From Acidobacteria bacterium Ga0077522 (lineage in GTDB: Bacteria > Acidobacteriota > Vicinamibacteria > Vicinamibacterales > Vicinamibacteraceae): 46,554 bases of DNA. The position numbers and the translations under genes were made by a program. The notes under the pieces are model-generated. The model saw only the letters and a list, made by a program, of their open reading frames with translations. It had not been told where the DNA came from and did not search any database. Positions 1-46,554 of this stretch are shown in pieces. The stretch's first letter is position 1. Each line of letters opens with the position of its first letter. Where the stretch lies: NCBI GenBank assembly GCA_001464065.1, contig LNDN01000035.1, positions 1-46,554 of the forward strand. Direction: 5' to 3'.

Positions 1-132
1 GACTACCCGGTGCAGATTCACAAGGCCGTCGATGCCGGCGCGCCGCTGCAGGTCACCGAGGAGGAGTTCGTGCGCAACATCGAGCGGCAGAAGCGGGCTG
101 CCGACGTCAGCGCCGGCTTCAAGGTGCAGTGA
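1..132 (+). CDS. C-terminal fragment of an unidentified protein
   Basis: An open frame enters from the left edge and stops with TGA at 130-132, giving 43 visible residues ending in ADVSAGFKVQ. The fragment is hydrophilic and probably helical. I do not recognise the family. Its stop overlaps the GTG start of the phosphoheptose isomerase gene by 4 bp (GTGA), so the two are probably co-transcribed. A heptose or other sugar-metabolism role is possible from context only. Confidence 0.6.
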   Translation, partial: DYPVQIHKAVDAGAPLQVTEEEFVRNIERQKRAADVSAGFKVQ

Positions 133-710
133 GCGACCCGGTCGCCGCGCGGTGTCTCCAGGCCTTCGAGGACACGGCCGGGGCACACCGCCGGGCGGCA
201 CCGGTGCTGGTGGAGGGCCTCGCGCGGACCGTCACGCGGATCGTGACGGCGCTGGCCGCAGGGGGCAAGGTGCTGGCGTGCGGCAACGGGGGGAGTGCGG
301 CCGAGAGTCAGCACTTCGCCGCCGAACTGAGTGGGCGGTTCCGCCGGGAGCGCACGGCGTGGCCGGCGATGGCCCTGACCGTGGACACGAGCGCGCTCAC
401 GGCCATCGGCAACGACTACGGCTTCGACCGGGTCTTTGCCCGGCAGGTGGAAGCGTTCGGACGCCCGGGTGACGTGCTGCTCGTGCTCTCGACGAGCGGG
501 CGGTCGCCCAACGTGGTGGCGGCGGCGCGTGAAGGACAGGCGCGGGGGCTCCACGTGGTGGCGCTCACCGGCGGCGACCCGGGGCCCCTGGCCGCGGTCG
601 CCGATGAGGTACTGGCGGTGCCCGACAGTGACACCGCTCGCGTGCAGGAGGTGCACCTGACCGTGCTGCACGTGCTGTGTGACGAAATCGAACGCGCCCT
701 CGCCGGTTGA
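129..710 (+). CDS. gmhA: Phosphoheptose isomerase (sedoheptulose 7-phosphate isomerase, SIS domain)
   Basis: The 193-residue product has a single SIS domain. The family converts sedoheptulose 7-phosphate to D-glycero-D-manno-heptose 7-phosphate, the first step of the LPS heptose pathway in the cytoplasm. The phosphosugar loop CGNGGSAAESQHFAAEL is typical of GmhA, and STSGRSPNV is the second sugar-phosphate loop. A C-terminal QEVHLTVLHVLCDEIE segment carries the family's Gln/His residues. Length matches the family (about 190). The GTG start at 129 overlaps the upstream stop. The heptose-7-phosphate kinase of the same pathway lies about 21 kb away on the other strand. Placement directly before nuoD is unusual. 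Confidence 0.9.
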   Translation: MSDPVAARCLQAFEDTAGAHRRAAPVLVEGLARTVTRIVTALAAGGKVLACGNGGSAAESQHFAAELSGRFRRERTAWPAMALTVDTSALTAIGNDYGFDRVFARQVEAFGRPGDVLLVLSTSGRSPNVVAAAREGQARGLHVVALTGGDPGPLAAVADEVLAVPDSDTARVQEVHLTVLHVLCDEIERALAG

Positions 711-742
711 ACGAGGCATCGCTGAAAGCCCTTTGCGACGAT

Positions 743-1924
743 ATGGCTGAAATCCGCACCGAAACGATGACGGTCAACATGGGGCCGCAGCACCCCGCCA
801 CGCACGGCGTGCTGCGTCTCGTCATCGAGCTCGATGGCGAGCAGATCGTGAGTGCCCAACCCACGATCGGCTACCTGCACACCGGCATCGAGAAGACGGC
901 CGAGCAGAAGAAGTGGCAGCAGGTCGTGCCGCTGGTCGAGCGCATGGACTACCTGGGGCCGCAGTCCAATGCCCTGGCGTACGTGCTGTCGGTGGAGAAG
1001 CTGCTCGGCATCGAGGTGCCCGAGCGCGTGCAGAACATCCGCGTGCTGATTGCGGAACTGCAGCGCATCTCGAGCCACCTGGTGTGGCTCGGCACCCACG
1101 GGATGGAGATCGGCGCCATCACGATGATGATGTACTGCTTCCGCGAGCGGGAGCTGCTGCTCAACATCAACGAGATGCTGGCGGGCTTCCGCCTGTTTCC
1201 GAGCTACATCCGCGTCGGCGGCCTGCGCGAGGACCTGCCGCACGGCTTCCACGATGCCGTCACCGCCTTTCTCGACCGCTTCATCGTGAAGATGGACGAG
1301 TACGAAGGCATGCTCACGAAGAACTCGATCTGGCTGGGTCGAACCAAGGGTGTGGGCATCCTGACCAAGCAGGACGTGCTGGACATGGGCCTGCTCGGGC
1401 CGATCGCGCGGGGATCCGGCGTCAACTACGACGTCCGTCGCGCCTTCCCGTACCTGACCTACGCCTCGTACGACTTCGACGTGCCGACCAAGCAGGACGG
1501 CGACGTCTTCGCGCGCTACCAGACGCGTGTGGCCGAGATGCGCGAGAGCTGGAAGATCTGCAAGCAGGCGATCGCCCGCATCACGCCGACCGGCGAGTGG
1601 GGCGTCGACGACCCGCGCATCGTGCCGCCGCCCAAGGACAAGGTCTACTCGGAGATGGAAGCGCTCATCCAGCACTTCCTGATCTATTCGCAGGGCTTCA
1701 CCGTGCCGGCCGGCGACGCCTACGTGCCCATCGAGGGACCGCGCGGCGAGCAGGGCTTCTACGTGGTGTCCGATGGCACCAACCGGCCCGTGCGCGTCAA
1801 GTCGCGGCCCCCGACATTCCTCGCGTTGCAAGCGTTGTCGAAGCTGATCGCCGGCGGCCTGATTGCCGACGTCATCGCGGTCATCGGCTCGGTCGACGTC
1901 GTCATGGGAGATTCGGATCGATGA
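743..1924 (+). CDS. nuoD: NADH-quinone oxidoreductase subunit D
   Basis: This is the 49-kDa subunit of complex I (393 residues), which sits in the peripheral arm and helps form the quinone site next to NuoB. The N-terminus MAEIRTETMTVNMGPQHPAT and the following HGVLRL are the classic start of NuoD, so I place the start at ATG 743. A TTG at 707 in the same frame would add 12 unlike-family residues. The catalytic GPQHPATHG loop is intact. The stop overlaps the ATG of nuoE (ATGA). The expected nuoA, nuoB and nuoC are not immediately upstream; gmhA is there instead. Confidence 0.96.
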   Translation: MAEIRTETMTVNMGPQHPATHGVLRLVIELDGEQIVSAQPTIGYLHTGIEKTAEQKKWQQVVPLVERMDYLGPQSNALAYVLSVEKLLGIEVPERVQNIRVLIAELQRISSHLVWLGTHGMEIGAITMMMYCFRERELLLNINEMLAGFRLFPSYIRVGGLREDLPHGFHDAVTAFLDRFIVKMDEYEGMLTKNSIWLGRTKGVGILTKQDVLDMGLLGPIARGSGVNYDVRRAFPYLTYASYDFDVPTKQDGDVFARYQTRVAEMRESWKICKQAIARITPTGEWGVDDPRIVPPPKDKVYSEMEALIQHFLIYSQGFTVPAGDAYVPIEGPRGEQGFYVVSDGTNRPVRVKSRPPTFLALQALSKLIAGGLIADVIAVIGSVDVVMGDSDR

Positions 1925-2526
1925 GTTTCCACCCGCAGATGCCCTATGGCGAGGGCTGGCACAAGAGCGAGCGCTTCATCCCGGAGGCCGGCCCGGCCTT
2001 CGAGTTCACGCCCGAGCACCGGGCCCAGCTCGAGGAGCTGTGCACGCACTATCCGCCCGAGCGGCGCAAGTCGGCCGTCATCTCGGCGCTGTACATGGTG
2101 CAGGCCCAGCAGGGCCACATCACCGGCAACGCGATGCGGCACGTCGCCGAGGTCATCGGCTGCACGCCGGCCGATGTCGAGGACGTGGTCACCTACTACG
2201 TGATGTTCTTCACGAAGCCGGTGGGCAAATACGTGCTGCAGGTGTGCCGCACGCTGTCGTGCGCGCTCAACGGCGCCGAGCAGGTCACCGCGGAGCTCTG
2301 CAAGCACCTGCACGTCACGCCGAACGAGACCACGGCGGACGGCCTGTTCACGGTCATGGAGTTCGAGTGTCTCGGGGCCTGCGACCGGGCGCCGGTGATC
2401 ATGGTCAACAACGAGCACTGGGCCGAGCACCAGACGCCCGACCGCATCCCGGCGCTGGTCGACGGACTGCGCACGCAGGGCCTGGCGTCACTCGGCGGCT
2501 GCCATCTCGTGAAGGAGCGCGCGTAA
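1921..2526 (+). CDS. nuoE: NADH-quinone oxidoreductase subunit E (24-kDa, 2Fe-2S)
   Basis: The 201-residue product has the thioredoxin-like fold of the 24-kDa subunit. It binds the N1a [2Fe-2S] cluster in the NADH dehydrogenase module with NuoF. The four cysteine ligands are visible as CRTLSC and CLGAC. The N-terminal helical part (SAVISALYMVQAQQGHIT) is typical. The ATG at 1921 overlaps the nuoD stop by 4 bp, and only 2 bp separate its stop from nuoF. The C-terminus is about 25 residues longer than in many homologues, with no recognisable domain. Confidence 0.95.
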   Translation: MSFHPQMPYGEGWHKSERFIPEAGPAFEFTPEHRAQLEELCTHYPPERRKSAVISALYMVQAQQGHITGNAMRHVAEVIGCTPADVEDVVTYYVMFFTKPVGKYVLQVCRTLSCALNGAEQVTAELCKHLHVTPNETTADGLFTVMEFECLGACDRAPVIMVNNEHWAEHQTPDRIPALVDGLRTQGLASLGGCHLVKERA

Positions 2527-2528
2527 CC

Positions 2529-3827
2529 ATGTTCGAACCGGTCCTCACGAAGTACGTCAACGAGCCGAACGGGTACACGCTGGACTTCTACGTCCAGCAC
2601 GGCGGCTACCAGGCGATGAAGACCGCGCTCGGCATGACGCCGGACGCCATCGTCGACAGCGTCAAGAAGTCGGGGTTGCGTGGCCGCGGCGGCGCCGGCT
2701 TTCCGACCGGTCTGAAGTGGTCCTTCGTGCCCAAGGACAACCCGAAGCCGAAGTACCTGTGCATCAACGCCGACGAGAGCGAGCCGGGGACCTTCAAGGA
2801 CCACGTGCTGCTCGAGCGCAATCCGCACCTGCTGTTCGAGGGCTGCGTCATCGCCTGCCGGGCCATCGGCGCCAGGACCTGCTACATCTACATCCGCGGC
2901 GAGTTCTTCCACCTGCAGCAGCAGATGGAAGCGGAACTGCAGAAGGCCCGCGCGGCCGGCTACGTCGGCAAGAACATCCTCGGATCGGGCGAGGATTGCG
3001 ACATCTGGATTCACCGCGGCGCCGGCGCCTACGAAGCGGGCGAGGAAACCGCCCTGATCGAGTCGCTCGAGGGCAAGCGGGCCCAGCCCCGCCTCAAGCC
3101 GCCCTTCCCGGCGGTGGTCGGCCTGTACGGCTGCCCGACGGTGGTCAACAACGTCGAGACCATCTGCAACGTGCCGGTGATCATCGAGAAGGGCCACGAG
3201 TGGTTCGCTGCCATCGGCCCGGAGAAGAACACCGGCCCGAAGCTGTTCTGCGTCAGCGGCCACGTCAAGAAGCCCGGTGTCTACGAGGCGCCGATGGACA
3301 CGACGCTGCGCCAGTTGATCTACGACTACGCCGGCGGCATGCGCGGCGATCGCCAGCTGAAGGCCATCATCCCCGGCGGATCGTCGACGCCGGTCCTGCT
3401 GCCCGACAAGCTGGATACGCATCTGAGCTTCGACGGCATGGTCGCCGCCGGCTCGATGCTCGGATCGGCGGCCGTCATCGTCATGGACGAGACGACCAGC
3501 ATGGTGTGGGTGGCCAAGAACCTCATCCACTTCTACAAGCACGAGTCGTGCGGCAAGTGCACGCCGTGCCGCGAGGGCGTCGACTGGCTGTACAAGATCC
3601 TCGACAAGATCGAGCGGGGCGATGGCGAGCCGCGCGACGTCGAGCTGCTCCTGAGTGTGTGCGACAACATCGGCGGCAAGACGCTGTGCCCGTTCGGTGA
3701 CGCCGAGATCGCCCCGGTGCTGAGCACCATCCAGCACTTCCGCGACGAGTACGAGACCTACATCCGGACGGGCGAGTCGCCCGTGCAGAGCGACTTCCGC
3801 GCGACCGAACCCGTCGCTGCGCACTAA
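2529..3827 (+). CDS. nuoF: NADH-quinone oxidoreductase subunit F (51-kDa, FMN and 4Fe-4S)
   Basis: This 432-residue subunit oxidises NADH, passing electrons to FMN and the N3 [4Fe-4S] cluster. GLRGRGGAGFPTGLKW is the NADH/FMN-binding glycine loop. GAGAYEAGEETALIESLEGK is the FMN motif; most homologues have Cys where this one has Ala (AGEE). Cluster ligands are SCGKCTPC plus the Cys of TLCPFGD. A SLBB-like domain lies in the middle. ATG 2529 follows nuoE after 2 bp. The next gene is nuoH, so the usual nuoG is absent at this place. Confidence 0.96.
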   Translation: MFEPVLTKYVNEPNGYTLDFYVQHGGYQAMKTALGMTPDAIVDSVKKSGLRGRGGAGFPTGLKWSFVPKDNPKPKYLCINADESEPGTFKDHVLLERNPHLLFEGCVIACRAIGARTCYIYIRGEFFHLQQQMEAELQKARAAGYVGKNILGSGEDCDIWIHRGAGAYEAGEETALIESLEGKRAQPRLKPPFPAVVGLYGCPTVVNNVETICNVPVIIEKGHEWFAAIGPEKNTGPKLFCVSGHVKKPGVYEAPMDTTLRQLIYDYAGGMRGDRQLKAIIPGGSSTPVLLPDKLDTHLSFDGMVAAGSMLGSAAVIVMDETTSMVWVAKNLIHFYKHESCGKCTPCREGVDWLYKILDKIERGDGEPRDVELLLSVCDNIGGKTLCPFGDAEIAPVLSTIQHFRDEYETYIRTGESPVQSDFRATEPVAAH

Positions 3828-3839
3828 CGAGACCCGCCC

Positions 3840-4883
3840 GTGCCGACGATCGCTCCCAGTCTGATCTTCCAGCTCACGCTGCTCACCGTGGTCTTCTTCT
3901 CGCTGCAGATTTCCGCAGCGGTGCTCGTCTACTTCGAGCGGAAGATCTCGGGCTGGGCCCAGCAGCGCGTCGGGCCCAACCGCGTCGGCCCGCTCGGCCT
4001 CCTGCAGCCCCTGGCCGACATCGTCAAGCTGATCTTCAAGGAGGAGCTGCGGCCCAAGGCGGCCGACAAGTGGCTCTTCTACCTGGCGCCGATCCTGTCG
4101 GCGACGACGGCGTTCGCGGCCTTCGCGGTGATCCCGTTCGGGCCGCCGACGACCTTCTTCGGGTTGCTGGAGAAGCCGGTGCCGCTGCAGGTGGCCGACC
4201 TGAACGTCGCCGTGCTGGTGGTGTTCGCCATCACCTCGATGGGCATCTACGGCATCGTGCTGGCGGGCTGGGCCTCCAACAGCAAGTACGCGCTGCTCGG
4301 CGGCCTGCGCAGTTCGGCGCAGATGATCAGCTACGAACTGGCGTATGCCATGGCGCTCGCGTCGGTGCTGGTGATCGCCAACTCGCTGTCGCTGCGCGAG
4401 ATCGTCGACGCCCAGCAGGGATGGCGGTGGCTGTTCGGGGTGGTGCCCGTGCCGGCGTGGTACGTGTTCCTGACGCCGATCGGCTTCTTCATCTTCTTCA
4501 TCGCCGGCATCGCCGAAACCAACCGGGCGCCGTTCGACTTCCCCGAGGCCGAGCAGGAGCTGGTGGCCGGCTACCACACCGAGTACAGCTCGATGTCGTT
4601 CGCGCTGTTCTTCCTGGCCGAGTACGTCAACATGGTGGTCGTCTGCGGCGTGACGGTCAGCCTGTTCCTCGGCGGCTTCTACATGCCGGGGCTGCCCGTC
4701 TGGCTGGGGCCGCTGTGGTTCATCGGCAAGGTGGCGGCGCTGCTGTTCTTCTACATCTGGATGCGGTGGACCCTGCCGCGTTACCGCTACGACCAGCTGA
4801 TGGACTTCGGCTGGAAGCGGTTGCTGCCGTTGTCGATTGTCAACCTGCTGGTGACTGCGGCCGGCGTTCTCTACTGGAGCTGA
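3840..4883 (+). CDS. nuoH: NADH-quinone oxidoreductase subunit H
   Basis: A 347-residue membrane subunit (ND1 homologue) that forms the quinone tunnel where the peripheral and membrane arms meet. About eight hydrophobic segments are visible. Signature stretches are VYFERKISGWAQQRVGPNRV near the N-terminus and ETNRAPFDFPEAEQELVAGY in the conserved acidic loop. The GTG start at 3840 lies 12 bp after nuoF. nuoI, which normally follows nuoH, is absent: nuoJ begins 4 bp downstream. Confidence 0.96.
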   Translation: MPTIAPSLIFQLTLLTVVFFSLQISAAVLVYFERKISGWAQQRVGPNRVGPLGLLQPLADIVKLIFKEELRPKAADKWLFYLAPILSATTAFAAFAVIPFGPPTTFFGLLEKPVPLQVADLNVAVLVVFAITSMGIYGIVLAGWASNSKYALLGGLRSSAQMISYELAYAMALASVLVIANSLSLREIVDAQQGWRWLFGVVPVPAWYVFLTPIGFFIFFIAGIAETNRAPFDFPEAEQELVAGYHTEYSSMSFALFFLAEYVNMVVVCGVTVSLFLGGFYMPGLPVWLGPLWFIGKVAALLFFYIWMRWTLPRYRYDQLMDFGWKRLLPLSIVNLLVTAAGVLYWS

Positions 4884-4887
4884 GATC

Positions 4888-5403
4888 GTGGCCCCCTGGC
4901 TCTTCTACCTGTTTGCCACCATCTCGGTGGTCTCCTCGATCGGCGTGATCGGGCAGCGCAATCCGATGTACAGCGTGCTGCTGCTCATCGGGTCGTTCAT
5001 CTCGCTGGCCGGTCTCTACGTCGGCCTCGACTCGCCGTTCGTCGCGGTCACCCAGATCGTCGTCTACGCCGGCGCGATCATGGTGCTGTTCCTCTTCGTG
5101 GTGATGCTGCTCAACGCGCCGCGCGAGGACGTCGCGCCAGGGGCGCAGTTGCCCATTCCCGGCGTCGTCAAGGCGTATGGCGGCGTGTTGTCGGTGGCCA
5201 TGGCGGCGATGCTGCTGTGGGCCCTGAGCCGGCTCGGGGTCGTGCCCTTCGTCGAGGATCCACAGGCGGCCGAGCGGGTCGCCTCGGTACGCGACATCGG
5301 CCTGATGCTGTTCCGCGACCACGCCTTCTCGTTCGAGGTCACGTCGATCCTCATCCTCGTCGCCATGGTGGGCGCCGTGGTGCTGGCCAAGAAGACCGTC
5401 TGA
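4888..5403 (+). CDS. nuoJ: NADH-quinone oxidoreductase subunit J
   Basis: A 171-residue membrane subunit (ND6 homologue) with about five transmembrane helices. The conserved helix with a pi-bulge is seen in AVTQIVVYAGAIMVLFLFVV, as in other NuoJ proteins. It starts with GTG at 4888, 4 bp after nuoH, and precedes nuoK by 16 bp. A short conserved tail (VGAVVLAKKTV) closes the protein. Confidence 0.93.
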   Translation: MAPWLFYLFATISVVSSIGVIGQRNPMYSVLLLIGSFISLAGLYVGLDSPFVAVTQIVVYAGAIMVLFLFVVMLLNAPREDVAPGAQLPIPGVVKAYGGVLSVAMAAMLLWALSRLGVVPFVEDPQAAERVASVRDIGLMLFRDHAFSFEVTSILILVAMVGAVVLAKKTV

Positions 5404-5419
5404 GGCTCGCCATCCGCCG

Positions 5420-5722
5420 ATGATCACGCTCAACCACTTCCTTCTCCTCTCCGCCCTGCTGTTCAGCATCGGCACGGCCGGCATCTTCCTGCGCCGGAAC
5501 GTGATCACGTTGCTGCTGTCGGTGGAGATCATGCTCAACGCCGTCAACCTGACGTTCGTGGCGCTGGGTCGGTTCAACGGGTCGGTCGAGGGGCAGATCA
5601 TCACCTTCTTCGTGATGACCGTGGCGGCCGCCGAAGCGGCCGTCGGCCTGGCGCTCGTCATCGCCCTGTTCCGGCATCGGGAGACGCTGTCTCCCGACGC
5701 CTTCACCTCCCTCAAGTGGTAG
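5420..5722 (+). CDS. nuoK: NADH-quinone oxidoreductase subunit K
   Basis: A 100-residue, three-helix membrane subunit (ND4L homologue) and one of the antiporter-like elements of the proton pathway. The conserved membrane glutamates are visible in LLSVEIMLNAVNL and in TVAAAEAAVGLALVIALFR. Length is exactly typical. It starts at ATG 5420 and ends at TAG 5720-5722, 14 bp before the chosen start of nuoL. Confidence 0.95.
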   Translation: MITLNHFLLLSALLFSIGTAGIFLRRNVITLLLSVEIMLNAVNLTFVALGRFNGSVEGQIITFFVMTVAAAEAAVGLALVIALFRHRETLSPDAFTSLKW

Positions 5723-5736
5723 GGCGACAAGACGCG

Positions 5737-7883
5737 ATGCTGCTGTTCATCATCCTTGCCCCGTTCATCGGGTTCCTGATCAACGCCACGCTCGGCCGCC
5801 GGCTGTCCAAGGGGGTCTCGGGCGGTGTGGCGGTCGCGGCGATGCTGGTCGCGTTCGGCCTCTCGCTGGCCTCGGCGGCGCAGATCTTCGGCGCCCCGGC
5901 CGACCACCGGGTCATCGAGCAGCGGGTCTTCGAGTGGTTCACGTCGGGCGACTTCACGGTCCCCTTCACGCTGCGCCTCGATCCGCTCTCGACGCTGATG
6001 ATCCTCGTGGTCACCGGCATCGGCTCGCTGATCCACATCTACTCGACCAGCTACATGCACGAGGAGCGCGGCAGCGAGTACGCCCGCTACTTCTCGTACC
6101 TGAACCTGTTCGCCGCATTCATGCTGACGCTGGTGCTCGGGGCCAGTTTCCCGATCATGTTCGTCGGCTGGGAAGGCGTCGGCCTCTGCTCGTACCTGCT
6201 CATCGGCTTCTGGTTCACCAAGAAGTCGGCCAGTGACGCCGGCAAGAAGGCCTTCATCGTCAACCGCATCGGCGACTTCGCCTTCATCCTCGGCATGTTC
6301 GGCGCCTTCGTCGCCTTCGGCACGCTGGACTTCAAGGCCATCGCCGAGCAGGTCGCGACGATGCCGGTCGAGGTGACCTGGGGCGTGCTGTCGGTGACGA
6401 CGTTCCTGTTCTTCATCGGCGCCACCGGCAAGTCGGCGCAGATTCCGCTGTACATCTGGCTGCCCGACGCCATGGAGGGCCCGACGCCGGTGTCGGCCCT
6501 CATCCACGCCGCGACGATGGTGACCGCCGGCGTGTACATGATCGGCCGCAACGCCGAGCTGTTCGCCCACACGCCCGAGACGATGCAGGTCGTCGCGGTC
6601 ATCGGCGCCCTGACGGCGCTGCTGGCCGGCTCGATTGGCCTCGTGCAGAACGACATCAAGCGCGTCCTGGCGTATTCGACCGTGTCGCAGCTCGGGTACA
6701 TGTTCCTCGCGATGGGCGTCGGCGCCTTCTCGGCCGGCGTCTTCCACCTCTACACGCACGCGTTCTTCAAGGCCCTGATGTTCCTCGGCTCCGGCTCGGT
6801 CATCCACGCGATGGCGGGCGAGCAGGACATGCGGAAGATGGGCGGCCTGAAGAAGTACATGCCGATCACCTACTGGACGTTCGTGATCGGTGCGGCGGCC
6901 ATCGCCGGTGTGCCGGGGCTGGCTGGCTTCTTCAGCAAGGACGAAATCCTCTTCCAGACGTACTACACGGGCCACACGGGCCTGTGGGCGATTGGCGCCC
7001 TCACCGGGCTGCTGACGGCGTGCTACATGTTCCGCCTCATCTTCATGACGTTCCATGGCGCCGAACGGTTCGCGGTCGCCGGGGCGGGACATGGGGCGGG
7101 GCATGGCCACCCCTCGACTGCGCTCGGGGCGAGCGACGCGCACGACAGCCATGCCGACGCGCACGGGGCGCACGACGATCACGGCCACGGGCACGGCCAC
7201 CACGGCGCGCCGCACGAGTCGCCCTGGGCGATGGCGATGCCGCTGGTGTTGCTGGCCGTCGGCTCGATCGGTGCCGGCTACGTCGGTGTGCCGCACGCAC
7301 TCGGCGGCAGCAATGCCATCGAGACGTTCCTGCATCCGAGCTTCCATCCCGCGTCGGTCCACGGCCCGGCGGTGGCTGGCGACCATGGCGCGCCAGTGAC
7401 CGCCCAGGGCAGCGACCATGCCGCCCCTGCGGCCGACGCCCATGCCGCGCCGGCCGGCGATCACGGTGCCGCAGCGGGCCACGACGACCCGGAGAAGACG
7501 CGCATCGAGCTGACGCTGATGGGCGTGTCGACCGTGCTGGCCTTCCTCGGCATCGGGCTGGCGGCGTTCTTCTTCCTGCAGCGTCCCGAGGCCGCCGATG
7601 GCGCCGCGCGCAGCCTGGCGCCGCTGCACAAGTTGCTGCTGAACAAGTACTACGTGGACGAGATCTACGACGCGGCGATCGTCCATCCGCTGCGTGACGG
7701 CTCCTCCTCCGTGCTCTGGAAGACGGTCGACGTCCGCATCATCGACGGCGCCGTCAACGGCACGGGCTATCTGGTACGTGAGTCGGCCGGCGCCTTGCGC
7801 CTGCTGCAGACCGGCTCGTTGCGCGTCTACGCGGCATCGCTCTTCACGGGCGTCCTCCTGGTCCTGGGCTACTTCCTCGCGCG

Positions 7884-7887
<4 letters not shown>
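5737..7887 (+). CDS. nuoL: NADH-quinone oxidoreductase subunit L, with His-rich insertion
   Basis: A 716-residue antiporter-like proton-pumping subunit (ND5 homologue). Conserved parts include LYIWLPDAMEGPTPVSALIH and SKDEILFQ, and a C-terminal lateral-helix region ends the protein. I chose ATG 5737 (MLLFIILAPFIGF). GTG 5716, overlapping nuoK, would add seven residues. Residues about 449-494 form a histidine-rich insert with 13 His, and a second His/Ala-rich stretch lies at about 531-586. The first insert contains a REP-like palindrome at 7111-7135. The stop overlaps nuoM by 4 bp. Confidence 0.95.
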
Positions 7888-9460
<1,573 letters not shown>

Positions 9461-9464
<4 letters not shown>

Positions 9465-10897
9465 TGACCGACCTGCAAGCGATCATGCCGATCCTCATCG
9501 TCACGCTCACCGCGATCGTGACGATGGTGGCCGAGTCCTTCCAGCCCAGGGGCGAGCGTGTGCCGCTCGGCGGGCTCGGATTGATCGGCCTCACCGGCGC
9601 CGCCGTGGCGTCCGTGCTGCTGTGGGGGCGCGACCTCACCGGCTTCGGCGTCATGCGCGCCGACAACTTCGCGTTGTTCATCAACGTCACGCTGTGCGCC
9701 ATCGGTGTCCTGACGATCCTGTTCTCGACCTCGGTCGTCGAACGGGAGCGCATCCCGTCGGGCGAGTACTTCGCGCTCACCCTCTTCGGCATCTCCGGCA
9801 TGATGCTGATGGCGGGCGCGAGCGACCTGCTGGTGATCTTCCTGGCGCTCGAGGTGATGTCGCTGTCGGTGTACGTGCTGACCGGCATCCGTCGCAGCAG
9901 CGAGGCGGGCGCCGAAGCGGCCTTCAAGTACTTCCTGCTCGGCGCCTTCTCCAGCGCGTTCTTCCTGTACGGCATCGCCTTCACGTACGGCGTCGTCGGC
10001 AGCACGCGGCTCGAGCAGGTGGCGGCCACGCTGGCCAGTCAGGTCAGCGGCCCGAGCGTGATGACCATCCTGGCGCTGGCCCTGCTCCTCGTCGGCTTCG
10101 CCTTCAAGGTCTCGGCCGTGCCGTTCCACATGTGGACGCCCGACGCCTACGAAGGGGCGCCGACGCTGGTCACCGGCTTCATGTCGACGGGCGTGAAGGC
10201 GGCGGCGTTTGCCGCCTTCATCCGCGTCTTCCTCTCCGCCTTCGAACCGCTCCATGCCGAATGGGCGCCGATCGTCTCGGCACTGGCGGTGGCGACGATG
10301 GTGCTGGGCACGACGGTGGGCGTGGCGCAGAGCAACGTCAAGCGGATGCTCGCCTATTCGAGCATCGCGCACGGCGGCTACCTGCTGGTGGGACTGATTG
10401 CCGCCAACTCGGTCGGCAAGGCCGGGATGCTGTTCTACCTGGCGGCCTACGGGGTCACCAACGTCGCGGCCTTCGGCGTCATGGCGCTGCTCTCGACCGA
10501 CGACCATCCGCACGACAACGTCCGGGACTTCGCCGGCCTGTGGCATCGCCGCCCGGCGCTGGCCGCGGCCATGACGGTGTTCCTGCTCTCGCTCGGTGGC
10601 CTGCCGCCGACGGCCGGCTTCGTCGCCAAGTGGTACGTCTTTGCCGCGGCGGTGCAGGAGGGCTACTACGGCCTCGCCATCATCGGCATGCTGACGAGCG
10701 TCATCTCGGTCTACTTCTACCTGCGCATCGTCGTCCTGATGTACATGTCCGAGGACGTCGCGGTCGACCCGGCGCCGCGGTTGCCGCGGGGCGCCGTCGC
10801 CGGCCTGGCGCTGGCGACGCTGGCGATCTTCTATCTCGGCGTCCTTCCCACGCGAGTCATCAACCTCGCCGTGCAGAGCGTCCAGGGACTGTTCTAG
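9461..10897 (+). CDS. nuoN: NADH-quinone oxidoreductase subunit N
   Basis: A 478-residue antiporter-like subunit (ND2 homologue), the last subunit gene of the operon. Conserved parts are [33 protein letters not shown] and the Lys-containing [20 protein letters not shown]. The tandem ATGATG at 9461/9464 overlaps the nuoM stop; I use the first. One base separates the TAG stop from the GTG of rfbB, so the sugar dehydratase gene may be read from the nuo transcript. Confidence 0.95.
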
Positions 10898-10898
10898 G

Positions 10899-11960
10899 GT
10901 GTCGACGATCCTCGTGACCGGTGGCGCCGGTTTCATCGGCGCCAACTTCATCCACTACTGGCTGGCACGGCGAGAGGGACGCGTCGTCAATCTCGACAAG
11001 CTGACGTACGCCGGCAATCCCGAGAATCTCGCCGTCCACCAGGGCAGCCCCCGGCATGAACTGGTGCGCGGCGACATCGGCGATCGCGCACTGGTGGCGC
11101 GCCTGCTCGTCACCCACAAGCCGGTCGCGGTGGTCAACTTCGCCGCCGAGAGTCACGTCGACCGGTCGATCACCGGGCCCGCCGCCTTCGTCGAGACCAA
11201 TCTGGTCGGCACGTTCGGGCTGCTGGACGAAGTCAAGGCCTACTGGAGCACGCTCGACGGCGAGGCGCGCTCGGCGTTCCGTTTCCTCCACGTCTCGACC
11301 GATGAGGTCTACGGGTCGCTCGGTCCCGGCGACGCCGCCTTCTCCGAGACGACGCCGTATGCGCCCAACAGCCCGTACTCGGCCTCGAAGGCCGGGTCGG
11401 ACCACCTCGTGCGGGCCTATCACCACACCTACGGCCTGCCGGTCCTGACGACCAACTGCTCGAACAACTACGGGCCGTACCAGTTTCCCGAGAAGCTGAT
11501 TCCGCTCGTCATCCACAACGCGCTGGCCGGCAAGCCGCTGCCCATCTACGGCGACGGCAAGAACGTGCGTGACTGGTTGTACGTCGAGGATCACTGCTCG
11601 GCGATCGCGCGGGTGCTGGACGCCGGGCGGCCCGGCGAGACCTACAACGTCGGTGGCAACAGCGAGCAGCAGAACATCGCCGTCGTCCACACGCTCTGCG
11701 ACGTGCTCGACGAACTGGCGCCTCGTGCCACGGGCCGCTACAAGGACCTCATCACCTACGTGAGGGATCGCCCCGGGCACGACCGCCGGTACGCGATCGA
11801 TCCGACGAAGATTCGGACGGAGCTCGCCTGGGAGCCCGCTCACACCTTCGAGAGCGGGATGCGCCAGACGGTGCAGTGGTACCTCGCGCACCAGGACTGG
11901 GTGCAACGCGTGACGTCGGGGGCCTACCGCGAGTGGGTCACCAGCCAGTACGGACACTGA
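10899..11960 (+). CDS. rfbB: dTDP-glucose 4,6-dehydratase
   Basis: A 353-residue short-chain dehydrogenase/reductase that makes dTDP-4-keto-6-deoxyglucose, a precursor of dTDP-rhamnose and other deoxysugars of surface glycans. The NAD-binding motif is [11 protein letters not shown]. The active site has [10 protein letters not shown] and the YxxxK pair in [30 protein letters not shown] and [17 protein letters not shown] are typical RmlB sequences. The GTG start lies 1 bp after nuoN. The other rml genes are not in this window. Confidence 0.94.
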
Positions 11961-12042
11961 CCGCACATGACACGCCGCACGTAGAACGCAGCACGCACAG
12001 CACGCCGCAGCACGGGGCGTCGTACGCAGGACGTCGAACAGC
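11961..12042 (+). repeat. Intergenic GCACG-rich low-complexity repeat
   Basis: The 82-bp gap between rfbB and the GH15-like gene is built largely of variants of a 9-11 bp unit around GCAGCACG (for example cgcagcacg, cacagcacg, cgcagcacg). No terminator or promoter is obvious. It may be a decayed tandem repeat. Confidence 0.4.
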
Positions 12043-15000
12043 ATGGACACGACGCGGTTACGGACGACGCTGGACGCCTACTACCGTGAAGTCGCGTCCC
12101 TGATCCTCGACAAGCAGCATCCGGTCACGGGGCTGCTCCCCGCCAGCACCGCGGTGACCATCCACGGCGACTATCGCGACGCCTGGGTCCGCGACAACGT
12201 CTACAGCATCCTCGCCGTCTGGGGCCTCGCGCTCGCCTACCGATCGCTCGACGACGACGGCGGGCGCGGCTACGAACTCGAGCACCGCACCGTGCACCTG
12301 ATGCGCGGCCTGCTGCGTTCGATGATGGCGCAGGCCGGCAAGGTCGAGGCATTCAAGTACAGCCGCGATCCCGCCGATGCCCTGCACGCCAAGTACGACA
12401 CGGAGACCGGCGCGCCGGTGGTCAGCGACACCGGCTGGGGGCACCTGCAGATCGACGCGACATCGCTCTACCTGCTGATGCTGACGCAGATGATCACCTC
12501 CGGGCTCTCGGTGATCTGGACGCGCGACGAGGTCAACTTCATCCAGAACCTCGTGTACTACATCGAGCGGGCCTACCGGACGCCCGACTACGGCATCTGG
12601 GAGCGCGGCGACAAGCACAACCGCGGCAAGGTCGAGATCAACGCCAGTTCGGTCGGCATGGCCAAGGCCGCGCTCGAGGCCCTGGCCGGGTTCAACCTCT
12701 TCGGATCACGCGGCGCCCAGGAGTCGGTCGTCCACGTCGTCCCGGACAACATCGCGCAGGCGAACCTGACCCTGCTGTCGATCCTGCCCAGGGAGTCCAC
12801 CACCAAGGAGACCGACGCCGCGCTGCTGTCGATCATCGGGTACCCGGCATTCGCCGTCCACGACCCGACGTTCGCGGCACGTGTGAGGGCCGAGGTGGTC
12901 AGCCGGCTCTCGGGTCGCTACGGCCTCAAGCGCTTCCTGCGCGACGGACATCAGACCGTGCTGGAGGATGAGGCCCGCCTGCACTACGAGCCGGAGGAGT
13001 TGCAGCAGTTCGCGCACATCGAGTCCGAGTGGCCGCTGTTCTTCACCTACCTGCTGCTCGACGCCCAGATGTGCGGCGACACGGCGGCGACCGAGACGTA
13101 CCTGTCGTGTCTGCGAGCGGTCGCCATCGAGCGCGACGGCCTCCACCTGCTTCCCGAGCTGTACTGGGTACCCGAGGATGCCATCGACGCCGAGCGCGCC
13201 TCGCCCGGATCCCAGCGTCGCCATCCGAACGACAACCTGCCGCTCGTGTGGGCGCAGAGTCTGTACCTGCTCGGTCGCATGCTCCACGACGGCGTGCTGC
13301 GGCCGAGCGACATCGACCCGTTGGGCCGTCGTCGTCATCGTGCGCCGTCGCCGCCCGTCGTGCAGGTGATGTGCCTGGCTGAAGACGCGGCACTGCAGAG
13401 CGAACTTGCCGAACACGGCGTCCTCACCGAGACAGCCGATGACATCGCACCGGTCGCCGTCTACCTGCCGCACGACATCGCCCTGGCCTACGGCGAGGTC
13501 GGCCGCAACGAGTCGCTGGGGTTGAGCGGACGGTCGGCGCGGGCCCTGAAGAGCCTCGCCACCAGCCGCCTCTACACGCTGCATGACCGCATCGGCGTCT
13601 GCCTGGCGTCGTTCTTCATGCAGCAGGAGTTCTTCCTCGCCTACGACCTCGACTTCCTGCTGCGGCGGTTCGAGAGCGAACTCGCGTACCTGCATCGCAA
13701 CTGGACGCTCTCGGGACGACCGACCGTGACGGTCCTGCTCACGCACACGCTGCTCGAAGCCGACCGGACGTCGTTCTACCGCTTCATGCGGCACATCGCC
13801 AGCGGCCGTGTCGGGGACGTGCCGGTCCGACGGGGGCGTCTCGCCGAGCTGATGCCGACCGCCAACGTCGAGCGCATCGACGATCTGCATGCCCTCGCGA
13901 TCTCCGAGGCCCCGCTGGCCTCGCGCATGGCCCGCTCGACCGTGCTGTCCGAGCCGGGGATGCAGCAGCCGCTCGATGCCACGGCGGAAATCGCCATCGA
14001 CACCACGGCCGATGCCGCGACGCTGCTCGCGCGCCTGGCAGGCACCGACAACCTCTACGAGCAGATCGAGCTGCTGGCGGCGCTGGCCCGCCTCCAGTCG
14101 CTCGATGCCGTCATCGCGATGCGCGGCCACACCGGCCCCGTGCGCGAGCTGATCGAAGAGGTGTACGAGCAGGCGGGACGTCGACGCATCTGGGCCATCA
14201 TGCGTCGCGCGGCGGGTCTGCTCGGCAAGGTCGATGGCGATCTGAACCTCGCCGTCGGCGCCATGCTCGTCCGACAGAAGCACATCCAGGTCGGACGCGC
14301 CTACAGCGATGAATCGCTCATCACGCAGCCCATCCCCGACCACGAGCTGCTGGCGAAGATCACCACCTTCTGTCGCGACGATGCACGCGATCGCGTCCTG
14401 ACGCAGGAGATCCTGCTGTACCTGGGCGTGCTGATCAAGGAACGCCCCGAGCTGTTCGGCGAGCTCCTGACGCTGCGGGTCAGTCACTTCATCCTGCTGC
14501 TCAGCAGCCAGATCGCGCGTGAGGAGGCGGTCTCGCCAGGCGAGGGCTACGACGCGCTCATGGCGCTGGCGCCCTCCATCGTGCAGCAGCGGCTGCAGAG
14601 CATGCTCGAGCAGTACCACGCCATCGAGGACCTGCCGCAGCAACTCGAACAGCTGCACGCGCAGGTGACGCGCGACGACCTCGACTGGAGCCAGGACCTC
14701 GGGTTCGAGACCCTGCGGACGCCATCCGAGGGCTGGCTGGCCTGGCGCCAGCACCGCGGCATCATCGACCGTCGCCCGGCGCACTTCTATGCCGACGTGT
14801 GGAACATCTTCCGCCATGCGCCGGCGCTGATCATCGGCGAGAAGCTCGAACGCCGGAACCGCATCGACAGCAGCGTCGTGCTCAGTGACATGACCCCCGG
14901 CGAGAAGGCGTTCGCCCTGTGGCTCGAACACCTGCTCAACAAGATCGCCGCCGCGGAGTATCGGCAGCTGAACATCGAATCCCTGAGCGTGCTGGCGAGC

Positions 15001-15234
15001 TTCTTCCGGCAGAACCCGACGCTCCGGATCGACGATGCGTGCGTGCTCGATGCGCTGATCGGCCACGCGGTGCGCCTCGCGTACCTCGAGAGCCACGCCG
15101 ACCGCGAGGCCACCTACAACGACTACAAGGCCGACGCCTGGGCGGCGTTCTACGCGAGTCCGCCGCTGCGCACCAGCCTGTTCCTGGTCACCGCGCTGCG
15201 CAGTCTCCTCAGGTTCGAAGTGGCCAGGGGCTGA
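12043..15234 (+). CDS. GH15-like protein related to phosphorylase kinase alpha/beta subunits
   Basis: A 1063-residue protein. Its first about 410 residues form a glucoamylase-like (GH15) alpha/alpha toroid of the type found in the regulatory alpha and beta subunits of eukaryotic phosphorylase b kinase. Diagnostic stretches are HGDYRDAWVRDNVYSILAVW (about 41-60), DTGWGHLQIDATSLYLL, RTPDYGIWERGDKHNRG (about 179-195), INASSVGMAKAALEAL, GRYGLKRFLRDGHQTVLED and HIESEWPLFFTYLLLD. E187 of GIWERGD matches the GH15 general acid; the general base is uncertain. The remaining about 650 residues are helical and also PhK-like in size. Bacterial homologues are annotated as GH15 proteins; the substrate is not known from sequence. 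There is no signal peptide, so it is probably cytosolic. Confidence 0.82.
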   Translation: MDTTRLRTTLDAYYREVASLILDKQHPVTGLLPASTAVTIHGDYRDAWVRDNVYSILAVWGLALAYRSLDDDGGRGYELEHRTVHLMRGLLRSMMAQAGKVEAFKYSRDPADALHAKYDTETGAPVVSDTGWGHLQIDATSLYLLMLTQMITSGLSVIWTRDEVNFIQNLVYYIERAYRTPDYGIWERGDKHNRGKVEINASSVGMAKAALEALAGFNLFGSRGAQESVVHVVPDNIAQANLTLLSILPRESTTKETDAALLSIIGYPAFAVHDPTFAARVRAEVVSRLSGRYGLKRFLRDGHQTVLEDEARLHYEPEELQQFAHIESEWPLFFTYLLLDAQMCGDTAATETYLSCLRAVAIERDGLHLLPELYWVPEDAIDAERASPGSQRRHPNDNLPLVWAQSLYLLGRMLHDGVLRPSDIDPLGRRRHRAPSPPVVQVMCLAEDAALQSELAEHGVLTETADDIAPVAVYLPHDIALAYGEVGRNESLGLSGRSARALKSLATSRLYTLHDRIGVCLASFFMQQEFFLAYDLDFLLRRFESELAYLHRNWTLSGRPTVTVLLTHTLLEADRTSFYRFMRHIASGRVGDVPVRRGRLAELMPTANVERIDDLHALAISEAPLASRMARSTVLSEPGMQQPLDATAEIAIDTTADAATLLARLAGTDNLYEQIELLAALARLQSLDAVIAMRGHTGPVRELIEEVYEQAGRRRIWAIMRRAAGLLGKVDGDLNLAVGAMLVRQKHIQVGRAYSDESLITQPIPDHELLAKITTFCRDDARDRVLTQEILLYLGVLIKERPELFGELLTLRVSHFILLLSSQIAREEAVSPGEGYDALMALAPSIVQQRLQSMLEQYHAIEDLPQQLEQLHAQVTRDDLDWSQDLGFETLRTPSEGWLAWRQHRGIIDRRPAHFYADVWNIFRHAPALIIGEKLERRNRIDSSVVLSDMTPGEKAFALWLEHLLNKIAAAEYRQLNIESLSVLASFFRQNPTLRIDDACVLDALIGHAVRLAYLESHADREATYNDYKADAWAAFYASPPLRTSLFLVTALRSLLRFEVARG

Positions 15235-15257
15235 ACCCTCGACGACCGCGGCGTCGG

Positions 15258-16724
15258 TCAGGGCGTCGGGCGCAGTTGCTGGCGCACCGCCGCGACCTGG
15301 CGCTTCTCGTCCGGGCCCTGGGCCACGCGGTCGGCGCGGGCCAGCGCGGCGTCGGTGGACGCGGCATCGCGAGCGTTGGCGGCCAACTGCGCCAGCATCA
15401 GGTAGTGGCGCGCGTTGCCGGGCTCCAGGGTGATGGCCTGGGTGATCAGGGAGACGCCGCGCGTCGTGTTGCCGTCCTGCGCCGCACGCACGACGCCGAG
15501 CAGCGAGAGCGCTCTGGCCAGGTCCGGCTTGAGTGCCAGCGCCCGCTCGAGCGCCGCGCTGACCTCGGCCAGTGGCGCGTCCGGCGCGCGCATCCTCAGC
15601 TCCGCCCAGCCGAAATGTGCGAGTGGATCCGACGATCCGACCGACACGGCCTGAGCCAGGGCCCGTTCGGTGGCGTCCAGGTCGCCGGCTCGTCGAGCGG
15701 CGCGAGCCTGTGCCATCCACGCCTCGCCGAGCGTGCGATCCGCCGCGACAGCCTCGGCGGCCAGTGTCGTGCCCGTGGCCCCATCGCCCACCATCGCCGC
15801 GACGGTCGCCTTGAGGGCCAGGACCTCGGCCGGCGACAGGGGCCGCGCCGGCGCGCCCTTGGCGGCGTCGCTCAACGGGACCCGGGCCTTCAGCGCCGGA
15901 AACTGGAAGCGGCCGATGTAGGCACGGAACTGCCGGTCGAAGGCGGCGACGTCGCCGAGGGCGCGTCGTGTGGCGTCGGCGGGTGTGGCACCGGCGTCGA
16001 GGGCCTCGAGCAGTGCCATCAGCCTCGGGCGATGCGCGCCGTTGTCGCCGAGCACGAGGAAGTGGGTCAGCGCCCAACTCTGTGCGTAGAACGTCGTGGC
16101 GCGATTGTCTTCGGTGTACTCCGGCGATCCGTGGTCGACGGCGAGCAGCCTCTCCAGCGACAGCAGGGACCGTTCCTGCAGCGCGGCCAGGTGGTAGTCG
16201 GCTGGCATGCCCAGGAGGACATCGTCGGTGTCGAGCCGGGCCTGGCTGTACATCTCGGCGAGTCCTTCGTTGAGCCACACCGGCGCGGCGCCGATGGTCT
16301 GGTGGACGAGCACGTGCATGTACTCGTGCCAGGCGATCTGGTAGCGCAGGTCACGGTCGAAATCGAGCCTGACGAGCACGAGATTGGCATCGGGGCCTGC
16401 GGCGAACAGGCCGCCGAGATCCTCGCGGTCCGAGTCGATCAGCGTGCGCAACTGCTTGCCATGCTGGATGGCGATGATCGTGAGCGGCACGTCGGTGCGC
16501 GTCGAGATCTTCGCGACCTGCTGCAACACGGCCGTCAGTCGTTCGAAGCTGGCCGCGACCTCGCGGCCCTGCCTGGCGTTGCCGTTGGTGATGACCCGGA
16601 AGTTCGGCGACCGCACCTCCGTCCACGTCTCTGCCGCGTCCACCGTCACCGCCACGGTCAGCACCGCGGCCACCGCTGCACACACCAGTCCACACACGCG
16701 TACTCGACTCACGCGACGACTCAC
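15258..16724 (-). CDS. Secreted metallopeptidase-like protein with TPR repeats (peptidase MA-like)
   Basis: A 488-residue protein with an N-terminal export signal (hydrophobic VCGLVCAAVAAVLTVAVTVDA, about residues 10-30). A zinc-peptidase-like domain carries HEYMHVLVHQ (HExxH) followed by WLNEGLAEMY, which supplies the third-ligand glutamate of a gluzincin. The C-terminal half (about 300-480) is made of TPR-like helical pairs. The start is GTG 16724 and no good SD is seen. It lies 45 bp downstream of selA on the same strand and converges with the GH15-like gene 23 bp away. The substrate is unknown. Confidence 0.75.
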   Translation of the reverse strand: MSRRVSRVRVCGLVCAAVAAVLTVAVTVDAAETWTEVRSPNFRVITNGNARQGREVAASFERLTAVLQQVAKISTRTDVPLTIIAIQHGKQLRTLIDSDREDLGGLFAAGPDANLVLVRLDFDRDLRYQIAWHEYMHVLVHQTIGAAPVWLNEGLAEMYSQARLDTDDVLLGMPADYHLAALQERSLLSLERLLAVDHGSPEYTEDNRATTFYAQSWALTHFLVLGDNGAHRPRLMALLEALDAGATPADATRRALGDVAAFDRQFRAYIGRFQFPALKARVPLSDAAKGAPARPLSPAEVLALKATVAAMVGDGATGTTLAAEAVAADRTLGEAWMAQARAARRAGDLDATERALAQAVSVGSSDPLAHFGWAELRMRAPDAPLAEVSAALERALALKPDLARALSLLGVVRAAQDGNTTRGVSLITQAITLEPGNARHYLMLAQLAANARDAASTDAALARADRVAQGPDEKRQVAAVRQQLRPTP

Positions 16725-16769
16725 ACTTTCTGGAGGGAGCCCGAGTGTGCCGGGCAGGGGCCCGTCTCG

Positions 16770-18188
16770 TCAAGGACGAGGGGCGCTCATGACGTCGCGC
16801 ACCGCACGGACCACCACGTCATCGTCGACCTCCGGCACGGTGCGGAGATCGAGACAGACGCGGTCGTCGACGATCCGCGCGATGAGCGGCGGGCGTCCCG
16901 CACGCAGGGCCGCGAGCACCCGATCGGGCGCGCCGGTGTCGAGGCGCACCAGGCGGGTCGACAGCGTCTCGCCCGGCAGGCTGCCGCCGCCGATCGTGGA
17001 GAGGCCCGCGGCGGTGTCGCACTCGACGCCGGAGGCTCGCAGCAGGTCGGCGAGTCGTGTCGCTCGCCGCGCGATGGCGTCCAGCGGCAGGGCGAGCATG
17101 CGGACCACCGGCACGGTCTCGGCGGCACGTCCGCTGGTGAAGGCGCGCAGGGTCGCCTCGAGGCCCGCGTACGTGATCTTGTCGACACGGACGGCGCGCA
17201 TCAGCGGGTGACGGCCGAGGCGTGCGATCAGATCGGCGCGTCCGACGACCAGGCCGGCCTGCGGGCCACCGAGCAGCTTGTCGGCGCTGAAGGCGACGAG
17301 ATCGGCGCCGTCCCGGATGCTGTCGCGCACGGCGGGCTCGCGGGCCAGCAGCAGGCGCGCCTCGGCGGGGAAGGCGTGTGTCGCGAACAGGTCGAGCCCC
17401 AGCCAGCCCGAGCCCTGGTCCTCGATCAGCGGGAGGGAGAACCGGCGCGCGAGGGCGGCGAGCTCGGCCAGCGCCGGCCGTTCCGTGAAGCCCTCCATGC
17501 GGAAGTTCGACGGGTGCACGCGCAGGATCGCGCCGGTGCGCTCGGAGATCGCCGCGCCGTAGTCCGCCACCCGTGTGCGATTGGTCGTGCCGACCTCGCG
17601 CAGTCGGGCGCCCGATCCCTGCAGGATCTCCGGGATGCGGAAGCCACCGCCGATCTCGACGAGCTCGCCGCGGCTCAGGATGACCTCTCGTCCCGCGGCG
17701 ATGGCCGCCAGCGTCAGGGTGAGACCGGCCGCCGTGTTGTTGGTGGCCACGCCCGCCTCGGCGCCGGTGGCCTCGCGCAGCGCGGTCGTCAGGTGCTGGT
17801 GGCGAGCACCGCGCTGCCCCGTGGCGAGGTCGAACTCCAGGGTGGAGTAGCCGGCGCCGACCCGCCGCATGGCGTCCAGCGCCTCTGGTGACAGCGGCGC
17901 CCGCCCGAGGTTGGTGTGGATGATCACGCCCGTCGCATTGATGACGGGCCGCAGCGACGACTCGCTCGTCTCCCCGAGGTGGTGCTGGAGCCGCTCGACG
18001 ATGAGCGCGCCCGCCGACTCGCGGGTGGCCGCGTCGGTCTGCCCGGCGACGAGGGCGGCGCGCAACCGGTCGACCTCCTCGTCGAGCGCCTGCCGCACGC
18101 GCCGAGGTCCGTGCGCCGCCGCCAGCGCCTGCACGGCCGGGAGCCCCAGCAGGTGATCGACGGCTGGAATGACGCGCGCCCGTGACAT
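16770..18188 (-). CDS. selA: L-seryl-tRNA(Sec) selenium transferase
   Basis: A 472-residue PLP enzyme that converts seryl-tRNA(Sec) to selenocysteyl-tRNA(Sec) using selenophosphate. Visible motifs are GVIIHTNLGRAPLS, ATNNTAAGLTLTLAAI, GTTNRTRVADY and SADKLLGGPQAGLVVG, with the PLP-binding lysine in the last. I place the start at ATG 18188 (MSRARVIPAVDHLLG), because the 39 residues upstream in frame are unlike the family. A TAGCAT hexamer 7 bp upstream of this ATG may be a -10 box. selB, selD and tRNA-Sec are not in the window. The organism probably makes selenoproteins. Confidence 0.92.
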   Translation of the reverse strand: MSRARVIPAVDHLLGLPAVQALAAAHGPRRVRQALDEEVDRLRAALVAGQTDAATRESAGALIVERLQHHLGETSESSLRPVINATGVIIHTNLGRAPLSPEALDAMRRVGAGYSTLEFDLATGQRGARHQHLTTALREATGAEAGVATNNTAAGLTLTLAAIAAGREVILSRGELVEIGGGFRIPEILQGSGARLREVGTTNRTRVADYGAAISERTGAILRVHPSNFRMEGFTERPALAELAALARRFSLPLIEDQGSGWLGLDLFATHAFPAEARLLLAREPAVRDSIRDGADLVAFSADKLLGGPQAGLVVGRADLIARLGRHPLMRAVRVDKITYAGLEATLRAFTSGRAAETVPVVRMLALPLDAIARRATRLADLLRASGVECDTAAGLSTIGGGSLPGETLSTRLVRLDTGAPDRVLAALRAGRPPLIARIVDDRVCLDLRTVPEVDDDVVVRAVRDVMSAPRP

Positions 18189-18279
18189 CGCCGCGATGCT
18201 ACCATTCCACCCGCGGGGCCCCTCCCGCGAGGGCCGGTCCATCTCGACCGCCCGTCGGGCCACCCGGCCGCTGCTGCGC

Positions 18280-18729
18280 ATGACCGACACGCCTGCCAAG
18301 ACCATCGCCGCCGACCGCCTCGCGGTCCTGCCGGATCACCAGCCGAAGGAACACTTCTGGCCGTACGTCGAGCTCACCGAGCAGCCGACGCCCGAAGAAC
18401 TCGCGGCGCTCGACCCGGACCTCCGGACGGCGCTCTACGGCGCCGCGGACATCCCGTTCTCGTTCACGCTGGTGTTTCCGCGCTTCGACGGTCCGGACTT
18501 CGAGGAGGCCTGCACCCTTGCCAGGGCCTCGGCGGAGTATCGCGAGGTGGGGACGGGCGACCAGTTCCGCATCCGCGCGCGCTTCTATCCCGCCGATGTC
18601 GCCCGCATGCGGGAGCTGTTCGTCATCGCCGGACGCTACCCGGGCTGTGAGGTCCTGGTAGACGATCGCCCGGTGCCGTTCGCGCGGGAGCTCTGGCTGC
18701 CGCTGACCTGGTTCCTCCTGCCGCGCTGA
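18280..18729 (+). CDS. Hypothetical protein
   Basis: A 149-residue protein that I do not recognise. It is soluble, with no signal peptide or membrane segment, and is rich in aromatic residues (PKEHFWPYVELTE, IPFSFTLVFPRFDGPDFEEA, ELWLPLTWFLLPR). I chose ATG 18280 (MTDTPAKTIAADRLAV). An upstream in-frame ATG at 18169 would overlap the start of divergent selA. The next gene begins 9 bp downstream on the same strand, so the two are probably an operon. The 91-bp gap to selA should hold both promoters. Confidence 0.6.
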   Translation: MTDTPAKTIAADRLAVLPDHQPKEHFWPYVELTEQPTPEELAALDPDLRTALYGAADIPFSFTLVFPRFDGPDFEEACTLARASAEYREVGTGDQFRIRARFYPADVARMRELFVIAGRYPGCEVLVDDRPVPFARELWLPLTWFLLPR

Positions 18730-18738
18730 GCCTGGCCC

Positions 18739-19338
18739 GTGCCGCCGCCGAGCGCCTTCGATCGCGAGTTGCAGGCCCTGGCCGCGCAGCTGAGGAAGGT
18801 CGAAGCCGAGTACACGATGTACTTCTCCGGGCGCACGCCCCGGCCGCCGAACGAGAGCCGGGCGGCCCTCGACCGGGCGTTCAAGCGCTCCGACCGGACG
18901 CTGATCGAGAACGCGATGGCGCGCTTCCAGTTCTCGACGCTGCAGGCGCGGTATTCGTCGTTCGCCGAGCTCTGGGATCGCGGCGTCCGTGCACGGGAGG
19001 AAGGTCGTGGTGGCCCGTTCCACCGCCCCCAGACGGCGGCGGCCACCGCTCCGCCCGCCGCCGACGACGTCCTGCACGCCGCGACGTTCAGCGATCCCGT
19101 CCAGGAGATGGACAAGCTGCGCGACCTCTATGAGTCACTGATGCAGGCCCGCCGCGACGATGGGCATGAGGCGGTGCCGTTTCACAAGTTCGCCTCGCTC
19201 GTGCGCGAACAGGTGCGCACCCTGCAGGATCGCCATCCGGGTGACGAAGTGTGGTTCCGTGTGACGCGCCACGAGGGCAAGGTCTCGCTCACGGCGCGTG
19301 CCGTGAAACCCGCGGCAGACGAGGATGGCGATGCGTAG
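18739..19338 (+). CDS. Conserved hypothetical protein, MXAN_5187 C-terminal-like
   Basis: A 199-residue protein with a helical N-terminal region: LRKVEAEYTMYFSGRTPRPP, then NAMARFQFSTLQARYSSFAE and LWDRGVRAREEGRGGPF. This pattern resembles the conserved C-terminal domain of Myxococcus MXAN_5187-type proteins. The C-terminal half (FHKFASLVREQVRTLQDRHP through a short beta hairpin) also follows that family. Function is unknown. The start is GTG 18739, 9 bp after the preceding gene. Its stop lies 10 bp from the stop of the convergent cold-shock gene. Confidence 0.6.
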   Translation: MPPPSAFDRELQALAAQLRKVEAEYTMYFSGRTPRPPNESRAALDRAFKRSDRTLIENAMARFQFSTLQARYSSFAELWDRGVRAREEGRGGPFHRPQTAAATAPPAADDVLHAATFSDPVQEMDKLRDLYESLMQARRDDGHEAVPFHKFASLVREQVRTLQDRHPGDEVWFRVTRHEGKVSLTARAVKPAADEDGDA

Positions 19339-19348
19339 GGGCCGACGC

Positions 19349-19558
19349 TCAGCCGACCTTGGTGACGTTGCCGGCCTGCGGTCCCTTGGGGCCGTCCACG
19401 ATTTCGAACTCCACCGGCTGTCCCTCTTCGAGCGTCCGGAAACCGGCGCCCTGAATCGCGGAGAAGTGCACGAACACGTCAGTCCCCGATTCGCGTTCGA
19501 TGAAGCCGTACCCCTTGGCGTTGTTGAACCACTTGACCTTGCCGATGATGCGTTCCAT
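19349..19558 (-). CDS. Cold-shock protein (CspA family)
   Basis: A 69-residue single cold-shock domain that binds single-stranded RNA and DNA. RNP1 is KGYGFIERE and RNP2 is VFVHFSAI; the N-terminus [16 protein letters not shown] is canonical. I place the start at ATG 19558, with an AAGGCAGG purine-rich site about 8 bp upstream on the minus strand. A strong promoter lies at 19687-19716, giving an untranslated leader of about 120 nt, which is typical of csp mRNAs. A hairpin at the 5' end of that leader is described separately. Confidence 0.95.
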
Positions 19559-19641
19559 GGTGCTGACCTGCCTTGCGCGCTGCCGGCGTGGACCGACAGA
19601 AGGTATGCACGGGCGCCAGGGGGCCCGGGCGTACGGTGACA

Positions 19642-19678
19642 CCAGAAACCTGGACGTTTTCGTTCATCTGGTTTCCGG
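19642..19678 (-). promoter_or_regulatory. Leader hairpin of the cold-shock mRNA
   Basis: On the minus strand CCGGAAACCAG (19678-19668) can pair with CAGGTTTCTGG (19652-19642) in 9 of 11 positions, around a 15-nt loop. It begins about 2 nt from the predicted transcription start. Cold-shock leaders commonly hold thermosensing structure; a role here is inference. Confidence 0.45.
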
Positions 19679-19686
19679 CGCCGGCA

Positions 19687-19716
19687 AGGATAGCGACGCC
19701 GGCTCAGCAGTGTCAA
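19687..19716 (-). promoter_or_regulatory. Sigma-70 type promoter of the cold-shock gene
   Basis: On the minus strand there is a perfect -35 TTGACA (19716-19711), an 18-bp spacer and a -10 TATCCT (19692-19687). This is the best sigma-70 match I noticed in the window. The start point is expected near 19680. Confidence 0.75.
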
Positions 19717-19744
19717 GCCACGTAAACACCTACTTTCCAACCCT

Positions 19745-21337
19745 ATGCCTTCCTACGCCCTGATCAGTGTGTCCGACAAGACCGGCCTCGCGCCCTTTGC
19801 GCGCGGCCTTGCGGACCTCGGTTACCACCTGCTGTCCACTGGCGGCACCGCCAAGTCCCTCGAGGCCGATGGCCTCGCGGTGACGCAGGTGTCGGAGGTC
19901 ACCGGCTTTCCGGAGATGCTCGACGGACGCGTCAAGACGCTGCATCCGCGCGTGCACGGCGGCATCCTGGCGCGCCGCGACAAGCCTGACCATCTCGCCT
20001 CACTTGCCGAGCACGGCATCCCGCTGATCGATCTCGTGGTCGTCAATCTGTATCCGTTTGCCAAGGCGGCCGCCAATCCGGAGACCACGGTGCCGGGGCT
20101 GATCGAGCAGATCGACATCGGCGGGCCCGGCATGGTGCGCGCCGCGGCCAAGAACTTCCGCGACGTGCTCGTGCTGGTGGACCCGGCCGACTATCCGACG
20201 GTGCTCGAGGCGCTCGCCGGTGGCGCGGCCGCCGTGCCGCAGGCGCTGCGCTTCGACCTCGCGCGCAAGGCGTTTGCCCACACCGGCGCCTACGACCAGA
20301 TGATTGCCGCCGAACTCGCGCAGGTGACGATGAGCGAGGACGGCGGCACGCGCATTCCCGCCGACGCACGCGAGGTCTTCCCCGACGTGGTGACGCGCAC
20401 GCACACGCGCATCCGCACGCTGCGCTACGGCGAGAACCCGCATCAGCCGGCCGCGTGGTACGCCGACGAGCCGACCGGCTTCGGCAACGTCACCATTCAT
20501 CAGGGCAAGGAACTGAGCTTCACGAACCTGCTCGATCTCGACGCCGCCGCGCGCATCGTGCTCGAGTTCTCCGAGCCCGCCGCCAGCGTGATCAAGCACA
20601 CCAACCCGTGTGGGGTGGCCACGGGATCGGATGCGGCCGATGCCTACGTCCGTGCCCGCGATGCCGATCCGGTGTCGGCCTTCGGTGGCATCATCGGCCT
20701 CAATCGCCCGCTCGACGTGGCGACGGCCGAGGCCATCGTCTCCACCTTCATCGAAGCGGTGGTGGCCCCCGAGGTCGAGGATGCCGCCCGCGCCATCCTC
20801 GCGCGCAAGGCCAACCTGCGCGTCGTGACGGCCGACTTCGCGGCGCTGGCCGCGGCCGCGTCGCTCGAGTGGCGCTCGATTCTCGGCGCCTCGCTGGTGC
20901 AGCAGCGCGATCGCGTGCCCGAGGCGGGCGAGCCGTGGGGGGCCGCCAGTGCCCTGACGGTCGTGACGCAGCGACAGCCGACGGCGGAGGAGTGGCAGGC
21001 GTTGCGCTTCGCCTGGCGCGTGTGCGCCCACGTGAAGTCCAACACCATCCTGTTTGCGTCGGCCGACCGCACGCTCGGCGTGGGCGCGGGGCAGATGAGC
21101 CGCGTGGACTCCGTGAAGGTGGCCATCATGAAGGCCGGTGAGGGCGCGCTGAAGGGCTCGGTCGTCGCCTCGGACGCGTTCTTCCCGTTCCGGGACGGTC
21201 TGGATGCGATTGCCGCGGCCGGCGCGACGGCGATCGTGCAGCCGGGTGGGTCGATGCGCGATCAGGAAGTGATCGATGCGGCCAACGAGCATGGCCTGGC
21301 CATGGTCTTCACGGGCCGCCGCCACTTCCGGCACTGA
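19745..21337 (+). CDS. purH: Bifunctional AICAR formyltransferase / IMP cyclohydrolase
   Basis: A 530-residue enzyme that catalyses the last two steps of purine synthesis: formylation of AICAR with 10-formyl-THF, then ring closure to IMP. The N-terminal MGS-like cyclohydrolase domain (about 1-200) shows ALISVSDKTGLAPFARGL and GRVKTLHPRVHGGILARR. The transferase domain shows YGENPHQPAAWY, the catalytic KHTNPCGVA and DPVSAFGGIIGLNRPLD. The length is standard. It is transcribed divergently from csp across a 186-bp gap. Its 3' end meets the REP pair at 21351-21495. Confidence 0.97.
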   Translation: MPSYALISVSDKTGLAPFARGLADLGYHLLSTGGTAKSLEADGLAVTQVSEVTGFPEMLDGRVKTLHPRVHGGILARRDKPDHLASLAEHGIPLIDLVVVNLYPFAKAAANPETTVPGLIEQIDIGGPGMVRAAAKNFRDVLVLVDPADYPTVLEALAGGAAAVPQALRFDLARKAFAHTGAYDQMIAAELAQVTMSEDGGTRIPADAREVFPDVVTRTHTRIRTLRYGENPHQPAAWYADEPTGFGNVTIHQGKELSFTNLLDLDAAARIVLEFSEPAASVIKHTNPCGVATGSDAADAYVRARDADPVSAFGGIIGLNRPLDVATAEAIVSTFIEAVVAPEVEDAARAILARKANLRVVTADFAALAAAASLEWRSILGASLVQQRDRVPEAGEPWGAASALTVVTQRQPTAEEWQALRFAWRVCAHVKSNTILFASADRTLGVGAGQMSRVDSVKVAIMKAGEGALKGSVVASDAFFPFRDGLDAIAAAGATAIVQPGGSMRDQEVIDAANEHGLAMVFTGRRHFRH

Positions 21338-21350
21338 TCGCCTGAAGGCG

Positions 21351-21378
21351 CGTCGACCTGAAGGTCGACGCCTACAGC
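21351..21378 (+). repeat. REP-like palindrome, copy 1
   Basis: This copy contains the perfect 18-bp palindrome GTCGACCTGAAGGTCGAC followed by GCCTACAG. It lies 13 bp after purH and is an inverted relative of the copy at 21465-21493. The pair sits between convergent genes and may also terminate transcription. Confidence 0.65.
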
Positions 21379-21464
21379 CGATCTTCCGCTGGAGACAGCC
21401 TTCAGGACGTCAGGAGGGGCGGTAGTGGCGACATGTGGCGGTGGAGGCCGGCTCCGCCGCCGAC

Positions 21465-21493
21465 TGTAGCTGCCGACCTTCAGGTCGGCAGAC
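21465..21493 (+). repeat. REP-like palindrome, copy 2 (inverted)
   Basis: The copy reads CTGTAG followed by the stem TGCCGACCTTCAGGTCGGCA. Seen in reverse complement it resembles copy 1 (stem, then the CTACAG motif). The two copies form a head-to-head pair about 85 bp apart, the usual layout of REP doublets. Confidence 0.6.
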
Positions 21494-21501
21494 GTCGACG
21501 C

Positions 21502-22500
21502 CTACGTGGCGAGCCGCGCGGCGAGTTCGTCTCGGGTCACGGCCACCGCCCCGAAGCGGCTGACGGCGACGCCAGCGGCGATCGTGGAGAGCTGCGCGGC
21601 TTCCACGAGCGACGCCGTCGCCGCGAGGGCCAGCGCAATCGTGCTGATCACCGTGTCGCCGGCCCCGGTCACGTCCGAGACCTCCAGCGCCGTGGCCGCG
21701 AAGTTGGCCTCGGTGGCCGGCGAGGTGGTGCCATCGAGCACCCACATGCCGTGCTCGCCACGCGTGATCACGACCGACGTGCATCGCAGGCGTTCCTGCA
21801 GGCGACGCGCCGCGTCGCGCGCTTCGTCATCCGTGCGGATGCGTGAGTGCGTCGCCGTCTCGGCTTCGACCTGATTCGGGGTGATCAACGTCACGCCCCG
21901 ATACAGATCCAGGTGCGGGATCTTCGGGTCGACCAGCACCGGCGTGTGGCGTGGTGCAGCCGCCGCGAGCACGGCGGCCATCGTGTCGCTGGTCACCACG
22001 CCCTTGAGGTAGTCGGAGACGAGCACCACGTCGGCCGCGTCGGCGCGTGACGCGATGGCCGCGGCCACGCGCGCCGCGACGGCGCCGGCGATGTCGGCAT
22101 CGTGCTCGAAATCGACACGCGCCACCTGCTGCTGCCGCTGCGTGACGATGCGCAGCTTCCGGGTCGTGCGCCGATCCTCGTCGATCACGAGGTCGGACGC
22201 GTCGACGTCGCCGCGGGCCAGGAGTTCCCGGAGCCGATCGGCGGACTCGTCCCCGCCCACCACCCCCACGAGTGAGACCGCTGCCCCAAGCGCCGCGAGG
22301 TTCATCGCGACGTTGGCGGCGCCCCCGGGCCGATAGTCGTCGTGGTCGTACTCGACGATGGGCACGGGGGCTTCGGGCGACAGTCGCTGCACGCGACCGA
22401 AGAGGAAGTGATCGAGCATCACATCGCCGACGACCAGGACGCGCCGTCCGGCGAATCCGGTGATCAGGGCGTGAGCGCGAGCGTGGCCGAGGGGACTCAC
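21502..22500 (-). CDS. rfaE1: D-glycero-beta-D-manno-heptose-7-phosphate kinase
   Basis: A 332-residue PfkB/ribokinase-family enzyme corresponding to the kinase half of HldE/RfaE. It phosphorylates heptose 7-phosphate at C1 for ADP-heptose synthesis. Typical parts are VLVVGDVMLDHFLFGRVQRL, SPEAPVPIVEYDHDDYRPGG, VLVDPKIPHLDLYRGVTLIT, and the catalytic SDVTGAGDTVISTIALA with the general-base Asp. The C-terminal adenylyltransferase domain is absent, so a separate hldC/rfaE2 should exist. The start is GTG 22500, whose GTGA overlaps the stop of the preceding gene. Confidence 0.9.
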   Translation of the reverse strand: MSPLGHARAHALITGFAGRRVLVVGDVMLDHFLFGRVQRLSPEAPVPIVEYDHDDYRPGGAANVAMNLAALGAAVSLVGVVGGDESADRLRELLARGDVDASDLVIDEDRRTTRKLRIVTQRQQQVARVDFEHDADIAGAVAARVAAAIASRADAADVVLVSDYLKGVVTSDTMAAVLAAAAPRHTPVLVDPKIPHLDLYRGVTLITPNQVEAETATHSRIRTDDEARDAARRLQERLRCTSVVITRGEHGMWVLDGTTSPATEANFAATALEVSDVTGAGDTVISTIALALAATASLVEAAQLSTIAAGVAVSRFGAVAVTRDELAARLAT

Positions 22501-23681
22501 AGAGGCCGGGGGACCGACTCCGGGCGCTCTGCGGCGAACGGCAGGGTGAGCACCACCAGCAGCAGCATGAGGAACTCGGAGTCGCCGAAGTTGTACTCGA
22601 ACAGACCGGCGCCGAGCATGGCCGTCAGCGAGGCGAGCGCCCCGGCGGCGAGGGCACGCGTCACCCCGGTGCGGTACTGCACGCGGCGGAACAGGTCGCG
22701 GGCGACCGTGCCGACGAACCACAGCCAGACCAGCAGCGCCGGCAGCCCGCGCTCGGCGGCAATCTGCATCGGCACGTTGTGCAGGTGCACGTTGAGCGGC
22801 TGCACCGACTCGGGCACGCGGTACTGCTGGTAGACCGCCTTGACCTGATCGGGGCCGACGCCCGTCAGCGGGTGATCCTCGACCATCGCGGCGCCCGACT
22901 TGAGCATCGCGACGCGATCGCGATTGGTCGGGTCCTTCATGTCGAAGATCGAGTAGACGCGATCGGTGATGCTGGCCGGTGCCAGGACGACGGCCAGAGC
23001 CAGGGCCAGCGGCACCGCCGACACGAGTCGGCGATCGCGCAGGGCCAGCAGGACGGCCAGGCCGAGGCACACGCCCACCCAGGCGCTGCGGGTGAAGGTG
23101 AGGCCGAGGGCGACGAGCACGGCCGGCAGCACGAGCAGCGGCCACACCCGGTCGCGCCCGCCGAAGAGCAGGCGCGCCCCGGCGACGCAGGCCACGATCA
23201 TCAGCGCGCCCGAGTACGTCATGTAGTGCGTGAGCGCACCCTGGGGCCGGCGACCGAGGTTGTCGAAGTGGAGGAAGCCGTACTGGAAGAGCCCGACGAG
23301 GGCACTGGCCGCACCGACCGCGATGATGACCGACGCGAACAGGTGGGCCCGGTGGCCACGCGCCAGCCGGTAGACCAGCGGCACGATCAGGAACAACACC
23401 AGTTGCTTGGAGTCGACGAGGCTCACGGCCGGGTCCACCGATGCCGTCGTCGAAATGAGGGTGACGCCTGCGTAGGCGGCGAGTGGCCAGAAGAAGCCCG
23501 GGACCTCGAGTTGCTCCTCGCGCATGACGAGGAGGGCGCCCCAGCAGAGGAGGGTGAGGGCCAGCAGGACGCCCGAGGCGGCAACCGACAGCTGCAGCGC
23601 GGCGACAAAGCACAAGAGGACCGACAGCGAGAGCGTCTCGAGGCGGTCCATGCGTGCGGTTCGCAGTGCCGGCGCGGTCAC
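22497..23681 (-). CDS. O-antigen ligase / Wzy-family membrane protein
   Basis: A 394-residue membrane protein with about 10-12 hydrophobic segments. It has the large periplasmic loop of the Wzy_C/WaaL family, and the conserved features PLTGVGPDQVKAVYQQYRVP and LNVHLHNVPMQIAAERGLPA match its Arg/His-containing loop motif (HNxxL/M). It probably joins O-antigen or another glycan to lipid A-core in the inner membrane. It lies between a heptosyltransferase-like gene (20-bp gap) and the heptose kinase (overlap), supporting an LPS role. An alternative start is M11 at 23651. Confidence 0.82.
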   Translation of the reverse strand: MTAPALRTARMDRLETLSLSVLLCFVAALQLSVAASGVLLALTLLCWGALLVMREEQLEVPGFFWPLAAYAGVTLISTTASVDPAVSLVDSKQLVLFLIVPLVYRLARGHRAHLFASVIIAVGAASALVGLFQYGFLHFDNLGRRPQGALTHYMTYSGALMIVACVAGARLLFGGRDRVWPLLVLPAVLVALGLTFTRSAWVGVCLGLAVLLALRDRRLVSAVPLALALAVVLAPASITDRVYSIFDMKDPTNRDRVAMLKSGAAMVEDHPLTGVGPDQVKAVYQQYRVPESVQPLNVHLHNVPMQIAAERGLPALLVWLWFVGTVARDLFRRVQYRTGVTRALAAGALASLTAMLGAGLFEYNFGDSEFLMLLLVVLTLPFAAERPESVPRPL

Positions 23682-23700
23682 GTCGTGCTCGACATCCTTC

Positions 23701-24789
23701 TCAGTCGGCCCGGTGGGGCGGCGGCTGGGGCGCTAGCGCCCGCTCGGCCTCCGCGACGACCGCGTCAACGGTGATGTGCGTCAGGCACCGGAAATCTCCG
23801 GGGGCACAGACGCGTTGTTCGCACGGCCGGCAGGGCAGGGCCCCGACATCCACGGCTGCGCTCCACAGCTGCGGGTCGCGCCAGGGCGCGGACCGCACGG
23901 GCAACGTGGGGCCATACAGTCCCACGATCGGCGTCCTGGTCGTGGCGGCCACGTGCAACGGCCCGCTGTCTCCGCCGATGTAGAGACGCGCCCGACCAAC
24001 CAGGGTCTGCAACTCGTCCAACGACATGTCGTCCCAGGTGCGAACAGCCTCTGGGGACTCTGGCCGGCGCTCGCGCACCAGCCGGACGACGTCGGCAGCG
24101 GCGGCTGCCTCCGACGGGCCGGACGTCAGGATGATACGACGTTTGGGCCCGCCAGTCGCAAGCCGGAGGGCCAGCTCGACAAAAGAGAGCAGCGGCCAGC
24201 GCCGGAACGCATTGCCCGCGCTGACGTGCACCACGACCAGGTCGTGGGTCGCGTCGAGCCCCTCGCGTGCCAGCCAGGCGTCGACACGGGCCTCGGCCTC
24301 GGGCGCGGGCACCATCCGGACCGGGTCGCCGGCCGGGCTGGGAGGGCCGAGGTCGGGCAGCAGCGGCGCCAGCAGATCCCATTGGTTCTCGACCGAGTGC
24401 CGCGGACGGAGGTCGCGCGGCCGCGCGACGATGTCCGTGTAGGGCCAGTGCCGCCCCTGGACGTCGAAACCGATGCGCCGGGGCGCCCCGGTGAGCCAGG
24501 TCAGCCATGAGGCGCGCGGCCCGCTGTGCAGGTCGAGCACCACGTCGTACCTCTCTCGCCGCAATCGCCCCCCGAGCCGCAGGTCGTCACGCAGACGCCG
24601 CCAGCCGCGGGTCCGCGGGGCCACGATGACCTCGTTCAGGTCCGGATGATGGCGGACGACGGGAGCCGCTGCCGGCTCGATGAGGTACGCCAGGTGCGCC
24701 TGCGGCCACGCGCGCCGGAGCGCGCCGATGACTGGCGTGGTGAACACCACATCCCCGATCAGGCGCAACCGGACGATCAAGACGCGCAC
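23701..24789 (-). CDS. Glycosyltransferase family 9 (heptosyltransferase-like)
   Basis: A 362-residue cytosolic or membrane-associated GT9 enzyme of the ADP-heptose:LPS heptosyltransferase family. The N-terminus MRVLIVRLRLIGDVVFTTPV is the family signature. The donor-binding C-terminal domain shows YIGGDSGPLHVAATTRTPIV and GLYGPTLPVRSAPW. A cysteine-rich PCRPCEQRVCAPGDFRCL segment near the end is common in one GT9 subgroup. It starts at GTG 24789. TTTATA 9 bp upstream on the minus strand could be a -10 box. It is the first gene of a leftward three-gene LPS operon. Confidence 0.87.
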   Translation of the reverse strand: MRVLIVRLRLIGDVVFTTPVIGALRRAWPQAHLAYLIEPAAAPVVRHHPDLNEVIVAPRTRGWRRLRDDLRLGGRLRRERYDVVLDLHSGPRASWLTWLTGAPRRIGFDVQGRHWPYTDIVARPRDLRPRHSVENQWDLLAPLLPDLGPPSPAGDPVRMVPAPEAEARVDAWLAREGLDATHDLVVVHVSAGNAFRRWPLLSFVELALRLATGGPKRRIILTSGPSEAAAAADVVRLVRERRPESPEAVRTWDDMSLDELQTLVGRARLYIGGDSGPLHVAATTRTPIVGLYGPTLPVRSAPWRDPQLWSAAVDVGALPCRPCEQRVCAPGDFRCLTHITVDAVVAEAERALAPQPPPHRAD

Positions 24790-24867
24790 GGCCGCGACTA
24801 TAAACCCAGCCCGGCCTCGCCAGCGCGTCTCGGCGGGGGAGCGACGAGCCGCGCAGGACGTCCAGGG

Positions 24868-24896
24868 TAGACCGCAGTGCGCGACACCCCGATAAT
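24868..24896 (+). promoter_or_regulatory. Promoter giving a probably leaderless transcript
   Basis: The -35 box TAGACC (24868-24873), a 17-bp spacer and the -10 box GATAAT (24891-24896) put the expected start point at about the ATG at 24903. The arrangement CCCCGATAAT-N6-ATG recurs at gltX (43056-43074). Confidence 0.5.
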
Positions 24897-24902
24897 CGAG
24901 AC

Positions 24903-26828
24903 ATGCTCTCCCATGCCCTGATGGCCTTGACGCTGGCGGTCCAGCCCGGACCTTCGCCGGCGCCGACCGCGCGCCCCTCCGTTCGCGCCGAGGCCTATCA
25001 GGCGTTCCTCGAGGCGCGACGCCTCGAGAGTGCTGGCGATGCCCCCGGCGCCATCGCGGCCCTCGAACGTGCCGCCACGCTGGACACCTCGCCCGGCATC
25101 CTCACGGAACTGGCCCAGTTGTATGCGCGGCAGGATCGCACGGCCGATGCGACACGGACGGCCGAACGGGCCCTCGCGCTGGACCCCGACAATGCCGATG
25201 CGCACTGGATGCTGGGCATGCTCGGCGTGCCCGCGTCGGTGATGCAGGGCGAGACGGCCCCGACGCGCGACCGGGCGGCGATCGAGGCCGCCATCGGCCA
25301 TCTCGAGAAGGCCGCGGGCGGGCGTGGCTACGACCTGAACCTGCCCGTGGTCCTCGGCCGCCTGTACCTCCAGGTCGAACGCCCGGCCGAGGCCGTCACC
25401 GTGTTGCGCAGCGTGTACGCCCAGGAGAGCGGCGCCCTCGAAGCCGGCGTGCTGCTCGCGCAGGCGCTCGACCGCACCGGGCAGCGCGACGAGGGACTCG
25501 CGGTGCTCGGCCAGGTGCTCGAGACCGAGCCGCGGTTCTTCCGGGCGCGCCTGCAGCAGGCCGAGCTCCTCGAGCGGGCCCGTCGGTGGAGCCAGGCCGC
25601 CGACGCCTACGACCTCGCGGCGCAGGAGAATCCCAACGCCGTCGAACTCCGCGTGCGTCAGGCCACGGCCCTCCTCAGCGCCGACCGCGCCGCCGACGCC
25701 CGCACCGTGCTGGAGCAGGTGATCCAGGCGCGCCCGACCGAACTGCAGGCACGCTACCTGCTGGCGCAGACCCAGCGTGAACTCGGCGACGGCGAGGCGG
25801 CCGAGGAGACCGCGCGCGCCATGATGGCCATCGCCCCCGCCGACGTGCGTGGGCCCGTCGTCCTCTCGCAGGTCTACGCGGATCGGGGCGAGCACGCCAG
25901 GGTGGTCGAGATCCTGGGGCCGATCGTCCAGAAGGGCGGCATCGGCAACCCGCAGTCGGCCATGGGCGTGACGATGCGGCTGGCGAGTGCGCACATGGCG
26001 CTCGGCCAACCCGATGCGGCGATCGCCGTGCTGGAGAAGTCGCGCGCAGACCGCCCGGACGCGATGATGGACGCCTACCTGATGCAGACCCTCGTCATGG
26101 CGCGGCGGTTCGACCGCGCCATTGCGGTGGGGCAGGAGGCCCGACGCGCGCGCCCCGGCGATCTGCAGGTGGGCCGCCTGCTCGCACAGGCGTATCTCGG
26201 GGCCAATCGTCCCGACGAGGCGATCGCGCTCCTCGAAGCCGAACGGCAGGCGCGGCCCGACGATCCGACCATCACGCTGGCGCTCGCGACGACGCTGGCC
26301 GATGCCCGCCGCGAGCCGCAGGCGATGGCCGTGCTGGCCGACGCCGAGAAGGCGTTCGGCGATCAGGTCGCGTATTGGTTCCAGCGCGGGGCCATCCTCG
26401 AGCGGTTCTCGCGGCGCCCGGATGCCAAAGGCGCGTTCCGCAAGGCGCTGGCCATCGATCCGGCGCATGCCCCGACGTTGAACTACCTGGGGTACATGCT
26501 GGTCGAGGACGGCGGGCCGATGGACGAGGCCGTGCAGCTGATCGAACAGGCGCTGGAGGTCGAGCCCGACAACGGGTCGTATCTGGACAGCCTGGGCTGG
26601 GCCTACTACAAGCAGGGCAAGCTGCCCGAGGCGCGCCGGTATCTGCAGCGCGCCGCTGACCTGCTGCGATCGAATTCCGTGATTCAGGACCACCTCGGCG
26701 ACGTGCTCGTCGCGCTCAAGGACGGTCCGGCGGCGATCGCGGCGTGGGAACGCGCCCTGGCCGGCGACGGCGAGTCCATCGACCCGACCGCCATCAAGTC
26801 GAAGATCGACCGTGCGCGCCAACGGTAG
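24903..26828 (+). CDS. TPR-repeat protein
   Basis: A 641-residue protein composed almost entirely of tetratricopeptide repeats (about 15 helical pairs). A short hydrophobic start (MLSHALMALTLAV, then a Pro-rich linker) could be an export signal. The C-terminal repeats read LNYLGYMLVEDGGPMDEAVQ, LDSLGWAYYKQGKLPEARRY and IQDHLGDVLVALKDGPAAIA. This is the consensus of the TPR proteins commonly found upstream of lolB-like genes. It overlaps the lipoprotein gene by 17 bp. A role in envelope assembly is likely from context but unproven. Confidence 0.82.
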   Translation: MLSHALMALTLAVQPGPSPAPTARPSVRAEAYQAFLEARRLESAGDAPGAIAALERAATLDTSPGILTELAQLYARQDRTADATRTAERALALDPDNADAHWMLGMLGVPASVMQGETAPTRDRAAIEAAIGHLEKAAGGRGYDLNLPVVLGRLYLQVERPAEAVTVLRSVYAQESGALEAGVLLAQALDRTGQRDEGLAVLGQVLETEPRFFRARLQQAELLERARRWSQAADAYDLAAQENPNAVELRVRQATALLSADRAADARTVLEQVIQARPTELQARYLLAQTQRELGDGEAAEETARAMMAIAPADVRGPVVLSQVYADRGEHARVVEILGPIVQKGGIGNPQSAMGVTMRLASAHMALGQPDAAIAVLEKSRADRPDAMMDAYLMQTLVMARRFDRAIAVGQEARRARPGDLQVGRLLAQAYLGANRPDEAIALLEAERQARPDDPTITLALATTLADARREPQAMAVLADAEKAFGDQVAYWFQRGAILERFSRRPDAKGAFRKALAIDPAHAPTLNYLGYMLVEDGGPMDEAVQLIEQALEVEPDNGSYLDSLGWAYYKQGKLPEARRYLQRAADLLRSNSVIQDHLGDVLVALKDGPAAIAAWERALAGDGESIDPTAIKSKIDRARQR

Positions 26829-27633
26829 CCGCCGCGCTGGTGTCGGCGTGCTCCTGCTGACGAGCGTGCTCGTGGCCGGGAGCGGGTGTGCGCCGAAGGT
26901 GCGCCTCGATCTGCCTGTCGGGGCCGGCACGCCGCTGGCCGATGTCGCCGCAGCCGAGCAGGCCGCGCGGGCGTCCTGCCAGACCCACGCGGCGGTCACC
27001 GCGGACCTGCGCCTCTCGGGGCGCATCGATGGCGAGCGGGTGCGCGGCACGCTGCAGATCGGCGTCGCGCGTGACGCCCTGCGCCTCGAAGGCCTCGCGC
27101 CGTTCGGCGCGCCGGTCTTCATCCTGACGGCGCGGCCGGGGGAGGCCGTCCTGCTCCTGCCGCGCGACACCGCCGTCGCCCACGGCACCTCCGCCGCCGA
27201 ACTCCTCGACGCCGTCGTCGGTGTCTCGCTCGATCCCGCCGACCTGCTGGCCATCGTCTCCGGATGCGGTGTGGCGACGTGGACCGTGACCGGTGGCGCC
27301 ACGTTCGGCGACGCGTGGACGCGTCTCGACCTCGATGGCGGGCGCACCCTCTGGTTGCGGACCGCCGCGGGTGGCACGCCGGTCCTCATGGCGGCCCAGG
27401 ATGCGCGCTGGCGCATCGAGTACACGCGGACCGACGCCGGGTGGCCGTCGGCCATCCGGCTGCGCCCGGCCGCGGGGACTGCGGTGGGGCGCACCGACGC
27501 GGTGCTGGCCCTCGAGGGCCCCGAGGCCATGGCCGCCCTGCCCGAGGGCGCGCTCGACGTGGCCATTCCGAGCGAGGCACGCGCACTCACGCTGGCCGAC
27601 CTGCGCCGCAGCCGCGGTCTCACGGAACGCTGA
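26812..27633 (+). CDS. lolB: Outer-membrane lipoprotein, LolB-like
   Basis: A 273-residue lipoprotein. The signal peptide ends in the lipobox LVAGSGC, so Cys25 should be lipidated. The rest is beta-rich, with strand pairs around RIDGERVRGTLQIGVARDAL and RLEGLAPFGAPVFILTA, consistent with the LolA/LolB half-barrel that receives lipoproteins at the outer membrane. Position is strong support: lolB directly precedes ispE and prs in many proteobacteria. It starts at GTG 26812, inside the preceding gene, and ispE follows after 1 bp. Sequence similarity to E. coli LolB is weak. Confidence 0.68.
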   Translation: MRANGSRRAGVGVLLLTSVLVAGSGCAPKVRLDLPVGAGTPLADVAAAEQAARASCQTHAAVTADLRLSGRIDGERVRGTLQIGVARDALRLEGLAPFGAPVFILTARPGEAVLLLPRDTAVAHGTSAAELLDAVVGVSLDPADLLAIVSGCGVATWTVTGGATFGDAWTRLDLDGGRTLWLRTAAGGTPVLMAAQDARWRIEYTRTDAGWPSAIRLRPAAGTAVGRTDAVLALEGPEAMAALPEGALDVAIPSEARALTLADLRRSRGLTER

Positions 27634-27634
27634 C

Positions 27635-28531
27635 GTGATCTGGACCACGCAGGCCCCGGCCAAGGTCAACCTCGATCTGCGCATGCGCGGCCGGCGCGCC
27701 GACGGCTATCACCTGCTGGAGACGGTGCTGCAGTCGATTGCCCTGGCCGACACGCTGACGCTGCAGTCGCGGCCCGGGCCCTTCGCGTTGACCTGCTGCG
27801 CGCCCGGCGTGCCGACCGACACCCGCAATCTGGCCTGGAAGGGCGCCGCGGCGATGGCGTTGGCGCTGGAGACGACGCTCGACGGGTGGGAACTGCGCCT
27901 CGACAAGCACGTGCCGGCAGAGGCCGGGCTCGGCGGCGGCAGTGCCGACGCCGCCGCGGCCGCTCGCCTGGTCGCTGCCGCGCAGGGGCGCGAGTTGGAC
28001 CCGGCCGCGCTGGCCGACGTCATTCGCCCGCTCGGCGCCGACGTGGCCTTCTTCGCCTGGGGCGGCACGATGCGCGGCGTGGGCGTGGGTGACGAGCTGA
28101 CGTCGCTGCCCGACGCGCCCGACGCGACGGTGATCCTGGTGCGTCCGCCGTTCGGCGTGTCGACCAGGGACGCCTATGGCTGGTACGACGCCGACGCGGG
28201 GGCCACGAGTGGGACCGAGCCGTCCGACGCGGCCGTGCTCGAGCCGGCCGCCGACGACACGGTGCACCTGGACGGCTGCGGCAACGACCTCGAGGCACCG
28301 GTCGCGCGGCGCCATCCGGAGATTGCGGCGATCGTGTCGCGCGTCAGGTCTGCGGGCGCCCGGCTGGCGGCGATGTCCGGCAGCGGATCGGCATGCTTCG
28401 GGCTCTTCGCCCCCGACGCGGATGTGTCCGGGCTCGAAGCGTCCTGGCGGAACGGGACCGTCGTCTGGCGGACCCGCCTGTTGTCGCGCGCGGCCCACGC
28501 CCGCGCGACCGCCTGTCGGCGCCTCGCCTAG
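27635..28531 (+). CDS. ispE: 4-diphosphocytidyl-2-C-methyl-D-erythritol kinase
   Basis: A 298-residue GHMP kinase of the non-mevalonate isoprenoid pathway; it phosphorylates CDP-ME. The N-terminal APAKVNLDLRMRGRRADGYH and LLETVLQSI, the ATP loop VPAEAGLGGGSADAAAAARL and the C-terminal MSGSGSACFGLF are all family signatures. It starts at GTG 27635, 1 bp after the lipoprotein gene. The fused ispDF that acts directly before and after it in the pathway is at 41879-43051. Confidence 0.95.
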   Translation: MIWTTQAPAKVNLDLRMRGRRADGYHLLETVLQSIALADTLTLQSRPGPFALTCCAPGVPTDTRNLAWKGAAAMALALETTLDGWELRLDKHVPAEAGLGGGSADAAAAARLVAAAQGRELDPAALADVIRPLGADVAFFAWGGTMRGVGVGDELTSLPDAPDATVILVRPPFGVSTRDAYGWYDADAGATSGTEPSDAAVLEPAADDTVHLDGCGNDLEAPVARRHPEIAAIVSRVRSAGARLAAMSGSGSACFGLFAPDADVSGLEASWRNGTVVWRTRLLSRAAHARATACRRLA

Positions 28532-28563
28532 CTCGGCACGTCGTGCCATCCATGCGGTCAACC

Positions 28564-28592
28564 TTGTCGAGTTCGGCGCCCTCGTGTAGGCT
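28564..28592 (+). promoter_or_regulatory. Probable promoter upstream of tRNA-Gln and prs
   Basis: TTGTCG (28564-28569), a 17-bp spacer and TAGGCT (28587-28592) match sigma-70 boxes. The predicted RNA starts near 28599 and has a GC-rich leader of about 130 nt before the tRNA. I could not assign this leader (28593-28729) to any riboswitch or ncRNA family. Confidence 0.5.
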
Positions 28593-28729
28593 ATCGGTTT
28601 GCGCACCCCGGCGAGACATCGCGCGGGGGGCTTCGGCCCACGAGACGGGCCCGGCAACGGGTCAGGCGCGGGGGGACGAAGTGGCGCAGACGCCGGCGGG
28701 GGCGATGCCGGCGCGTCTTTGGCCGACAC

Positions 28730-28804
28730 TGGGGCGTCGCCAAGCGGTAAGGCACGGGACTTTGAATCCCGCATTCGAAGGTTCGAATCCTTCCGCCCCA
28801 GCCA
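28730..28804 (+). tRNA. tRNA-Gln(UUG)
   Basis: The full cloverleaf is visible. The acceptor TGGGGCG pairs with CGCCCCA, and the discriminator is G with an encoded CCA. The D-arm is GCC/GGC, the anticodon stem CGGGA/TCCCG holds the loop CTTTGAA (anticodon TTG), and the T-arm is GAAGG-TTCGAAT-CCTTC. The place between ispE and prs matches the tRNA-Gln position in other bacteria. Confidence 0.96.
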
Positions 28805-28877
28805 ATCTGTGCGCGCGCGGCGCGTGCCGGCTGGTCGCGGGAGTGGTGAGGGTGGGGCAGGGTTTCGACGGACGGCG

Positions 28878-29825
28878 ATGGCACGATCGAATTTGAAGGT
28901 GTTCTCTGGGAGTGCCCATCCCGAGCTGGCCCAGGAGATCGCGGATTTCCTGTGCGTGGCGCCGGGGCAGGCCCGCCTTCAACGGTTTCCCGACACCGAG
29001 GTGTCGTTCCAGATCGACGAGAACATCCGCGGGACGGATGTCTTCATCGTGCAGCCGACGTCGCGTCCGGTGGACGCGAACATCATGGAACTCTGCGTGA
29101 TGATCGATGCGTTCCGGCGCTCGTCGGCGTCGCGCATCACCGCGGTGATTCCGTACTACGGGTACGCGCGGCAGGACCGCAAGGACAAGCCCCGCGTGCC
29201 GATCTCGGCCAAGCTGGTGGCCAACCTGCTGAGTGCGGCGGGGGCGAACCGCGTCCTCACCATGGACCTGCACAAGGCGCAGATCCAGGCGTTCTTCGAC
29301 ATCCCGGTGGATCATCTGTTTGCCGCGCCGGTCATCATCGACTACCTGGCGCGCCAGAAGTTTCCCAACGTGACGATGGTCTCGCCCGATGCCGGGGGTG
29401 CGGAGCGCGCCCGGGCCTACGCCAAGCGCGTCGGCGCCGATCTGGCGATCATCGACAAGCGGCGGAGTGCGGAGACCGGGGCCGCCGAGGTGATGAACGT
29501 GATTGGTGATGTCCGTGGCCGCACGTGCGTGCTGCAGGACGACATCATCGACACGGCCGGCACCATCGTGAAGGCGGCGCAGGCCCTGAAGGCCAACGGC
29601 GCCGAGCGGATCATCGCCTGCGCGGTGCACGGCGTGCTGTCGGGGCCGGCGATCGAGCGCATCGAGCAGTCGCCGATCGAGAAGCTGGTGGTGACCAACA
29701 CCATCCCGCAGAGCGACGCCTGCGCCTCGTCGTCGAAGATCGAATGCCTGTCGGTCGCCCGCTTGCTGGGCCAGGCGATTCGCAGCATCCACGAGGAGAC
29801 CTCGGTCTCCTCACTGTTCGTGTAG
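28878..29825 (+). CDS. prs: Ribose-phosphate pyrophosphokinase (PRPP synthase)
   Basis: A 315-residue enzyme that makes PRPP from ribose 5-phosphate and ATP for nucleotide, histidine and tryptophan synthesis. The N-terminal LKVFSGSAHPELAQEIADFL and FPDTEVSFQIDENIRGTDVF, the catalytic loop IPYYGYARQDRK, DLHKAQIQAFFDIPVDHL and the PRPP loop LQDDIIDTAGTI are all present. The start is ATG 28878 (MARSNLKVF), 73 bp after the tRNA. The frame is open further upstream through the tRNA, but nothing there resembles the family. Confidence 0.97.
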   Translation: MARSNLKVFSGSAHPELAQEIADFLCVAPGQARLQRFPDTEVSFQIDENIRGTDVFIVQPTSRPVDANIMELCVMIDAFRRSSASRITAVIPYYGYARQDRKDKPRVPISAKLVANLLSAAGANRVLTMDLHKAQIQAFFDIPVDHLFAAPVIIDYLARQKFPNVTMVSPDAGGAERARAYAKRVGADLAIIDKRRSAETGAAEVMNVIGDVRGRTCVLQDDIIDTAGTIVKAAQALKANGAERIIACAVHGVLSGPAIERIEQSPIEKLVVTNTIPQSDACASSSKIECLSVARLLGQAIRSIHEETSVSSLFV

Positions 29826-29868
29826 GTCGGTTGGAAATCCGCAATTCTGCGCTTCTGCAGTTGCCGAT

Positions 29869-29893
29869 GGTAGGGCCCGGCGTGGGCCGGGCC
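29869..29893 (+). repeat. GGTAGGGCCCG-type hairpin repeat
   Basis: The 11-mer GGTAGGGCCCG is followed by the stem GGCCCGGC/GCCGGGCC with a 4-nt loop (29874-29893). The same 11-mer starts another hairpin at 32524. It lies between prs and rplY. Confidence 0.55.
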
Positions 29894-29918
29894 TGAGAGT
29901 AGGAAGGACACAAGGATC

Positions 29919-30554
29919 ATGGAAGCCACACTCGAAGCCGTACTCCGCGAGACCCGCGGCAAGAACGAGGCCCGCCGTCTGCGCGTGGCCGGCAAGATTC
30001 CCGCCGTGGTCTACGGTGGCGGCCAGGAGCCGCAGGCGGTGGCCGTCAGCCCGAAGGAGCTGTCGCGCCTGCTGCACTCGGAGTCGGGCCTGAACACGCT
30101 GATCGATCTCCAGGTCGGCGGCGCCAGCACCAAGGTCATCGTCAAGGACTACCTGCTGCAGCCGGTCACGCAGCAGTTGCTGCACGCCGACTTCTACCGC
30201 GTCGACCTCTCCCGGAAGGTGCAGGTCAAGGTGGCGGTCCGGCTCCACGGCGAGCCGCGTGGCGTCAAGGTGCAGGGCGGCGTGCTCGACTTCGTGCACC
30301 GCGAGATCGAGATCGAGAGCCTGCCGGCCGAGATCCCGGAGCACATCGACATCGACGTGACCAACTTCATGATCGGTGACAGTGCGTACGTGCGCGACGT
30401 GGCGAAGGACCAGAAGTGGACCCCGATCAGCCCCGCCGACATGATGCTCGTCCACGTCGTCACGGCGCGCGTCGGCAGCGACGATGCGGCGGCGGCCACG
30501 ACGGCGGAGCCCGAAGTCGCCAAGAAGGGCAAGCCGGACGCCAAGGACAAGTAG
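29919..30554 (+). CDS. rplY: Large-subunit ribosomal protein bL25 (CTC/TL5 form)
   Basis: A 211-residue two-domain form of bL25, which binds 5S rRNA. The N-terminal 5S-binding domain begins LEAVLRETRGKNEARRLRVA and continues GKIPAVVYGGGQEPQAV. The C-terminal beta domain (VKVAVRLHGEPRGVKVQGGV) is followed by a charged tail ending KKGKPDAKDK. The start is ATG 29919, with AAGGA and AAGG upstream. The order prs-rplY-pth is conserved in many bacteria. Confidence 0.95.
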   Translation: MEATLEAVLRETRGKNEARRLRVAGKIPAVVYGGGQEPQAVAVSPKELSRLLHSESGLNTLIDLQVGGASTKVIVKDYLLQPVTQQLLHADFYRVDLSRKVQVKVAVRLHGEPRGVKVQGGVLDFVHREIEIESLPAEIPEHIDIDVTNFMIGDSAYVRDVAKDQKWTPISPADMMLVHVVTARVGSDDAAAATTAEPEVAKKGKPDAKDK

Positions 30555-30561
30555 GAACGCG

Positions 30562-30597
30562 CAATTGGAAATTTGAAATTTCAAATTTCGAATTGCC
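30562..30597 (+). repeat. AT-rich heptad repeat element before pth
   Basis: There are five 7-bp units (AATTGGA, AATTTGA, AATTTCA, AATTTCG, AATTGCC; 30563-30597). They include a perfect 22-bp palindrome at 30568-30589. The last unit touches the ATG of pth, so no Shine-Dalgarno sequence is present. Base composition is strongly AT-rich against a GC-rich genome. Confidence 0.85.
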
Positions 30598-31209
30598 ATG
30601 AAACTGATTGTGGGGCTCGGCAATCCCGGCCCGAAGTACCGGGACACGCTGCACAACGTCGGCTTCATGACGATGGACGTCCTGGCGGCGCGGCATGGGG
30701 TCTCGTTCGAGACCGCCCCGGCCGACGCCCTCATGGCGCGGGTGCGGGGCGTGGCGGGCGGTCTGCTGCTGGCCAAGCCCCTGACGTTCATGAATCGCAG
30801 TGGGGCCGCCGTCGGCGACCTGCTGCGGTTCTTCAAGATCCCCGTCGAGGACCTGCTGGTGGTCGTCGACGAGGTGGCACTGCCTGCGGGTCACCTGCGG
30901 GCACGGCCAGCCGGGTCGGCGGGAGGCCACAACGGCCTCAAGTCGATCAACGGCGTGCTCGGCACGGAGCAGTACGCTCGGCTCCGCATCGGGGTGGGAC
31001 GCGGGGACCCGCGTCGCGACCTGGCCGATCACGTCCTGTCTGCGATACCGCCGGATCTCCGGCCCGTCGTGGACGAAGCGGTCGTCAAGGCCGCTGATGC
31101 CGTCGAGTGCTTCGCGCGCGACGGCATCGAGAAGACCATGCAGGTCTTCAACGCGCCGCCTCCGGGTGGGCGCGACTCCACCTCCTTGCCACCACGGGGG
31201 GAGCCCTGA
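30598..31209 (+). CDS. pth: Peptidyl-tRNA hydrolase
   Basis: A 203-residue enzyme that releases peptides from prematurely dissociated peptidyl-tRNA. The N-terminus MKLIVGLGNPGPKYRDTLHN carries the family's catalytic His region (Asn10/His20 type). LAKPLTFMNRSGAAVG and GHNGLKSINGVLGTEQYARL with RIGVGRGDPR follow. The start directly abuts the AT-rich repeat, with no SD. The C-terminal tail (GGRDSTSLPPRGEP) is atypical. Its TGA stop lies within a CCCTGAGCCTGTCGAA repeat at 31204-31219, so the end may have been remodelled. Confidence 0.95.
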   Translation: MKLIVGLGNPGPKYRDTLHNVGFMTMDVLAARHGVSFETAPADALMARVRGVAGGLLLAKPLTFMNRSGAAVGDLLRFFKIPVEDLLVVVDEVALPAGHLRARPAGSAGGHNGLKSINGVLGTEQYARLRIGVGRGDPRRDLADHVLSAIPPDLRPVVDEAVVKAADAVECFARDGIEKTMQVFNAPPPGGRDSTSLPPRGEP

Positions 31210-31244
31210 GCCTGTCGAATCCGCCTTCGCCGGCGGCTTCGGCG
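31204..31244 (+). repeat. REP-like element CCCTGAGCCTGTCGAA plus GC-rich hairpin
   Basis: The 16-mer CCCTGAGCCTGTCGAA is followed by TCCGCCTTCGCCGGCGGCTT. I recall both as dispersed repeats in many GC-rich genomes. It carries the pth stop and ends just before the strong SD AAAGGAGG of rpsF. A related palindrome (TCGAC-N-GCTC-N-GGG) lies within nuoL. Confidence 0.5.
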
Positions 31245-31260
31245 CGACAAAGGAGGCCGA

Positions 31261-31710
31261 ATGGCAGCACAGAAGCAGTACGAACTCGTTTACATCGCCT
31301 CGCCCGAGGCGACCGAGGATCAGCTCACCGAGCTGCAGACTCTGGTCGAGGGCATCGTCACCAAGGCGGACGGCACCATCGACAAGACGGACGTGTGGGG
31401 CCGTCGTCGGCTCGCCTACCAGATCGGCCGGCACAAGGAAGGGCACTACGTCGTGCTGCTCTTCAGCTGCGAGGGTGAGCTCGTCAAGGAGCTCGATCGC
31501 CGCCTGAAGGTCAACGACACGATCATCCGCCACCTCATCGTCCGCGTCGACGAGGAGCTCCAGAAGGCGGCCCGGGCCAAGCAGCGTCGCGACGACGAGA
31601 CCCGTCGCCGCCGCGTGGCGCGTGGCCTGCCGCCCGAGCCCACGCCAGAGGAACTGATGGCCAAGCAGGCGGCGCTCGACAACCAGGATGACGGGGAGGA
31701 TATGAGATGA
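31261..31710 (+). CDS. rpsF: Small-subunit ribosomal protein bS6
   Basis: A 149-residue protein that binds the central domain of 16S rRNA together with bS18. The fold signature is [40 protein letters not shown] and [14 protein letters not shown] basic-acidic tail of about 45 residues ([19 protein letters not shown] and on) extends past the core. A strong SD, AAAGGAGG, precedes ATG 31261. The stop overlaps rpsR. The ssb gene often found between the two is missing. Confidence 0.95.
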
Positions 31711-32027
31711 GCATCGACAACCCGAATCAGGGTGAGGACCGCGGCGGCCGCGGCGGCCGCAGTGGTGGTCCGCGCGGCGAGCGCAGCGGCGGTGGTGGCG
31801 GTGGACGTCGCGGCGGCTTCCGTCGCAAGCGCGTCTGCAAGTTCCGCACGGAGAAGATCGACTACGTCGATTACAAGGACGTGCGGATGCTCTCGCAGTT
31901 CGTTCCGGAGCGCGGCAAGATTCAGCCGCGTCGCCTGACCGGCACCAGCGCGAAGTACCAGCGCAAGCTGCAGGTCGCCATCAAGCGGGCGCGCTTCCTG
32001 GCGCTGCTCCCCTACGCGACGGACTGA
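31707..32027 (+). CDS. rpsR: Small-subunit ribosomal protein bS18, with Gly/Arg-rich N-terminal extension
   Basis: A 106-residue protein. The bS18 core is [40 protein letters not shown] and [20 protein letters not shown]. It is preceded by about 40 residues rich in Gly and Arg ([20 protein letters not shown]), an RGG-like tract longer than in most bS18 proteins. It starts at ATG 31707, inside the rpsF stop (ATGA overlap). rplI follows after 11 bp. Confidence 0.95.
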
Positions 32028-32038
32028 GGAGCAAGACG

Positions 32039-32515
32039 ATGATCGAAGTGATCCTGAAGGAGCACGTCGAGCACCTCGGTGAGCGTGGCGACGTGGTGAA
32101 GGTGGCTCCGGGGTACGCGCGCAACTACCTGTTGCCGCGCAAGCTGGCCCTGGCCGTCACCGCCGGCAACAAGAAGCAGATCGAGCACGAGAAGAAGGCC
32201 GCGGCGGCCAAGGCGGCCGAGGAGCGTGCGGTGGCCCAGGCCCTCGCGACGCGCTTCGCGCAGACCGAGGTGTCGTTCACGCGGCGGGCGAGCGACACGA
32301 ACCAGCTGTTCGGCTCGGTCACCTCGGCCGACATCGCCGAGGCGCTCGCGGCGCAGGGCTTCGAGGTGGATCGCCGCAAGATCCAGCTCGCCGACCCGAT
32401 CAAGGCCGTTGGCGAGTACACCGTGCCGGTGCGTCTGCACCGCGAGGTGACCGCCGAGGTCAAGGTGCACGTGGCCGCCGAAGGCGCGCCCGAGGCTCCC
32501 GCCGCCCAGGCGTAG
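32039..32515 (+). CDS. rplI: Large-subunit ribosomal protein bL9
   Basis: A 158-residue protein with the bL9 signature EVILKEHVEHLGERGDVVKV, APGYARNYLLPRKLALAVT, then the long connecting helix (KKQIEHEKKAAAAKAAEERA) and the C-terminal rRNA-binding domain. It starts at ATG 32039 with GAGGA about 7 bp upstream. A palindrome and terminator-like hairpin follow its stop at 32516-32600. Confidence 0.95.
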   Translation: MIEVILKEHVEHLGERGDVVKVAPGYARNYLLPRKLALAVTAGNKKQIEHEKKAAAAKAAEERAVAQALATRFAQTEVSFTRRASDTNQLFGSVTSADIAEALAAQGFEVDRRKIQLADPIKAVGEYTVPVRLHREVTAEVKVHVAAEGAPEAPAAQA

Positions 32516-32523
32516 GTGGGTGG

Positions 32524-32549
32524 GGTAGGGCCCGCTCTCCGAGCGGGCC
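32524..32549 (+). repeat. GGTAGGGCCCG-type hairpin repeat
   Basis: It begins with the same 11-mer as the element at 29869, here followed by the stem GGCCCGCTC/GAGCGGGCC with loop TCC (32529-32549). It sits just after rplI. Confidence 0.55.
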
Positions 32550-32565
32550 GTCACGGCCGGCTCGG

Positions 32566-32600
32566 GTCACCGGTCAGACCGGTGACGGGCTCTTCGTTTG
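32566..32600 (+). terminator. Rho-independent-like terminator after rplI
   Basis: The inverted repeat GTCACCGGTC-A-GACCGGTGAC (32566-32586) is followed by a moderately T-rich stretch (GGGCTCTTCGTTTG). The 3' arm overlaps the presumed dnaB promoter. Confidence 0.5.
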
Positions 32601-32611
32601 TTCGCTACACT
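32582..32611 (+). promoter_or_regulatory. Possible dnaB promoter
   Basis: GTGACG (32582-32587), an 18-bp spacer and TACACT (32606-32611) would start RNA about 20 bp before the dnaB ATG. The same -10 hexamer, TACACT, is used upstream of the tRNA cluster at 45452. Confidence 0.4.
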
Positions 32612-32636
32612 CTGTCTCCCGTCCCCGGGTCCCTCG

Positions 32637-33974
32637 ATGAACGAACGCACGCTGCCCCACAACCTCGACGCGGAGCGCTCCGTGCTCGGCGCCATCCTGC
32701 TGCGCAACGACACGATCAATGCGGCAGTCGAGGTGCTGCAGCCCGACGACTTCTACCGGGAGGCGCATCAGCTGCTCCTCGAGCACATGATCCAGTTGAG
32801 CGAGCGGGGCGCCGCCATCGACCTGGTGACGCTGGCCGAGTCGCTGTCGCGCGCCAACGCGCTCGACAAGGTCGGCGGACCGGCCTACATCACGCGCCTG
32901 GTCGACGGCGTGCCGCGCACGACCAACGTCGAGCACTACGCGCAGATCGTCAAGGAGAAGTCGACGCTGCGTCGCCTCATCACCGAGGCCAGCAAGATTG
33001 CCTCGGACGCCTACGACGCGGATCGCGACGCCAGCGAGATCCTCGACGAGGCCGAGCGCAGCATCTTCAGCATCGCCGACGCCCGCATCGGCGAGGGCTT
33101 CACGCCGCTGTCGGATCTGGTCAACTCGGCCCTCGACACCGTCGAGAAGCTGCAGCAGTTCAAGAGCCTGGTGACCGGCGTGCCCACCGGGTTCTACGAC
33201 CTCGATCACAAGACGTCGGGCATGCAGCCGACCGACCTGGTGATCATCGCGGCGCGCCCGTCGATGGGCAAGACGTCCTTCGTCATCAACATGGCGCAGA
33301 ATGCCGCCCTCGAGCACGGCAAGGTGGTCGGCGTCTTCAGCCTCGAGATGTCGAAGGAGCAGCTCTTCATGCGCATGCTCACCTCCGAGGCGCGCGTCGA
33401 CTCGCAGCGCCTCCGGCAGGGCATGCTGCTCGAGCGCGATCTGCCGGCCATCGCCCAGGCGGCCGAGAAGCTGTCGATGGCCAAGATCTTCCTCGACGAC
33501 AGCGCCTCCATCGGTGTCCTCGAGATGCGCGCCAAGGCGAGGCGCCTCAAGGCCGAGCACGGCCTCGACATGCTGGTCATCGACTACGTGCAGCTGATGC
33601 AGGGGCGCGGCCGCTTCGAGAACCGGCAGCAGGAACTGACCAGCATCTCGCGCTCGCTGAAGGCGCTGGCCAAGGAACTGCACGTGCCGATCCTCATCCT
33701 GTCGCAGCTGTCGCGGGCCCCCGACGCGCGCGCCGACCATCGGCCGCAGTTGTCGGACCTGCGTGAATCGGGCGCCCTCGAGCAGGACGCCGACGTCGTG
33801 ATGTTCATCTACCGCGAGGACCGCTACAAGGGCCCCGAGGACGAGGACACCGGCGAGGCCGAGATCATCATCGCGAAGCAGCGCAACGGCCCGGTGGGCA
33901 CGGTGAAGCTCGCGTTCATCAGCGACTACACGCGCTTCGAGAACCTCGAGCGCGGCGGCGCCAGCGACTACTGA
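32637..33974 (+). CDS. dnaB: Replicative DNA helicase
   Basis: A 445-residue hexameric helicase of the replication fork. The N-terminal DnaB domain ([20 protein letters not shown]) is linked to a RecA-like ATPase with Walker [20 protein letters not shown], the [11 protein letters not shown] motif, Walker [15 protein letters not shown] and the [20 protein letters not shown] motif. No intein is visible. I use ATG 32637. The rplI-dnaB-alr order is common in bacteria. Confidence 0.97.
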
Positions 33975-33975
33975 C

Positions 33976-35127
33976 GTGCGACACACGGTGGCACGCGTCG
34001 ACCTCGACGCGCTGCGAGGCAACGTGCGGGCGATCCGCGGCCTGCTCGAGGACGGCGCCCTGGCGTCGGGCCATCCCGCGCCCGGCATCATCGCCGTCGT
34101 CAAGGCCAACGCCTACGGACATGGCGCGGCGGCGGTCGCGCATGCCCTCGAGGCCGAAGGCGTGGCGATGCTGGCCTGTGCCGACGTCGACGAGGGCGTG
34201 GCCCTGCGGGACGCGGGCGTCACCGCGCCGATTCTCGTCTTCGGCGCACTCGGGGTCTCCGATCTCGACGGCATCTTCTCGCATCGGCTGACGCCGACGA
34301 TCTCGTCGCCGTGGGCTGGCCGCGCCCTCGCCGACGCCGCGGCCGCGCGCGACACCGTGCTCGGCTGCCACGTCAAGATCGACACCGGCATGAACCGGCT
34401 CGGCCTGCGGCACGACAACCTGCGGCAGACGCTGCCCGCCATCCTGGACGCTCCAGCGCTGCGGGTCGATGCGCTGTATACGCACTTTGCCACGGCCGAC
34501 GAACCCGAGAGCGAGCACTTCGCCCTGCAGCAGCAGCACTTCGCCGAGGCCCGCGAGACTGCGGCGGCCCTGGGCCTGCGCACGACACACGCGCACGCGG
34601 CCAACAGCGCGGCGTTGCTGCGCGACGAGCGCGTGTGGTTCGATGCCGTCCGGCCCGGCCTGCTGCTCTACGGCGTCGTACCGCCGCCGCTGATGACGAC
34701 CTTGGCGCTCGAGCCGGCGCTGTCGCTGCACTCCCGCGTCGTCGCGGTCAAGGGGGTGCGAGACGGAGAAGCCGTCGGGTACGGGCAGACGTATCGTCCG
34801 GACGGTCCGCGCACGGTCGCCGTGGTGCCGGCGGGCTACGCCGACGGCCTCGACTGGCGCCTCGGCAACCGCGGCGTGGTGCTGGTGCGGGGGCGACGCG
34901 TCCCGATCGTCGGCCGGGTTTCGATGGACATGATCTCGGTGGACGTCACCGGCCTCGACGTCTCGCCTGGCGACGAGGTCGTCCTGCTCGGGCGCCAGGG
35001 CGAGGAACGGCTCGACGTCCGCGAGGTGGCCGCGACCATCGGCGCCATTCCGTGGGAACTGCTGTGTCGCCTCGGCGCCCGGATCGGGCGCGAGTACGGC
35101 GGTGGCAATTCGAAATGTGACATGTGA
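33976..35127 (+). CDS. alr: Alanine racemase
   Basis: A 383-residue PLP enzyme that makes D-alanine for peptidoglycan. The PLP lysine lies in AVVKANAYGHGA. VKIDTGMNRLGL, the C-terminal catalytic Tyr in AVGYGQTY and GRVSMDMISVDVTGL are typical. It starts at GTG 33976, 1 bp after dnaB. The normal family end would be near LGARIGREY; the last six residues (NSKCDM) and the TGA stop are encoded by the AT-rich repeat that begins at 35104. Confidence 0.95.
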   Translation: MRHTVARVDLDALRGNVRAIRGLLEDGALASGHPAPGIIAVVKANAYGHGAAAVAHALEAEGVAMLACADVDEGVALRDAGVTAPILVFGALGVSDLDGIFSHRLTPTISSPWAGRALADAAAARDTVLGCHVKIDTGMNRLGLRHDNLRQTLPAILDAPALRVDALYTHFATADEPESEHFALQQQHFAEARETAAALGLRTTHAHAANSAALLRDERVWFDAVRPGLLLYGVVPPPLMTTLALEPALSLHSRVVAVKGVRDGEAVGYGQTYRPDGPRTVAVVPAGYADGLDWRLGNRGVVLVRGRRVPIVGRVSMDMISVDVTGLDVSPGDEVVLLGRQGEERLDVREVAATIGAIPWELLCRLGARIGREYGGGNSKCDM

Positions 35128-35131
35128 AATT
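35104..35131 (-). repeat. AT-rich heptad repeat element at the end of alr
   Basis: Read on the minus strand it is AATTTCA, CATGTCA, CATTTCG, AATTGCC (35131-35104), the same unit pattern as before pth and radA. It covers the last codons and stop of alr. Confidence 0.75.
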
Positions 35132-35144
35132 ACCGGCGGCTGGC

Positions 35145-35196
35145 CTGTCGGCCTTGCCGCTCGAGACAGGCCGCGAGGCGGCGCAGCCGCGCCTCG
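35145..35196 (+). repeat. GC-rich nested inverted repeats between heptad elements
   Basis: GGCCTGTC (35145-35152) pairs with GACAGGCC (35166-35173), and GAGGCGGC can pair with GCCGCGCCTC just downstream. They lie between two heptad elements in the 5' region of the IVP cassette and could fold as RNA. Confidence 0.45.
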
Positions 35197-35206
35197 AGAG
35201 CGTTCA

Positions 35207-35227
35207 AATTTCCAATGTCACATTGCC
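35207..35227 (+). repeat. AT-rich heptad repeat element upstream of the IVP gene
   Basis: The units AATTTCC, AATGTCA, CATTGCC (35207-35227) lie in the opposite orientation to the element at 35104. ATGTCACATT here (35215-35224) is the exact reverse complement of AATGTGACAT at 35114-35123. Confidence 0.7.
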
Positions 35228-35318
35228 CGCGCCGCCGCAGTTTCTGCAGCGTCCTCAGGGCCACCCTCTGGTTCTCCGCGGTCGTGCGCGTGGCCCCGTT
35301 CATGCAGAACAGCCGGGC

Positions 35319-35687
35319 ATGCGTCGCGAGATCCACGAACGGGCGTTTCGATTGGCACTTCGAGTGGCCACGCTGCGGCGGGATGCGGTGTACGCGCGCA
35401 TGGTCGGGGATGTCGTCCTGCGCCAGTTGATTCGCGCGGCGACGTCCGTAGGAGCGAACCTGGAGGAAGCGACCGCTGCTCAGTCGCGCGCGGACTTCGC
35501 CTCCAAGGTCGCGATTGCGACCAAGGAGGCGCGGGAACTGCAGTACTGGGTGCGCCTGGCGCGGGAGAGCGGCCACCTGCGCGAGGAGGAGTGGGCGTCG
35601 CTCGGGCCAGAGGCCCGGGAGATCGCGCAGGTCGTATCGACCATCGCGCGATCTGCCAGCCGGCCGCCGGAAGCGAAGCGGTCCTGA
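35319..35687 (+). CDS. Four-helix-bundle protein, S23 / 23S rRNA intervening-sequence (IVP) family
   Basis: A 122-residue helical protein. The typical family core is IHERAFRLALRVATLRR, then VLRQLIRAATSVGANLEEAT, AAQSRADFASKVAIATKEAR and ELQYWVRLARESGHL. The family includes proteins encoded in 23S rRNA intervening sequences, stand-alone chromosomal copies, and the Avd proteins of diversity-generating retroelements. The function of stand-alone copies is unknown. I use ATG 35319; the frame is open upstream to the alr stop but is not family-like there. No rRNA, reverse transcriptase or variable-repeat gene is nearby. AT-rich heptad repeats flank it on both sides. Confidence 0.85.
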   Translation: MRREIHERAFRLALRVATLRRDAVYARMVGDVVLRQLIRAATSVGANLEEATAAQSRADFASKVAIATKEARELQYWVRLARESGHLREEEWASLGPEAREIAQVVSTIARSASRPPEAKRS

Positions 35688-35727
35688 CTCTCGAGGGCGA
35701 AGGCGGCGATGCCGCCGAGCCCTTGCC

Positions 35728-35755
35728 AATTTCGGATTTCAACTTTCAAATTGCC
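35728..35755 (+). repeat. AT-rich heptad repeat element before radA
   Basis: The units AATTTCG, GATTTCA, ACTTTCA, AATTGCC (35728-35755) end 2 bp before the radA ATG. The outer ends of this element and of the 35104 element form an inverted pair (GGCAATTYGAAA, 11 of 12 matches). Confidence 0.8.
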
Positions 35756-35757
35756 AG

Positions 35758-37134
35758 ATGCGCGCTCCCAAGACGGTCTTTGCGTGTACCAACTGCGGCG
35801 CGCAAGCGCCCAAGTGGCTGGGGCGATGCCCCGACTGCGGCGCGTGGAACACCTTTGCCGAGGAAGCGGCCGCGCCGCCGATGCCGGCCGGAGGAGCGCG
35901 CCCGAGCCTCGGCGCGGCGGGCGGGCAGGCGCGGCTCTACGCCGACGTCGACATGGTGCAGGCCGAGCGCATCTCCACGGGCATCGGCGAGTTCGACCGC
36001 GTGCTCGGCGGCGGGCTGGTGCCCGGCAGTCTCGTCCTGCTCGGCGGTGAACCCGGCATCGGCAAGAGCACGCTGCTGCTGCAGGCGGCGGCGGAGTTCG
36101 CGCAGCGGACCGGCCCGGTCCTGTACTGCTCGGGCGAGGAGTCCGAACACCAGGTCAAGGGGCGTGGCGAGCGGCTCGGCGTCGGCAACGCGCCGCTGTA
36201 CCTGCTGGCCGAGACCTGCACCGAGCGCATCCTCGAGGAAGTCCAGCGCCTCCGACCGGCCCTGCTCATCGTCGACTCGATCCAGACCGTGTACTCGACC
36301 AAGCTGACGTCGGCGCCGGGCACGGTGGGGCAGATTCGCGAGACGGCCACGCAGCTGCTGTTCGCCGCCAAGGGGCAGAACCTGCCGACCGTGCTCGTCG
36401 GCCACGTGACCAAGGACGGCGGCCTTGCTGGCCCCAAGGTCCTCGAGCACGTGGTCGACACGGTGCTGTACTTCGAGGGCGAGCGGCACCACACCCATCG
36501 GGTCATCCGCGCGGTGAAGAATCGCTTCGGGGCGGTCAGTGAACTCGGGGTCTTCGAGATGACGGGCACCGGCCTGCAGCCCGTGGCCAACCCCTCGGCC
36601 CTGTTCCTGGCCGAGCGGCAGGTCGGGGCGCCCGGGTCGGCCGTGCTGTGTTGCATGGAGGGCTCCCGGCCCATCCTGGTCGAGGTCCAGGCCCTGGTCT
36701 CGAGCAGTGTGTACGGCAGCGCCCGCCGGATGACCAACGGCGTGGATCAGCAGCGCCTCGCCCTGTTGCTGGCGGTGCTCGAGAAGCGGGCCGGGCTGAA
36801 TCTGGCCGGCGAGGACGTCTTCGTCAACGTGGCGGGCGGCTTCACCGTGGAGGAACGGGCGGCCGACCTCGGCATCGTCGCGGCCGTGGTGTCCAGCCTG
36901 CGCAACCGGGCGGTCCGCCCGGGCACCGCGATCTTCGGCGAGGTGGGGCTGGCCGGCGAGGTGCGGGCCACCGGGCAGTCCCTGCTCCGGGTGCGCGAGG
37001 CGGCCCAGATGGGGTTCACCCGCTGCGTGGTGCCGTCGGGCAACGTCGGCCCCGACGATGCCGGCGCCGGATGCGAGGTGGTTGGCGTCCGCACCGTGGC
37101 CGAGGCGCTGGACGAGGTGATCGGTTGGGATTGA
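35758..37134 (+). CDS. radA: DNA repair protein RadA (Sms)
   Basis: A 458-residue RecA-related, DnaB-like helicase that promotes branch migration in recombination. The N-terminal zinc finger is CTNCGAQAPKWLGRCPDCG. The Walker A motif is GEPGIGKSTLL, and the KNRFG motif is present (VKNRFGAVSELGVFEM). A Lon-like C-terminal domain shows DVFVNVAGGFTVEERAADLG. The start is ATG 35758, placed directly after the heptad repeat without an SD. The neighbour PIN-TRAM gene follows the radA-yacL pairing seen in Firmicutes, although disA is absent. Confidence 0.96.
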   Translation: MRAPKTVFACTNCGAQAPKWLGRCPDCGAWNTFAEEAAAPPMPAGGARPSLGAAGGQARLYADVDMVQAERISTGIGEFDRVLGGGLVPGSLVLLGGEPGIGKSTLLLQAAAEFAQRTGPVLYCSGEESEHQVKGRGERLGVGNAPLYLLAETCTERILEEVQRLRPALLIVDSIQTVYSTKLTSAPGTVGQIRETATQLLFAAKGQNLPTVLVGHVTKDGGLAGPKVLEHVVDTVLYFEGERHHTHRVIRAVKNRFGAVSELGVFEMTGTGLQPVANPSALFLAERQVGAPGSAVLCCMEGSRPILVEVQALVSSSVYGSARRMTNGVDQQRLALLLAVLEKRAGLNLAGEDVFVNVAGGFTVEERAADLGIVAAVVSSLRNRAVRPGTAIFGEVGLAGEVRATGQSLLRVREAAQMGFTRCVVPSGNVGPDDAGAGCEVVGVRTVAEALDEVIGWD

Positions 37135-37235
37135 TGGGCGTATGATGTCGGCTGGCGTCGCGTGGCTGTTTCGCCCCACCATCATCCCGGCCCGCGTCCT
37201 TCGGTCTCGTTGAGCTTTCCTATTCGGGGTCGTAC

Positions 37236-38339
37236 ATGACCTGGTTCGTGTTTGCCCGCGTCCTGTTCGTGGCCGCGGTCGCGTATTCGGCCTCGCTGGT
37301 CAGGCCGGTCCACGAGATGGCCCTGGTCAACGTCCTGGTCGGGGCGGGCCTGGCCGGTCTCGTCGTGGTCTTCGAGACGCAGCTGCGCGACACCGCCGTG
37401 TCGTCGATTCTCGGGGCCGTGATCGGTGGCACCTTCGGCCTCAGCATCGCCAAGACGATCACGACCACGCTGTTCTGGGCCAACACCAACGACAGTCGCG
37501 TCGCCTTCCTCCACACGGTCACGCTGCTCGCGCTGACCTACCTCGGCCTGGTCGTCGGTGGTCGCAAGGGCGAGTGGCTGGAACCGGCCAGGCTCATCAG
37601 TCTGTTCCGGGCCACGGCGCCCAAGAAGCACTTCAAGATTCTCGACACCAGCGTCATCATCGACGGCCGCATCGCCGACATCTGCGAGACCGGTTTCGTC
37701 GATGGCACTCTGGTCATCCCGCAGTTCGTGCTGAAGGAGCTGCAGTTCGTCGCCGACTCCTCCGACGCGATGAAGCGCAACCGCGGCCGTCGCGGTCTCG
37801 ACATCCTGCAGAAGATCCAGAAGATGACCAATCTCGACGTGGTCATCTCGGATGTCGACTTCCCCGACGTCAAGGAGGTCGATCTCAAGCTGATCGAACT
37901 GGCGCGCTCGCTCGAGGGCAAGATCGTCACCAACGACTTCAATCTCAACAAGGTGGCCGAACTGCGCGGCGTGCACGTGCTCAACATCAACGAGCTCGCC
38001 AACTCCCTCAAGCCCGTCGTCCTGCCCGGCGAGTACATGAAGGTCTTCATCCTCAAGGAAGGCCGCGAGTACAACCAGGGCGTCGCCTACCTCGACGATG
38101 GAACGATGGTGGTGGTGGACAACGGCCGCAAGATGATCAGCAAGAACATCGACGTGGTGGTCACGAGCGTGCTCCAGACCACGGCGGGCAAGATGATCTT
38201 CGGGCGCTACATCGAACCGGCCGGCGATCCCCAGCGGATGCCGCCCCCGGTCGAGGGCGAGAGTCCGGCGCCGGCGGCCACTCCGCCGAGCTCGCAGACG
38301 GCCTCCTTCCGACGGCCCCGCGCCGTCCAGCAGACCTGA
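37236..38339 (+). CDS. Membrane-anchored PIN-TRAM domain protein (YacL-like)
   Basis: A 367-residue protein. About four N-terminal membrane segments (1-110) are followed by a PIN nuclease domain with its acidic residues in FKILDTSVIIDGRIADICE, IPQFVLKELQFVADS and GKIVTNDFNLNKVAEL, and then a TRAM RNA-binding domain (VFILKEGREYNQGVAYLDDG). It is predicted to be an RNase anchored to the inner membrane. The C-terminal tail is Pro/Ala-rich. TATGAT at 37141-37146 in the 101-bp gap after radA is a candidate -10 box. Confidence 0.9.
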   Translation: MTWFVFARVLFVAAVAYSASLVRPVHEMALVNVLVGAGLAGLVVVFETQLRDTAVSSILGAVIGGTFGLSIAKTITTTLFWANTNDSRVAFLHTVTLLALTYLGLVVGGRKGEWLEPARLISLFRATAPKKHFKILDTSVIIDGRIADICETGFVDGTLVIPQFVLKELQFVADSSDAMKRNRGRRGLDILQKIQKMTNLDVVISDVDFPDVKEVDLKLIELARSLEGKIVTNDFNLNKVAELRGVHVLNINELANSLKPVVLPGEYMKVFILKEGREYNQGVAYLDDGTMVVVDNGRKMISKNIDVVVTSVLQTTAGKMIFGRYIEPAGDPQRMPPPVEGESPAPAATPPSSQTASFRRPRAVQQT

Positions 38340-38348
38340 CGCCGCCGG

Positions 38349-39086
38349 ATGGCAGTGCCCCCGTTCCACTGGTGGCGGACGGTCTTCTTCCTGATCCCCG
38401 CCATCACGCTCTACACGATCGTCCTCGGGACGCTGTCCCTGCTGTCGGTGCTCGTCGACCGCCAGGGCCACCTCGCGCACGCCTGCGCCCGGGCCTGGGC
38501 CTGGCTGATTCTCAAGACCACGCGCGTCTCGGTCGACATCAGCGGCCTCGACGATCTGCCGCGCGACACGCCCTACCTGTTCCTGGCCAATCACCAGAGC
38601 ATCTACGACATCCCCGTGCTGTTCTGGCACCTGCCGTATCAGGTGCGCATCCTCGCCAAGGCCTCGCTCGGCAGCGTCCCCTTCCTCGGCTGGCACCTGC
38701 GCCGCAGCGGTCACGTGCTGGTCGATCGCAGCAACCCGGGCAACTCGACGATGCTCCAGATCAAGGAGCTGATGCGTCAGAAGGTGTCGCTGCTCGTGTT
38801 CCCCGAAGGCACGCGCAGTGCCGACGGCCGCGTGGCGCGCTTCAGGGGCGGCATCGTCCTGCTGGCCATCGAGGCCGGGCTGCCCATCGTGCCGGTCTCG
38901 GTCGAGGGCACCAGGCACGTGATGCGCAAGGGCCGGCTGATGACGTGCCCCGGGCACGTGCGCGTGCGGGTGCACCCGCCGGTGTCGACCGAGGGCTACC
39001 AGACCGCCCAGGCGCGCGAGCTAGCCGGGATCGTGCAGGCGCAGGTTCGCGCCGGCGTCGAGCAGTTGCAGGGTGGCCCCTCGTGA
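38349..39086 (+). CDS. plsC: 1-acyl-sn-glycerol-3-phosphate acyltransferase
   Basis: A 245-residue membrane-bound acyltransferase that makes phosphatidic acid. The catalytic HX4D motif is in FLANHQSIYDIPVLFWHLP, the acyl-acceptor motif is VFPEGTRSADGRVARFRGGI, and an N-terminal hydrophobic helix anchors it. ATG 38349 lies 9 bp after the PIN-TRAM gene. The stop overlaps the next gene's GTG by 4 bp. Confidence 0.93.
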   Translation: MAVPPFHWWRTVFFLIPAITLYTIVLGTLSLLSVLVDRQGHLAHACARAWAWLILKTTRVSVDISGLDDLPRDTPYLFLANHQSIYDIPVLFWHLPYQVRILAKASLGSVPFLGWHLRRSGHVLVDRSNPGNSTMLQIKELMRQKVSLLVFPEGTRSADGRVARFRGGIVLLAIEAGLPIVPVSVEGTRHVMRKGRLMTCPGHVRVRVHPPVSTEGYQTAQARELAGIVQAQVRAGVEQLQGGPS

Positions 39087-39703
39087 TCCTCGCCGTCTCC
39101 CCGGACGTCGCCGACATCGTCGTCCCTGGGGTGCTGGTCCGTCGTGGCGTCACGGTGCTCGCCCACGACCCACGGCTCGATGCGCCTCTGGCCGCGGCGG
39201 CCGCCGCTCTGCGCGAGGCGACCGGTCTGGAGGAGGCGACCATGGCGACGCGCGCGATGTACAAGCGGTGCGGCATCGACCCGACGCGGACGCGGCCGTC
39301 GAGCGAGGCCCTGCTGCGCCGCGTGCGCAAGGGCGACCCGCTCCCGCGCGTCAACGGCCTCGTGGACATCATCAACTGGTGCTCGGCCGAGACGCAGGTC
39401 TCCTTCGGCCTCTACGACCTCGGCAAGGTGCAGCCGCCGATCACGCTGCGGCTCGGACGCACCGGGGAGGGGTATGACGGCATTCGCAAGGACCGCGTCA
39501 ACGTCGAGGGGCGCCTGACGCTTGCCGATGCGGTCGGGCCCTTCGGCAACCCGACGTCCGATTCGTCGCGCACGATGACCACGCCGGAGACGACCGACGT
39601 GCTGGTCGTGCTGTTCGTGCCGGCCGTGATGCCTCCTGCCCACGGCGACCGCGCCCTGGCCATCACGCGCGATCGTCTGGCCGAGTACGCCGGCGGGGTC
39701 TAG
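39083..39703 (+). CDS. Stand-alone B3/B4 (tRNA-editing-like) domain protein
   Basis: A 206-residue protein matching the B3/4 domain otherwise found in the beta subunit of phenylalanyl-tRNA synthetase, which there clears mischarged tRNA. Typical parts are AMYKRCGIDPTRTRPSSEAL, LRRVRKGDPLPRVNGLVDII and FGLYDLGKVQPPITLRLG, and a terminal block (NPTSDSSRTMTTPETTDVLV) is shared with stand-alone members. Their substrate is not known from sequence. It starts at GTG 39083, overlapping plsC. It converges with the next gene across octamer repeats. Confidence 0.78.
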   Translation: MILAVSPDVADIVVPGVLVRRGVTVLAHDPRLDAPLAAAAAALREATGLEEATMATRAMYKRCGIDPTRTRPSSEALLRRVRKGDPLPRVNGLVDIINWCSAETQVSFGLYDLGKVQPPITLRLGRTGEGYDGIRKDRVNVEGRLTLADAVGPFGNPTSDSSRTMTTPETTDVLVVLFVPAVMPPAHGDRALAITRDRLAEYAGGV

Positions 39704-39709
39704 GCCTGG

Positions 39710-39733
39710 CGATTTCACGATTTCACGATTTCT
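39710..39733 (+). repeat. Tandem octamer repeat, block 1
   Basis: Three copies of CGATTTCA (the last ends in T) form an AT-rich tandem array just after the B3/4 gene. The core ATTTC resembles the heptad family. Confidence 0.75.
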
Positions 39734-39769
39734 CTACCACGGCCAACCTCGCAGCGCGGAGGTGGCGAT

Positions 39770-39793
39770 GAAATTCTGAAATTCTGAAATTCT
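39770..39793 (+). repeat. Tandem octamer repeat, block 2
   Basis: Three exact copies of GAAATTCT run up to the stop codon of the leftward DUF2142-like gene. The core ATTTC/GAAAT is shared, in the opposite orientation to block 1. Confidence 0.8.
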
Positions 39794-41842
39794 CTAGTAC
39801 CCGAAGTGAAACATCAGCACCGTGGCTCGCAGCACCCCGAGCCACGCGAGGGCGAGCACCACGACGGTCAGGCCCGTCGCGGCGGCACCGAGGCGCTGTA
39901 CGACGCCAGTCGTCGTGCGCAGCCGCTCGAGGCCGGCGCCGACGAGCACGGCGGCCGGCGCGGTGAGCGGCAGGATGTGTCGGGGCGTCCAGTGCACGAC
40001 CATGTCGGCGCGCGGCACCAGATTGACCAGTCCCCACGCGGCCAGCCCGAGCACCACGCCGAGCGCGCACACCAGCATGACGCCGCTGGTATCCGGCGCG
40101 GCCGGGTCGCGATGGCGAGCACGCCAGAGGGAGGCCGCTGCAGCCAGGGTGCTCCACGTGGCCAGGGCCACCAGCAGCACTGACGCGGCAGCGTACGGCA
40201 GCCAGACCTTGCTGCCGGGAAACGGGCCGGCGCCGAGCGAGCCGAACCGCGCCCAGAACGGCTCGAACACCATCACGCGCATCTGTGCCCAGAACTCCGG
40301 CGTCCACGGCATCGGTCCCGCCGTCGGCACGAAGCCGCCGGCCTCGAGGACGGCCCGCTTGAAGGCGTGTGCCGACGGATCGCCGAACACCATCCAGGCG
40401 CGCACGTGGAGCCATGCGGCCGCGAGGACGATACCCGCACCGACGAGCAGCACGGGACGGAGCGCCGCGGCGAGGATGGCGACCGGTTCGCCGCCAGTCG
40501 ACGCACCCGTGCGCTCCTGCCCGGCGCGGCGCGCCGCCAGGAGGCACGCCAGGATGGCCATGGGGGCGAGGAAGACGGCCGTGGCCTTGACGGCATAGGC
40601 GGCGCCAATCAGCAGGCCGGTCAGCAGGAGCAGGCCGGTGGTGCCACGCCCGCGCGTCACGCGTGCGATCGCGAGGGTCGCTGCCGCGGCCAGCAGCGTG
40701 GCGGGCGGATCGGTCGAGACCGCGCCCATCACGGCGCACCACTGGGGGATGAGGCCGAGGCCGCCGGCGACCGTGGCGACGACCAGCGGGTCGCTGGTCA
40801 CGGTCGTGAGCAGCCTCGCGATGATCCAGGTCGTGGCCAGCGCCATGAGCAGGGACGCGAGACGCAGCACCCGCAGGGCTCGATGGCCCGTCGCCGGTTG
40901 CGGCGGACCTGCGTGCCAGAAGATCGAGGGCTCGGTCCCGCCCGCGTGCAGCCGCGAGCGTGGATTGAGCGTCACGGCGGGGCCCGGAGCCTCGAGCCCC
41001 GTGGCCTTCAGCAGGGCGGCAGCGCCGAGGTAGTACAGCGGCTGCTGCACGAACTCGTACGACGAGGCTCGCCACTCGGAGTCGTGCGCCGGCACCTCGC
41101 TGGGCAGCGAGCCAGTCGTGGCGACGAAGCGCGCGTACTGCAGATGGGCAAGTTCGTCGGGCGGCTCGAACGGTGGCACGACGAGCGTGTAGGCGACGAG
41201 CGTCGCGCCTGCGGCCATCACGGCCAGTGCGGTTGCGCCCCGCACGCCGAGCGCCGGCTGCGCCACCCCGAGGGCGCGAGCCAGCCACACCCCGGCGATC
41301 ATGATGGTGAAGGCCGACATCCACATCACCGTCAGCACGAGCAGCAGGCCCGGCGTCGTCGCGCCCCCGTCGAGCGCACAGCCAAGGCTGCCGAGCCGCG
41401 TGGCAAACCTGGGCACCAGTGTCATCGGACGTCGTGCGTCGAGCGACAGGATGCCACCGGCGTCTCTGAGCCTGACCACCAGGGGAGCGCGCCAGGGCGG
41501 CGTCACGTTGCCAAGGGGGATGGCGATCGGTGCGCCAGTTACCGCCACGACGCTCGTGGTGCCGACGCGTTGCGCGGAGCCGTCGGGGGCGGCGACGAAG
41601 AACTCGGCGTCGATGCGGCCGTCAGCGGCGCCTGACGGGTGCAAGACGACCGCATCGATGTCGCAGGCCGGCAGAAAGAGCGTGGCATCACGTGGCGTCG
41701 CGTCGAACGCGATGGCCGCCGCGCCCCACGAGGCCCGGCCACGGGGATCCACCTCGCGCAGGCTGCGCAGTGTCGAGAGGGCCGCACCGAACACCACGAG
41801 CCAGAGCAGCAAGTTCAGGCCCAGGCGTGCTGCGCTCCGCAT
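39794..41842 (-). CDS. Polytopic membrane protein, DUF2142-type (glycosyltransferase-like)
   Basis: A 682-residue membrane protein with about 11-12 hydrophobic helices and a large extracytoplasmic beta-rich domain near the N-terminus (about 45-150). The motif VVPPFEPPDELAHLQYARF followed by YEFVQQPLYYLGAAALL is typical of DUF2142 and related GT-C glycosyltransferases that use lipid-linked sugars. The acceptor is unknown; a surface-glycan role is inferred. I use ATG 41842 because AAGG lies about 9 bp upstream. An ATG at 41866 is also possible. It is the only leftward gene within an otherwise rightward core cluster. Confidence 0.75.
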   Translation of the reverse strand: MRSAARLGLNLLLWLVVFGAALSTLRSLREVDPRGRASWGAAAIAFDATPRDATLFLPACDIDAVVLHPSGAADGRIDAEFFVAAPDGSAQRVGTTSVVAVTGAPIAIPLGNVTPPWRAPLVVRLRDAGGILSLDARRPMTLVPRFATRLGSLGCALDGGATTPGLLLVLTVMWMSAFTIMIAGVWLARALGVAQPALGVRGATALAVMAAGATLVAYTLVVPPFEPPDELAHLQYARFVATTGSLPSEVPAHDSEWRASSYEFVQQPLYYLGAAALLKATGLEAPGPAVTLNPRSRLHAGGTEPSIFWHAGPPQPATGHRALRVLRLASLLMALATTWIIARLLTTVTSDPLVVATVAGGLGLIPQWCAVMGAVSTDPPATLLAAAATLAIARVTRGRGTTGLLLLTGLLIGAAYAVKATAVFLAPMAILACLLAARRAGQERTGASTGGEPVAILAAALRPVLLVGAGIVLAAAWLHVRAWMVFGDPSAHAFKRAVLEAGGFVPTAGPMPWTPEFWAQMRVMVFEPFWARFGSLGAGPFPGSKVWLPYAAASVLLVALATWSTLAAAASLWRARHRDPAAPDTSGVMLVCALGVVLGLAAWGLVNLVPRADMVVHWTPRHILPLTAPAAVLVGAGLERLRTTTGVVQRLGAAATGLTVVVLALAWLGVLRATVLMFHFGY

Positions 41843-41878
41843 GGCGGTGTACCTTACCACTCGCATGGGGCGGACTTC

Positions 41879-43051
41879 GTGATCGTGGATGTCGTGGTGG
41901 CCGCCGGTGGGCAGGGGCGTCGGCTCGGCGGAGCCGTGGCCAAGCAGTGGCTGTCGCTGGGCGACCGGACCATCTTCGAGCGGAGTGTCGCGGCGTGCGC
42001 GGCGTCATCGCGCGTTCGCGGCGTGGTGGCCGTGGTGCCCGCTGCAGACCTCGAGGCGGCACGCGTACTGGCCGCGGCGGCCGCTGGCAGCAAGCTGATC
42101 GCCGTCGTGGCGGGGGGCGAGCGACGGCAGGATTCCGTGGCGGCCGGATTGCGTGCCGTGCCGCACGACGCGCACGTAGTCCTCGTGCATGACGCGGCAC
42201 GACCGTTCGTCACCGACGGCATCATCGGCCGCGTCATCGACGCCGCGGCGCACGGGGGCGCGGCCATCGCCGCGGCGCGCGTGCACGACACCGTGAAGCA
42301 CATCGCCTGCGAAGACGGCCAGCGATGGATCGACGGCACGATCCCGCGTGACGAACTCGCGCTGGCGCAGACGCCCCAGGGGTTTCGGCGGGACGTGCTC
42401 GACGCCATGCTGCCCGTGATGACGTCCGCGGTGGACGTCACCGACGAGGCCTCGCTCGCCGAACATCTCGGCCATCGTGTCGAGGTCGTGGACGGGCATC
42501 CCGACAACGTCAAGATCACGACCGAAGACGACCTCGTGCGCGCGCGCCGTGCCCTCGGGAACGACGGCGCTCACGGTGCCGCCACCATGCGAATCGGGCT
42601 GGGCTACGACTCGCACCGGTTCGCCGACGGTCGACGGCTCGTCGTCGGCGGCGTCCACGTGCCCGACCAGGCCGGGCTGGCCGGCCATTCGGACGGCGAC
42701 GCGGTGTGTCATGCGATCACGGACGCCGTGCTCGGCGCCGCCGGCCTCGGCGATGTCGGCGGGCTGTTCCCCGATACCGATCCGGCCTGGAAGGATGCCG
42801 ACAGCCTCGCCCTGCTGCGCGACGCGTTCGCACGCGTGCGCGCTGCCGGGTGGCGCCTGGGCAACCTCGACCTGGTCGTCATCTGCCACCGCCCGAAGAT
42901 CGGCCGGATCGCGGACGCCTTGCGCGCATCCCTCGCCGGCGCGCTCGACACCACGCCGGACCGCATCAGCGTGAAGGGCAAGACGCCCGAGGGCACCGCG
43001 GCCCTCGAAGACGCGATGATCGTCCACGCCGTGGCGCTGCTGGAGCGCTGA
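41879..43051 (+). CDS. ispDF: Bifunctional IspD-IspF (CDP-ME synthase / MECDP synthase)
   Basis: A 390-residue natural fusion. Residues 1 to about 230 are IspD (AAGGQGRRLGGAVAKQWLSL, VHDAARPFV, AQTPQGFRRDVL), which makes CDP-methylerythritol. Residues from about 237 are IspF (MRIGLGYDSHRFADGRRLVV, GHSDGDAVCHAITDAVLGAA, SVKGKTPEGTAALEDAMIVH), which cyclises the product of IspE. The reading frame is continuous through the joint. The start is GTG 41879; an in-frame GTG at 41885 is also possible. gltX follows after 20 bp. Confidence 0.95.
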   Translation: MIVDVVVAAGGQGRRLGGAVAKQWLSLGDRTIFERSVAACAASSRVRGVVAVVPAADLEAARVLAAAAAGSKLIAVVAGGERRQDSVAAGLRAVPHDAHVVLVHDAARPFVTDGIIGRVIDAAAHGGAAIAAARVHDTVKHIACEDGQRWIDGTIPRDELALAQTPQGFRRDVLDAMLPVMTSAVDVTDEASLAEHLGHRVEVVDGHPDNVKITTEDDLVRARRALGNDGAHGAATMRIGLGYDSHRFADGRRLVVGGVHVPDQAGLAGHSDGDAVCHAITDAVLGAAGLGDVGGLFPDTDPAWKDADSLALLRDAFARVRAAGWRLGNLDLVVICHRPKIGRIADALRASLAGALDTTPDRISVKGKTPEGTAALEDAMIVHAVALLER

Positions 43052-43071
43052 CGATCCCCGATAATGTCCTG

Positions 43072-44583
43072 ATGCGCGTCCGCTTCGCTCCGAGTCCGAC
43101 GGGGCATCTCCATGTCGGCAATGCCAGAACGGCCCTCTTCAACTGGCTGCTCGCCCGCGGACAGGGCGGGACGTTCGTGCTGCGGCTCGAGGACACCGAC
43201 GAGGCCCGCTCCACGGTGGCGTCTGCCGACGGCATTCTGGAGGACCTCCGCTGGCTGGGGCTCGACTGGGACGAAGGTCCAGACACGGGCGGCGCCTTCG
43301 GGCCCTACCGCCAGACCGAACGCCTGACGGTCTATCGCACCCAGGCCGAGCGGCTGCGCGCGTCCGGGCAGGCGTACTACTGCTTCTGCACCCCGGCCGA
43401 CCTCGATGCGGCTCGCGAGGCCGCGCTGCGCGAGAGCCGCACGCCGCAGTACGCCGGCACCTGTCGCGGTCTCGATCCCGCCACCGCCCAGGCCCGGGTC
43501 GATGCCGGGGAGGCTGCGGCGATTCGCTTCCGCGTGCCGGACGAGGCGGCCGTCACCTTCACCGACCTCGTGCGTGGCCCCATCACCACCGACATCGCGA
43601 TGATCGGCGACTTCGTCCTGCTGCGGCAGAGTGGGCTGCCCGCCTACAACTTCGCCGTGGTGGTCGACGATGTGGCGATGGCGATCTCGCTGGTGGTGCG
43701 TGGCGAGGACCATGTGCCGAACACGCCGAGACAGTGTCTGCTGTATCGCGCCCTCGGCGTCGACCCGCCGCAGTTCGCGCACCTGTCGCTCGTCCTCGGC
43801 CCCGACCACGCGCCCTTGTCCAAGCGGCACGGCGCCTCGAGCGTGGGGGATTTCCGCGCGCGCGGCATCCTGCCCGAAGCGCTGCGCAACTACCTCGCCC
43901 TGCTCGGGTGGTCGCCGGGCCACGACGAGGAGATCGTGCCGCTCGACGAACTCGCGCGCCGGTTTCGCGTCGAGGACGTGACCCGCAGCGCCGGCGTCTT
44001 CGACCCGGACAAGCTGGCCTGGATGAACCGGCACTACCTCAAGGAGGCGGACCCGGGGCGCCTCGCTGGGCTGCTGGAGCCACATCTGGTGGCGGCCGGC
44101 CACCTTGCGGCGGGCAGCGGAGCGGCACCGGCGGTCCAGACGTTCCTGCGCACGTGCGTCCCGCTGATCGCCGGCACGGTGGATCAGCTGGCCGATGCGC
44201 CCGAACGGTTGCGCCCCGTGTTCGAGGCCCCGCGACCGGCGGCCGTGGTCGAGCATCTGGCGAGCGAGGCGGCCGAGGCGGCCGAGGCCGGGCGTGCCGT
44301 GGTCATCGCCTTTGCCCAGGAGCTCAGTGCGCGTCCCCGGCTGACGCGCGAGTCCTTCCGGGAGGCGGCGCAGCAGGTGCGGCAGCGGACGGGCCAGAAG
44401 GGGCGAGCCCTGTTCCATCCGATTCGTCTCGCCCTCACCGGCGCGGACAGCGGCCCCGAACTGGATCTGCTCGTGCCGGCCATCGAGGCCGGCGCCGACG
44501 TCCCGCGCGACCTCGGCCTGCCCCCCATCGTCGGCTGTCGCGAGCGCGCGGCCATCTGCGCTGCGGCGATCCTGGGAGTGTGA
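43072..44583 (+). CDS. gltX: Glutamyl-tRNA synthetase
   Basis: A 503-residue class I synthetase that charges tRNA-Glu. The N-terminus MRVRFAPSPTGHLHVGNART has the HIGH-type motif HLHVGN. The KMSKS-type loop is PLSKRHGASSVGDFRARG. A CFCT region and the C-terminal anticodon-binding bundle (about 320-503) are present. The start is ATG 43072. The sequence CCCCGATAAT ends 6 bp before this ATG, the same arrangement as the probably leaderless TPR gene at 24903, although a -35 box is poor. The stop overlaps rlmB. Confidence 0.96.
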   Translation: MRVRFAPSPTGHLHVGNARTALFNWLLARGQGGTFVLRLEDTDEARSTVASADGILEDLRWLGLDWDEGPDTGGAFGPYRQTERLTVYRTQAERLRASGQAYYCFCTPADLDAAREAALRESRTPQYAGTCRGLDPATAQARVDAGEAAAIRFRVPDEAAVTFTDLVRGPITTDIAMIGDFVLLRQSGLPAYNFAVVVDDVAMAISLVVRGEDHVPNTPRQCLLYRALGVDPPQFAHLSLVLGPDHAPLSKRHGASSVGDFRARGILPEALRNYLALLGWSPGHDEEIVPLDELARRFRVEDVTRSAGVFDPDKLAWMNRHYLKEADPGRLAGLLEPHLVAAGHLAAGSGAAPAVQTFLRTCVPLIAGTVDQLADAPERLRPVFEAPRPAAVVEHLASEAAEAAEAGRAVVIAFAQELSARPRLTRESFREAAQQVRQRTGQKGRALFHPIRLALTGADSGPELDLLVPAIEAGADVPRDLGLPPIVGCRERAAICAAAILGV

Positions 44584-45338
44584 GCGTGGCGCCCATCGTG
44601 ATCGTCGGCGTGCATCCGGTGCGGGAGGCCCTGCGGGCAGGCGGGGTGCGGGAGGTCCGGGTCGGGGCCCGGGCCGACGCGCGGGTGCAGGAGATCGTGC
44701 GGCTGGCCGAGTCGGAGGGCGTGCCGGTCCGGAGGGTCGACGCCCAGGAACTCGACCGTCTCGCCGGCGGGGAGCGCCACCAGGGGGTCATGGCCACGCT
44801 TGCCGAGGCGCCGAGGCGCTGGACGCTCGAGCAGGTGGTGTCGGTCGAGGCCACACCGCTGATCGTCGTATTGGATGGGGTCGAGGACCCGCACAACGTG
44901 GGCGCGATTCTCCGGACCTCGGACGCCGTCGGTGCCACGGCCGTGGTTCGGCAGGAGCGGCACGCAGCGGCGCTCGGGCCGGCTGCGGCCCGCGCCTCGG
45001 CGGGAGCGCTGGCGCACGTGCGGATCGTGGACGTGGTCAACGTGGTCCGGGCCATCGAGACGCTCAAGTCGCTCGGCGTCTGGGTCGTCGGCCTGGACGC
45101 GGAGGGCGCGCAGCCCTACGACCGGATCGACTTCCGGCCGCCGACGGCGCTCGTGGTGGGGGCCGAGGGCGAGGGGCTGCGCCGGCTGGTGCGGGAGCAC
45201 TGCGATTTCATCGCGGCGTTGCCCATGCGGGGCCATGTCAGCAGCCTGAACGTGTCGGTGGCGACCGGCGTGGTGCTGTACGAGGCGTTGCGGCAGCGCA
45301 TGGCAGGGGAGTTGCCTGGTCGCGGGCATTCAGGCTAG
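44580..45338 (+). CDS. rlmB: 23S rRNA (guanosine-2'-O-)-methyltransferase RlmB
   Basis: A 252-residue SPOUT-fold methyltransferase of the TrmH/RlmB family, which methylates the ribose of G2251 in 23S rRNA. The N-terminal substrate-binding domain begins IVIVGVHPVREALRAGGVRE. SPOUT motifs are VLDGVEDPHNVGAILRTSDA, ALVVGAEGEGLRRLVREHCD and LPMRGHVSSLNVSVATGVVL. The GTG at 44580 overlaps the gltX stop (GTGA); a second GTG at 44586 is possible. Confidence 0.92.
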   Translation: MSVAPIVIVGVHPVREALRAGGVREVRVGARADARVQEIVRLAESEGVPVRRVDAQELDRLAGGERHQGVMATLAEAPRRWTLEQVVSVEATPLIVVLDGVEDPHNVGAILRTSDAVGATAVVRQERHAAALGPAAARASAGALAHVRIVDVVNVVRAIETLKSLGVWVVGLDAEGAQPYDRIDFRPPTALVVGAEGEGLRRLVREHCDFIAALPMRGHVSSLNVSVATGVVLYEALRQRMAGELPGRGHSG

Positions 45339-45427
45339 ACTCACGGGTTGCCGGGAGGCGGCGGTCGTGTGCAGGACACACGCATGACGTGCGGGCAGGT
45401 GCCGTGGCCGGGGGACAGGCCTCGTGC

Positions 45428-45457
45428 TTGTAGCGTCTCGAACGCGTGTGCTACACT
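45428..45457 (+). promoter_or_regulatory. Promoter of the tRNA-tuf transcript
   Basis: TTGTAG (45428-45433), an 18-bp spacer and TACACT (45452-45457) put the start near 45464, about 9 bp before the first tRNA. Confidence 0.55.
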
Positions 45458-45472
45458 TTCCTCCTTTGTCCG

Positions 45473-45549
45473 GCTGGCGTAGCTCAGTCCGGTAGAGCAG
45501 CTGATTTGTAATCAGCCGGTCGGGGGTTCAAATCCCTTCGCCAGCTCCA
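45473..45549 (+). tRNA. tRNA-Thr(UGU)
   Basis: Acceptor GCTGGCG/CGCCAGC, discriminator T and an encoded CCA. The D-arm is GCTC/GAGC, and the anticodon stem GCTGA/TCAGC has the loop TTTGTAA (anticodon TGT). The T-arm closes with two G-U pairs. It is the first of four tRNAs before tuf. Confidence 0.96.
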
Positions 45550-45647
45550 GAAGTAGCGCAGGGAAACGGTCGGACCTGGTGTGTCTGCGGGCGCCTGACG
45601 GCGTCCGAAGCCGAGTCCCACGCGGGCTCCGGCCCGATCAGTCGTTC

Positions 45648-45734
45648 GGCGAGGTTGCGGAGCGGTCAAACGCAGCAGACTGTAAATCTGTCGGCCAAGC
45701 GCCTTCGAAGGTTCGAATCCTTCCCTCGCCACCA
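45648..45734 (+). tRNA. tRNA-Tyr(GUA)
   Basis: Acceptor GGCGAGG/CCTCGCC, discriminator A and an encoded CCA. The anticodon stem GCAGA/TCTGT has the loop CTGTAAA (anticodon GTA). The long class II variable arm and a T-arm GAAGG-TTCGAAT-CCTTC are present. Confidence 0.95.
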
Positions 45735-45937
45735 GCCTTCGTCCGCCAGCGCCTTGCGCGACGGCGGACCACGGCTGGCGAGCCCGGCGGCCTGGGGGTC
45801 TCCGGATGGTCATGCAGGCGTGGTGACGCGAACGACGCGGGTTGGGCACGTGGGACCGGGAGTGACCCCGGGTGTGAGGCAGGATGCGGGCGTGGCAGGC
45901 ATCGGGTCGACGTGGCAGTGAAGAGCGTGGTGCGAAG

Positions 45938-46012
45938 GCGGGAGTAACTCAGTGGTAGAGTCACAGCCTTCCAAGCTGTTGGTCGCGGGTTCGATCCCCG
46001 TCTCCCGCTCCA
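45938..46012 (+). tRNA. tRNA-Gly(UCC)
   Basis: Acceptor GCGGGAG/CTCCCGC, discriminator T and an encoded CCA. The anticodon stem ACAGC/GCTGT has the loop CTTCCAA (anticodon TCC). The preceding 203-bp spacer (45735-45937) holds nothing I can identify. Confidence 0.95.
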
Positions 46013-46059
46013 GCCTTCGCCCACCCCGCTCGCGTTGCTCGCCGGGCCTGCATACGAAG

Positions 46060-46165
46060 TGAGCGTTCAGAGGCTCCGACCTGTCTGGCCGAAGCCGCGA
46101 GCGCAGGGAATGTTCGGTGGCTTCGACCCGGTCGGCCGAAGCTGCGAACGAAGTGAGCGTGTAGC
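46060..46165 (+). repeat. Direct repeats in the tRNA-Gly to tRNA-Thr spacer
   Basis: ACGAAGTGAGCG occurs twice (about 46060 and 46149), and GGCCGAAGC followed by GCGA also occurs twice. This spacer is built from short duplicated motifs common in GC-rich repeat families. Confidence 0.45.
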
Positions 46166-46169
46166 GAAG

Positions 46170-46243
<74 letters not shown>

Positions 46244-46245
<2 letters not shown>

Positions 46246-46342
46246 TCCTTCGCTCACGCCGGGCATCCTGAGCGTGAGCTTCGGCTGGCAAGCCGCCGAG
46301 GCGGTGCGCGTCGGATGTCAGGCCTCGAGGCGAAGGATGCCC
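46244..46342 (+). repeat. Long inverted repeat between tRNA-Thr and tuf
   Basis: CATCCTTCGC (46244-46253) is the exact reverse complement of GCGAAGGATG (46330-46339). GGGCATCC (46261-46268) matches GGATGCCC (46335-46342). The left arm begins in the CCA end of the tRNA. Pairing could give a large hairpin for tRNA/mRNA processing. Confidence 0.5.
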
Positions 46343-46456
46343 ATCGGCGCTCGCGCAGCGAGCCGCGGCGGGCGGGATGGCACGCCCGGGCGAAGACGGT
46401 GGAGCACGCGCAACCAGGCGGTGGCGCCGGGTGTAGCGGAGAGAGCGTACAAGGTT

Positions 46457-46554
46457 ATGGGTAAAGAAAAGTTCGATCGTTCGAAGCCGCACGTCAACAT
46501 CGGGACGATCGGCCACATCGACCACGGCAAGACGACGACGACGGCAGCGATCAC
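46457..46554 (+). CDS. tuf: Elongation factor Tu, N-terminal part
   Basis: The first 32 residues of EF-Tu are visible before the window ends. They begin [20 protein letters not shown], and the GTP-binding P-loop GHIDHGKTT is intact. AAGG lies 4 bp before the ATG at 46457. It is the last member of the Thr-Tyr-Gly-Thr tRNA-tuf transcript. Confidence 0.97.

Follow-up and report, generated by a model that had tools for sequence, protein, structure and literature searches.

We found a gene for a bacterial homologue of the α and β regulatory subunits of phosphorylase kinase (PhK) in the window, the whole stretch of 46,554 nucleotides analysed here (Table 1). Phosphorylase kinase was among the first protein kinases described. 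The role of its glucoamylase-like domains is stated to be unresolved (PMC10978961). The window protein is a homologue of the PhK subunits and not itself a PhK subunit, since it has neither the CaaX end nor the two inserts of the human α subunit and no kinase partner was seen. Its conserved active site and the operons of its distant relatives suggest that it is probably a cytosolic exo-α-glucan (maltodextrin or glycogen) hydrolase and not a kinase subunit. The observation of a PhK-like bacterial gene in the initial annotation is confirmed, and its interpretation as a whole is partly supported.

A full-length homologue of the PhK subunits

The combination of a GH15 domain with a KPBB_C domain is already known. 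Two Pfam families covering this architecture recognise bacterial sequences, and the window gene thus belongs to a known family. Its product matches PF00723 (GH15) with an E-value of 9.3e-81 (272 bits against a cut-off of 22), followed by PF19292 (KPBB_C, the phosphorylase b kinase C-terminal domain) with 9.8e-86 (287 bits, residues 826-1059). A genus-mate (G125) encodes an 85% identical protein at the same genomic position, indicating that the ORF is real, and a weak Shine-Dalgarno-like CAGGA was read by eye on its 5' side. No signal peptide was seen by eye in the protein, so it is likely cytosolic.

Table 1. Features of the PhK-like gene and of its insertion site (positions in the window)
Feature	Position	Strand	Basis or remark
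CDS, PhK α/β-like GH15 + KPBB_C protein, 1063 aa	12043..15234	+	ATG 12043, stop 15232-15234
D1, GH15 (α/α)6 toroid domain (predicted), residues ~1-430	12043..13332	+	Pfam, structure comparison, column invariance
Codons V49-R50-D51-N52 (human α, VRDN)	12187..12198	+	Alignment
Codons W186-E187-R188; E187, putative general acid	12598..12606	+	Human α E185
Codons P371-E372; E372, putative general base	13153..13158	+	Human α E371, Lys in human β
Codon E384, invariant, present in PhK β too	13192..13194	+	Alignment
D2-D4 equivalents, residues ~431-825	13333..14517	+	Model aligned to PhK α
KPBB_C domain, residues 826-1059	14518..15219	+	Pfam
Segment without counterpart in G298, G299 and sister genus G300	11954..16848		Holds PhK-like gene and 15258-16724 gene

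In phmmer searches of the PDB up to E=10, the protein matched only human PHKA1 (3.4e-208) and PHKB (1e-175). A profile of 25 family members retrieved both PhK subunits plus two matches due to chance, and ordinary GH15 proteins were absent from the PDB matches even with this profile. The window protein is 48.7% identical to PHKA1 over 606 columns (D1-D2) and 37.0% identical to PHKB over 833 columns, while PHKA1 and PHKB are 42.0% identical to each other. The near-identical blocks pointed out in the initial annotation are correct: RTPDYGIWERGDK of the window protein corresponds to human KTADFGIWERGDK, and INASSVGMAKAALEA to human LNASSVGMAKAALEA.

We built an AlphaFold2 model from 33 family sequences (mean pLDDT 80, pTM 0.74), in which pLDDT falls below 50 at residues 179-198 (the acid loop) and 292-328. 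D1 is predicted to be an (α/α)6 toroid fold. Eight PhK α/β chains rank first in Foldseek, with about 1,080 alignment columns. In VIA-align, the model superposes on PhK α with a Z-score of 42.9 over 772 residues (up to residue 862) at 3.0 Å, and on PhK β with a Z-score of 41.5. A longer alignment with PhK reaches residue 1061 (937 residues) at an rmsd of 13.7 Å, with domain shifts. The best neighbours besides PhK are GH15 glycosidases (5z3a-e, Z 28) and glucoamylases (Z about 22). The PhK matches outscore those of GH15 and extend further, and the likeness to PhK is therefore well beyond that of a generic toroid. An ordinary GH15 fold alone, the outcome that would have spoken against the initial annotation, was thus not what the model gave (PhK α Z 42.9 vs about 28 for ordinary GH15), and the resemblance that it had noted over the GH15 domain and beyond is full-length homology by phmmer, profile and structure.

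A putative glucoamylase-type active site and glycogen-operon relatives

Glu185 and Glu371 form the catalytic pair of human D1-α, whereas D1-β lacks some of the catalytic residues (PMC10978961). We aligned 112 bacterial homologues with the human α/β pair (114 sequences) and equated the acid/base pair of the window protein with that of glucoamylase via human α. On this alignment, E187 and E372 (in LPELY) are the predicted glucoamylase-type acid and base. Both glutamates occur in every one of the 112 bacterial members, which span several phyla, and in human α; human β alone has a Lys at the base position. W48, R50, D51, W132, H134, D138, W186, R188 and W403 are likewise kept in 112/112 bacteria, and we take R50 and D51 to correspond to R54 and D55 of glucoamylase. 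The general acid had been called correctly from the sequence at the outset. The base had been sought, as one candidate, in E384, and that role is taken by E372. E384 is invariant in 114/114 sequences, including human β, which has no catalytic base, and is therefore no marker of catalysis. Conservation is concentrated in D1, where 28% of the columns are invariant, compared to 2-4% in the other three segments (55 representative bacterial members).

The operon context of distant family members is the strongest functional clue. The PhK-like gene is directly followed by glgB and a glgX-type gene in four genomes (L167-L170), and it follows glgB, glgX and malQ in five others (L173-L176, L186); these nine operons belong to two orders of Pseudomonadota. 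It also occurs as glk-eda-PhK-like-malQ-malK in one genome (L184), and as the last gene of zwf-edd-glk-eda-PhK-like in two (L183, L185). The association with glucokinase is consistent with an enzymatic activity that liberates free glucose. At L177:2-3610 (+ strand), in an ORF that starts at the edge of its contig, MalQ (GH77) is fused in a single frame to a divergent GH15-KPBB_C domain, with GH97 and GH13 genes next to it. The glg, mal and glk arrangements lie in separate lineages of the tree. No conserved glycogen neighbour was found at L171, L172 or at the Paraglaciecola, cyanobacterial or window loci. We also looked for a neighbour shared across the window, Paraglaciecola and cyanobacterial loci and found none, most of the apparent shared clusters being shadow ORFs on the antisense strand of the gene.

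From these features we infer catalysis, the substrate, the product, the role of D2-D5 and the equivalence of the window copy to the operon members. The product would be a cytosolic, inverting, exo-acting α-glucosidase of the GH15-KPBB_C family. Its D1 toroid would bind the non-reducing end of a maltodextrin or glycogen chain; E187 would then act as the general acid and E372 would activate water, releasing glucose for uptake by glucokinase. D2-D5 may be a scaffold or an oligomerisation module. Such a hydrolase could work beside MalQ/GlgX-type glucan enzymes with no need of a kinase. The window genome encodes two MalQ proteins and a short-type glucan phosphorylase (GT35, 47 bits), and therefore has α-glucan metabolism. 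Glycogen phosphorylase as an obligate partner is not supported, as the short-type GT35 is the only one in the window genome, while other carriers have the classic type.

The main rival is a non-catalytic sensor of glucans or oligosaccharides, in which D1 would bind an α-glucan end and D2-D5 would signal to a kinase or glycogen enzyme, as PhK α/β may do. The PhK holoenzyme and the α-γ-δ subcomplex are inactive on maltose, isomaltose and glycogen (PMC10978961). Human α is thus inactive in vitro with both glutamates in place, so an intact pair is suggestive of catalysis but not proof of it. D2-D5, which a plain glucoamylase does not need, are also retained throughout the family. However, a sensor would be expected to have lost the base in some lineages, as human β has, and both glutamates are kept in 112/112 bacteria. 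Moreover, none of the scanned contexts showed a Ser/Thr kinase as a neighbour, and the natural fusion partner, MalQ, is an enzyme. Both the operons and the pattern of conservation speak for an enzyme, and we regard a sensor as unlikely. It is less likely still that the protein is an active GH15 enzyme with another substrate or reaction (α-1,6-glucan, trehalose or transglucosylation). GH15 is broad in function, the structural neighbours of the model include dextran dextrinase and glucodextranase, and there is a weak NCBIfam match to an archaeal GH15 trehalase (1e-6, far under its cut-off). The operon partners glgB, glgX, malQ and malK, on the other hand, are glycogen/maltodextrin enzymes and not trehalose or dextran genes.

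Overall, an exo-acting glucan hydrolase is suggested by the catalytic pair in 112/112 bacteria, the constraint on D1, the operons and the fusion, the GH15 structural neighbours, the lack of the CaaX end and of the inserts, and the MalQ and phosphorylase genes of the window genome. It is opposed by the inactivity of human PhK with the pair, the window, Paraglaciecola and cyanobacterial copies without a glycogen neighbour, and the low pLDDT of the acid loop.

Probable horizontal gain and patchy distribution

The window gene is probably a copy gained by horizontal transfer. The flanks of the segment that carries it are only 175 bp apart in genus-mate G298 and 444 bp apart in genus-mate G299. The flanking genes are likewise close in sister genus G300, with no PhK-like gene between them. 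Thus, the segment 11954-16848 is an insertion relative to the genus-mates and the sister genus, repeated clean loss being less parsimonious. Genus-mate G125 carries the PhK-like gene between a dTDP-sugar-type gene and selA, as in the window. A Polyangiaceae MAG encodes an 80% identical homologue, whereas its NuoN is only 45% identical to that of the window, compared to 66-69% for the sister genus. In the search for plasmid carriage, the only matches were weak ones to two E. coli records, at 25% and limited to a fragment.

The gene before the PhK-like CDS (10899-11960) encodes an SDR of the GDP-mannose/dTDP-glucose dehydratase type by Pfam. The adjoining dTDP-sugar gene mentioned in the initial annotation is thus present, but it flanks the insertion and carries no functional meaning: the PhK-like gene sits in an insertion whose site is empty in relatives, and so this neighbour is no evidence of function. 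A functional link to dTDP-sugar or nuo genes was ruled out by the empty-site comparison and by the different context at locus L004. No glycogen or kinase gene, and no gene for a γ kinase or calmodulin δ subunit, was found among the window ORFs scanned with Pfam (most, not all), in agreement with what had been read from the sequence. A peptidase-MA/TPR gene (15258-16724, - strand) lies inside the same insertion relative to the genus-mates. In G125, nothing detectably matches most of this gene, which therefore seems to have been gained or lost separately. On the downstream side, the site is bounded by a complete selA (selenocysteine synthase) gene at 16770-18305 (- strand). Elsewhere in the window, 41639-43051 (+ strand) encodes an IspD-IspF fusion protein of the MEP pathway.

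Homologues are common in cyanobacteria and patchy elsewhere. KPBB_C over the cut-off was found in 59 of the 244 sampled cyanobacterial genomes, and the control genome of Synechococcus elongatus has a family member too. Only 2 of 297 sampled genomes in the window's phylum have the domain, both of the window's genus (2/7 in its taxonomic family). The corresponding numbers for the phyla to which the Anaerolineae and Rhodothermia carriers belong are 1/251 and 1/247, each being the seed genome, and for the phylum of Paraglaciecola 7/349. A contig scan found 377 relatives; the 80 that were retained are from cyanobacteria, from Paraglaciecola with its kin, and from one representative each of the Polyangiaceae (a MAG), Anaerolineae and Rhodothermia. 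Several cyanobacteria with small genomes of 2.3-3.0 Mb (L178-L182) have a long-branched, distinct version of the protein, 41-43% identical to that of the window, with a WecG-type transferase, TGT and a GFO/IDH/MocA oxidoreductase among its conserved neighbours. One cyanobacterial genome (G507) has two family copies, L144 (G507:C57) and L096 (G507:C20), a possible parallel to the eukaryotic α/β duplication.

Origin of the PhK subunits and comparison with known systems

We inferred a tree from D1-D2 (615 columns, LG+C20+F+G4), with no outgroup root and with human PHKA1 and PHKB as the only eukaryotic sequences. The window protein groups with those of the genus-mate, the Polyangiaceae MAG, Paraglaciecola, Rhodothermia and Anaerolineae (100/100). 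The human pair, on long branches, falls inside the cyanobacteria (98/96). A Nostoc protein scores 827 and 730 bits against PHKA1 and PHKB, compared to 697 and 590 for the window protein. In AU tests run without PHKB and without the MalQ fusion, PHKA1 outside the cyanobacteria plus the window clade was rejected (p-AU 0.002), PHKA1 joined to the window clade was borderline (p 0.056), and the cyanobacteria as a single clade excluding PHKA1 were not rejected (p 0.149). The tree, bit scores and AU tests together support the cyanobacterial proteins, and not the window clade, as the probable closest relatives of the human subunits; nesting of the human pair within the cyanobacteria is favoured but not significant, given the p-value of 0.149. 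Thus, the phylogeny proposed at the outset does bear on the origin of PhK, but the nearest bacterial relatives appear to be cyanobacterial and not the window clade.

The complete active site and the distant cousins among glycogen genes suggest that the human subunits probably derive from a bacterial glycogen-trimming enzyme. A fuller scenario is quite possible, although we stop short of calling it probable: a cytosolic glycogen/maltodextrin exo-hydrolase of glg/mal operons was taken by eukaryotes from the cyanobacterial lineage and duplicated, and its active site was made into the glucan-sensing scaffold of the kinase, α keeping the pocket and β losing the base. In our main reading, the window's genus gained the gene horizontally, and eukaryotic PhK α/β are later co-opted relatives. 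Alternatively, bacteria might have obtained the gene from a eukaryotic PhK subunit, as the patchiness outside cyanobacteria could suggest. This is very improbable, because several deep bacterial lineages lie outside the clade holding the human pair, the pair is within the cyanobacteria in the best tree (root not fixed, two eukaryotic sequences), and the AU test rejects PHKA1 outside the cyanobacteria and window clade.

Our literature search, mostly of papers outside subscription, yielded no characterisation of a bacterial GH15-KPBB_C protein, and likewise no description of the linkage to glg/mal operons, of a fusion with MalQ or of a catalytic pair kept throughout the bacterial members. The abstract of a Synechococcus WH8102 proteomics study names a 'glycogen phosphorylase kinase', but its text cites glycogen phosphorylase instead. 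The glycogen-operon linkage is a useful lead. Free-standing bacterial homologues with the full pair and glycogen-operon neighbours offer a simple expressible system for asking whether this fold has enzymatic activity, which substrate it would cleave and what purpose D2-D5 serve when no kinase is present. Should the homologues prove active, they would reveal the state of the PhK subunits before their regulatory role.

The likeness to human PHKA1/PHKB (8jfk and related) is homology over nearly the whole chain, with the same domain order, GH15 followed by KPBB_C. Human α has the same catalytic pair as the window protein, whereas human β has lost the base. C-terminal CaaX farnesylation is reported for human α and β (PMC10978961); in contrast, the window protein ends in LLRFEVARG, and a C-x-x-x end occurs in 0/112 bacterial members. 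The long inserts of human α (611-761 and 962-1054; roughly 100 and 50 residues) are missing, the corresponding window spacings being 607-656 and 855-898. No γ or δ partner was seen, and the window has a single gene where human PhK has an α/β pair. Bacterial GH15 glycosidases and fungal glucoamylases (5z3a-e, 3eqa, 6frv) share the D1 toroid fold; they match over D1 only, at 14-17% structural identity, with no PDB sequence match. The Pseudomonadota operon homologues (L167-L170, L173-L177, L183-L186) belong to the same family, with 37-44% full-length identity among the members aligned and the same catalytic pair. They lie within glgB/glgX/malQ or glk/eda operons, or in one case in a MalQ fusion, whereas the window copy is solitary. 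The cyanobacterial GH15-KPBB_C proteins (for example, that of Nostoc linckia, L042) share length, architecture and catalytic residues with the window protein at about 52% identity, but form a clade of their own, nearer to human α/β than the window protein is.
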